From: Spirochaetota bacterium
Lineage (GTDB): Bacteria > Spirochaetota > Spirochaetia > Treponematales > UBA12059
Length of the DNA stretch: 37,973 nucleotides
Assembly (NCBI GenBank): GCA_029548805.1
Contig: JAKPMS010000147.1
Span: 1-37,973, forward strand
Direction: 5' to 3'
The notes below the pieces were generated by a model. That model made no database searches and had not been told where the DNA came from. It worked only from the letters and a program-made list of their open reading frames with translations. The stretch's first letter is position 1, and each line of letters begins with the position of its first letter. Shown here piece after piece: positions 1-37,973 of the stretch. The position numbers and the translations under genes were made by a program.

Positions 1-497
1 TAGTCAAATCCGGGCTGGGACGCATTTATCGGATATCCTCCGGTGTAAAGATAAACTACTCCCCGTATTATATACATCATTCCAAGGGTTACAATAATTG
101 GCACAATGTGTATCTTTGCAGCCAAAACTCCGCTAACCAGCCCTACAAGGGCTCCAACAGAAAGGGAAGCCAATATGGCCAGTGACCAATGCCAGCCTAG
201 ATCACGCTGTATCCCCATGCATATTGCAGCAGAAAGAGCCAGGATAGAGCCGACAGAAATATCAAAGCCGCCGCCAATGATTACAAAGGTTGTGCCTATA
301 GCCATAATGCCGACTATGGAGCTTTGGCGCAAAATATTAAGAACATTGGTCCTGCTAAGAAAATTGGGTGTCAAAACGGATACCAGAATTGACAGGATTA
401 CAAAGATGATCAGTATCCCGTTTTTTTTAAACAGCTCCTTTGCCGCAAATTCCAGGTTTTTCCGAGATTTTATTCCATCGGTATATTTATTAAACAT
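1..497 (-). CDS. RbsC-family sugar ABC transporter permease, 5' part (3' end outside window)
   Basis: This is the N-terminal 165 codons of an inner-membrane permease of the ribose/galactose (RbsC/MglC) family, which forms the channel of a type of ABC importer with one tandem ATPase and a periplasmic binding protein. Translation from ATG at 497 gives MFNKYTDGIKSRKNL, a hydrophobic segment at about residues 29-46, then the family motif with GGGFDISVGSI at about residues 88-98 and the VTLGMMYIIRG block near residue 139. The start is set by CTGGAGG seven bases upstream. It overlaps the end of the ATPase gene by 8 bases, so translation is probably coupled. The gene runs off the left edge, so the C-terminal membrane segments and further operon members are not visible. 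Family assignment is firm; the transported sugar is unknown. Confidence 0.9.
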   Translation of the reverse strand, partial: MFNKYTDGIKSRKNLEFAAKELFKKNGILIIFVILSILVSVLTPNFLSRTNVLNILRQSSIVGIMAIGTTFVIIGGGFDISVGSILALSAAICMGIQRDLGWHWSLAILASLSVGALVGLVSGVLAAKIHIVPIIVTLGMMYIIRGVVYLYTGGYPINASQPGFD

Positions 498-1989
498 TAT
501 TAACCTCCAGCATGGCGTTCAGAAGCTCCCGTTCCAAGGGTTTTGTATCGTACTGCTTTTTTATTTTGCCTTTTTGCATAACCATTATGCGGTCGGCCAC
601 GGCAAGAATTTCTTCAGGTTCTCCGGAACAGTAAATAATGCTGTTTCCTTTTTCGCTAAGCTGCCTGACCATATTGTATAATTCGCTTTTTACTCCCACA
701 TCCACTCCTCGTGTGGGTTCATCCAGAATAAGGATGCCGGGAGCAGCCATAAGCCATCTGCCTAGCACGCATTTCTGCTGGTTCCCGCCGCTAAGGTAAC
801 GGGCCTTCTGCGTAAGGCTGCTGTAGCTGGTCTGAAGCCTGTCCAGTTCTGCTTTAACCGCCAGCTTTTCCTTCTTTTTTGAAATGATGCCATGACGACT
901 GAAGCGTTTCAGGGAAGGAAGGCTTACATTAAAGCCAAGATCATGATCCAAAAACAAGCCCTGGGTTTTCCTGTCTTCGGGAGCCAGTCCTATGCCAAGC
1001 TTTATAGCCTTGTTGGGATTTTTCAATATTACAGGCTGCCCGTTCAGTTCAATTTGACCGCCATGCACTATTTTTGCTCCAGCCAGAGTGTTGGCCAGCT
1101 CGCTTTTGCCTGAACCCACAACTCCCACTATGCCCAATACTTCGCCAGGGTAAAGGTCAAAGTTTATAGCGCTGAATTCGTTTTTCCTGCTCAGGTTTTT
1201 TACACTGAGCCTGGCGGTTTTGCTGACATGCTTTCTTTCTTCTGCTTCCCGGGTCATGATTTCTTTGCCCAGTATTAGGTTCACAATATGAAAGGTAGAC
1301 AGCCCTTTTGCTGGCAGGGTATCTATAAGCTGTCCGTCACGCAAAACCGTTACCGTATCCGCTATTTTTGCCACTTCTTCAAGAAAATGGGTTATGTAAA
1401 CAATGGTTATACCAGCATTTTTCAGTTCAAGAATTAGTCTGAAAAGCGAATCAACTTCATTTTTGCTCAAAGAGTCCGTTGGCTCATCCATTATGATGAT
1501 GGAGCTGTTCCTGGATACGGCTTTCATAATTTCCACTAGTTTTTTTTCGGCAGATCCCAATTCGCGCACTATTTTGTCAGGGGCAACATTGACATTAAGT
1601 TTTTGCGCAAGCTGATTATACTTTTTTAGCATCGTCTTTTCATCCAGTATAAAGGACGCCTTTTTGTATTCCCTTGCCATAAATACATTCTGCAGTGCGG
1701 TTGATGTTGGTATAAGGCTGGTCTCCTGGTGCACTACGGCAATACCGGCATTGAACGAGTCAATGGGACTTTTAAAGGAGCAAGCTTGGCCATTTATTTT
1801 TATGCCGCCCCTGTCCGGAAGATATACCCCGGTAGCAACTTTGATTAGTGTGGACTTGCCCGCACCATTGGCTCCAAGCAGGGCGCGTATTTCTCCCTTG
1901 CCAACAGAAAAGTCAATATTTTTTAAAACGTCAACTCCAGAAAAACTTTTGTATATTCCCGACAATTCAATAGCTTCTATGCCTGACAT
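490..1989 (-). CDS. Sugar ABC transporter tandem ATPase (RbsA/MglA family)
   Basis: This 499-residue cytoplasmic protein has two ATPase domains, the normal length for RbsA/MglA, and would energise the permease encoded just downstream. Domain 1 has the P-loop GANGAGKST (residues 39-47), an altered signature (LGSAEKK, about 144-150), Walker B IIIMDEP and an intact switch histidine in YITH. Domain 2 has a P-loop in GVVGSGKS (289-296), a good LSGGNQQK signature (399-406) and ILILDEPTRGVDVG. A degenerate first signature is usual in this family. The start at 1989 was preferred over an upstream in-frame ATG at 2031 because AAGGAA lies at proper distance and because 2031 would overlap the previous gene; from 1989 the gap is 17 bases. 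It is the third visible gene of the operon that begins with the binding protein. Confidence 0.93.
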   Translation of the reverse strand: MSGIEAIELSGIYKSFSGVDVLKNIDFSVGKGEIRALLGANGAGKSTLIKVATGVYLPDRGGIKINGQACSFKSPIDSFNAGIAVVHQETSLIPTSTALQNVFMAREYKKASFILDEKTMLKKYNQLAQKLNVNVAPDKIVRELGSAEKKLVEIMKAVSRNSSIIIMDEPTDSLSKNEVDSLFRLILELKNAGITIVYITHFLEEVAKIADTVTVLRDGQLIDTLPAKGLSTFHIVNLILGKEIMTREAEERKHVSKTARLSVKNLSRKNEFSAINFDLYPGEVLGIVGVVGSGKSELANTLAGAKIVHGGQIELNGQPVILKNPNKAIKLGIGLAPEDRKTQGLFLDHDLGFNVSLPSLKRFSRHGIISKKKEKLAVKAELDRLQTSYSSLTQKARYLSGGNQQKCVLGRWLMAAPGILILDEPTRGVDVGVKSELYNMVRQLSEKGNSIIYCSGEPEEILAVADRIMVMQKGKIKKQYDTKPLERELLNAMLEVNNV

Positions 1990-2006
1990 TCTTGTTTCCT
2001 TGGCTG

Positions 2007-3200
2007 TTAATTTTCTGCCATAGACATGCATTCAAGATTCTTGTCCGGAATATGCAACAGGTTCCAGCAGGCAGCTATATTCTCCCCGCTCAATGAACTT
2101 AAATAGTTCTTGCAATTCCGGTCCGAAATTTTTGTTTCATACGCGGGATGGTTTACCAGTTCAATTCCGGCATACAAAAAATTGTTATACTTTTGCAAGG
2201 CCTTTTTGCACTGGCTTTTTGCTTTTATGAATTCACTGCCGGCCAAAGCTTCTTCAAACGTCCTGTTATCCATGTTTTTTGACAATTCCTCTTTGCCCAA
2301 TCCGGAAATGGCAGATGTAAAAGCCAGAGCCTGCTTGATAGGGACTTCCAAAGCTGTAAGATTTTTTACAAAAACATAAAACTCAAGGGGCAGTCCCGCT
2401 ACAGCATTAGCCTTGGTATAAAGCATTGGTTTTATAAAATCGCATTGCCCTTGCAAAAGCTTGTAATCTTGCGCCACAAGCAAAGATAAAGCCGGAGCAA
2501 AAAGGTCCAGGCCGACTTCCATTCCTTGCTTCTTTGCATTTGCCCGGTAGATTCCGCATATCTCATAAATTGTGTTGTTTCTGAAAGCTATAAGGTCGCG
2601 GCACTCCTTCATAAACAAGCTGGCGCCTTTAGCCCCGTCCTTGGCCAATAAAGCGGCATTTTCCGCCATATCGGGCAGGGCCTTGCCATACTGCTCCTTG
2701 TAGCGGCCGGAACATTGGCTGCAGCGGCATGATCCAAAATATTCAAAACCGTTTGATGGCGCAGGGTATCGTATCCTGTCCAAAAACAAAGAATCCACAC
2801 CAAGCTGCCTTGCCCTGTCAAAAGACAAGGCTACGGCTTTTTCGTCCTTTAGATAATGGCTTGGACAGGAAAAAGAGAACTGTTCGCCGCCTTCTTCCAT
2901 TTTTTTCCAGGAAACCAAATTTTTAAAATTTTTGAATTTGTTAGATGGAATAAACAATTCCGAACTTGAATAAGGATTGTCCGCAAGAACCATGGTCCAC
3001 AAGGATACTTTTACTTCATGGCTTTTAAGAATTTTTATAAGTTCCAGCACAAAGTCCGAATCGAGTCCGTAAACAGACAAAAAGCATCTTTCAAAACGGA
3101 CAAGTTCCAGGGCGGAAAGCAATTTGCTGATAATTGTTTCCTTGCCAAAAAGCCCAAGCTCGACGGGGCTAAGCATAAGCTGTACTGCATAAGAAGGCAT
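2007..3200 (-). CDS. Putative TIM-barrel glycoside-hydrolase-like protein, unknown substrate
   Basis: I do not recognise this 397-residue protein with certainty. It has no signal peptide, so it is probably cytoplasmic. Residues around 130-180 resemble glycoside-hydrolase-like TIM barrels: FDRARQLGVDSLFLDRIRYP is followed by a CxCxxC cluster (CRCSQC) and a GRYKEQYG segment. An acidic LDLFAPALS strand follows later, as in barrels with catalytic Asp/Glu at strand ends. It sits between the binding protein and ATPase genes of a sugar importer, so a role in cutting or modifying the imported compound is a reasonable inference. The CxCxxC cluster could bind zinc. The start is supported by AAAGGGG upstream. 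Alternatives are a sugar-sensing or isomerase-type barrel. Confidence 0.55.
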   Translation of the reverse strand: MPSYAVQLMLSPVELGLFGKETIISKLLSALELVRFERCFLSVYGLDSDFVLELIKILKSHEVKVSLWTMVLADNPYSSSELFIPSNKFKNFKNLVSWKKMEEGGEQFSFSCPSHYLKDEKAVALSFDRARQLGVDSLFLDRIRYPAPSNGFEYFGSCRCSQCSGRYKEQYGKALPDMAENAALLAKDGAKGASLFMKECRDLIAFRNNTIYEICGIYRANAKKQGMEVGLDLFAPALSLLVAQDYKLLQGQCDFIKPMLYTKANAVAGLPLEFYVFVKNLTALEVPIKQALAFTSAISGLGKEELSKNMDNRTFEEALAGSEFIKAKSQCKKALQKYNNFLYAGIELVNHPAYETKISDRNCKNYLSSLSGENIAACWNLLHIPDKNLECMSMAEN

Positions 3201-3279
3201 CAGAAGCCCCTTTCAAAAAATATGAAGTAAAGGCAGCAGAATCCGGTTTAAAACTGCAGTGAGGATTCCGCTGCCCAGG

Positions 3280-3303
3280 AAAAACGGCATTCCGGGAAAG
3301 CCG
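3280..3303 (-). terminator. Hairpin with T-run just after the binding-protein gene
   Basis: On the minus strand CGGC-T-TT, loop CCCGG, AA-T-GCCG is followed by five T residues. The stem lies 8 bases after the stop of the binding-protein gene and 80 bases before the next gene. This is the position of the partial terminators that let binding proteins be made in excess over the membrane parts of ABC importers. The stem is short with one T-T mismatch, so it is probably leaky. Confidence 0.5.
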
Positions 3304-3311
3304 GCCAGCTC

Positions 3312-4259
3312 CTAGAATTCCGGCACTATTTTGTCCACATTCTTTTTATCGACAATTACCGGCTCAACACCGACAAAGGTTGGTACCTTTTCACCTTTAA
3401 GGACTTTTACAGCTGTTTCAACAGCGGAAAATCCCAGGTCCGCAATAGACGCATTGGTTGTCATGTCCACCTGGCCGTTTTTTATGTAAGGCTTTACAGA
3501 AGCGGAATACTCAAGACCGGTAACATGCTTGTTCTTTAAACCGGCATCCTTAATGGCCATAGCCGCAGCAATGGCGCCGTCATACCATTGGCATGATACC
3601 AGGTCAAAAGGCTGCTTGGTCTGGATGAATGCTTCCATGGCTGCAAGTGCGCCCTCTTTGGTCCAGCCGTCAATAGCCTTTCTGTATACAACTTTGTACT
3701 TTGGATACTTTTTCAGTTCAGTTTCAAAGCCTTCTGTTCTTTGGCGCTGGGGCCCTGTTCCGGGATTGCCTTCTATAAGAACAATATTGGCTTCTTTGTT
3801 TCCTAAAATTTTGTTGGCCATCTGGGCCATCATTACTCCGTAGTTGTAATCACTTATTCCAATAAAGGTAATGATTCCGGGATAGGAGCCATCGGCATTG
3901 GGGCCAAGCATATTAGTAAATGTAACCAGAGGAATTTTAGCATCATTACACAGTTTTATAGCAGGCATGAGAGCCATGTTGTCTGCAGCACACAACATTA
4001 TCATGTCCACCTTGCGTGCAACAAAGTCTTCCACCTGGTTGAGCTGTTTGCCGGGATCCCATTCCGCATCCGCATAAACAAGACTTACATTGAACTGGGA
4101 AGCGGCCTTGTCCATACCCTTTCTCTGAACAACAAAAAACTCCACACTGCCAGGGAGTGATACTCCTATGATAGGTTTTTTTGCCTGCGCAAAGATAGGC
4201 TCTGCGGCAAAAGACCCCAGTATAAGGACTGCGGAAACAAGCAACAAAATGCGTTTCAT
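3312..4259 (-). CDS. Periplasmic sugar-binding protein (RbsB-like, Peripla_BP_4)
   Basis: This 315-residue protein would capture a sugar or sugar-like ligand in the periplasm and deliver it to the RbsC-type permease. It opens with MKRILLLVSAVLILG and a signal peptide ending near FAQA; no lipobox cysteine is present. The mature part begins KKPIIGVSLPG, the first strand of the two-lobed RbsB fold, and contains EDFVARKVDMIMLCAADN and NIVLIEGNPGTGPQRQRTEGF, both typical of the family. ATG at 4259 was chosen over ATG at 4265 because the AGGAG box directly abuts the latter but is six bases from the former. It is the first gene of the importer operon and lies about 25 bases downstream of the start site predicted for the sigma-54 promoter at 4295-4310. 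Ligand unknown. Confidence 0.92.
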   Translation of the reverse strand: MKRILLLVSAVLILGSFAAEPIFAQAKKPIIGVSLPGSVEFFVVQRKGMDKAASQFNVSLVYADAEWDPGKQLNQVEDFVARKVDMIMLCAADNMALMPAIKLCNDAKIPLVTFTNMLGPNADGSYPGIITFIGISDYNYGVMMAQMANKILGNKEANIVLIEGNPGTGPQRQRTEGFETELKKYPKYKVVYRKAIDGWTKEGALAAMEAFIQTKQPFDLVSCQWYDGAIAAAMAIKDAGLKNKHVTGLEYSASVKPYIKNGQVDMTTNASIADLGFSAVETAVKVLKGEKVPTFVGVEPVIVDKKNVDKIVPEF

Positions 4260-4294
4260 TAACATCTCCTTTAAGTTAAGCTGCTAAACTGAAA

Positions 4295-4310
4295 TGCAAA
4301 ATTCATGCCA
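4295..4310 (-). promoter_or_regulatory. Sigma-54 promoter (-24/-12) of the importer operon
   Basis: The minus strand reads TGGCAT-GAATT-TTGCA against the sigma-54 consensus TGGCAC-N5-TTGCW, one mismatch and exact spacing. The -12 C falls at 4296, so transcription should begin near 4284, about 25 bases before the binding-protein ATG. The adjacent divergent gene encodes an NtrC-class activator with an intact GAFTGA loop, the partner such a promoter requires. Confidence 0.78.
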
Positions 4311-4402
4311 ACACTGATAAGCCGCTTTTGCTCACCAAATTCGGGTTTAAAAATTAAAAAATGGTTTTATGCTGTTTTTTTTTGCCATAAGCATGGATAA
4401 AA

Positions 4403-4422
4403 CTGTGCAAAAAATGGCACAG
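4403..4422. promoter_or_regulatory. Palindrome 1, candidate activator (UAS) site
   Basis: CTGTGC and GCACAG arms flank an 8-base AT-rich centre. The centre is about 128 bases upstream of the predicted sigma-54 start site, in the normal range for enhancer sites of NtrC-class activators. Its right half overlaps a weaker sigma-54-like match on the plus strand at 4415-4430. Confidence 0.65.
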
Positions 4423-4432
4423 CCTTAGCAGG

Positions 4433-4452
4433 CTGTGAAAAAACAATCACAG
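4433..4452. promoter_or_regulatory. Palindrome 2, candidate activator (UAS) site
   Basis: CTGTGA and TCACAG arms flank an 8-base AT-rich centre. It matches palindrome 1 at 15 of 20 positions and its centre is exactly 30 bases away, close to three helical turns, so two activator dimers could bind one face. The centre is at about -158 from the importer start site. Confidence 0.65.
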
Positions 4453-4510
4453 TAGATTGCAGTATTTTTATCGTTGCAGGTTGGAAAAATAGTATATACT
4501 GGGCTGGTAC

Positions 4511-5920
4511 ATGAAAATTCTTGTTGCAGACGACGAAAAGCTTTTAAGGTCTTCCCTTTTGGAAATTTTTGCAAATTGGGGTTATGAAGGCTGCCCGGCC
4601 AAGGATGGACAGGCTGCCATCCAGCTTCTTTCTGCCCAAAAGTTCGATCTTGCTATAATAGATATAAGAATGCCAGGTATAGGCGGCATGGATTTGCTCC
4701 AAAAAATCAGGGCAATGGACGCAAACCTGCCAGTGATCATGATGACCGCTTACCCTTCTGTAGATACTGCAGTTATGGCCATGAAATATGGAGCCATGGA
4801 TTTTTATTCAAAACCCCTGGATCTGGCCAAACTAAAGACGGAACTTGAGCGCTACTCATCTGCAGACCATGCCAGAAAGAAAAATACCGGAGCTAAAGCT
4901 TTGTCCTTTCTTGACGGAGAAAGCCCCGTAATGGAAGAACTGCGGGCCAACATAAAACGCATTGCTCCGACCAATGCCCCTGTTATAGTCAGCGGAGAAA
5001 GCGGAACTGGCAAGGAGCTTATTGTAAGAAACATTCACGCCCTGTCCAAGCGTTCATGCAAAGTGATGCTGGATCAAAACTGTGCGGCCATTCCGGATAC
5101 CCTTTTGGAAAGTGAAATTTTTGGCCATGAAAAAGGAGCTTTTACCGGTGCCGAAGCCAGAAAGCCGGGCTTAATTGAAAGAGCCGAAGGCGGAACCATT
5201 TTTCTGGACGAAATAGGAGACATGGACATACGCCTGCAGGCAAAACTATTAAGAGTTCTTCAGGATGGAGACTACAGGCGCCTTGGTGGCAGCGAATGCC
5301 TCAAGGCCGATGTAAGAATAATCGCGGCTACAAACAAAAACCTGCTTGATAAAATAGCAAAAGGAGAATTCCGGGAAGACCTGTACTACAGGCTGTCAGT
5401 CATTTGTATTCATGCCCCTCCTTTACGGGACAGAAAAGAGGATATACCCGTATTGGCAAACAAGTTTGCAACGGAGTTTGCATTGCGTTACGGAAAAGAA
5501 CCTCCGGGCATAGATAAAGACTTGCTGCTGCTATTGATGAGGCAGCGCTGGCCGGGGAATGTGCGTGAACTCAGAAATTGCATGGAAAGGGCCGTGATTT
5601 TCAGCGACGGAAATAAAATAGGACTTGAACATATCCCTTCACAATACAAGATCCAAAACCACAACATGGAAGTTTTGCCTTTGCCTTCATTGCCAGATAA
5701 TTTAGCGCCCGATTCAGAAGCAAAAACAGCAAGCGAAAAAAGAGACTCCGGTACCATCCTTTCAGGGGCCAGAAAAAACCTGGAAAAACACATGCTGCTG
5801 GAAGCGCTCAAACAATCAGACGGAAACAGAACCAAGACTGCAGAAATACTGGGAATACACCGCAGGACCCTGTATTACAAATTAAAAAAATACGGAATGC
5901 TTGAAAATGACAATTCTTGA
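4511..5920 (+). CDS. NtrC-class sigma-54-activating response regulator
   Basis: This 469-residue DNA-binding regulator has the three NtrC domains in order. The receiver (1-115) has acidic residues D7/D8, phosphoacceptor D51 in IIDIRMPG, T79 and K101. The AAA+ domain has Walker A GESGTGKE (162-169), the sigma-54-contacting loop GAFTGA (209-214) and Walker B IFLDEI (230-235). A Fis-type helix-turn-helix closes the protein (NRTKTAEILGIHRRTLYYKL, about 440-460). When phosphorylated it should open sigma-54 promoters. It overlaps the downstream kinase gene by 14 bases, so that kinase is its likely partner, and it is divergent from an importer operon with a sigma-54 promoter and two palindromes. A weak GGGCTGG precedes the ATG. 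TTGCAG (4474) and TATACT (4495) form a poorly spaced possible promoter close to the ATG. Confidence 0.95.
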   Translation: MKILVADDEKLLRSSLLEIFANWGYEGCPAKDGQAAIQLLSAQKFDLAIIDIRMPGIGGMDLLQKIRAMDANLPVIMMTAYPSVDTAVMAMKYGAMDFYSKPLDLAKLKTELERYSSADHARKKNTGAKALSFLDGESPVMEELRANIKRIAPTNAPVIVSGESGTGKELIVRNIHALSKRSCKVMLDQNCAAIPDTLLESEIFGHEKGAFTGAEARKPGLIERAEGGTIFLDEIGDMDIRLQAKLLRVLQDGDYRRLGGSECLKADVRIIAATNKNLLDKIAKGEFREDLYYRLSVICIHAPPLRDRKEDIPVLANKFATEFALRYGKEPPGIDKDLLLLLMRQRWPGNVRELRNCMERAVIFSDGNKIGLEHIPSQYKIQNHNMEVLPLPSLPDNLAPDSEAKTASEKRDSGTILSGARKNLEKHMLLEALKQSDGNRTKTAEILGIHRRTLYYKLKKYGMLENDNS

Positions 5921-7724
5921 ATTGAGGGATCTTTACTCAACAATAAACGGAAATGAAGTTTTGTCCGGCGCCAGCTGCTCCTTTGAAGCGGGAAAAATCC
6001 ACGCTATCCTGGGAGAAAGACGCTCTGGCAAAAGCGCAATAGCCTTTCTTCTGTCCGGGCTGGCAAAAATATCCAAAGGCAGCCTGTATTATAACAACAA
6101 GGATTATGCAAAACCAAGGCGCTTCCAAAGCCAGAAACCGGACATAGGCATTTTTTTTCAGGATACAGCCATTATTCCCAGCCTTAATTCTTATGAAAAT
6201 GTGCTGGCTGGCAGGGGGCAGATGGGTCTTTACAAAGCGGCGCAGCTTGACGAAGCCAAAGCCTGGCTGGACAAGCTGTCCCGTCAATGGAACAGCTCTT
6301 TCAATTATAAAACCAGGACCAGGTATTTAGGCCAACGTGAACAAAGCATTGTGGAACTTGCCAGATGTCTGGCCTTCAACCCGCTTATTCTTGTACTGGA
6401 CGAGCCGGCAGGAAGGTTTACTGCCGACGAACTGGTTGAGCTGTATTCACTTTTAAAAGAATGCAAAGAAAGCAATATTGCTGTTGTTTATATTGCAACC
6501 AATGTAAATGAAGTATTCCAGATAGCTGACCAGGTATCCGTTATGCGTCATGGCAAAATTGTGGATACAAGAGACGTAAAGGCGCTGGACCGGCACAGGC
6601 TCATTGACCTGGCCTATTCCTTCAGCGAAACCAGGGAAGAGCTGTTGCTTAAAAATATCGAGCTGCTGAAATATTCGCGTTACAGCGAAGAGCTTGTTAT
6701 GAATCTTCCCGTTGGAGCCATAATAATTGACGAAAACAAGGCCCCTTATTTAATAAACCAACAAGCCGGCAAATTGTTGGGAATGGGTTCGGATGAATCT
6801 TTTAAGGGGCAAGGAGGCTTTGAAAAACTGGAAGCAACAATCCTGGAGCCGGTAAAAAGCGAACTTATACAGGCTATACAAGAAGGCAAAAAGAGGTCCT
6901 GGGACAAGAGCTATACCATAGACGGAAAAATATTGAACATTCTTACCTTTCCATTCCATGACTCCAGCAGCTTGCTGCTAGGCACCATAATCGTTCTGGA
7001 CGACATAACACAAAGTATTCTTACCCAGGAATACCTGGTAAGAGCCGAAAGGGCATCCTCAATAGCGGAGCTGGCTGCAGGGGTTGCACATGAAGTTAAC
7101 AATCCGCTAGCAATAATATCCAATTATGTGGAACTCTTAATTATGAAAAAGCAGGGAGCCTATACGAGCGACAGGCTTGAAATAATAAGAGATGAAATAA
7201 AACGTATACAAACAATAGTAACCAGCCTTCTTTCTTTTTCTGCCATAGGTATTAGCGGACTGGAAATATTGGACCTTGCAGAACTTATAGATGCATCCGT
7301 CATGCTTTTATCCCATGAGGCGCAGCGCAGGGCCATAGAACTTAACAAAGAAATAGCCATTGCTCCGCTTATGGCCAAAATTGATCCGGCAAAAATCAAA
7401 CAGGTAATTATCAACCTTGTAATCAATGCAATGGAAGCCATTGAAAAAGGTGGAAAAATAGTAATAAGGCTGTTGGCGCCCGACCCGGATAAAGCGGATA
7501 CAGTAAAGCTGGAAATAGAAGACAACGGGCCTGGCATTCCACAAGAAGTAATGAACCGGATATTTGAACCTTTTATCCAGGGCAAAAAGAAAAAAAACCA
7601 TTCCGGGCTTGGACTTTCTGTAAGCAAGCACATAGTGGATTCACACTCAGGTACCATAAGCTGTGACAGCAAACCGGGGAAAACACGCTTTACCATCGAG
7701 CTTCCGACAGGAATTGTCCCATAA
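5907..7724 (+). CDS. Hybrid sensor: ABC ATPase-like domain + PAS-like domain + NtrB-type histidine kinase
   Basis: This 605-residue protein has an unusual architecture. Residues 1-235 are an ABC ATPase-like domain: P-loop GERRSGKS (36-43), Q-loop FFQD (Q85), a degenerate signature (YLGQREQ, 140-146) and Walker B LVLDEP (162-167). The switch histidine is lost: YIATN stands where the importer ATPase has YITH. Residues about 259-370 look PAS-like (LPVGAIIIDENKAPYLINQQAG). The kinase follows: H-box with H395 in AGVAHEVNNP, N-box INLVINAMEAI (502-512), G1 EDNGPGIP (538-545), GLGLS (567-571). No membrane segment or signal peptide is evident. The ABC domain most resembles domain 1 of the RbsA-type ATPase, including IADQVSVMRHGKIVDT. 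ATG at 5907 was preferred to TTG at 5901. It should phosphorylate the overlapping NtrC-class regulator. I infer that the ABC-like domain senses the importer or nucleotide state rather than driving transport. Confidence 0.9.
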   Translation: MTILELRDLYSTINGNEVLSGASCSFEAGKIHAILGERRSGKSAIAFLLSGLAKISKGSLYYNNKDYAKPRRFQSQKPDIGIFFQDTAIIPSLNSYENVLAGRGQMGLYKAAQLDEAKAWLDKLSRQWNSSFNYKTRTRYLGQREQSIVELARCLAFNPLILVLDEPAGRFTADELVELYSLLKECKESNIAVVYIATNVNEVFQIADQVSVMRHGKIVDTRDVKALDRHRLIDLAYSFSETREELLLKNIELLKYSRYSEELVMNLPVGAIIIDENKAPYLINQQAGKLLGMGSDESFKGQGGFEKLEATILEPVKSELIQAIQEGKKRSWDKSYTIDGKILNILTFPFHDSSSLLLGTIIVLDDITQSILTQEYLVRAERASSIAELAAGVAHEVNNPLAIISNYVELLIMKKQGAYTSDRLEIIRDEIKRIQTIVTSLLSFSAIGISGLEILDLAELIDASVMLLSHEAQRRAIELNKEIAIAPLMAKIDPAKIKQVIINLVINAMEAIEKGGKIVIRLLAPDPDKADTVKLEIEDNGPGIPQEVMNRIFEPFIQGKKKKNHSGLGLSVSKHIVDSHSGTISCDSKPGKTRFTIELPTGIVP

Positions 7725-7761
7725 GCTGGTTAAAAAAGCCAGACAGCTTTTTTAACCAGCT
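7724..7761 (+). terminator. Perfect 16-bp hairpin after the kinase gene
   Basis: AGCTGGTTAAAAAAGC (7724-7739) pairs perfectly with 7746-7761 around a six-base CAGACA loop, beginning on the last base of the kinase stop codon. The descending arm holds six T residues, but no T-run follows the full stem, so it could terminate from an inner hairpin or protect the mRNA end. The rest of the gap, to 7877, shows only AT-rich sequence and a short CAGCCC-T-GGGCTG palindrome at 7787-7799. Confidence 0.5.
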
Positions 7762-7877
7762 GCTGCCAAGGCCATAGGCGGCCGACCAGCCCTGGGCTGC
7801 AAACAAAAAATCCGCACAATGCTTGTTATCAAATATTCTTTTTTTTATTGAGTTGCAAAGATTTTTTTTTAGGAGCG

Positions 7878-8612
7878 TCACAGCAGTGCTTGTAGCAGTT
7901 GGGGCAGTATTGTTCCGGATTGGCCATAAATTTTGTAATCAGCCAGCCTGCTTATCGCACTGGGCTCGTAATTTATTTCAACAAAAACGGCGCCCCTGTC
8001 TCTGGCCATAAGCCCGAGGGATGCCGCCGGCTGCACCACCCCGCTGGTGCCAATGGAAAAAAATACATCGCAGTTTTGGGAAGCCAGCATGGCTTTTTCC
8101 AGCTCTGCCTCTGGCAGGCTTTCGCCAAACCATACCACATCCACACGCAAGAAAGCCCCGCATTTTTGGCAGCGGGGTGCTGCCAGCCCGTCATCGACCC
8201 AATGCCCGACCATGCCGCAGCGGCCAGAACATTTAATCCTGTGCAGGTTCCCGTGCAGCTCTATTACTGAACTGCTCCCGGCACTAGCATGAAGGCCGTC
8301 AACATTTTGTGTTATCAGGCTGAATGTTTCAAAAAGCTTTTCCATTTTTGCAAGCGAAAAATGGCCGGGGTTGGGTATGGCTTTTTCTGCCGCAGTACGG
8401 CGGTCCTTGTAAAAGTCCCACACAAGCCTGGGGTTGCGCCTGAATGCATCTGGGCTTGCAAGCTCTTCCGGATTGTACTTTGCCCAAAGTCCGCTCTGGG
8501 CATCCCTAAAAGTAGGGATCCCGGATTCTTTGGAAACCCCGGCTCCGGTCAGAACTGTTACACTTTTTGCTTTCTTCAATCTGGAAATAAATTCGCTTGG
8601 AAAAGTTATCAT
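7878..8612 (-). CDS. cobB: NAD-dependent sirtuin deacylase (class III type)
   Basis: This 244-residue cytoplasmic enzyme would remove acyl groups from protein lysines using NAD+, giving nicotinamide and O-acyl-ADP-ribose. It has the NAD-binding GAGVSKESGIPTFR (23-36), TQNVDGLH (101-108), the catalytic histidine H120 in ELHG, and four zinc cysteines (C128, C132, C148, C151). Y68 and R71 form the YxxR motif of class III sirtuins (SIRT5/CobB), which favours negatively charged acyl groups such as succinyl. Length is normal. No clear ribosome site precedes ATG 8612. It has no operon partner; tRNA-Pro with its terminator lies upstream. Confidence 0.95.
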   Translation of the reverse strand: MITFPSEFISRLKKAKSVTVLTGAGVSKESGIPTFRDAQSGLWAKYNPEELASPDAFRRNPRLVWDFYKDRRTAAEKAIPNPGHFSLAKMEKLFETFSLITQNVDGLHASAGSSSVIELHGNLHRIKCSGRCGMVGHWVDDGLAAPRCQKCGAFLRVDVVWFGESLPEAELEKAMLASQNCDVFFSIGTSGVVQPAASLGLMARDRGAVFVEINYEPSAISRLADYKIYGQSGTILPQLLQALL

Positions 8613-8638
8613 GACTTAATTGTAACATGAATACAGCC

Positions 8639-8672
8639 TGTCCGGCCATTGTTGCTAGCTCATGGCCGGACA
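8639..8672. repeat. Inverted repeat upstream of the sirtuin gene
   Basis: TGTCCGGCCAT (8639-8649) pairs perfectly with ATGGCCGGACA (8662-8672) across 12 bases. It lies 27 bases upstream of the sirtuin ATG and has no T-run, so an operator or 5' leader hairpin is more likely than a terminator. Confidence 0.45.
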
Positions 8673-8710
8673 AGCGCCATAAAGCGGCCTAAAAGGGCAG
8701 CCAGCCCATA

Positions 8711-8740
8711 AAAAAAGGGCCGTTTTACAACGACCCTTTT
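8711..8740 (-). terminator. Rho-independent terminator of tRNA-Pro
   Basis: On the minus strand AAAAAGGGTCG and CGGCCCTTTTTT form a GC stem flanked by A and T runs. The hairpin starts six bases after the 3' end of the tRNA. It separates the tRNA from the sirtuin gene. Confidence 0.8.
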
Positions 8741-8746
8741 TGCTTT

Positions 8747-8820
8747 TCGGGCAACCCGGATTTGAACCGGGGACCCCTAGTCCCCCAGACTAGTACGCTA
8801 ACCAACTGCGCTATTGCCCG
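8747..8820 (-). tRNA. tRNA-Pro (GGG)
   Basis: The minus strand folds as a complete cloverleaf: acceptor CGGGCAA/TTGCCCG with discriminator A, D-arm GCGCAGTTGGTTAGCGT, anticodon stem CTAGT/ACTAG with loop CTGGGGG giving anticodon GGG, and T-arm CCGGG-TTCAAAT-CCGGG. The 5' C is typical of tRNA-Pro. No CCA is encoded. A perfect TATAAT (8834-8829) lies just upstream, so the leader would be very short. Confidence 0.95.
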
Positions 8821-8887
8821 TTTGAATAATTATAAAACAATGATATTTGCCATAGTAAGCGCCGAAGCAGGATACTAGCATGCTTCA

Positions 8888-9700
8888 TTAAATTGTGTCA
8901 ATGAAAGGGGCAAAACACTTGTCAGGGTCCAGATCCGGGCGTATACCGGGGCGGGTCATGCAAAAATCATAGCGCAGCGGGTCATCCGGCCTTATTAAGC
9001 GGAATTGTGCACTGGCTTCCCTGGCTGCTTTAAGGTCCGTCGAGCGACGCTTGAGCAAACCCAAGCGCCTGCATGCACTGGCCATGTGGGTATCCAGCGG
9101 CACCAAAAGCAAAGCGGGATCGGCTCTTGCCCATGGGCCCGGATCAATTGCGTCTTTTCTGACCATCCATCTTAAATACAAAAAAAGGCGCTTGGCAGCA
9201 GAACCCTTGGCCGGGTCTGGCAGAAGGTTGGGCTTGAAAGGCCAGGGCGCGGCTTTCTGGACAAGTTTTACAAAACGCGATGCTGCCATGGCATAGTCAG
9301 CCTCGCTTGCCAAATGGCCGTCAAGAAAAGCGTTTTCAAGGCTGCCATGGTCCTTTTGAACGGTTCTGGCAGCACATAAAAGAGCTGCTATGTCATCAGC
9401 TCCAAAAAACCGGTATATAAAACCCGAGCTGGCTTCCCTTATTTCTTCATCTTTGAGCAAATAAAGGCTGCCGGATAATTTTGGCCCAAAAGGAGCCAGG
9501 GCAGTCAATACGGCTTTTTCTATAAGGCTTGCGTTACCCAGTGCAAGGGCAGCAGCCGCAAGTGCCGCTAGCTCAAGGTCTCTGGGCTGCCGGTATTCCA
9601 GAACTATGGCCAGAGGGTCCGGTCTTAGCCACTTTGGGTTATTGTACTGTTTATACAGGTTTTCAAGTCCGGGGCTAAGCCCTTTTATTGCCGTTATCAA
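8888..9700 (-). CDS. TIGR02757/DUF2400 family protein, function unknown
   Basis: This 270-residue soluble protein matches the TIGR02757 (DUF2400) family from end to end. Landmarks are the N-terminal RPDPLAIVLEYRQPRDLELAA, the central RLFLYLRWMVRK, the PLDTHMASACRRLGLL segment and the C-terminal PDDPLRYDFCMTRPGI. No function is established for the family, although the helical region with PLDTH recalls helix-hairpin-helix DNA repair proteins. Its ATG overlaps the stop of the upstream TPR lipoprotein gene (ATGA), so the two are translationally coupled in a three-gene operon. There is no signal peptide. Confidence 0.85.
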   Translation of the reverse strand: MITAIKGLSPGLENLYKQYNNPKWLRPDPLAIVLEYRQPRDLELAALAAAALALGNASLIEKAVLTALAPFGPKLSGSLYLLKDEEIREASSGFIYRFFGADDIAALLCAARTVQKDHGSLENAFLDGHLASEADYAMAASRFVKLVQKAAPWPFKPNLLPDPAKGSAAKRLFLYLRWMVRKDAIDPGPWARADPALLLVPLDTHMASACRRLGLLKRRSTDLKAAREASAQFRLIRPDDPLRYDFCMTRPGIRPDLDPDKCFAPFIDTI

Positions 9701-11400
9701 GGAAAGGCCAGGCCCTGCTGCAGCAATTTGTCCCTTTGACTGGCAATGTCAGGCCTGTCGGGAGCTATAGATATGGCCTGCTTTAAATAAAACCTGGCTT
9801 TCTGGTAATCCTCTTTTTTTATATAAAAATCCGATATGGCTGCAAGCGCGTCAATATTCATGCCATTTTCCACCAATGCGGAGCGCAAAGAAGAAAGCAC
9901 AGCTTCGTCATTGCCCTGGGTTCTGGATTGCAGCCAGTACAGGCTTGATCTGTAAGAGCTGCTGCCTTTTATGGCCAGAAGCCTGCCAATGAGCTGTGCT
10001 GCTTCCTGTTTTTTCCCGGAATCCAGCAATACTGTTACAGACGCAATGGCTGCAGGCTCCGATGAAGGCTCTTTGGTCCTCCACTTTTCTGCCATTTTGG
10101 CAGCTTCTGTCAAACGGCCCGCTCGGTAATATGCCTTGTACAAAGCCTCGTAGTCTGTAAAAATTATGCCGGAAGATTGTATCCTGTCAGCAATGCTGGC
10201 TGCTTTTTCATTATCGCCCTCTGCCAGGCTTGACGACAGCAAAACCCTGATGGCTTTGGGATTATCAGGGTCCAGGCTTAAAAGCCTGTCGGCTATCCTG
10301 ACTGCTTCCTGTTTTTCTTCCTTGTCCCCACCCCACATGAGCTCCGCTCCATAGCCCATCATTTCTGTATCGTCAGGGTACTTCTGCATTCCCGTTTTAA
10401 GCGCCGCAATTGCAGCTTTTCTGTCCTTGGCGTTTTCAAAAGAAGAGCGGGCGCGCAGCATTATATACAATCTGTCGCCGGGATTCAGGCTGGCATATGC
10501 ATCCAGCAATGGCGCAGCCTGTTTATATTCACCTCTTTCTACCAGCATATGGGCTCTTATCAGCAAAAACTTTGAATCCATAGGGTCAGCCAAAAGCACG
10601 GCTGTAACAAGCGGCCAGGCTTCATCCCAGCGTTTTTCCTGATATAAAGCCAATGCCCTTAAGCGCTTTACCTGGCTGTTGTCATTAAGGGAGGAGCCAA
10701 GGCTGGCCAGGGCATCCAGGGCAGCCTGCCCCTTGGACTGCTCCAGAAATATCCTGGCTCGCCCCATGCTGGCCGGGTAACAATCTGGAGCCAGGCTTTC
10801 TGCCCTGGTATAGGCAGACAGCGCGGCGCCCAGGTCTCCGGAGCGTTCCAGGGCAAGGCCGCGAACCAGCTCGGCCAGGGCTGAGGCCTGCGCAAAACGG
10901 CTGTATCGTTCCAATGCCGTCAGTGCTGCTCCGGAAGCAGCCGGGGTTTTAAGCCTGAAAATGACCAAGGACGGAAAAAGCTCATAAAGAGGGCCGGAAT
11001 CTGTTATAGCCGTACTTATTTTGCCGTTTCTGGCGTCTATAAAAGCCTTGACCAGGTTTGTATCAGGCGGCGTTATATTTATTGAAGGCAAATCAGCGGA
11101 AATTTCCGGATACACTAGTCTTGCCATTTCATAAGCAAGCCAGGCATAGGCTTTGGAATCGGATTCCGGTATGGAAGCGCCTTCTTGTGTCAGTTCCAGT
11201 ACCCGTTCCAGGGAGCCAGGGCTACCCATTGCCAGGGCATCTTCTATCTGCTTTTTTTTCTGAAGCAGCTGTGATATTTCTGATGTGGCTGAAAGAGTCC
11301 TGGCTGAGGCACTGCTAGGCTCGCTTACACAGGAAGCAAGCAGCAAAGGAGACAGAATAATAATAAAACAGCCTGCAAAAAGCCATGCCAGTTTATTCAT
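9697..11400 (-). CDS. TPR-repeat lipoprotein
   Basis: This 567-residue protein has a lipoprotein signal ending LLLASC with the lipidated cysteine at residue 24, so it should be anchored to a membrane facing the periplasm. The rest is a long array of TPR-like helix pairs. Examples are LERSGDLGAALSAYTRAESLAPD, AALKTGMQKYPDDTEMMGYGAELM and the C-terminal DYQKARFYLKQAISIAPDRPD. Such arrays act as protein scaffolds. Its start overlaps the upstream membrane-protein gene by 8 bases and its stop overlaps the DUF2400 gene by 4. Partner proteins cannot be named from sequence. Confidence 0.85.
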   Translation of the reverse strand: MNKLAWLFAGCFIIILSPLLLASCVSEPSSASARTLSATSEISQLLQKKKQIEDALAMGSPGSLERVLELTQEGASIPESDSKAYAWLAYEMARLVYPEISADLPSINITPPDTNLVKAFIDARNGKISTAITDSGPLYELFPSLVIFRLKTPAASGAALTALERYSRFAQASALAELVRGLALERSGDLGAALSAYTRAESLAPDCYPASMGRARIFLEQSKGQAALDALASLGSSLNDNSQVKRLRALALYQEKRWDEAWPLVTAVLLADPMDSKFLLIRAHMLVERGEYKQAAPLLDAYASLNPGDRLYIMLRARSSFENAKDRKAAIAALKTGMQKYPDDTEMMGYGAELMWGGDKEEKQEAVRIADRLLSLDPDNPKAIRVLLSSSLAEGDNEKAASIADRIQSSGIIFTDYEALYKAYYRAGRLTEAAKMAEKWRTKEPSSEPAAIASVTVLLDSGKKQEAAQLIGRLLAIKGSSSYRSSLYWLQSRTQGNDEAVLSSLRSALVENGMNIDALAAISDFYIKKEDYQKARFYLKQAISIAPDRPDIASQRDKLLQQGLAFP

Positions 11401-11962
11401 TTTTCATTTTATCCGTATAATCCAGTCCCAACTTTTTATAAACAAGCCTTTTTAAAGCCCAAAGTACAAGCAATACCACGCCAGAAGCTATTACGAATAC
11501 CGGCCACCACTGTACCAAAAATACCCTGAAGCTCATCTGGCTGTAACCAAAAGAAAATATCGAAAAGAACACTCCCAAAAAAACAAATGCACTGCTGATT
11601 ATTTTTACGCTTGAATTTGTTTTTCTACGCAACAAAAAATTGCTGAAAAGCATGCAAAGCCCCGCCAGAATGGTGTAAAGCGGCCAGTAACGGTTTGGAG
11701 CCAAGTCCATAAGCTGCCCTAAAAACCTCAAAGCAGCAATCGCCGCCAAAAACATAAATATGAATACGATTTTGGCCTTGGCTTTTCTTATAAGCGCTAT
11801 ATAACAACAAATGACCGATATGGTAAATATCAACAGTATTCTAAATATACTGTGAGCGGCAACACCTTTGGTCGTAAAAGCAAGCAAACCCGCACCAATA
11901 CTTACAAGTATTATTGCAAGACCAAACAGGAAATGATATGTAAAAAGCTTTCTGAATTTCAT
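11393..11962 (-). CDS. Six-helix integral membrane protein, unknown function
   Basis: This 189-residue protein has six hydrophobic helices: near residues 8-28, 36-55, 62-80, 89-108, 117-136 and 145-170. The last contains QWWPVFVIASGVVLLV, reminiscent of the LiaI/LiaF-type membrane domain (W-P-hydrophobic-G). ATG 11962 was chosen over 12007 because GGAGAACAG lies directly before it and the longer version adds a charged tail. First gene of the operon with the TPR lipoprotein and DUF2400 gene. It is divergent from the 12036 gene, so the 70-base gap must hold both promoters. Confidence 0.7.
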   Translation of the reverse strand: MKFRKLFTYHFLFGLAIILVSIGAGLLAFTTKGVAAHSIFRILLIFTISVICCYIALIRKAKAKIVFIFMFLAAIAALRFLGQLMDLAPNRYWPLYTILAGLCMLFSNFLLRRKTNSSVKIISSAFVFLGVFFSIFSFGYSQMSFRVFLVQWWPVFVIASGVVLLVLWALKRLVYKKLGLDYTDKMKNE

Positions 11963-12035
11963 CTGTTCTCCATGGATATTGTAGTCATAAAAGCGCTTTC
12001 TTGCCAACGCTTATTGCTGCATGTTATAGTCCTGC

Positions 12036-13106
12036 ATGCATTATTCCACAAAACTGCGATACTGTTTGTTTTGTTTTTATTCAATCGTTTTGGCAGCCAG
12101 CCTGCTTTTTACTGCCTGCTCCTCTCCGCGGGACTATTTTATTCCGAATTCCAATGCTGACAGGGAGCAGCTAAAGCTTTTATTCCATCTTCTTGATTCA
12201 AACAGCCTGGATTTGAATGGCCGCTATGCTACCATTCAGAAAATAAGCAGCAGCTTCATTGCACAAAAAAATTATCCGCTTCTGGTCAATTTTTTGTCAG
12301 AAATAGTGCAGAAGGAGCCCGACAGTACATACAATGCCAGCTATCTGTTGAGTATAGCATGGGCTTATTCCCAGACCAATGCCAATGAAGTAGCTGCCCT
12401 GTATTACGACAGAATTTTAAAGAATTACAATGACCTGATAATCAACGGTGAATCCATACACCGAGCCTGCCTAAGACGCCTTATAACTCTTAGCCCCGAT
12501 CCCGCCAAACGCATAGAATACAGGCGCGAGCTTCTATCCAGGTTTTCCGATACCATAGACATGGGCAAGGAACTTTTTTTGTTGGGAAATGATTACGAAG
12601 CCATTGGAGACTGGGAGTCCAGTCTTGAAGCATACCGCCGTTTCCTGTCTTCTTATGCCACGGAGGTCGAAGGCAAGCCGGACGCTTTGCAATATGCCCA
12701 GCAATTTATCGACCTGGCAACAATACGCAAGGACTGGACTTACGAAACCCTGAATGACCTGATTAACGCGGTGTCTGTAGCCATGGCCAACAACAATGCA
12801 AGGGCCCTTTCAAACATAAGGGCCAAGGTAGGCTTTTTTGCCATGGACTGGTATCAGGACAAAACAGACGGCAACAGCCAGGTTCTGTTTGATTTCAGCG
12901 CTTTTACTGCCGGTTCCAGGCTGTACCGGGACGCCAACCTTGACCCCAGTTCCAACTCAAGGGAAGCATTTCTTAGAACCTGGGGTTGGACAGAAAGAAT
13001 TTCTGTATGGTATCTGTATTTTAGAAAAGTAAACTTTCCGGCCGATCCGGAAGTACATGGCCGCTGGGAATGGGCTGGCATATATTTTGGAGAAAAGCTC
13101 CAATGA
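12036..13106 (+). CDS. Lipoprotein with TPR-like helical repeats
   Basis: This 356-residue exported lipoprotein has a signal sequence LCFYSIVLAASLLFTAC-type, with the lipobox LFTAC and cysteine at residue 28. Helical repeats follow (SIAWAYSQTNANEVAALYYDRIL; LLGNDYEAIGDWESSLEAYRRFL), typical of TPR scaffolds. The C-terminal 100 residues are not repetitive and are rich in W and Y (FFAMDWYQDKTDG; GRWEWAGIYF). No strong ribosome site is seen before the ATG, so the start is less certain. Its stop overlaps the next ATG (ATGA). Operon context with a lytic transglycosylase points to a cell-wall role, by inference only. Confidence 0.75.
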   Translation: MHYSTKLRYCLFCFYSIVLAASLLFTACSSPRDYFIPNSNADREQLKLLFHLLDSNSLDLNGRYATIQKISSSFIAQKNYPLLVNFLSEIVQKEPDSTYNASYLLSIAWAYSQTNANEVAALYYDRILKNYNDLIINGESIHRACLRRLITLSPDPAKRIEYRRELLSRFSDTIDMGKELFLLGNDYEAIGDWESSLEAYRRFLSSYATEVEGKPDALQYAQQFIDLATIRKDWTYETLNDLINAVSVAMANNNARALSNIRAKVGFFAMDWYQDKTDGNSQVLFDFSAFTAGSRLYRDANLDPSSNSREAFLRTWGWTERISVWYLYFRKVNFPADPEVHGRWEWAGIYFGEKLQ

Positions 13107-14500
13107 GCTTCAAACGCTACAGCAAAAAAGCAAAAGCAGCTTTTTTTTGTGCGGCCATGGCATGCCGCTTATATGCATTGGAAGAGCCAGTTCCGGACAG
13201 CCAAACCATGCCGGAAGCAGAAGCTGAAACCATTGCTATGGAGCAAAAAATGGCAGGAGCTTTTGATAAAAGCCAATTGGGCGCAGAAGCATTTACCAGA
13301 CCGTTAAGGCTGCTCAAGATTGACTATCCGGAGCCGAATCACCATGCCGGAGAAGAACGCTATTCGTTTGACTTTCCGTACGGAGAAGAGGTTTTTGAAA
13401 AGTTCAGGGCTGCATACCTAACAAATGGGGGCAAAGCCTGGATAGAAGCCGTTTTTGAGCGCTCAAAACCTTATGCTTCATACATATACGAACGCATACA
13501 CTATCATGGCTTGCCCGAGGAGCTTTTTTTTCTTCCCTTTATTGAATCCGAGTATTCTTCAAAAGCTGTAAGCAAGTCCGGCGCAGTAGGGCTGTGGCAG
13601 TTCATGCGCAACAGCATAGCCGGTTATGGCATGAAAATTGATGACTGGCTGGACGAGCGCAGGGACTTTAAAAAGGCTACTGATGGCGCTTTAAGAAAAC
13701 TCAAAGACAATTATGCAAGATATGGCGATTGGCTATTGGCTCTGGCTGCATACAATTCCGGAGCAGGGGCCATAGACAGGGCCATCAAATCGGGAGGCGT
13801 CAAGGATTACTGGTCTTTGCGGGACAAGGGTCTTTTATCCAAGGAAACTTCGTCATACATACCCAAATTCCTTGCGCTTGTATCAGTAGCCAAGTATAGC
13901 GGCAGAAATAATATAAAGCCGAGCTGGACCAAAGCCCTTGAATGGGAAGACATTAAAGTCAGCAGACCGGTGGACCTTGGCATGCTGGCTGAACTTTCAT
14001 CCACAGCTCTGGACCTGCTAAAAGCAGGCAATTCCGAATTGAATTATGGAGTTACCCCTCCAGACGGAATTTATTATTTAAAGGTTCCAAGAAGCAGCAG
14101 TGAAGCAGTCAAACAGGCTCTGGATTCAAACGAACGCCTTGTCAATGTGTATATCCATACCGTAGGATCAGGAGACACGGTTTCCGCCCTGGCCAGGCAT
14201 TATGGAGTGCCGGTATCCCTGGTGACCAGAATGAACCCCGGACTAAACCCTGATCTTATCAGGCTGGGCCAGCGCCTGGCCATTCCTGCTTTTAAGGAAA
14301 CTTCTCCATACAAAGCCGAACACGCTGATACCGGCAAGCTTGTATTCGGCGCTAGCTATACTGTGGTAAAAGGGGATACCCTGTGGTCCATTTCCCTTAG
14401 ATATGGAGTGCAGCCCGAGGTTTTGGCCGAACACAATAAAATGAACCTGGATTCGTTACTTCATGAAGGTATGACTCTATTGGTGCCGATAATGGAATGA
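13103..14500 (+). CDS. mltD: Membrane-bound lytic murein transglycosylase D with two LysM domains
   Basis: This 465-residue envelope enzyme should cleave peptidoglycan strands between MurNAc and GlcNAc, forming 1,6-anhydro ends. The SLT domain (about 135-245) has catalytic E148 in PFIESEYSSKAVSKSGAVGLWQFM-type sequence and the AAYNSGAGAIDRAI motif. Two LysM domains follow: VGSGDTVSALARHYGVP (about 355-400) and VVKGDTLWSISLRYGVQ (about 417-462). The N-terminal signal (AFFCAAMACRLYALEE) fits export, and possibly lipidation. ATG 13103 is preferred because it overlaps the previous stop as ATGA and has GGAG ten bases upstream. Domain order and length are normal for MltD. Confidence 0.93.
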   Translation: MSFKRYSKKAKAAFFCAAMACRLYALEEPVPDSQTMPEAEAETIAMEQKMAGAFDKSQLGAEAFTRPLRLLKIDYPEPNHHAGEERYSFDFPYGEEVFEKFRAAYLTNGGKAWIEAVFERSKPYASYIYERIHYHGLPEELFFLPFIESEYSSKAVSKSGAVGLWQFMRNSIAGYGMKIDDWLDERRDFKKATDGALRKLKDNYARYGDWLLALAAYNSGAGAIDRAIKSGGVKDYWSLRDKGLLSKETSSYIPKFLALVSVAKYSGRNNIKPSWTKALEWEDIKVSRPVDLGMLAELSSTALDLLKAGNSELNYGVTPPDGIYYLKVPRSSSEAVKQALDSNERLVNVYIHTVGSGDTVSALARHYGVPVSLVTRMNPGLNPDLIRLGQRLAIPAFKETSPYKAEHADTGKLVFGASYTVVKGDTLWSISLRYGVQPEVLAEHNKMNLDSLLHEGMTLLVPIME

Positions 14501-15354
14501 TGAAAGTTCATTTTAGGCTATCTGCCTGTTTGCCGGCATTCCTGTATTTAATGGCAGTGCAGCTGCTGCCAGCCTTAGCTGAAGGCAGCCTGTCATATAA
14601 CACAGAAATAGACTGGCAAAAAGGTATTATAAGGGTGGAAGCCGGCCTTGATATCATAAAAGCCGATATACGTCTGCCTTCCGGCAGAAAGGAAGCGGAA
14701 ATGTTACTGGACAAGCAAATTCCGTATATCGCCAGGCCTGTTGTCCACAACATTTTGGTGGATTCATACAGGACGGTGCATGACACCATAATGGACGGCA
14801 GTCTGGATTCATCCGAACTGGAGCTTTTCCTGGAATCAGGCAAAAAACTCAAGTCTTCGTTTTCTAGGGATTTGAGCAGCCTGAACAGCACTTATGAATG
14901 GCGTATTGCAGAGCTCGTCAGCCTGTATGTAAAACACAGCGTTGCCATTGAACCCGTAATACCGGATTACCATGTTCCAAGCCGGGCATACAGCGGCATT
15001 ATCATTTATGCAAAAGGAAAACTGCCGGTAAGGGGAGAACACAGGGAAGCCGGTCTGGAAGCTTGCCTTTTTCCGAAAATTTTTGATTCATCCATGAATG
15101 TAATTGTGGAGCGCAATACCATAAACCCGGCAGCGCTAAAGTCCTGGGGTCCGGTGGCATACAATAGCGGCCTGGATATGGCAGGAATAACGGACAGGGT
15201 CGGCAACGATCCATTGCGTATAATTGCCCATGAGCTTTTTGGATCAAGGAGAAGCGGCCTGGTGCTTAGCAACGAAGATGCGGGCAAATTGCTTGGCTCC
15301 GAAGCCAACCGGGAACTGTTGCGCCTGGGCCGCATAGTGCTGATCATAGACTAA
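14497..15354 (+). CDS. Exported protein of unknown function
   Basis: This 285-residue protein starts with a signal peptide ending near LPALAEG. I do not recognise the family. The mature part is mixed alpha/beta. It has YSGIIIYAKGKLPVRGE and, near the C-terminus, GRIVLIID, a pattern of short strands. The first ATG overlaps the mltD stop (ATGATG), so it is the third gene of this operon and likely works in the periplasm on the cell wall or envelope. No lipobox or C-terminal barrel signature is seen. Confidence 0.7.
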   Translation: MMKVHFRLSACLPAFLYLMAVQLLPALAEGSLSYNTEIDWQKGIIRVEAGLDIIKADIRLPSGRKEAEMLLDKQIPYIARPVVHNILVDSYRTVHDTIMDGSLDSSELELFLESGKKLKSSFSRDLSSLNSTYEWRIAELVSLYVKHSVAIEPVIPDYHVPSRAYSGIIIYAKGKLPVRGEHREAGLEACLFPKIFDSSMNVIVERNTINPAALKSWGPVAYNSGLDMAGITDRVGNDPLRIIAHELFGSRRSGLVLSNEDAGKLLGSEANRELLRLGRIVLIID

Positions 15355-15364
15355 AAAAGTCTGA

Positions 15365-16339
15365 TTATTTGAGCAAATGCCTGTAGACGGCCCAACTTGA
15401 TCTGATCAGGCTATCCGGAGAGGAATGTATGGCCTTCCATCCCAAAATGGAAGCCGCAAGCCCAGAACTGGCTATAAGCCGCGCTGGGTCTCCGGGTCTT
15501 CTGCCGTCAATTTTTGCGGCTATATCCCGCCCGGTAATACGCCTGGCGCTTTCCAGCATTTCCATAACAGACAGGCCTTCTTCCGAGCCAAGGTTTACAA
15601 CAAAACTGCCCTCTGCCCTGCCCAAGTGTTCCATGGCCTTTACATGGGCTGCGGCAAGATCATTTACATGAACATAATCCCTTATTCCGGTACCGTCTTT
15701 TGTAGGATAGTCGTTGCCAAAAATGCTAAGTTCCGCTCTTAAGCCCGCAGCCGCTTCCATAATTACCGGCAGCAGGTTGGCCGGGTTGGATTCAAGGCCC
15801 TTTACCCGCCCGTTTATATCATAACCGGCAGCATTGAAATAACGCAGAGCCGCATAGCGTATGCCTTTCAGTTTGCCGTACCATTCCAGCAGATTTTCTA
15901 TGGCAAGCTTGGTATAGCCGTAAAAATTCTCCGGCTTTACGGGATGCTTTTCATCTACGGGCAGGTATTCCGGCTCTCCGTACACAGCCGCCGAGCTGGA
16001 AAACACCATTTTGTTTATTTTGTTTTTTGCCATGGCATTCAAAATATTTATGCTGCCGGAAATGTTGTTTCTTGCATATTTTTCCGGAAGAAGCATGGAC
16101 TCGCCAGCCGCCTTGAATGCGGCCAAATGCACCACTCCGTCAAAGCCCTTTGACATGGCTGAGTCAAGAGCGCCTTCGTCCATTATGTCGCCTTTTACGA
16201 ACAGTTCTCCGCTAAAAATATTCTCATGTTTGCCGCTGGACAGGTTGTCAAAAACTGTCACTTCGTGGCCGGCGTCCATTAGTTCAAGGCATACATGGCT
16301 GCCAATATAACCGGCACCGCCAATCACTAGAATTTTCAT
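15365..16339 (-). CDS. galE: UDP-glucose 4-epimerase
   Basis: This 324-residue cytoplasmic enzyme interconverts UDP-glucose and UDP-galactose for the Leloir pathway and glycan synthesis. It is an extended short-chain dehydrogenase: NAD-binding GGAGYIGS (7-14), DNLSSG (31-36), the serine motif SSSAAVYG (114-121), catalytic Y140-x-x-x-K144, and RYFNAAGYD. Length is typical. AAAGGAC precedes the ATG. A MITE-like element ends 16 bases upstream of the ATG, so the galE promoter lies in or beyond that element. Confidence 0.96.
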   Translation of the reverse strand: MKILVIGGAGYIGSHVCLELMDAGHEVTVFDNLSSGKHENIFSGELFVKGDIMDEGALDSAMSKGFDGVVHLAAFKAAGESMLLPEKYARNNISGSINILNAMAKNKINKMVFSSSAAVYGEPEYLPVDEKHPVKPENFYGYTKLAIENLLEWYGKLKGIRYAALRYFNAAGYDINGRVKGLESNPANLLPVIMEAAAGLRAELSIFGNDYPTKDGTGIRDYVHVNDLAAAHVKAMEHLGRAEGSFVVNLGSEEGLSVMEMLESARRITGRDIAAKIDGRRPGDPARLIASSGLAASILGWKAIHSSPDSLIRSSWAVYRHLLK

Positions 16340-16354
16340 GCATAAGTCCTTTTG

Positions 16355-16479
16355 TAGTTCCCCAAAAATTATTGTTTTTCCGGATAAGCACTATATACTG
16401 TATATAACTGTCTTATCCTATACTCTATATAGTAGTGTTTTTAGTGAAAAGTGCTGTAATACCAAGCTTTGGGGCACTA
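16355..16479. mobile_element. MITE-like element, copy 1 (125 bp)
   Basis: The element is bounded by TAGTTCCCCAAA and TTTGGGGCACTA, 12-base terminal inverted repeats with one mismatch. It is about three-quarters identical to copy 2 at 24166-24289 and has no coding capacity. The internal hairpin GGATAAG/CTTATCC (16382-16388, 16412-16418) has a compensating change in copy 2. It abuts galE. Confidence 0.8.
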
Positions 16480-16493
16480 GAAATTCCTTTGGA

Positions 16494-16542
16494 TAAAAAA
16501 ATCCCTCTTTGCCAAATTGACATACAATTTTGCAAAGAGGGA
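16494..16542 (-). terminator. Rho-independent terminator after tRNA-Phe
   Basis: On the minus strand CCCTCTTTGC (from 16541) pairs with GCAAAGAGGG (ending 16503), with partial pairing of the inner bases, followed by an A then seven T residues. It ends the tRNA-Val/tRNA-Phe transcript. Confidence 0.85.
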
Positions 16543-16543
16543 A

Positions 16544-16616
16544 TGCCACCGGTCAGAATTGAACTGACGACACGTGGATTTTCAGTCCACTGCTCTACCA
16601 ACTGAGCTACAGCGGC
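16544..16616 (-). tRNA. tRNA-Phe (GAA)
   Basis: A full cloverleaf is read on the minus strand: acceptor GCCGCTG/CGGTGGC with two G-T pairs, D-arm GCTCAGTTGGTAGAGC, anticodon loop CTGAAAA giving GAA, and T-arm GTCAG-TTCAATT-CTGAC. Discriminator A; CCA not encoded. It follows tRNA-Val by 40 bases. Confidence 0.95.
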
Positions 16617-16656
16617 TTTTTTTAAGCAATAAAAGCGGACAATCCGTCGGCTTTTG

Positions 16657-16730
16657 TGGGCGATACAAGAATCGAACTTGTGACCCCCAGCGTGTCATAC
16701 TGGTGCTCTAACCAACTGAGCTAACCGCCC
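16657..16730 (-). tRNA. tRNA-Val (GAC)
   Basis: Minus-strand cloverleaf with acceptor GGGCGGT/ATCGCCC, D-arm GCTCAGTTGGTTAGAGC, anticodon stem CCAGT/GCTGG with loop ATGACAC giving anticodon GAC, and T-arm ACAAG-TTCGATT-CTTGT. Discriminator A; no encoded CCA. It is probably cotranscribed with tRNA-Phe. Confidence 0.95.
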
Positions 16731-16770
16731 TTGCTTCCGGAAACAAAGTATGTTCCAGCCAGCGCCGCTA

Positions 16771-16800
16771 TTTATACCAGAGCTATGCGCGCTGTGTCAA
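16771..16800 (-). promoter_or_regulatory. Sigma-70 promoter for the tRNA-Val/tRNA-Phe pair
   Basis: On the minus strand TTGACA (16800-16795) is followed after 18 bases by TATAAA (16776-16771), about 40 bases upstream of tRNA-Val. The 14-bp palindrome ATCGCCATGGCGAT (16800-16813) lies between this promoter and the cheY stop. Confidence 0.65.
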
Positions 16801-16814
16801 TCGCCATGGCGATT

Positions 16815-17252
16815 TTATTTTTTAAGAACCTGAGAAATTCTTTCAAGAACCTTTTTTCTGTCCAGGGGTTTGACAATATAATTCTTGGCTCCGGTCAAAA
16901 GAGCCTGTTTTACCAGGTCCTGTTTGCCAAGCGCGCTTATCATTATGACTTTTGCATTTTTATCAAACTCGATAATTTTCTGAAGAGCCGTAATACCGTC
17001 CATATTGGGCATGGTAATATCCATGGTTACAAGGTCTACGTTTGGGTAGAGTTCTTTATAACGCTCAAGGCCTTGAAGCCCGTCCGCAGCCTGTCCCACA
17101 ACATCATAGCCCTCAGAGCCCAGAATTTGGGCTATTTGCTTGGCTACAAACATGGAATCGTCAACAATAAGCACCCTAAAAGGAGTTCCTTCGGGGCTCA
17201 AGCCTTCAGGTTTTCTCTCATTTATGGATGGAAAATCTTCTTTTGTTTTCAT
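16815..17252 (-). CDS. cheY: Chemotaxis response regulator CheY
   Basis: This 145-residue single receiver domain carries the signal from CheA to the flagellar motor switch. It has D31/D32, phosphoacceptor D78 in LVTMDITMPNMDG, S106 in the usual T/S position (MISALGK) and K128 (VKPLD). Compared with E. coli CheY it has about 20 extra N-terminal residues before FRVLIVDDS. AGAGGAG precedes the ATG. It is the last gene of the cheA-cheW-cheX-cheY operon, 11 bases after cheX, an order typical of Treponema. Confidence 0.95.
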   Translation of the reverse strand: MKTKEDFPSINERKPEGLSPEGTPFRVLIVDDSMFVAKQIAQILGSEGYDVVGQAADGLQGLERYKELYPNVDLVTMDITMPNMDGITALQKIIEFDKNAKVIMISALGKQDLVKQALLTGAKNYIVKPLDRKKVLERISQVLKK

Positions 17253-17263
17253 GGCTCCTCTTC

Positions 17264-17728
17264 CTAGGCTCTTTCCCTGATTGCAACATTGATTTCGACC
17301 TTACCATGGCCAGTCTCCATGGGAACTATCAATGCCTCCACATTCTGGTTGGATATTTCCATGTTGTCTCCGGTAAAAATAGCCGGGGGAGTAAGGTCAA
17401 AACGAAAACCAAGTTCATGCAGTTTGGTAACCGCCTGAGCAGTAATCATATTGGCTAACTCTGTAATTGTGGCTTTGGCCAGGTCATCCAGCGACTTCAA
17501 TTCTTCGCCATTCATTGCAGAAGCTATTCTAAGGGCTGTAACCTTTTCCATGTCGAAAAGAACCCGCCCTTCTACATCGCCAGCCAGACCAACTATGGCA
17601 GCCACGCCCATAACCGGCATGGATGTAGCTTTAAGATACAGCTCTCCACGCTTGATGTCTCCCTGAAGCACCTCTTTCATTACATTGAACGCGCTTTCCA
17701 CAAAGGGGTTTATATACTCCACTCTCAT
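17264..17728 (-). CDS. cheX: CheY-P phosphatase CheX
   Basis: This 154-residue cytoplasmic protein should dephosphorylate CheY-P and so end each motor signal. It matches CheX (CheC/CheX/FliY family) with the single active-site helix containing E90 and N93 in ATITELANMI, and the strand pattern AAIVGLAGDVEGRVLFDM. CheX replaces CheZ in spirochaetes. GGAG lies before the ATG. It sits between cheW and cheY, beside the gene for its substrate. Confidence 0.93.
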   Translation of the reverse strand: MRVEYINPFVESAFNVMKEVLQGDIKRGELYLKATSMPVMGVAAIVGLAGDVEGRVLFDMEKVTALRIASAMNGEELKSLDDLAKATITELANMITAQAVTKLHELGFRFDLTPPAIFTGDNMEISNQNVEALIVPMETGHGKVEINVAIRERA

Positions 17729-17766
17729 TCCGTGCTCCTGTTGTCCAAACTGTGATTTATCTGGAC

Positions 17767-17788
17767 CTCTAAAACTGAAATTTTAGAG
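17767..17788. repeat. Intergenic hairpin between cheW and cheX
   Basis: CTCTAAAA (17767-17774) and TTTTAGAG (17781-17788) form an 8-bp stem with a six-base loop, midway in the 71-base gap. No T-run follows on the minus strand, so processing or mRNA stabilisation is more likely than termination. Confidence 0.45.
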
Positions 17789-17799
17789 ATCCCTTTATA

Positions 17800-19137
17800 T
17801 CAATCTGCCTTTACATAAAGCGACAAGGAAGGTCCCTCTATCCTTCTCCAGTTATCCAACGGCATGACCTCATTCTTTCCCAAAATCAGGATACATCCTT
17901 GCCTGGATTTTTCATTAAAGTCGGTCAACAATTTTGTCTGGTTTCCCGCAGACAAAAAGGACAAGGTATCACGGCACAGTATCAAATCTGCGGGAGGAAT
18001 CGGATTGTTGTTGATTACATCATGGAACTCGAAATAGATAGAATCCCTTATTGCCTGGTTAAAAACAAAGCCGTTGCGGTTTTTTATCATAAAATCCAAA
18101 TGGTCCTGGCTGATGCCTTCTGCGCCAAAAACCATATTGGGAGCCATGGAAATGGCCAACAGGTCCGAATCATTGGCCCATATCTTTGCCCTGGCTTCCG
18201 GATACATTTTTTTAAGCAGAACTGCCAGGGAATAACTTTCATAACCCTTGCCGCAGCCGGGGTTCCACACATTTATGGATTTTGTAGCTATGGCAGGCAT
18301 AATACCGCCAAGGGCGGACATATATTCAGCCGACCACAACGCTCCCGTAAAAGGCGAATAGAAGGGTTCCAGAAAGGCATCTGCTTCTGCCAGCTCCCGC
18401 AATTGCAGGTCTGTGGGCTTTCTTTGAGCCTTCCATTCGTTATAACGCCTGTTAAACCAGTTGATATTGACCTTGCTTACAGCAAAATTCCTGAAGGAAA
18501 AAAGTGTTTCCTTTATAAAGTCTGCATTTACATCCATGCTGCGCTCAAGCGCGTCGTCGGCCGGGCCGCCAAGGCCAATTTTTGGCATTTTAACGGATGC
18601 CTCTTTTACCAAATCAGTCCTGCCCGGTTTTTCTTCCTCTTTTGGGGCAAAGAGCTTTTCCACATTAAGAATTATGTAAAGCTTGTTCTGGTTTTCTATT
18701 ATGCCCTTTATGTATTTAATATTTATATCGCCAAAAATTGGGTGAGGGGGCTGTATACCCTCCTTGGACACTCCAATTACTTTGTCTATATTGTCAACAA
18801 TAACACCAAAAGCCTGTTCGCCGATTTTAAGTATCAGCAGGCTTTCCAGCGCATCATCGCTTTTTCTTTCTGCCGGCAGATGAAACATGGTTCTTAAGTC
18901 TATTATGGATATAATGTCGCCGCGCAAATTGTAAACGCCCCTTACAAAGGGTGCTGCATTGGGCACATAAGTAAAGTTGCCTGCTTTGGCAATTTCTTTG
19001 ACATTCATTATATCTATGCCATATTCTTTGCCAGCAAGAGAAAAGGAGACCATTTTAAAGTCGATTTTGTCAGCCTTGTCCTTTTTGCCGTTTGATAGTT
19101 GTTCAAGGCTGTTTTTTTCAGCAGTCTGTGTGCTCAT
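17800..19137 (-). CDS. cheW: CheW–CheR-like fusion, chemotaxis coupling protein
   Basis: This 445-residue protein joins two chemotaxis modules. Residues about 25-165 are a CheW coupling domain (KMVSFSLAGKEYGIDIMNVKEI; FVRGVYNLRGDIISIIDLR) that links receptors to CheA. Residues about 205-445 resemble the CheR methyltransferase: VWNPGCGKGYESYSLA (290-304) parallels the CheR SAM-binding loop and ADLILCRDTLSFL parallels its CRNVL motif, with D instead of N. The N-to-D change and lost acidic residue in the loop make methyl transfer doubtful. Such a CheW–CheR-like fusion is known in Treponema denticola receptor arrays, where it is thought to be structural. It lies 16 bases after cheA. Confidence 0.92.
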   Translation of the reverse strand: MSTQTAEKNSLEQLSNGKKDKADKIDFKMVSFSLAGKEYGIDIMNVKEIAKAGNFTYVPNAAPFVRGVYNLRGDIISIIDLRTMFHLPAERKSDDALESLLILKIGEQAFGVIVDNIDKVIGVSKEGIQPPHPIFGDINIKYIKGIIENQNKLYIILNVEKLFAPKEEEKPGRTDLVKEASVKMPKIGLGGPADDALERSMDVNADFIKETLFSFRNFAVSKVNINWFNRRYNEWKAQRKPTDLQLRELAEADAFLEPFYSPFTGALWSAEYMSALGGIMPAIATKSINVWNPGCGKGYESYSLAVLLKKMYPEARAKIWANDSDLLAISMAPNMVFGAEGISQDHLDFMIKNRNGFVFNQAIRDSIYFEFHDVINNNPIPPADLILCRDTLSFLSAGNQTKLLTDFNEKSRQGCILILGKNEVMPLDNWRRIEGPSLSLYVKAD

Positions 19138-19153
19138 CTCCTGTCCTTTTCCG

Positions 19154-21565
19154 TTAGCGTATGGTCAGTTCCAGCCGTTGGCGTTCTTCAAGCTCTTTTT
19201 TTTGCCCAAGTTCCAGAAGCTGGCTCACATCAATAATAAGGCAAACAGAACCATCCCCAAGTATGGAAGCACCTGCTATGCCCGGAGAATTGGTAAACTG
19301 GTCTCTTAATGGCTTGATAACAACATCTTCCTCACCGATCAGAGAATCTACCATAAGGCCGACCCGTTTATCACTGGTTCCGACTATTACAACAAAGCAG
19401 TATTCGCTTTGTTCCGCTGTCTGAATCCTGAAAAGACGGTTTAAACGCAAAAGGCTGACAACATCATTGCGTACATTAAATACCTCATAGTTGTCTATCA
19501 TGCGGATTTCTGACGGTTTGATACGATGGCTTTCTATTACGCTGCTTATGGGGATGGAATATATTTCCTTGCCCACCTTTACAAGAAGGCCCTGGATTAT
19601 AGCCAGTGTAAGCGGCAATTTAATTACAAACTTGCTGCCCTTGCCCTTTTGGCTGGAAACAGACACTGAACCGTTAAGCTTTTCTATCTGGCGCTTTACC
19701 ACATCCAGTCCCACTCCACGGCCGGATATATTGGTTATTTTTGCGGCTGTGGAAAAGCCCGGTTCAAAAATCAGGTTAAAGGATTCCAGCTCGGTAAGGA
19801 CCTTGCCGGGATGGATGATTCCCCGCTCTATGGCCCTGGCTTTAACAGCTTCCACATCTATGCCATTACCGTCATCAGCAATCTCAATAATTATCATATT
19901 GCCTTCGTTGGAAGCCCTTAGCATTATTGTGCCTTCTTCAGGTTTTCCTGCAGCCTTTCTTGCTTCGGGGCTTTCTATGCCATGATCCAGGCTGTTCCGG
20001 ACAGAATGCATTATCGGGTCCAGAAGGTCTTCTACTACAGATTTGTCAAGCTCGGTTTCTTCTCCTTCTATTACAAGATTGACTTTTTTATTGAGGTTTT
20101 TGGACAAATCCCTTATAAGCCGGGGAAAGCGGTTGAATATCTGGCTTATTGGCACCATTCGTATGCGCATTACCCCTTCTTGCAGCTCGCTGGCTATACG
20201 GCCCAGGTTTTGAGCTGTAGAGCGGAATTTTGCAGTATTGGCCTTGAATTCGGTATCAAAGCTGTCAAACATGGAATAAAGTCCGCTGTATTTGTCCATT
20301 ATTTCTTTTTTAATATCTTTTGCGCTATGACCTGCCTGAATTCCGGTCAGGTAGTTTGGCAGCTCATCAAACAAACTTTTAAGTTTTTCCCTGAATTGGG
20401 CCTGATTTGACTGAAAAACCCCCTGAATTTCGCCAAAACGCAGGCTTATCTGATTAAAAGTAGCCTTGTTTATAACAGTTTCCGAAACAAGGTTTAATAG
20501 ATTGTCTATGCGTTTTGAGTCCACCCTTAAAATGCTTCCGGCCTGCCCAAGGCTGCGCTTTACTTCCCCGCTTTTTTCTTCGGGCTCTTCATGTGTGTCA
20601 GGATCGGAAGCAAGCGGAGCTTCGGCTAAAGCTTCGGTCTTGTTTTGGCTTGCCGGAGGGCTGGCTGTTGCTGCCGCCGTTTTGGGGGGCATGCTTTTCT
20701 GGATGCTGGCGGCTGCTTCCGTCTTTGCGGAATTGTCACTGGCCAAAGCCGCATAGCTTGCAGTGTCTGCTTCCAGCTTCAATTGTTCTATTTCTGTAGA
20801 CAGGACTACTTCTGGTATAAGCAATTTGGATGCAATTTCTTTGCTGTCCAGGCCGGAGGCTACATAATATATCACTTCCGGATGGAACACATCTTCATAC
20901 AGTTTGTCAAAATCGGGTTCAGTTTTTAAAACAGTGCCGACCTCCCTCAATGCTGCAAACGCATGAATGGCACTAACTGTATTCATTACATTGGATTCAT
21001 CAAAGCGAACCAGCAGCCTGTAAACGCTTCTGTCCGAGCCGGCAGCTTCTTTCATTTCCAGCAGTTCATACTCTGACATGCCAGGCGGCAAAGACGGTTC
21101 AGCCGCTTTTGGAGCAGCAGCTGGCGCCTTTTTTGCCTGAGGCGCGCTTTTTTTGGCCGAGCCCTGTTTTGCCGGGATAAGTGTTTCCAGCCTGTCCTTT
21201 TGATGAGAAATATCGCCTTTATACGGCTGGCCATCCGCTCTTGATCCAAGCATGGCTTTGATAACATCAATGCCGGCCAAAAGCGCGTCTATTATTTCTT
21301 CATTTACAGCAACAGCTTTGGAGCGGATGGCATCCAGAAGATCCTCCACAATATGGGTAAACCCGGCCAGCTCACCCATTTCTACTGTTCCGGCTCCGCC
21401 TTTTAAGGTATGGGCAGCCCGGAAAATTTCATCCACCGCATCATGGCTTGTAGGATCGTTCTCCAGAACCAGAATATTTTGTTCCAAAATATCCAGCTGG
21501 GACCATGCTTCCGCAAAAAAATCTTTCAGGAGTTCCTGGTTGTTGGGGTCCAAATAATCACTCAT
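19154..21565 (-). CDS. cheA: Chemotaxis histidine kinase CheA
   Basis: This 803-residue kinase phosphorylates CheY in response to receptor signals. Domains in order: Hpt (P1, about 5-110) with the phosphorylated H52 in FRAAHTLKGGAGT; a second region near 165-265 resembling P2; a linker rich in Ala, Pro and Lys (about 125-160 and 280-340); dimerisation and ATPase domains with VRNSLDHGIE, IADDGNGID and GRGVGLDV; and a C-terminal CheW-like domain. It is longer than the E. coli protein (654), mainly through linkers and an expanded P3 region near 375-470, a feature reported for treponemal CheA. First gene of the operon; no clear ribosome site precedes the ATG. Confidence 0.96.
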   Translation of the reverse strand: MSDYLDPNNQELLKDFFAEAWSQLDILEQNILVLENDPTSHDAVDEIFRAAHTLKGGAGTVEMGELAGFTHIVEDLLDAIRSKAVAVNEEIIDALLAGIDVIKAMLGSRADGQPYKGDISHQKDRLETLIPAKQGSAKKSAPQAKKAPAAAPKAAEPSLPPGMSEYELLEMKEAAGSDRSVYRLLVRFDESNVMNTVSAIHAFAALREVGTVLKTEPDFDKLYEDVFHPEVIYYVASGLDSKEIASKLLIPEVVLSTEIEQLKLEADTASYAALASDNSAKTEAAASIQKSMPPKTAAATASPPASQNKTEALAEAPLASDPDTHEEPEEKSGEVKRSLGQAGSILRVDSKRIDNLLNLVSETVINKATFNQISLRFGEIQGVFQSNQAQFREKLKSLFDELPNYLTGIQAGHSAKDIKKEIMDKYSGLYSMFDSFDTEFKANTAKFRSTAQNLGRIASELQEGVMRIRMVPISQIFNRFPRLIRDLSKNLNKKVNLVIEGEETELDKSVVEDLLDPIMHSVRNSLDHGIESPEARKAAGKPEEGTIMLRASNEGNMIIIEIADDGNGIDVEAVKARAIERGIIHPGKVLTELESFNLIFEPGFSTAAKITNISGRGVGLDVVKRQIEKLNGSVSVSSQKGKGSKFVIKLPLTLAIIQGLLVKVGKEIYSIPISSVIESHRIKPSEIRMIDNYEVFNVRNDVVSLLRLNRLFRIQTAEQSEYCFVVIVGTSDKRVGLMVDSLIGEEDVVIKPLRDQFTNSPGIAGASILGDGSVCLIIDVSQLLELGQKKELEERQRLELTIR

Positions 21566-21603
21566 TGTTCTATTAGTTTTATATGTAACTGAGGATTAGT
21601 CAA

Positions 21604-21702
21604 GAGTTAAGCAACATGCCTTTAACTGCAATTCTTAACTCGTTTGCCATGAATGCCGATGCATAATAAGAAGATTTGCGATAAACTAATAAAATATCGC
21701 AA
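21604..21702. promoter_or_regulatory. Divergent intergenic region with two inverted repeats
   Basis: Between cheA and the 21752 gene are two perfect 8-bp dyads: GAGTTAAG (21604-21611)/CTTAACTC (21634-21641) and TTGCGATA (21676-21683)/TATCGCAA (21695-21702). They may be operator sites for either gene. Between them, GCCGAT (21655-21660) with TAA 19 bases upstream weakly resembles a sigma-28 flagellar promoter facing right. Confidence 0.4.
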
Positions 21703-21751
21703 TATATGGATGTTACGCCCTAGCCTAATGTGTAGTTTCCGGGAGAGAACA

Positions 21752-22939
21752 ATGAGAAAAAAATATTTGGCAATGCTGATGGGTATTTTTATATTGCCTT
21801 CTGTTTATGCCGCAGATATTAAGGTGCCCTACATGGCTCTGCTTACAGACGGGCATTTAAACGAAGCAGGCGCCTTTGTGCTGTCCACCAGAGCCAGCAT
21901 GGACCTGCTTTTTTCTGGCGGAGACAAGTTTGATGCATGGTTTTCTTTGGCCTTCCGCCACCCGGAAATTGAAAAATATATGGATGCAGCGGGCAGCATT
22001 GTACCTGGCAATTATGAAGACCTGGACGATGCTCTGGCTGCCATTAACAGGCTGGAAAATGCTTCGGGCTTGCACATAGGCACCATAGCCATACAAATGA
22101 ATCGGCTTTTTGGAACTCCGCTTGATCTGGCAGTTTTTGTTGGCCATATGGACAACTTTGCTTCTGGAAAAGATTTTCAGACGCTTTTTGGCAGCAAGGA
22201 TTTTTCTACCCGCTTTAAAGACTATATGTATTACCCAAGGGGAATAGGCGGAGATTTGACCAAAAGCTATAACGGCCTGCATGAAGTGTATGGCACAGGG
22301 CTAAGGCTGTCGCTTCCAGGCGATAATATTTACCCCTTTTTGTACCTGTATCAGGATTCCTGGCTTGGTGCCGGGCAATATTCGGCAGATCTAAGGAGCT
22401 TTTTTACGCTGGGGCCAATAAAGCTGGAAGCCTTTGCTGGAGTTTCACTGCCAAAAGACATACCTTTAGCATTGCGGACAGGGCTTTTGTTCCTTTTTGA
22501 AGCTTCAGAAATCGGGGAGTTTTATGCGCAGATTGGCATACCCTATTGGAACCCGGAAGAGCCTTTTAAAATGGACCTCTTTTACTTCATGTTTGAGCCG
22601 CGCATATTGTTTGGTTTTGGAGAATTTGTAATAAGCCTCTTTTTTCATCCTGCCGTTTACCTACAGCAAAAAACCAACGAATCTGGCGCCATTGAGCTGC
22701 GCTTCAACCTGGGTTTTGGCAAAACCGAAGAAGGCAAAGCCCACTTTGGACTGGAAACTCAGCTTGACTACAACCCGAACCTGCACAGCAATAGCCTGGT
22801 TTTTGATATAGCGCCATATCTGGAATTTGTAAAAAATGGTGTACGCTGGGATATACGGTTTGTCAGCCAGGCCCTGCCCTTTTCAAGCCCTTGGTACGGC
22901 ATGTTCCGCCCCATGCTTGGAGTTTCTACGGCATTTTAA
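21752..22939 (+). CDS. Exported beta-barrel-like outer-membrane protein
   Basis: This 395-residue protein has a signal peptide (KKYLAMLMGIFILPSVYA) and a mature region of alternating hydrophobic/aromatic strands. Examples are FVISLFFHPAVYLQ and IELRFNLGFGK; the end is LGVSTAF with the terminal Phe common in outer-membrane barrels. I do not recognise a family. ATG 21752 was chosen because GGGAGAG lies just upstream; a longer frame from 21653 begins before the signal peptide. It is followed by a second barrel-like gene after a 51-base gap, probably one operon. Confidence 0.65.
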   Translation: MRKKYLAMLMGIFILPSVYAADIKVPYMALLTDGHLNEAGAFVLSTRASMDLLFSGGDKFDAWFSLAFRHPEIEKYMDAAGSIVPGNYEDLDDALAAINRLENASGLHIGTIAIQMNRLFGTPLDLAVFVGHMDNFASGKDFQTLFGSKDFSTRFKDYMYYPRGIGGDLTKSYNGLHEVYGTGLRLSLPGDNIYPFLYLYQDSWLGAGQYSADLRSFFTLGPIKLEAFAGVSLPKDIPLALRTGLLFLFEASEIGEFYAQIGIPYWNPEEPFKMDLFYFMFEPRILFGFGEFVISLFFHPAVYLQQKTNESGAIELRFNLGFGKTEEGKAHFGLETQLDYNPNLHSNSLVFDIAPYLEFVKNGVRWDIRFVSQALPFSSPWYGMFRPMLGVSTAF

Positions 22940-22990
22940 ATTTTTTTAGACGGCAGGAAGCATTAATTGCCGGATGCAAGGAGTCTTTTT

Positions 22991-23893
22991 ATGAATTACA
23001 AAAGTAAAATGGCAGCTGCCCTGTTTATTTTGTTGGCCATGCAGCCGCTATGGGCTGATGATTTGGAAACCAGCGTATATTTTGGCAATCTGGGCCTGCC
23101 ATGGGGTGCTGCCCCGGAACTGGATTCTTTGCAGCACTATCCGAACAACTATTGGTTATACGGGGTTAAAACCGGCTTTTACAAAGCCTTGGGCCCCGGC
23201 TTTTTTCTGAATGCCAGCTATGAAACAGATCCCGTGCTTAAGCATTTGATCAGGGGCATAGTAAGTTATGAATCGGGCATAGTAAGCATAGAAGCGGGAC
23301 CCATGGTCGGAGCATTCAATAATCTGGAAAACATACTCAAAGCCGGTATTCATATAGGTTTTAGCCTGGAACTGCCGGGTGTTGTGTTTGCATCGGCAAT
23401 TGTAGAATCTTCCATGGGAGCCGGTTTGATTACCAAAGATGACTATTTTCAGGAACAAGCGGACATTAAAGCCGGCTGGTATGTTTACAATGCAATATGC
23501 AGCCTGTCCATTCTTACAAAACGCCTTACAAGCAAGGCTGGTACGGGCCAATTAATAGTGGATGTTTCCACGGACTATACTTTTAGCGCTGATGTGCATA
23601 AAAAGGGCAGCCCCTATCATATAAACGCAGAGCTGGGTTATAAAGCCATGACAAAAACCAGGGACAACACGGATACCTTAGGCCTGGGCGCCATAATACT
23701 TGGCGCCGAGCTTGGCGTTGACATAAACAGTTTTCTTACTGTAAACGCGGGGCTAAATAGCGGGGTATATGTTTACGGTACAGAAAAGCTGGCCGGAAAA
23801 GGGCCCCTAGAGAACAGTTTTATGTTTAGCAGCAGTCTGGGCGTTGTTATGCATTTCCCGATCAAAACAGTGGATGAAAGCAGGGCTTTTTAG
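22991..23893 (+). CDS. Exported beta-barrel-like outer-membrane protein
   Basis: This 300-residue protein has a signal peptide ending LWADD and a strand-rich mature region (FFLNASYETDP; LIVDVSTDYTFSADV; LGVVMHFP). It resembles the preceding gene only in general pattern, and I cannot name a family. The start at 22991 has AAGGAG eight bases upstream; an alternative ATG at 22967 lies before the ribosome site and the signal. It lies 51 bases after the previous gene. The product may be a porin or surface protein. Confidence 0.6.
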   Translation: MNYKSKMAAALFILLAMQPLWADDLETSVYFGNLGLPWGAAPELDSLQHYPNNYWLYGVKTGFYKALGPGFFLNASYETDPVLKHLIRGIVSYESGIVSIEAGPMVGAFNNLENILKAGIHIGFSLELPGVVFASAIVESSMGAGLITKDDYFQEQADIKAGWYVYNAICSLSILTKRLTSKAGTGQLIVDVSTDYTFSADVHKKGSPYHINAELGYKAMTKTRDNTDTLGLGAIILGAELGVDINSFLTVNAGLNSGVYVYGTEKLAGKGPLENSFMFSSSLGVVMHFPIKTVDESRAF

Positions 23894-23932
23894 AATTTTT
23901 AAAGCATTTAAGGAATAAACAGGCAAATTGTT

Positions 23933-24005
23933 TGAGATGCCCGGGATTCGAACCCGGTACCCACGCCTTAAAAGGGCGTTGCTCTACCTAGTGAGCTAGC
24001 ATCTC
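23933..24005 (-). tRNA. tRNA-Lys (UUU)
   Basis: Minus-strand cloverleaf with acceptor GAGATGC/GCATCTC, D-arm GCTCACTAGGTAGAGC, anticodon stem ACGCC/GGCGT with loop CTTTTAA giving anticodon TTT, and T-arm CCGGG-TTCGAAT-CCCGG. Discriminator A, no encoded CCA. Its 5' end is 15 bases from the hairpin repeat cluster. Confidence 0.95.
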
Positions 24006-24019
24006 GTAAAACTAATCGC

Positions 24020-24100
24020 ACCTCACATAGTGAGGTCTCGCAAAGCGAGTCTCCTCGCAAAGCGAGTCTCCTCGCAAATCGAGTCTCCTCGCAAAGCGAG
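24020..24100. repeat. Cluster of short tandem hairpin repeats
   Basis: Three full 17-bp units (24050-24066, 24067-24083, 24084-24100) and one partial unit (24036-24049) each contain the hairpin CTCGC-AAA-GCGAG; the third hairpin has T for G in one arm. A fifth related hairpin, ACCTCAC-ATA-GTGAGGT, spans 24020-24036. The array is directly upstream of tRNA-Lys and would be in its 5' leader if the promoter at 24105-24134 is real. Confidence 0.85.
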
Positions 24101-24104
24101 GGTG

Positions 24105-24134
24105 AAGATAACCTTTAAAGAAAGTCTTTGTCAA
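24105..24134 (-). promoter_or_regulatory. Candidate promoter for tRNA-Lys
   Basis: On the minus strand a perfect -35 TTGACA (24134-24129) is followed after 18 bases by TATCTT (24110-24105). Transcription would start near 24098, at the edge of the hairpin repeats. The -10 box matches the consensus in four of six positions. Confidence 0.4.
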
Positions 24135-24165
24135 CCGGGGCCGGCAATTTTTTTAATGTTTTATG

Positions 24166-24289
24166 TAGTTCCCCAAAGATTAATGTTTTTCCGGGTAAGC
24201 ACTTTATATTGTATAAGATACCCTGAGCCATACGCTATATAGTAGCGTTTTTGGTAAAAAGAGCTGTTACACTAAGCTTTGGGGAACTA
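24166..24289. mobile_element. MITE-like element, copy 2 (124 bp)
   Basis: Terminal repeats TAGTTCCCCAAAG and CTTTGGGGAACTA match perfectly over 13 bases. The body aligns along its full length with copy 1, with one single-base gap. The internal stem GGGTA/TACCC (24193-24197, 24219-24223) replaces GGATA/TATCC of copy 1, so both arms changed together. ACGCTA/TAGCGT forms a second hairpin near 24233-24249. It ends 8 bases beyond the stop of the 24298 gene. Confidence 0.8.
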
Positions 24290-24297
24290 TACATATT

Positions 24298-25437
24298 TTA
24301 ATAACGGAACTCAAAACCCGCTGTCATATTGAAAAGCGGCCTTGCCCCCGGCTCCTTGCCCAGCTCTTTTCCGTACATGGCTAGAGAAAAGGTAAAAGCC
24401 TGCAAGTCTATTCCAAAGCCGGCAGCCGGAAGGGCGTCGTTTATGCCTGCCCTCAAAGACAGTATGTCCAAAAGCTGCAGTTCCAAGCCCAGCCTGACAT
24501 TAAGTACGGGGTTGCGGGGCAGAACAGAAAACAGGTCTATTATGTCCACATAATCCAAGAGCAGTAAAGCTTGGGCGCCAATAAGGCTTAAAAACTCAAA
24601 GCGGGGTTTATATGCCAGGCCTAAAGCCAAATCTGGGCGCACTATGCTCCATTTTTGTGTTCCGCTGCCTGGATTGTCCATGAACTCCGTAAAATTGTCA
24701 TACGAGCTTATCATGGCCGGAGAGTAAGTGTCCCTCATAACAAGGCCCAGGCTTATCAAATTGTCATAATCCCAAATTAGGCCGGCATCAAAGCCCAGGC
24801 TAGTGGTCATGCTCATGGGGCTGCCCAGTATGGCGGCCGGATCACTCATCAAGTCTATCAGCTCGGACAAAGAGGCGGTCTTGCCCATATTGGCCCGTAT
24901 AAAGCCCTTGGCCATAAGCCCCAGGTCCAGTATCTGCTTCTTGGGCAGCGGAAGCCTGTATGCGTAGCCCCCTGTAAGCAGTATTTCTTCTGATACGCTG
25001 TATTTTACAGAAAAAATGCTGCTGGCATTAAGAAGCACTGAGCTTTTGTTGTAAATTCCAAAGCCAAGGCCCTTACCTGCATAAGCAAAGGCTAAGGGGC
25101 CCATGATGCCCGCGTTTACATACAAGCGGCCTTGCTCGTCAAACAGATTGGGTAGTCCGGAAATAGCGTCTCCGCCTTCCAGCAAAAGGCCTACAATATC
25201 AAAAATTGGCCCTGATGGGCTTAAAACTATAGAAGAAACAGAAATTTCCGACTTATCTGAAGCAAAGCCTGCAGGGTTTTCAAATATTGCATCCACGCCG
25301 TTTACACTTGCAGCATGGGCTCCGCCAAGAGCAGCCATCCTTGGAGAAGCTATAGAGAATGGCTCCACATTTGCCTGGGCGCCAAGCCCCGCAATAAATA
25401 TAGAGGCAATAATTGCTATGGACAAAATACGTTTCAT
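24298..25437 (-). CDS. FadL/PorV-like outer-membrane barrel protein B
   Basis: This 379-residue exported protein has a signal peptide MKRILSIAIIASIFIAGLGAQ and then SPRMAALGGAHAASVNGVDAIFENPAGFA, the motif of FadL/PorV-type barrels in which the glycine-rich turn and NPA line the lumen. It ends in FEFRY, a barrel-type aromatic C-terminus. It is a paralog of the 26279 gene in order of motifs and length. The ATG at 25437 was preferred because GGGG is seven bases upstream; another ATG is at 25440. It follows lipoprotein B by 60 bases. Similar treponemal proteins (UPF0164) are proposed to take up fatty acids; the substrate here is unknown. Confidence 0.75.
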   Translation of the reverse strand: MKRILSIAIIASIFIAGLGAQANVEPFSIASPRMAALGGAHAASVNGVDAIFENPAGFASDKSEISVSSIVLSPSGPIFDIVGLLLEGGDAISGLPNLFDEQGRLYVNAGIMGPLAFAYAGKGLGFGIYNKSSVLLNASSIFSVKYSVSEEILLTGGYAYRLPLPKKQILDLGLMAKGFIRANMGKTASLSELIDLMSDPAAILGSPMSMTTSLGFDAGLIWDYDNLISLGLVMRDTYSPAMISSYDNFTEFMDNPGSGTQKWSIVRPDLALGLAYKPRFEFLSLIGAQALLLLDYVDIIDLFSVLPRNPVLNVRLGLELQLLDILSLRAGINDALPAAGFGIDLQAFTFSLAMYGKELGKEPGARPLFNMTAGFEFRY

Positions 25438-25497
25438 CATAAAACCCCGACTTTTTTTAAGCTGCTTCTTCAAGAATCGGCATTAGCGGCTTATTCT

Positions 25498-26184
25498 TCA
25501 TTCCAAGTTGGGCAAATCTTTAAGTAGATCAGCAAATACGGAAGGTACAGAAGCATTTTTGGCTTCATCTATTAAACTCAATGCCGCTTTTATTTCTGCT
25601 GTGCCTTTCAGGTCATCTATTAGATCTGGATCAGGAGTAGCATCCATTAGTTCAGATATTGTGGAGCCTTCTTTGGCACAGGCTACAACAACTAAGGCTG
25701 CAGCGGCTGCTATTGCGCTGTCCGGATTCATATTGGCAGGAAGGTTCTGCGCTATGAGGCCAAGTCCGTTTACGGCATCTTCCGAAAGGCTTATGGAGTC
25801 CAGTTTTTCTATAATGCTGCCAAAATCTTCTGCCCCTGAGAAAAAAAGGCCTTGGGCTTCCGTAATTATGGAGTTGATGCCGGAAGAAGCAACGGCGGCC
25901 TCCAACAATGCATTGGCAGCCGTGTTGTAGTTTTCTGTGCCGGGGGTAGCAGTCTTTATGGCATTGTACAGGGGTTTTACCAGGGCGGCGGCTATTTTGG
26001 GGTCACCGCCAGACTCGGCAAGCAGGGCCGCAGCATCATCCGCGCCAATATTGGCCGGAATACTGTAATTGCTTCTGGCCAGGGGCTTGGCAATGGAGCT
26101 GGTAAAAAACTGCTGGCAGGAAGAAGCAAAAAATGCGGCCAAGGCCAAAACCGCCAGGGCCAAACCAGTGTTTTTGTTTTTCAT
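25498..26184 (-). CDS. Lipoprotein B, partner of barrel protein B
   Basis: This 228-residue lipoprotein has the lipobox FASSC with the cysteine at residue 23. The mature part is rich in Ala and predicted helical (IGADDAAALLAESGGDPKIA; ALLEAAVASSGINSI). It ends close to a barrel gene, the same order as the 27445/26279 pair, and resembles lipoprotein A in composition and in the spacing of Asp/Ala-rich helices. AGGAGGG lies before the ATG. It begins only 25 bases after the terminator that follows barrel gene A. I do not recognise a named family. Confidence 0.7.
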   Translation of the reverse strand: MKNKNTGLALAVLALAAFFASSCQQFFTSSIAKPLARSNYSIPANIGADDAAALLAESGGDPKIAAALVKPLYNAIKTATPGTENYNTAANALLEAAVASSGINSIITEAQGLFFSGAEDFGSIIEKLDSISLSEDAVNGLGLIAQNLPANMNPDSAIAAAAALVVVACAKEGSTISELMDATPDPDLIDDLKGTAEIKAALSLIDEAKNASVPSVFADLLKDLPNLE

Positions 26185-26208
26185 TCTTATAGCCCTCCTA
26201 AATACCTG

Positions 26209-26240
26209 AAAAAAGCCCCCGTCTTATAAAAGCCGGGGGC
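26209..26240 (-). terminator. Rho-independent terminator after barrel protein A
   Basis: On the minus strand GCCCCCG (26240-26234) and CGGGGGC (26221-26215) form a strong stem with a 12-base loop, followed by six T residues. It lies between the two lipoprotein/barrel pairs, 25 bases before lipoprotein B. Readthrough or a promoter inside the stem region must drive the second pair. Confidence 0.88.
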
Positions 26241-26278
26241 TTTATAGTATTATTTATCGGCTAGTTTAGCCTTTTTTG

Positions 26279-27433
26279 CTAGAAGCGGAATGCAACTTCC
26301 GCCGCAATTCCGGTTCTGGGCTTGTCCCCCGGCCTCTTGCCCAATTCTTCTGTAAACAATGCCACATTCAAGTCCATAAACAAAAGGTCAATGCCGGCAC
26401 CAAGGCTTACATAGCCCTTGTTTACACCCACTCTGGCAGCCAAAAGGCCGTTCAGGAACTTGCCCTCAGCTCCCAGATGGAGCAAGCTGAATGGCGAAAT
26501 CTTGTTTACAACAAGGTTTACTGGGTCCTGCAGTTCGGCAGTAATGTTTACATCTACCAGCTTGCGCAGCCCCACGGGGATGGGGGTAAGGCTAGCCCCA
26601 AGCACTATATTGGGTAATAGAGTATATGTCACCTCAGGCCCTTTTTCTCCGCCAGTTAAGGATGCTACTATATCCTGTGCCGAACCGCTATGCAGCTTAA
26701 GGGGAGGAGCTATATCCCTTATGGCCAAACCAATAGAGGCAAGCTTGCCAAGGTCCAGCTTGGCTCCCAGGTCAAGGGCTATGCCAAAGCCTGAATCCAA
26801 TGTAATTTTATCTAGATCAAAGCCCGATTCTCCGCCACTCTGGAACATGCCGCCCAAAAGGTCGCTGGCATAAACATTACCGGTAACCCTCATGTGGGGC
26901 CTTATGTCTCCGCCTACTTGGAAGTTTAAGGGGCCAAGGGTCAAAGGCAGGCCTATGCCCACTATTACGGCGGCTTCCGCATTGGCTTCTCCCTTTGCGC
27001 CAAGCAGGTTTTTGCCCTTAAGGTATACATCTGCAGTGTTTATAAAACCTATACCCAGGCCTTTGCCAACCCAGCCTATGCCCAAAGAAGTTCCTGCTCC
27101 AAGGCCGTTCTCTGTTAGGAGCGAGCTAAGAGCTGTAATTTGCTCCTCTTGCTCCATACCGCCAAAGCTTGTGGCCTTTTGTATGTTGTCCGTTGTGGGT
27201 TTTACGTAGCCCCAGAGCGATGTGGACAAAACAGTAAGCTCGGCTTTTGTGTCGGCAAAAGCCGCAGGGTTGCCGTAAAAGCTCTGATAGCCCGTGCTCA
27301 TGGCCACAAACGAGCCGCCCATGCCCATGGTTCTGGCATCCTTTGGTGCCATTGTTCCAAGCACATTGCCTTGGCCAAAAACGCCAGTTACAAGGAGGGC
27401 CAAAGCCAGGCTAATTATTAATATGCGCTTCAT
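26279..27433 (-). CDS. FadL/PorV-like outer-membrane barrel protein A
   Basis: This 384-residue exported protein has a signal peptide MKRILIISLALALLVTGVFG and the motif ARTMGMGGSFVAMSTGYQSFYGNPAAFA, the same GG...NPA pattern seen in barrel protein B. Strands such as LNFQVGGDIRPHMRVTGNVYA alternate polar and non-polar residues, and it ends AEVAFRF with the terminal Phe of outer-membrane barrels. Start supported by AAGGAGG. It follows lipoprotein A by 11 bases and is followed by a strong terminator. Fatty-acid or other hydrophobic-substrate transport is possible but not shown. Confidence 0.75.
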   Translation of the reverse strand: MKRILIISLALALLVTGVFGQGNVLGTMAPKDARTMGMGGSFVAMSTGYQSFYGNPAAFADTKAELTVLSTSLWGYVKPTTDNIQKATSFGGMEQEEQITALSSLLTENGLGAGTSLGIGWVGKGLGIGFINTADVYLKGKNLLGAKGEANAEAAVIVGIGLPLTLGPLNFQVGGDIRPHMRVTGNVYASDLLGGMFQSGGESGFDLDKITLDSGFGIALDLGAKLDLGKLASIGLAIRDIAPPLKLHSGSAQDIVASLTGGEKGPEVTYTLLPNIVLGASLTPIPVGLRKLVDVNITAELQDPVNLVVNKISPFSLLHLGAEGKFLNGLLAARVGVNKGYVSLGAGIDLLFMDLNVALFTEELGKRPGDKPRTGIAAEVAFRF

Positions 27434-27444
27434 TTTTTTCCTCC

Positions 27445-28233
27445 TTAATTGCCAAAGCCAAATTCAGGCAGGCTTGCTGCAGCCAGGATATTGGAAATTG
27501 AATCAAAAAAGCTATTATCAAAGTCTAGCTTTGTAAAAGTACCGCCAGTCCCCTGGGTAAAAGCGTACAATTTTTCTCCTGCACTACTACCACTCACACC
27601 TTCTACTGACTTTGCTATAGTACTTACAAGGGCCGACACTATGGCTGCCTGGGCTACTTCTCCTGGGCTTACATCAGAATCCGCATAGCCGCCTGAGCCC
27701 AAGGCACCATCCAGAGCTTCATAGTACTCGTTTGCAGCTACAAAGCCGTTAATTAATGCAACAAAACCTGCTTCCTGAATTACTCCTCCTGATACTATGC
27801 CGGGGGGAAGAATGCTTATAAAGAAACCTTCCAGATCATCAGGATTATCCAAACCATCCAGCCCTTGAGGGTTGGCCAAAATGGATGCTATGTTGTTGAC
27901 CAGAACCGCCCCGCCAGAAGTCTGCAGCTGTATTTCTGCCGCAAGCATGTTAAGGTTTTGCTTGTCTTCAGCCGAACTGGCCTTTCCTATAGCATCATTG
28001 ATGGTATCAAGTACATCGCTGGTCAGCCCTGGATTTCCTTTAAGAGTATCAAAAAAAGATGGGCTTTTCCCAAGCTCTACAAGGGTATCCGCATCAGCCT
28101 TTGATATTTCCTTGGCACTTACCTTGCCAAGGCCCGAATAAACATTGGTCTGCAAAATTTTATCAAGCCCTTCACAGGCTGTAAAAGTCAATAAAATTAT
28201 TATGGCAGACAAAACAAACAAAGTTCTTTTCAT
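27445..28233 (-). CDS. Lipoprotein A, partner of barrel protein A
   Basis: This 262-residue lipoprotein has the lipobox TFTAC with cysteine at residue 20 and a helical, acidic mature part (KEISKADADTLVELGKSPSFF; TINDAIGKASSAEDKQNLNML). It ends FGFGN. The ATG at 28233 was chosen because AGGAGG lies upstream and it begins the signal peptide; the open frame extends to 28290. It is the first gene of the two-pair cluster. Family not recognised; see lipoprotein B for the paralogy. Confidence 0.7.
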   Translation of the reverse strand: MKRTLFVLSAIIILLTFTACEGLDKILQTNVYSGLGKVSAKEISKADADTLVELGKSPSFFDTLKGNPGLTSDVLDTINDAIGKASSAEDKQNLNMLAAEIQLQTSGGAVLVNNIASILANPQGLDGLDNPDDLEGFFISILPPGIVSGGVIQEAGFVALINGFVAANEYYEALDGALGSGGYADSDVSPGEVAQAAIVSALVSTIAKSVEGVSGSSAGEKLYAFTQGTGGTFTKLDFDNSFFDSISNILAAASLPEFGFGN

Positions 28234-28370
28234 AGTGAACCTCCTAAAAACCATATTGCACCACAATCCAGCGTGAACCAGGAAAGCCAATAATTTTTCT
28301 ACTTAGCTGTTAATCAAAATATAGCGCAGTTGTTACAGAAAAACAAAAGATAAGAAAATTTTACCAGCGC

Positions 28371-29765
28371 TTAGGGTATGTATTCTGCCATGGCATCAAA
28401 ACGGCCAAAGCCGCGGCTTTGGTCACGGTTTGAGCCGATTCCGCCAGGCAGGCCGATAATTCTGCATCGGCAGGAAGCCATTTTGCCTTGCGGCAGCCCT
28501 TTTACCAAAAGCTTAAGGTATTCTTCGCTGGTAGCGGCGCTGGTGGCAGTGCTGGCAGCGGCAGAACTGCCATCCTTTACGCGCTTTTCCAGTACGGCTT
28601 CCGTAATGCAGCCAAGCCTGCCGGCAGCAAAGTCTTTATGGCCCTGTTCCGCAATTTGTCCAAGGATTTTTGCGCGCTCAGCGGCTATGCGCTCGGGTAC
28701 CGGCTTCATGTCAAAGGCTTTGGTGCCGGGCCTTGGGCTAAAGCTAAAGACGTGCAGCCATGCGGGCCTTATTTGCCTTACAAGCTCCAGGCTGTCTGCA
28801 AAGTCCGCATCCGTTTCTCCGGGAAAGCCCGTAATCATGTCCGCTGCTATAAAAGGCTCATGCCTGTGTCGCCTTGCAGCTTCTGCGGCTTTTAGCACAG
28901 TGTCGCGGCTGTAAGGGCGGCCCATGGCTTTTAGTATGCTGTTTGAGCCGGATTGTATGGCTAGATGCAGGTGTGGGCGTATCCTTGGCTGGCTGAATGC
29001 TTCCAAAAAGGGACCGTCCAGCTTTTCCGGCTCCCAGGAGGACAGCCTAAAGGCTATTTTGCCAGTGTTTTTTAGCAAAAACATAAGCAATGCAGAAAAA
29101 TCCATGCCGCCCGCCGCCCTGTACTGGGCCAGGTTTATGCCTGTAAGCACCAGCTCCGCTATGCCTTTTTCTTCCAGCAGAATTGCGCGCCTAAGCACTT
29201 CTTCCGGCTCAAGGCTTATGGATGGTCCTCTTGCAAGGCATACCCTGCAGTAAGTGCAGCTGCGGTCACAGCCGTCCTGTATTTTTAGCTGAGGCCTGGA
29301 ATGAAAGTCTTGGCCGTTCTGAAAAAAGGCAAAGGGGTCGCTTTTTAAGCCCAGGGCGGATTGCAGCAGCAGCCTGCCTTCTTCCTGCAGCTCAAGGCCG
29401 TCCAGTTTGGCTTCTATAAGGCCTTGCGCAATTTTAAGCATGGCGGACTTTTTGCTGCCGGGTACAAGCAGGGCTCCGGGCGCAAGCGCGGCAAGCGCAT
29501 CAGGGTCCAGCTCCGCATAACAGCCGGTAACCAGAAGCAGGGCTTTGGGGTTCTGCCTTTGGGCAAGGCGCAGTTCCCGCCTGGCCTTTTGTTCAGCTTT
29601 GCCTGTTACGGTACAAGTGTTCAGCACATATACGTCTGCCGCCTGGTTCCAGCCTTTTATAACAGCCCCGGAGCTTTTAAAGGAGTCGGCTATGGCATCT
29701 GTTTCTGCCTGGTTAAGTTTGCAGCCCAGGGTTTTAAAGGCTGCTACAAGAGAAGCTTGCTGCAT
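28371..29765 (-). CDS. mtaB: tRNA-t6A37 methylthiotransferase
   Basis: This 464-residue radical-SAM enzyme adds a methylthio group to t6A at position 37 of tRNAs reading ANN codons. The N-terminal MTTase domain has cluster cysteines C15 (FKTLGCKLNQAE), C51 (NTCTVTGKAE) and C82; the radical-SAM cluster is C166, C170 and C173 (CDRSCTYC). The KTLGCKLNQAE start distinguishes MtaB from MiaB and RimO. An Ala/Ser/Thr-rich low-complexity stretch (GSSAAASTATSAATS) sits in the C-terminal part before the final domain. The ATG overlaps the stop of the upstream TPR gene by one base (TGATG). Cytoplasmic. Confidence 0.93.
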   Translation of the reverse strand: MQQASLVAAFKTLGCKLNQAETDAIADSFKSSGAVIKGWNQAADVYVLNTCTVTGKAEQKARRELRLAQRQNPKALLLVTGCYAELDPDALAALAPGALLVPGSKKSAMLKIAQGLIEAKLDGLELQEEGRLLLQSALGLKSDPFAFFQNGQDFHSRPQLKIQDGCDRSCTYCRVCLARGPSISLEPEEVLRRAILLEEKGIAELVLTGINLAQYRAAGGMDFSALLMFLLKNTGKIAFRLSSWEPEKLDGPFLEAFSQPRIRPHLHLAIQSGSNSILKAMGRPYSRDTVLKAAEAARRHRHEPFIAADMITGFPGETDADFADSLELVRQIRPAWLHVFSFSPRPGTKAFDMKPVPERIAAERAKILGQIAEQGHKDFAAGRLGCITEAVLEKRVKDGSSAAASTATSAATSEEYLKLLVKGLPQGKMASCRCRIIGLPGGIGSNRDQSRGFGRFDAMAEYIP

Positions 29766-30406
29766 CAGCGCCTTATCCTGGCTTCTACCCTTTCCTTGCC
29801 GCGCAAGGCGTCTGTAAACCCGGCGTTCAAACCCAAAGCCATGTTGTAAGCCTCCAGCGACAAAGACCAATAAGAAGCCCTTTCGCGTACATAGCCCAGT
29901 CTTGTCCACCATTGGGCGTTTTTGGGCTCGTATTGCAATGCGGTACGTATGGCTATGTCCGCATGCTCCAGCTTTTCCATGCGCAAATAGCTTTCTCCCA
30001 TATAATAATACACGGAACCTATGCGCGCTCCATCCGGCAAAAGGTTGACATATTCCCTAAAGTGCGCAAGGGCATCGGCGTTTTTGCCCTGGAAAAATGC
30101 CAGCTCCCCAAGGGATTCAATAATACGCGGGTCTTTTCTTATGCTGGTATATGCCTTGCGCGCATAAACTTCCGCATCCCCGTAGCGTTCCAAAGCCTGA
30201 AGACTCCAAACAAGCACCACATAGGATTCCATGTTTTCTGGATCCGCAGCCAGTTCGTTAAGGCAGATGACCCTGGCTTCTTCATAGCGCCCTTCCCTGT
30301 ACATTTTAAGCGCATCGGGCTTGGCCTGTGCAAAAAGGCTGCTGCTTATTGTAAAAAAGGCAAGAACAAACAAAAGCCGGATTTTTGTATCAGGCAGATG
30401 TTTCAT
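29765..30406 (-). CDS. Exported TPR protein
   Basis: This 213-residue protein has a signal peptide ending FAQA and four to five TPR units (YREGRYEEARVICLNELAADPEN; LGELAFFQGKNADALAHFREYVNLLPD; YMGESYLRMEKLEHADIAI). The fold is clear but the partner is not. It overlaps the upstream bactofilin gene by 17 bases and the mtaB start by one, so the three genes are probably cotranscribed. No lipobox is visible. Confidence 0.8.
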   Translation of the reverse strand: MKHLPDTKIRLLFVLAFFTISSSLFAQAKPDALKMYREGRYEEARVICLNELAADPENMESYVVLVWSLQALERYGDAEVYARKAYTSIRKDPRIIESLGELAFFQGKNADALAHFREYVNLLPDGARIGSVYYYMGESYLRMEKLEHADIAIRTALQYEPKNAQWWTRLGYVRERASYWSLSLEAYNMALGLNAGFTDALRGKERVEARIRR

Positions 30407-30761
30407 TTTTATAGCCGGTCATTGTACATATTCCGTTAAAGCGGCAACCCGGTTCCATTCTTACTTCTGCCGCGTTTACGTCTCCGTCCATGCGGCAGGA
30501 AGCAAATAGCTCCACCCTGCCGCTGGCATTTATGTTGCCTTTTAAAACGCCTTTTACTGTAACATTTTTTGCGGATATATCGGCTTCTACAACGGCTTTT
30601 TCGTCTATATGCAGATCACTGCCGGAAATTATCGCTCCGGATACCTTGCCGCGTATCATCATGGGTTCTTTAAAGCTCATGGTGCCGGAAAAGTTGACAT
30701 CGCTGGCCAATATGGTGTCCAGGCTGTCATCGTCTATATTGCTTAATTGTACATCGATCAT
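30390..30761 (-). CDS. Bactofilin-family cytoskeletal protein
   Basis: This 123-residue protein has the right-handed beta-helix pattern of bactofilins, with repeated short strands: LHIDEKAVVEADISAKNVTVKGVLKGNI and AEVRMEPGCRFNG. Bactofilins polymerise into cytoskeletal filaments that act in shape and cell-wall placement. ATG 30761 (MIDVQL) was chosen by similarity to other bactofilins; no clear ribosome site is seen before it, and ATG 30788 is an alternative. It is divergent from polA. Confidence 0.85.
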   Translation of the reverse strand: MIDVQLSNIDDDSLDTILASDVNFSGTMSFKEPMMIRGKVSGAIISGSDLHIDEKAVVEADISAKNVTVKGVLKGNINASGRVELFASCRMDGDVNAAEVRMEPGCRFNGICTMTGYKNETSA

Positions 30762-30852
30762 GTGCTGAATAATATTGCAAAGCTCCATTACTGGCAACAG
30801 GCAGCCGGCTAATTGGCTTGCCCATGCAGCCAATGGGGGCTATGCTTTGTTC

Positions 30853-33576
30853 ATGAAAAACCTGTTTTTAATAGACGCCTACGGCCTTATTTACAGATCC
30901 TATTATGCTTTTATTTCCAAGCCGCTCAGAAACCCCAGCGGACAAAATGTTTCCGCGGTGTTCGGCTTCTTTAGAAGCCTTTTTCAGATTTGGGAAGAAT
31001 ACAAGCCGGAAGCCATTGCGGCGGTTTTTGACTCTCCCGGCCCCACCTTCAGGCACAATATGTACGAGGAATACAAGGCCACCCGGCAAAAAACGCCGGA
31101 AGACCTGCATGCGCAAATACCGCTGGTAGAAGAAATACTGGCTCTGTTGGGCGTAAGCATACTTAAAGAAGAAGGCTACGAGGCGGACGACATTATTGCC
31201 AGCCTTGCTACCCGCAGCAAAAAGGAAAAGTTGCCATGTTATATAGTGTCCGGCGACAAGGATTTGCTGCAGCTTGTTGGCGACTCTGTTGTGGCTTTGC
31301 GGCCAGACAGGGATGGCGGCTGGAAAATTGCCGGCCCCGAAGAAGTTGAGGCTGAATGGGGCGTAGCTCCAGAGCGCATACTGGACTATCTGTCGCTTAC
31401 CGGGGACCATTCCGACAATGTGCCCGGGGTTCCGGGCGTTGGCGATAAAACTGCAGCCAAACTAATGTCCCAATACAATACCCTGGACGAGATTTGGGCC
31501 AATATTGATTCCATAACACCCGATGGCCTAAGAAAAAAGCTGGCGGCGGGCAAAGAAAGCGCATTTTTGTCCAGAAAGCTTATAAGCCTGGTAACAGAGC
31601 TTGACGCAAACATAAAAAGCATGGAAGAGCTCAAGCTTGGCAGCTTGGACAGGGAAGCCGCCACTCCGGTGTTTTTAAGGGAAGGCATGCGCAGCCTTGC
31701 TGCAAAGACAGAAGCCAAAGAGCTGCCCAAGCCTGCTCCTGCAACAGAAAGCATGGCCAGGCCAGCCAGCCTGTTTCCGGAATATGAATACAAGCTGCCC
31801 AATATAGAAGTAATACAGGAAGAAAAGCAGCTAAAAAAATGGATCAAAACGCTTGAGTCCAAAGAAAGCTATGCGTTTGACTGCGAAACAGACTCGCTGG
31901 ACGAAATGAACACCATGCCGGTAGGCTTTTCTTTTGCATTGGAAGACGGCAGCGCATGCTATGTGCCAATAAAAGCTCCGTATATGGCTTGCATGCCGCC
32001 AGAAACAATAAAAAAGCATTTGGCTCCTTTTTTGGCAGACAATAGGCCGTGTATTATCGGGCACAACCTAAAGTTTGACATGCATGTAATGGAAAACTGG
32101 GGCTGCCCCATTAACTCCAGGCCCTGGGATACCATGGTTGCAGCCTGGCTTTTGGATCCGGAGCAGGATTCACTTAAGCTGGAAAGGCTTGGAGAACGCT
32201 TTTTGGGCCATGCCGGCAGCTCTTTTGGCGACATAGTACCAAAAGGCGAATGCTTTTCTTCTGTAAACATAAATACTGCAGCCGCTTACTGCGCAGAAGA
32301 CTCGATTATGGCCATGGAATTAAAAAAGCTGTTTGAAAAGCAGTTAAAAGAAAACTCCCTTCTGGATTTGTTTGAAAAGCTGGAAATGCCCGTGCTTGGT
32401 ATTTTGGCAGAAGCGGAAAGAAACGGCATACTTGTAAACCCTGCTGCGCTAAAAAGTTTTGGAAAGGAGCTGGATGAAGCGCTTGCAAAGGTGCAGAGCG
32501 AAACCTTTGCGCTTGTAGGGCACGAGTTCAATCTTAACTCGCCAAAACAGCTTCAGGTGGTTTTGTTTGAAGAAAGAAAGCTTGACCCAGGCAAAAAGAC
32601 CAAGACCGGCTACAGTACGGATACATCTGTACTGGAAGTGCTGGCAGCAGAAGACAAGGTGCCGGAGCTCATATTAAGGCACAGAAGCCTGGCCAAACTT
32701 AAAAGCACCTATGTGGACGGGTTGTTGGAAGCAGCCAAAACGGACCCAAGAATACGCACGCATTTTATCCAGACGGGTACAGCCACCGGGCGCCTGTCCA
32801 GCCGGGACCCAAACTTGCAGAACATACCCGTGCGGGAAGAAGAAGGCAGGCGCATACGCAAAGCCTTTATTGCGCCGCCAGGCAGCCTGCTTATATCGGC
32901 AGACTACTCCCAAATAGAGCTGGTGGTATTTGCACATCTGTCCAAAGACCCGGAGCTGTCCAGGGCATTCCGTGAGGGCTCGGACATACACAAAAGGACT
33001 GCTGCCCTCATTTTTAACAAAGAAGAAGACAGTGTGGATGCGGCTGAAAGGCGCATTGCCAAGACCATCAACTTTGGAGTCATATACGGCATGGGTGCAT
33101 TCCGCCTGGCCAAGGAGCTGGGCATAGCCAGGTCGGAAGCCCAGCGCTTTATAGATGCATATTTTGCGCGCTACACTGGTGTTGCCGCTTTTATAAAAGA
33201 AACGGTAGAACAGGCAAAAGGCAGCGGCTATGTTACAACCTTATTAGGCAGAAGGCGCTATATTGGAGGCATAAACAGCCGCAACGCAAACGAAAGGCAG
33301 GCGGCGGAACGGGCAGCGGTGAACAGCCCAATACAGGGCAGCGCGGCAGACATAGTAAAGCTGGCCATGATAAGGGTGGACCGCTTGCTAAAAAAGGACT
33401 TTCCGGCTGCAAGGCTGCTATTGCAGGTGCATGACGAGCTTATAGTGGAAGCCCCTGCCGCGGAAGCCGGGCTTTTGGGCGCAGCCATTGCGAACGAGAT
33501 GGCCAAGGCCATGGAACTGGGCCTGCCTTTAAGGGTGGGTATAGAAATATCCCAATCCTGGGGAGATATGCATTGA
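30853..33576 (+). CDS. polA: DNA polymerase I
   Basis: This 907-residue enzyme fills gaps and removes RNA primers. The 5' nuclease (1-280) has FLIDAYGLIYRSYYAF, EADDIIA and the H3TH GDHSDNVPGVPGVGDKTA (184-201). The 3'-5' exonuclease keeps its metal ligands (D343 and E345 in AFDCETDSLD; HNLKFDMHVM; YCAEDS), so proofreading should be active, unlike many thermophile PolI proteins. Polymerase motifs are DYSQIEL, RRIAKTINFGVIYG and QVHDELIVEAP. ATG 30853 was chosen since MKNLFLIDAY begins the conserved domain. Confidence 0.97.
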   Translation: MKNLFLIDAYGLIYRSYYAFISKPLRNPSGQNVSAVFGFFRSLFQIWEEYKPEAIAAVFDSPGPTFRHNMYEEYKATRQKTPEDLHAQIPLVEEILALLGVSILKEEGYEADDIIASLATRSKKEKLPCYIVSGDKDLLQLVGDSVVALRPDRDGGWKIAGPEEVEAEWGVAPERILDYLSLTGDHSDNVPGVPGVGDKTAAKLMSQYNTLDEIWANIDSITPDGLRKKLAAGKESAFLSRKLISLVTELDANIKSMEELKLGSLDREAATPVFLREGMRSLAAKTEAKELPKPAPATESMARPASLFPEYEYKLPNIEVIQEEKQLKKWIKTLESKESYAFDCETDSLDEMNTMPVGFSFALEDGSACYVPIKAPYMACMPPETIKKHLAPFLADNRPCIIGHNLKFDMHVMENWGCPINSRPWDTMVAAWLLDPEQDSLKLERLGERFLGHAGSSFGDIVPKGECFSSVNINTAAAYCAEDSIMAMELKKLFEKQLKENSLLDLFEKLEMPVLGILAEAERNGILVNPAALKSFGKELDEALAKVQSETFALVGHEFNLNSPKQLQVVLFEERKLDPGKKTKTGYSTDTSVLEVLAAEDKVPELILRHRSLAKLKSTYVDGLLEAAKTDPRIRTHFIQTGTATGRLSSRDPNLQNIPVREEEGRRIRKAFIAPPGSLLISADYSQIELVVFAHLSKDPELSRAFREGSDIHKRTAALIFNKEEDSVDAAERRIAKTINFGVIYGMGAFRLAKELGIARSEAQRFIDAYFARYTGVAAFIKETVEQAKGSGYVTTLLGRRRYIGGINSRNANERQAAERAAVNSPIQGSAADIVKLAMIRVDRLLKKDFPAARLLLQVHDELIVEAPAAEAGLLGAAIANEMAKAMELGLPLRVGIEISQSWGDMH

Positions 33577-34151
33577 TACTGGGCCTTACAGGCGGATACT
33601 GCTCCGGGAAATCCAGCGCCGCTCAAATTTTGGCTGCAGATGGCTGGCAAGTCATAAATGTGGACAAACTGGGGCATTTAGCGCTGCAGGAAAAAATTGA
33701 CGAGGTAGCGGCTTTATTGGGGCCGGAAGTAAAAAGCGGGGACGGCCTGCCCGAGCGCAAAACCATAGGAAAAATGGTGTTCAAAAACCCTGCTTTAATG
33801 CGGCAATACGAGGCCATAGTGCACCCGCACATGAACAGCCTCCTGGAAAAAGCCATTAGAACAAGCAAAGCTGATGTATGCATAGATGCAGCCATTTTAT
33901 ACAGGCTGCCAGCTGTAAATGAATGCAATGCAGTTCTGGAAATTAGGGCTCCCCTATTGCAGCGTATAAGAAGAGCCAAACAAAGGGACGGAACAGGGCT
34001 TTTTTCGGCGCTTGCCAGAATACACAGCCAAAGCCGTTTATGGAAAATGGGCAACAGCCTGAAGGTGCCCAGGCTGGTATTGCACAATGGCGGCAATGCG
34101 GAGGCATTAGAAAAATGCCTTAAAAAGCTGCTATCAAAGCTTGTAAACTAG
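33573..34151 (+). CDS. coaE: Dephospho-CoA kinase
   Basis: This 192-residue enzyme makes coenzyme A from dephospho-CoA and ATP, the last CoA step. It has the P-loop GGYCSGKS (7-14), the DKLGH segment (position of the CoaE D-x-x-x-H substrate motif) and KTIGKMVFKNPALMRQYEAIVHPHM, a hallmark of the family. The start is TTG at 33573, overlapping the polA stop by three bases; GGGGAG upstream supports it. Length is slightly short of the usual 200-210 residues. Cotranscribed with polA. Confidence 0.9.
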   Translation: MILGLTGGYCSGKSSAAQILAADGWQVINVDKLGHLALQEKIDEVAALLGPEVKSGDGLPERKTIGKMVFKNPALMRQYEAIVHPHMNSLLEKAIRTSKADVCIDAAILYRLPAVNECNAVLEIRAPLLQRIRRAKQRDGTGLFSALARIHSQSRLWKMGNSLKVPRLVLHNGGNAEALEKCLKKLLSKLVN

Positions 34152-34236
34152 GATTTTTTTTTGCCGATATTTGAAGAGCGGATGTTTAAAACCTTTTTTT
34201 AAAAACCTTGTTAAGGTATATTGGAGGGGGGCGTAG

Positions 34237-34986
34237 ATGCCTTTGGAAACCCAAAAAATATTGTGGACTCTCATGTCGGTTTTGGTAGTGCTGGTGGTGG
34301 CATCAGGAATTGCGCTTGCCCTGGCCTTTCCAAGGCAGGGCAATTACTCGGCACCGGCTACTGTGGCAGCGGTGGCTCCGGCCAGAGCGGCAAAACCCGG
34401 TGAATATGTTCGCAGCCCGGAAACCCAGCCCGGTCCGGCAACAGCCCAACAGCAGGAGCCTGTTCAGCTGCAAGCTGACAGGCCCGAAGCATTGAATAGC
34501 GGCGACATCATAATTGTATACGGCGACAAACCGGACAGCTCTGCCATCAGCGCAGCTCATCAGAAACCATCCCAGACGAAGTCTGAACAGACTTCGTATG
34601 AAAAGCCCGCTGCCACAGCCAAGCCATATACGCCCGCTCCTGCCCAGCCCAAAACAGCCGCCGCAGCAAGCGGCGCCGCAAGCAGCGACGCAAAAAGCGA
34701 TAAAGCTGCCGGACAGGCAAAAACAGTAAGCGTGGATGAATACTGGATACAGGCAGCCGCATTTACAAGCCGGGCCAGGGCGGATGACCTGCAGCGCGAG
34801 CTGGCACAAAAAGGCCTGTCCACCATCATCATAGTAAAAGAACTGGACGGAATAAGCTGGTACCGTGTGCGCATAGGGCCATATAAAAACAACAGCGATG
34901 CCAAAGCCTGGCTGGAAAAAATAAGGCTTGTTTCCGGCTGTCAGGAAGCTTACATATCCAGGCAGACGGTCAGCAGGGGGAGTTGA
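34237..34986 (+). CDS. SPOR-domain membrane protein
   Basis: This 249-residue protein has an N-terminal membrane anchor (ILWTLMSVLVVLVVASGIALALAF, about 8-30), a long low-complexity Pro/Ala/Gln/Lys linker (about 45-165) and a C-terminal SPOR domain (YWIQAAAFTSRARADDLQRELAQKG to the end) that binds denuded peptidoglycan at the division site. Start supported by GGAGGGGGG. It is followed 6 bases later by the AI-2E-type transporter gene. Likely a division-associated envelope protein. Confidence 0.88.
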   Translation: MPLETQKILWTLMSVLVVLVVASGIALALAFPRQGNYSAPATVAAVAPARAAKPGEYVRSPETQPGPATAQQQEPVQLQADRPEALNSGDIIIVYGDKPDSSAISAAHQKPSQTKSEQTSYEKPAATAKPYTPAPAQPKTAAAASGAASSDAKSDKAAGQAKTVSVDEYWIQAAAFTSRARADDLQRELAQKGLSTIIIVKELDGISWYRVRIGPYKNNSDAKAWLEKIRLVSGCQEAYISRQTVSRGS

Positions 34987-34992
34987 AAACAC

Positions 34993-36105
34993 ATGAGTTC
35001 TGACAAATACAGAAGTGCAAGCTTTGCAAGAATAAACATTTTTTTGCTGGGCTTTATAGCGCTGGCCATAGCATTTGCCGCAATGAAAATTACGGCTAGC
35101 GTTGTCATACCTTTCATCATTGCGGTGCTTCTGACCTTTGTACTTGAGCCAGTAATTCTAATCCTGGAGCGCATTAAAATACCAAGGGTAATTGCCGCAA
35201 TAGTCATAGTACTGCTGATTGCAGCTGCAGTTTACGCCACAGGCTTTGTGCTTTTTAAAAGCTTTAAAACTATCCTTACCCTGTACCCAAAGTATGAAAG
35301 ACGTTTTACCGAAATTTACATAACAATTGCACGCACTTTTAAAATGCCATATGACGAACAATTAAGCCTTATAGATAACCTGTGGGGCCAGTTGGGCTTA
35401 AGGGCAAGGGTACAGGCTCTGGCCATCAATACTTCCGAAGCATTCTTTTTTTATTTGTCCAAAACCGTCATGGTTATTCTATTTGTGGTATTTCTGCTTC
35501 TGGAAATTGGCCATTTCAGAAAACGCATAGAAACAGCCTTTATAGGCAAAATGTCATCCAGAATCCAGCACATTGTAGCAGGAGTAGTCAGCCAGGTTGC
35601 CAGGTATCTGAGCATCAAGTTTTTTACAAGCCTGTCCACGGGCATTATTGTGGGGCTTCTGCTCAGCTTGATAAAGCTGGACTTCCCTCTTGTTTGGGGT
35701 GTCATATCATTTATTCTGAACTTTATCCCAACCATTGGCTCAATAGTAGCCGGCGGCGGAGTTTTCATTTTTTCCTTTGTGCAGTTTTATCCCGATCCAG
35801 GCCCGATACTGGCCGCCGGGGCTATCATGCTTGGGGTAAACATGATCATAGGGAATATACTGGAGCCGCGCATACAGGGCCAAAACCTGGGACTGTCCCC
35901 TTTTATTATTCTTGTTTCCCTGTCGTGCTGGGGCTGGCTATGGGGCTTTGCCGGCCTTGTGCTGGCGGTACCCATGACAGTTATTGTAAAAATTATATGT
36001 GACAATACTCCCGGGCTGGAGCCTGCTTCCATTTTGATGGGCTCCTTTCAGGAAGTAAAGCAAAAAAGCCAGGATGAAGCTGTATACAGCTCTGAAACAG
36101 AATAA
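34993..36105 (+). CDS. AI-2E/PerM-family transporter (UPF0118)
   Basis: This 370-residue inner-membrane protein matches the AI-2E transporter family, with early helices (NIFLLGFIALAIAFAAMKIT; VIAAIVIVLLIAAAVYATGF) and the C-terminal half with FILNFIPTIGSIVAG (conserved PxxG) and EPRIQGQNLGLSP, both family hallmarks. Substrates are not settled: some members export AI-2, others act in Na+/H+ exchange. It follows the SPOR gene by 6 bases. Confidence 0.85.
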   Translation: MSSDKYRSASFARINIFLLGFIALAIAFAAMKITASVVIPFIIAVLLTFVLEPVILILERIKIPRVIAAIVIVLLIAAAVYATGFVLFKSFKTILTLYPKYERRFTEIYITIARTFKMPYDEQLSLIDNLWGQLGLRARVQALAINTSEAFFFYLSKTVMVILFVVFLLLEIGHFRKRIETAFIGKMSSRIQHIVAGVVSQVARYLSIKFFTSLSTGIIVGLLLSLIKLDFPLVWGVISFILNFIPTIGSIVAGGGVFIFSFVQFYPDPGPILAAGAIMLGVNMIIGNILEPRIQGQNLGLSPFIILVSLSCWGWLWGFAGLVLAVPMTVIVKIICDNTPGLEPASILMGSFQEVKQKSQDEAVYSSETE

Positions 36106-36129
36106 AACCAGTAAATTCTTGGCATTAAA

Positions 36130-36163
36130 AAAAGCGCCGAACGCAAGCAGCTTCGGCGCTTTT
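36130..36163. terminator. Bidirectional rho-independent terminator
   Basis: AAAAGCGCCGAA (36130-36141) pairs perfectly with TTCGGCGCTTTT (36152-36163) around a 10-base loop; A-runs and T-runs flank both sides. It lies between two convergent genes and can serve both. Confidence 0.9.
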
Positions 36164-36218
36164 TAAAAAAATTACAAAATACAAACTTGCGCAGGAAAAA
36201 ACCCGCACTCAGTCCTTA

Positions 36219-37505
36219 TTATAATAGATGCTTAAGTATAAAGAAGAAGCCCACCACCCAGGTTACAATTGGAATGTCCTTGAGCTTGCCGGTAAGGGCT
36301 TTGAGGAAAATATAGGACAGAATACCGAATACAAGGCCTTCTGCAATGCTGTATGCCAATGGCATCATGATTATTGTAAGGAAGGCTGGAATGGCTTCGG
36401 TAAAGTCCTTTAGGTTTATGTCCTTGATGGGGGTCATCATAAATAGGCCGACAAGAATAAGGGCCGGAGCGGTAGCGGCGCCCGGTACCAGAAGGAACAG
36501 GGGTGACAGGAAGATGGCCAAGCCAAACATGAAGGCAGTAGTAAGTGAGGTAAGACCGGTGCGGCCGCCTTCTGCTACGCCGGCAGCGCTTTCTACGTAA
36601 GAAGTAACAGTGGAAGTACCAAGCATTGCACCGACTACTGTTCCGACTGCATCTGACAAAAGGGCTTCTTTAACCTTTGGAATGGTGCCGTCTTTACCTA
36701 TAATGCCGGCCTGGGTGGTAACGCCAACCAGGGTGCCTATTGTGTCAAAAATATCCACAAACAGGAAGGTAAAAAACACCACAAAGAAGTCCAGCGAAAA
36801 AAGCTTTGAAAAGTCAAACTGCCAGAAAATGGGTGCTTCCGGCATGGAAACGGGGCTCCAGCCTTTTGGAATGGTGGTAATACCAAAAGGAATGCCAATT
36901 ACTGTTGTGGCCAGAATACCTATAAGCAGCGCGCCCTTTACCTTGAATGCAAGAAGGACACCGGTAATTACTAGGCCAATAATAGCAAGAAGGGCTGTAC
37001 CCTTGGTAATATCACCCAATCCTACCAGGGTTGCGTCGTTATTAACAATAAGGCCGGCATTCTGCATACCTATAAATGCAATGAACAAGCCAATACCTAC
37101 AGCTACTGCGTTTTTAATGTTCTGGGGTATGGACTTTACAATAGCTTCACGGATATTGAAAAGCGACATTATGATAAAAATAATGCCTTCTACAAATACA
37201 GCAGTCAGAGCCAGCTGCCATGAATAACCCATGCCCAATACTACTGTAAAAGCAAAAAAGGCATTCAAACCCATGCCCGGAGCCAGAGCCACCGGCAGGT
37301 TGGCCAACAGGGCCATAAGCAGGGTAGCTATTAATGAGGAAACAGCTGTAGCGGTAAAAATGCCGCCGGCAGGCATGCCTGTTGCGCTCAAGATACCCGG
37401 GTTTACAGCCAGGATATAGGCCATGGTCATGAAGGTGGTAATACCAGCCATAATCTCGATTCTGGCTGTAGTACCATGCTGCTTTAATTTAAAAAACTGT
37501 TCCAC
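36219..37505 (-). CDS. NCS2 (AzgA-type) purine permease
   Basis: This 428-residue inner-membrane proton symporter imports purine bases (adenine, guanine or hypoxanthine). It has 12 or more hydrophobic helices and family motifs: NPGILSATGMPAGGIFTATA, NLPVALAPGMGLNAFFAF, DIFDTIGTLVGV and TSTVTSYVESAAGVAEGGRTGL. The start is GTG at 37505 with AGGAGG six bases upstream. It is divergent from adenine deaminase, which fits adenine uptake followed by deamination to hypoxanthine. The leader is structured. Confidence 0.93.
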   Translation of the reverse strand: MEQFFKLKQHGTTARIEIMAGITTFMTMAYILAVNPGILSATGMPAGGIFTATAVSSLIATLLMALLANLPVALAPGMGLNAFFAFTVVLGMGYSWQLALTAVFVEGIIFIIMSLFNIREAIVKSIPQNIKNAVAVGIGLFIAFIGMQNAGLIVNNDATLVGLGDITKGTALLAIIGLVITGVLLAFKVKGALLIGILATTVIGIPFGITTIPKGWSPVSMPEAPIFWQFDFSKLFSLDFFVVFFTFLFVDIFDTIGTLVGVTTQAGIIGKDGTIPKVKEALLSDAVGTVVGAMLGTSTVTSYVESAAGVAEGGRTGLTSLTTAFMFGLAIFLSPLFLLVPGAATAPALILVGLFMMTPIKDINLKDFTEAIPAFLTIIMMPLAYSIAEGLVFGILSYIFLKALTGKLKDIPIVTWVVGFFFILKHLL

Positions 37506-37520
37506 CAGGAACCTCCTTGG

Positions 37521-37580
37521 GTATTGGAAAATACGACGTCCTGCCAGTTAAAAAAACGATACTGGCTAATAGCGGGACGT
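37521..37580 (-). promoter_or_regulatory. Structured leader of the purine permease
   Basis: In the minus-strand leader ACGTCC...CCAGT pairs with ACTGG...GGACGT (37580-37575/37541-37536 and 37548-37544/37565-37561), an 11-bp interrupted hairpin with an asymmetric internal loop. A second hairpin GTATT-TTCC-AATAC (37534-37521) lies next to the AGGAGG. The core does not match purine riboswitch sequences (no ATATGG or CCGTAAA cores), so its ligand, if any, is unknown. Confidence 0.45.
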
Positions 37581-37675
37581 AAACCTTAAAAACAGCCTAA
37601 GCCGGTATGGCAATTTTGGCAACCTTTTTTTTTGCTTCATTAATGTAGCTATTGGATAAACCGGCCTGTTTTTGT

Positions 37676-37704
37676 TTGACAAATCCGGAATATGGGTTGA
37701 TAAT
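37676..37704 (+). promoter_or_regulatory. Sigma-70 promoter of adenine deaminase
   Basis: TTGACA (37676-37681) and GATAAT (37699-37704) are 17 bases apart, close to ideal. Transcription would start near 37711, leaving a leader of about 65 bases before ATG 37776. Confidence 0.75.
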
Positions 37705-37725
37705 ACTTTGGAAGTGTCATTTTTT

Positions 37726-37752
37726 AGGGCTTTCTGCCCTGAAAACAAAAGC
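37726..37752 (+). promoter_or_regulatory. Possible H-type pseudoknot in the adenine deaminase leader
   Basis: AGGGC-TTTCT-GCCCT forms a small hairpin (37726-37740). The GCTTT at its loop (37729-37733) can pair with AAAGC (37748-37752) in an A-rich tail. The layout recalls small pseudoknot riboswitches such as preQ1-I, but sequence agreement with known classes is poor and the two pairings compete for two bases. Confidence 0.3.
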
Positions 37753-37775
37753 AAATGCCATATCAAGCGGAGCCT

Positions 37776-37973
37776 ATGTTACAGCCTGACTATATAAAAG
37801 CAGCCAGAGGTCTCATTCCATCAGACTTAAAGCTTAAAAATTGCCGTGTCCTGGATTTTTTCCTGGGCAGGATAATTGATGCGGCTGAAGTGGCCATATA
37901 CAAGGGCTATATAGTAGGGGTAAATGATGGGCTCAAGGCCAGTAAAGAACTGGACCTTGGCGGCGCCTATCTT
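37776..37973 (+). CDS. ade: Adenine deaminase, N-terminal part (gene continues past window)
   Basis: The first 66 codons are open to the window edge. They match the start of the amidohydrolase adenine deaminase: PSDLKLKNCRVLDFFLGRI and AIYKGYIVGVNDG, then LDLGGAYL. The metal-binding histidines lie beyond the edge. The enzyme converts adenine to hypoxanthine and ammonia. GGAG lies before the ATG. Pairing with the divergent purine permease makes a small adenine salvage locus. Confidence 0.85.
   Translation, partial: MLQPDYIKAARGLIPSDLKLKNCRVLDFFLGRIIDAAEVAIYKGYIVGVNDGLKASKELDLGGAYL

Follow-up and report, generated by a model that had tools for sequence, protein, structure and literature searches.

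A sigma-54 promoter, paired dyads and an ABC-ATPase/histidine-kinase fusion at a spirochaete importer operon

The stretch of DNA analysed here (hereafter the window, 37,973 nt in full) comes from a Spirochaetota genome. At its left end, an importer operon is encoded on the minus strand, and a regulator gene and a kinase gene are encoded divergently from it on the plus strand. The locus contains the following genes and features:

3..497, minus strand: importer permease (BPD_transp_2), truncated by the contig end; domain match
490..1986, minus strand: RbsA-type two-domain importer ATPase; domain and family match
2007..3200, minus strand: O397, an uncharacterised 397-aa protein; in all five orthologous operons
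3312..4259, minus strand: periplasmic sugar-binding protein (Peripla_BP_4), at the head of the operon; domain match, with the start codon and SD taken from the sequence
4295..4310, minus strand: sigma-54 -24/-12 promoter of the importer operon, TGGCATGAATTTTGCA; importer-facing counterpart in 54/62 divergent relatives
4403..4422, no strand: proximal dyad of a putative enhancer, CTGTGCAAAAAATGGCACAG, centre about -127; exact-match search and relatives
4433..4452, no strand: distal dyad of a putative enhancer, CTGTGAAAAAACAATCACAG, centre about -157; exact-match search and relatives
4511..5920, plus strand: NtrC-class response regulator with REC, sigma-54 activation domain with GAFTGA, and HTH_8; domain matches, predicted to bind the dyads
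5907..7724, plus strand: ABC-ATPase/histidine-kinase fusion, with ABC (aa ~3-235), PAS-like (~261-366), HisKA (His395) and HATPase_c domains

The divergent gene, which an earlier note on this DNA had taken for the regulator that binds the dyads, encodes an NtrC-class regulator; it combines a REC domain carrying the phosphoacceptor Asp (D51, invariant), an AAA+ domain with GAFTGA in the window protein, and a C-terminal Fis-type HTH. It misses the NCBIfam cut-off for AtoC (445.2 of 714 bits). The end of this gene is overlapped by the start of the next, which encodes the most unusual part of the system, the 605-residue fused kinase. Residues 2-235 of the kinase align to residues 3-236 of RbsA with 131.9 bits, leaving the 745-bit RbsA cut-off unmet; there is one N-half-like NBD rather than the two fused NBDs of a full RbsA-type ATPase. 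The remainder is a HisKA-class kinase by its motifs (H395, N503 and GLGLS), which misses the NCBIfam cut-off for AtoS (219.1 of 646 bits), and among the NCBIfam models listed none reaches its cut-off for the fused kinase. Across the family, fused kinases retain His395, the N-box, Walker A, the Q-loop and Walker B.

In the AlphaFold model (mean pLDDT 81.7, pTM 0.46), the ABC and kinase domains appear individually supported, while their relative placement is not. Foldseek placed each part with a different set of PDB entries, one with kinases and the other with ABC ATPases, and the best PDB sequence matches likewise span one part of the fusion at a time. Pfam found no membrane domain in the kinase, and its maximum 19-residue hydropathy was 1.78, compared with 2.55 for the permease. 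The kinase is thus predicted to be soluble, without an obvious membrane helix, although this hydropathy test is a rough one.

Within the order, about 10 of 394 genomes encoded a full-length fusion, as did 16/393 genomes sampled across the phylum. A scan of GTDB genomes added many Spirochaetota MAGs, together with five loci in Bacterium UASB270 (Vecturithrix) and two in candidate division KSB3. MAGs bearing the labels Desulfovibrio, Olavius symbiont, Gynuella and Bacteroidia contributed one locus each; binning errors may account for some of those labels. After removal of duplicates, we retained 84 systems with a regulator, mostly from Spirochaetota and some from KSB3/Vecturithrix. All of the first 35 loci (35/35) have RbsA-type importer genes next to the regulator and fused kinase. 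The same holds for nearly every fusion in the larger set, where the clear exceptions with adequate flanks were L141 and L155. UASB270 carries at least five fused-kinase loci (L141, L142, L177, L198 and L212), and hence several importers per cell may each own a kinase-regulator pair. We found no description of an ABC-ATPase/histidine-kinase fusion in the literature or in family libraries. Subscription journals were mostly not covered and absence is not proof, but a soluble histidine kinase with an ABC ATPase as its sensor appears to be undescribed so far.

The earlier note had proposed that a near-consensus -24/-12 element precedes the importer operon, and a pattern search of the whole window bore this out: TGGCAYN5TTGCW is matched perfectly at a single place, 4295-4310 (minus strand). 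The element reads TGGCAT-GAATT-TTGCA; it keeps the GG and GC of TGGCAY-N5-TTGCW at exact spacing, as expected of a sigma-54 promoter. Its distance from the binding-protein gene needs correction. As read from the sequence, the most likely start is the ATG at 4259, with SD AAAGGAG, rather than 4265, which places the promoter 36-51 bp upstream of the start instead of the 25-50 bases first given. The importer transcript is predicted to start near 4285 (minus strand); there are no transcript data. A genome lacking a sigma-54 gene would have refuted the proposal, but rpoN is encoded in the source genome (E=2.3e-54). Across this 2.39-Mb genome, the perfect pattern occurs 21 times, compared with once for a reversed control, and a perfect -24/-12 therefore looks like a used signal.

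The relatives point the same way. We counted -24/-12 elements that lie no more than 420 bp from the regulator and reach a score of 18 or more out of 21.2, and found an importer-facing element in 54/62 unique loci where the regulator is divergent from the importer; same-length tiles of coding sequence carry one in 2.6% of cases. Several co-directional loci have a sigma-54 site between the kinase and the importer.

Other perfect -24/-12 elements in the genome precede different kinds of genes. Two of them, L122 (G000:C57:21375-21390) and L125 (G000:C97:4561-4576), lie 22-23 bp upstream of genes with N-termini resembling those of sigma-70-family sigma factors, reminiscent of the Borrelia RpoN-to-RpoS cascade. 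Another (L118, G000:C27:3477) precedes an apparent AtoE-like transporter, and another (L123, G000:C64:4303) an apparent small heat-shock protein.

Two 20-bp palindromes with centres 30 bases apart had also been noted, and these are the sole exact matches in the window: CTGTGM-N8-KCACAG occurs without mismatch only at 4403-4422 and 4433-4452. Their centres, 30 bp apart, lie at about -127 and -157 relative to the start predicted near 4285. The earlier note had asked for a genome-wide search for the 20-bp dyad, which returned three exact matches in 2.39 Mb, two in this gap and a third elsewhere, on contig C3. The inner arms of the two dyads can form an 8-bp hairpin followed by T6 (4418-4437, minus strand), which is probably a by-product of the dyads.

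We defined the tandem form as TGTG-N10-CACA-N6..18-TGTG-N10-CACA (dyads within 24-36 bp). It occurs once in 99 related genomes, here, and four times in 393 Spirochaetota genomes, where two of the occurrences precede ABC-kinase/importer systems. The second match lies in the regulator-importer gap of the ABC-kinase system L111 (genome G522). A match in G514 (L218) falls within a repeat in coding sequence and was attributed to chance, and the fourth, in G555 (L220), is hairpin-like by its printed sequence; its surroundings fell outside the analysis.

Absence of the dyads from relatives would have counted against their being operators. In a tree of the kinases, the window forms a clade with L032 and L069 (support 1.0), joined by L156 and L096 (support 0.99), and in all five members a TGTG-N10-CACA dyad precedes the -12 of the importer promoter by 114-213 bp. 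The dyads are TGTGCCATTTTTTGCACA and TGTGATTGTTTTTTCACA in the window, TGCGCCATTTTTGGCACA in L032 (one mismatch), TGTGCCGGTATCGGCACA in L069, TGTGGAAAAAATGCCACA in L096 and TGTGCAAAATTTTGCACA in L156. Shuffled regions hold a dyad with at most one mismatch in 4-12% of cases. By eye, each of the five also has a second half-site 30-33 bp away, which is degenerate in the four besides the window. The spacing is specific: in a set of 67 upstream regions and three longer ones, 11 loci contained 15 TGTG-N10-CACA matches, while the other spacings from 4 to 16 gave one match altogether.

We also used a test that ignores the half-site sequence and requires two like dyads 28-35 bp apart. At this spacing, 17/67 loci were significant (p<=0.05), compared with 4, 4 and 2 for control spacings. 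In most of the significant pairs the spacing is 30-33 bp; the pairs sit about 113-190 bp upstream of the -24, and their half-sites include TGTGC, TGGGG and TGAGA. The window itself reached p=0.079, more than half of the 67 loci had no significant pair, and a PWM pair scan at strict thresholds was uninformative for most loci. The claim of pairing stands for the 30-33 bp spacing and for part of the wider family, while in four of the five clade members the second site is degenerate. Judging by these results, the paired-dyad architecture is kept while the recognition sequence drifts across relatives, which is what would be expected if each regulator reads its own dyads.

The orthologous operons of the clade share more than the dyads. 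Within the family, the loci where O397 turned up are the window, L032, L069, L096 and L156; Pfam gives only a sub-threshold match to DUF4015 (putative glycosyl hydrolase), and the L156 copy also matches GH18 below threshold, which may hint at the imported sugar. In L032 and L069, the regulator and fused kinase lie within the importer operon, downstream of the importer, whereas the layout in the window is divergent. The divergent arrangement is thus not essential, and in those two operons the regulatory genes acting on the sigma-54 promoter would themselves be transcribed from it.

Other readings of this intergenic DNA have to be weighed. The earlier note suggested that a plus-strand match, TGGCAC-N5-TAGCA at 4415-4430, is a second sigma-54 promoter through which the regulator controls itself. 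The match is present and good (19.7 of 21.2), but its -24 half is part of the proximal dyad, and this overlap explains the site. Regulator-facing elements occur in just 4/62 divergent relatives, no more than background; given that 54/62 loci have an importer-facing element, the autoregulatory promoter is not supported and we consider it very unlikely. It is more improbable still that the dyads are sites for the CRP/FNR family (TGTGA-N6-TCACA), with the importer under catabolite control and the divergent regulator incidental. The half-sites of the distal dyad (TGTGA/TCACA) do look like CRP half-sites, but the CRP spacing, TGTG-N8-CACA, is found nowhere in the family's upstream regions, where the N10 spacing is found 15 times, and on this ground we reject such sites. 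Moreover, the dyads are positioned around -127 and -157 relative to a sigma-54 promoter, and their distribution follows the ABC-kinase clade. We give almost no credence to the idea that the inner dyad arms are an intrinsic terminator (CACAGCCT-GCTA-AGGCTGTG then T6, minus strand) and not operators. There is one terminator-like match, at 4437-4418, but 0.4 such matches are expected by chance per region, there is no minus-strand gene upstream for it to terminate, and in other dyad carriers the inner sequence forms no hairpin while the dyads themselves are kept. Control of the importer through sigma-54 and paired dyads, as originally proposed, is supported by this comparative evidence (promoters in 54/62 loci, dyads in 5/5 clade members), although binding of the regulator to the dyads, its dependence on phosphorylation and its polarity as an activator are inferred, without biochemical data.

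What the ABC domain of the kinase does is less clear. Among the 84 kinases, the Walker A Lys, Q-loop Gln and Walker B Asp are each conserved in 84/84, the catalytic Glu in 76/84, the H-loop His in 58/84 and the signature glycine in only 5/84. The kinases of the window, L032 and L069 have Arg at the fourth Walker A position and lack the H-loop His. We initially took the loss of the LSGGQ glycine as decay towards a dead ATPase; this was withdrawn, as the N-halves of the importer ATPases are similarly degenerate, retaining the signature glycine in 30/82 compared with an intact signature in 82/82 C-halves. The N-halves otherwise keep Lys (82/82), Gln (81/82) and His (82/82), while the C-halves have Arg for Lys in 65/82 and Glu for Gln in 71/82. 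By its motif pattern, the ABC domain of the kinase thus resembles an importer ATPase N-half, and we think that it may imitate the N-half and read the transporter.

A plain ATP sensor is not excluded by this. The domain could be unrelated to the importer, acting as a general ATP/ADP sensor or dimerisation module that signals cellular energy, and the conservation of Walker A and Walker B in 84/84 kinases does make nucleotide binding likely. The statistical link to the permease is also weak: the partial Mantel value between ABC domain and permease was 0.12 (p=0.012), compared with about 0 for the kinase domain, but the value for regulator and permease was similar to that of the ABC domain, and the signal was lost when the ATPase was also controlled for. 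This coevolution evidence is not decisive. Against a general sensor, the motif pattern is specifically that of an importer ATPase N-half, including the Q-loop Gln in all 84, and the fusion adjoins an RbsA-type importer in nearly every locus. We regard the general sensor as unlikely, though a serious contender. Over the 64 loci with complete gene sets, distances between kinase domain and regulator correlated at 0.86, compared with about 0.35-0.4 between kinase or regulator and the importers, suggesting that the signalling module is reused with different importer subtypes.

Parts of this system resemble known ones. AtoC and AtoS are the best NCBIfam matches of the regulator and kinase, and AtoS-AtoC/atoDAEB of E. 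coli likewise has an NtrC-class regulator; AtoC binds a pair of inverted 20-bp sites that precede a sigma-54 promoter (PMC3118216), the same layout as here. However, the target in the window is a CUT2 importer, both proteins fall below the curated cut-offs, and the kinase has an ABC ATPase domain where AtoS has a periplasmic sensor. In BceRS-BceAB and PstSCAB-PhoU-PhoR, an ABC transporter signals to a two-component system, which in turn controls the transporter's own genes (PMC6978683), and the proposed control here is likewise transporter-informed. There, the kinase is a separate membrane protein, whereas in the window the ATPase domain is fused to a soluble kinase with a sigma-54 output; the transmembrane helices of a BceS-type kinase are lacking by our rough test. 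CrbS-type kinases are also joined to a transporter module, an SLC5 membrane symporter domain (PMC5715377), while the window kinase carries only a cytoplasmic ATPase domain. Residues 2-235 of the kinase share the N-half motif pattern of RbsA/MglA-type importer ATPases, but these are followed by PAS-like, HisKA and HATPase_c domains and there is a single NBD.

Activation of sigma-54 promoters via paired NtrC-type sites is textbook: the phosphorylated regulator assembles on the sites and remodels sigma-54 polymerase by looping. From the promoter, the dyads and their conservation, the protein domains, the intact motifs and the constant gene association observed here, we think it probable that the system as a whole serves a CUT2 (RbsA/B/C-type) importer as a transport-coupled two-component switch, with sigma-54 output. 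This reading comes from sequence analysis, without binding, phosphorylation or transcript data. The soluble kinase would sense the importer, or the importer's ATP state, through an N-terminal ABC domain that imitates the ATPase N-half, and would phosphorylate the NtrC-class regulator encoded directly upstream. The regulator would oligomerise on the two dyads, whose centres (about -127 and -157) are separated by three helical turns; the DNA would loop, and the AAA+ ring would open sigma-54 polymerase at the -24/-12. The operon activated in this way would be that of the binding protein, O397, ATPase and permease.

That the ABC domain docks on the permease is inferred from motif pattern and gene association only, and we put it somewhat short of an even chance. 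A broader form, which we hold just as tentatively if not more so, is that the fused kinase takes the position of an importer NBD, either docking on the permease or pairing with the intact-signature C-half of RbsA; the ABC domain has the intact Walker A lysine and Q-loop, and the degenerate signature, of an RbsA N-half.

For spirochaete regulators that remain unstudied, these results predict an operator: pairs of TGTG-N10-CACA, 30-33 bp apart. Apparently undescribed until now, the arrangement is present at 84 distinct loci; almost all of them adjoin an importer of this class, and a sigma-54 promoter usually accompanies it. If the fused kinase does take an NBD position, the catalytic cycle would be read directly as kinase activity, by a class of sensor built from a transporter ATPase. 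If the ABC domain docks on the permease, it would provide a simple, genetically portable readout of transport activity, and the 84-locus family would offer a defined set for testing how ABC importers signal.
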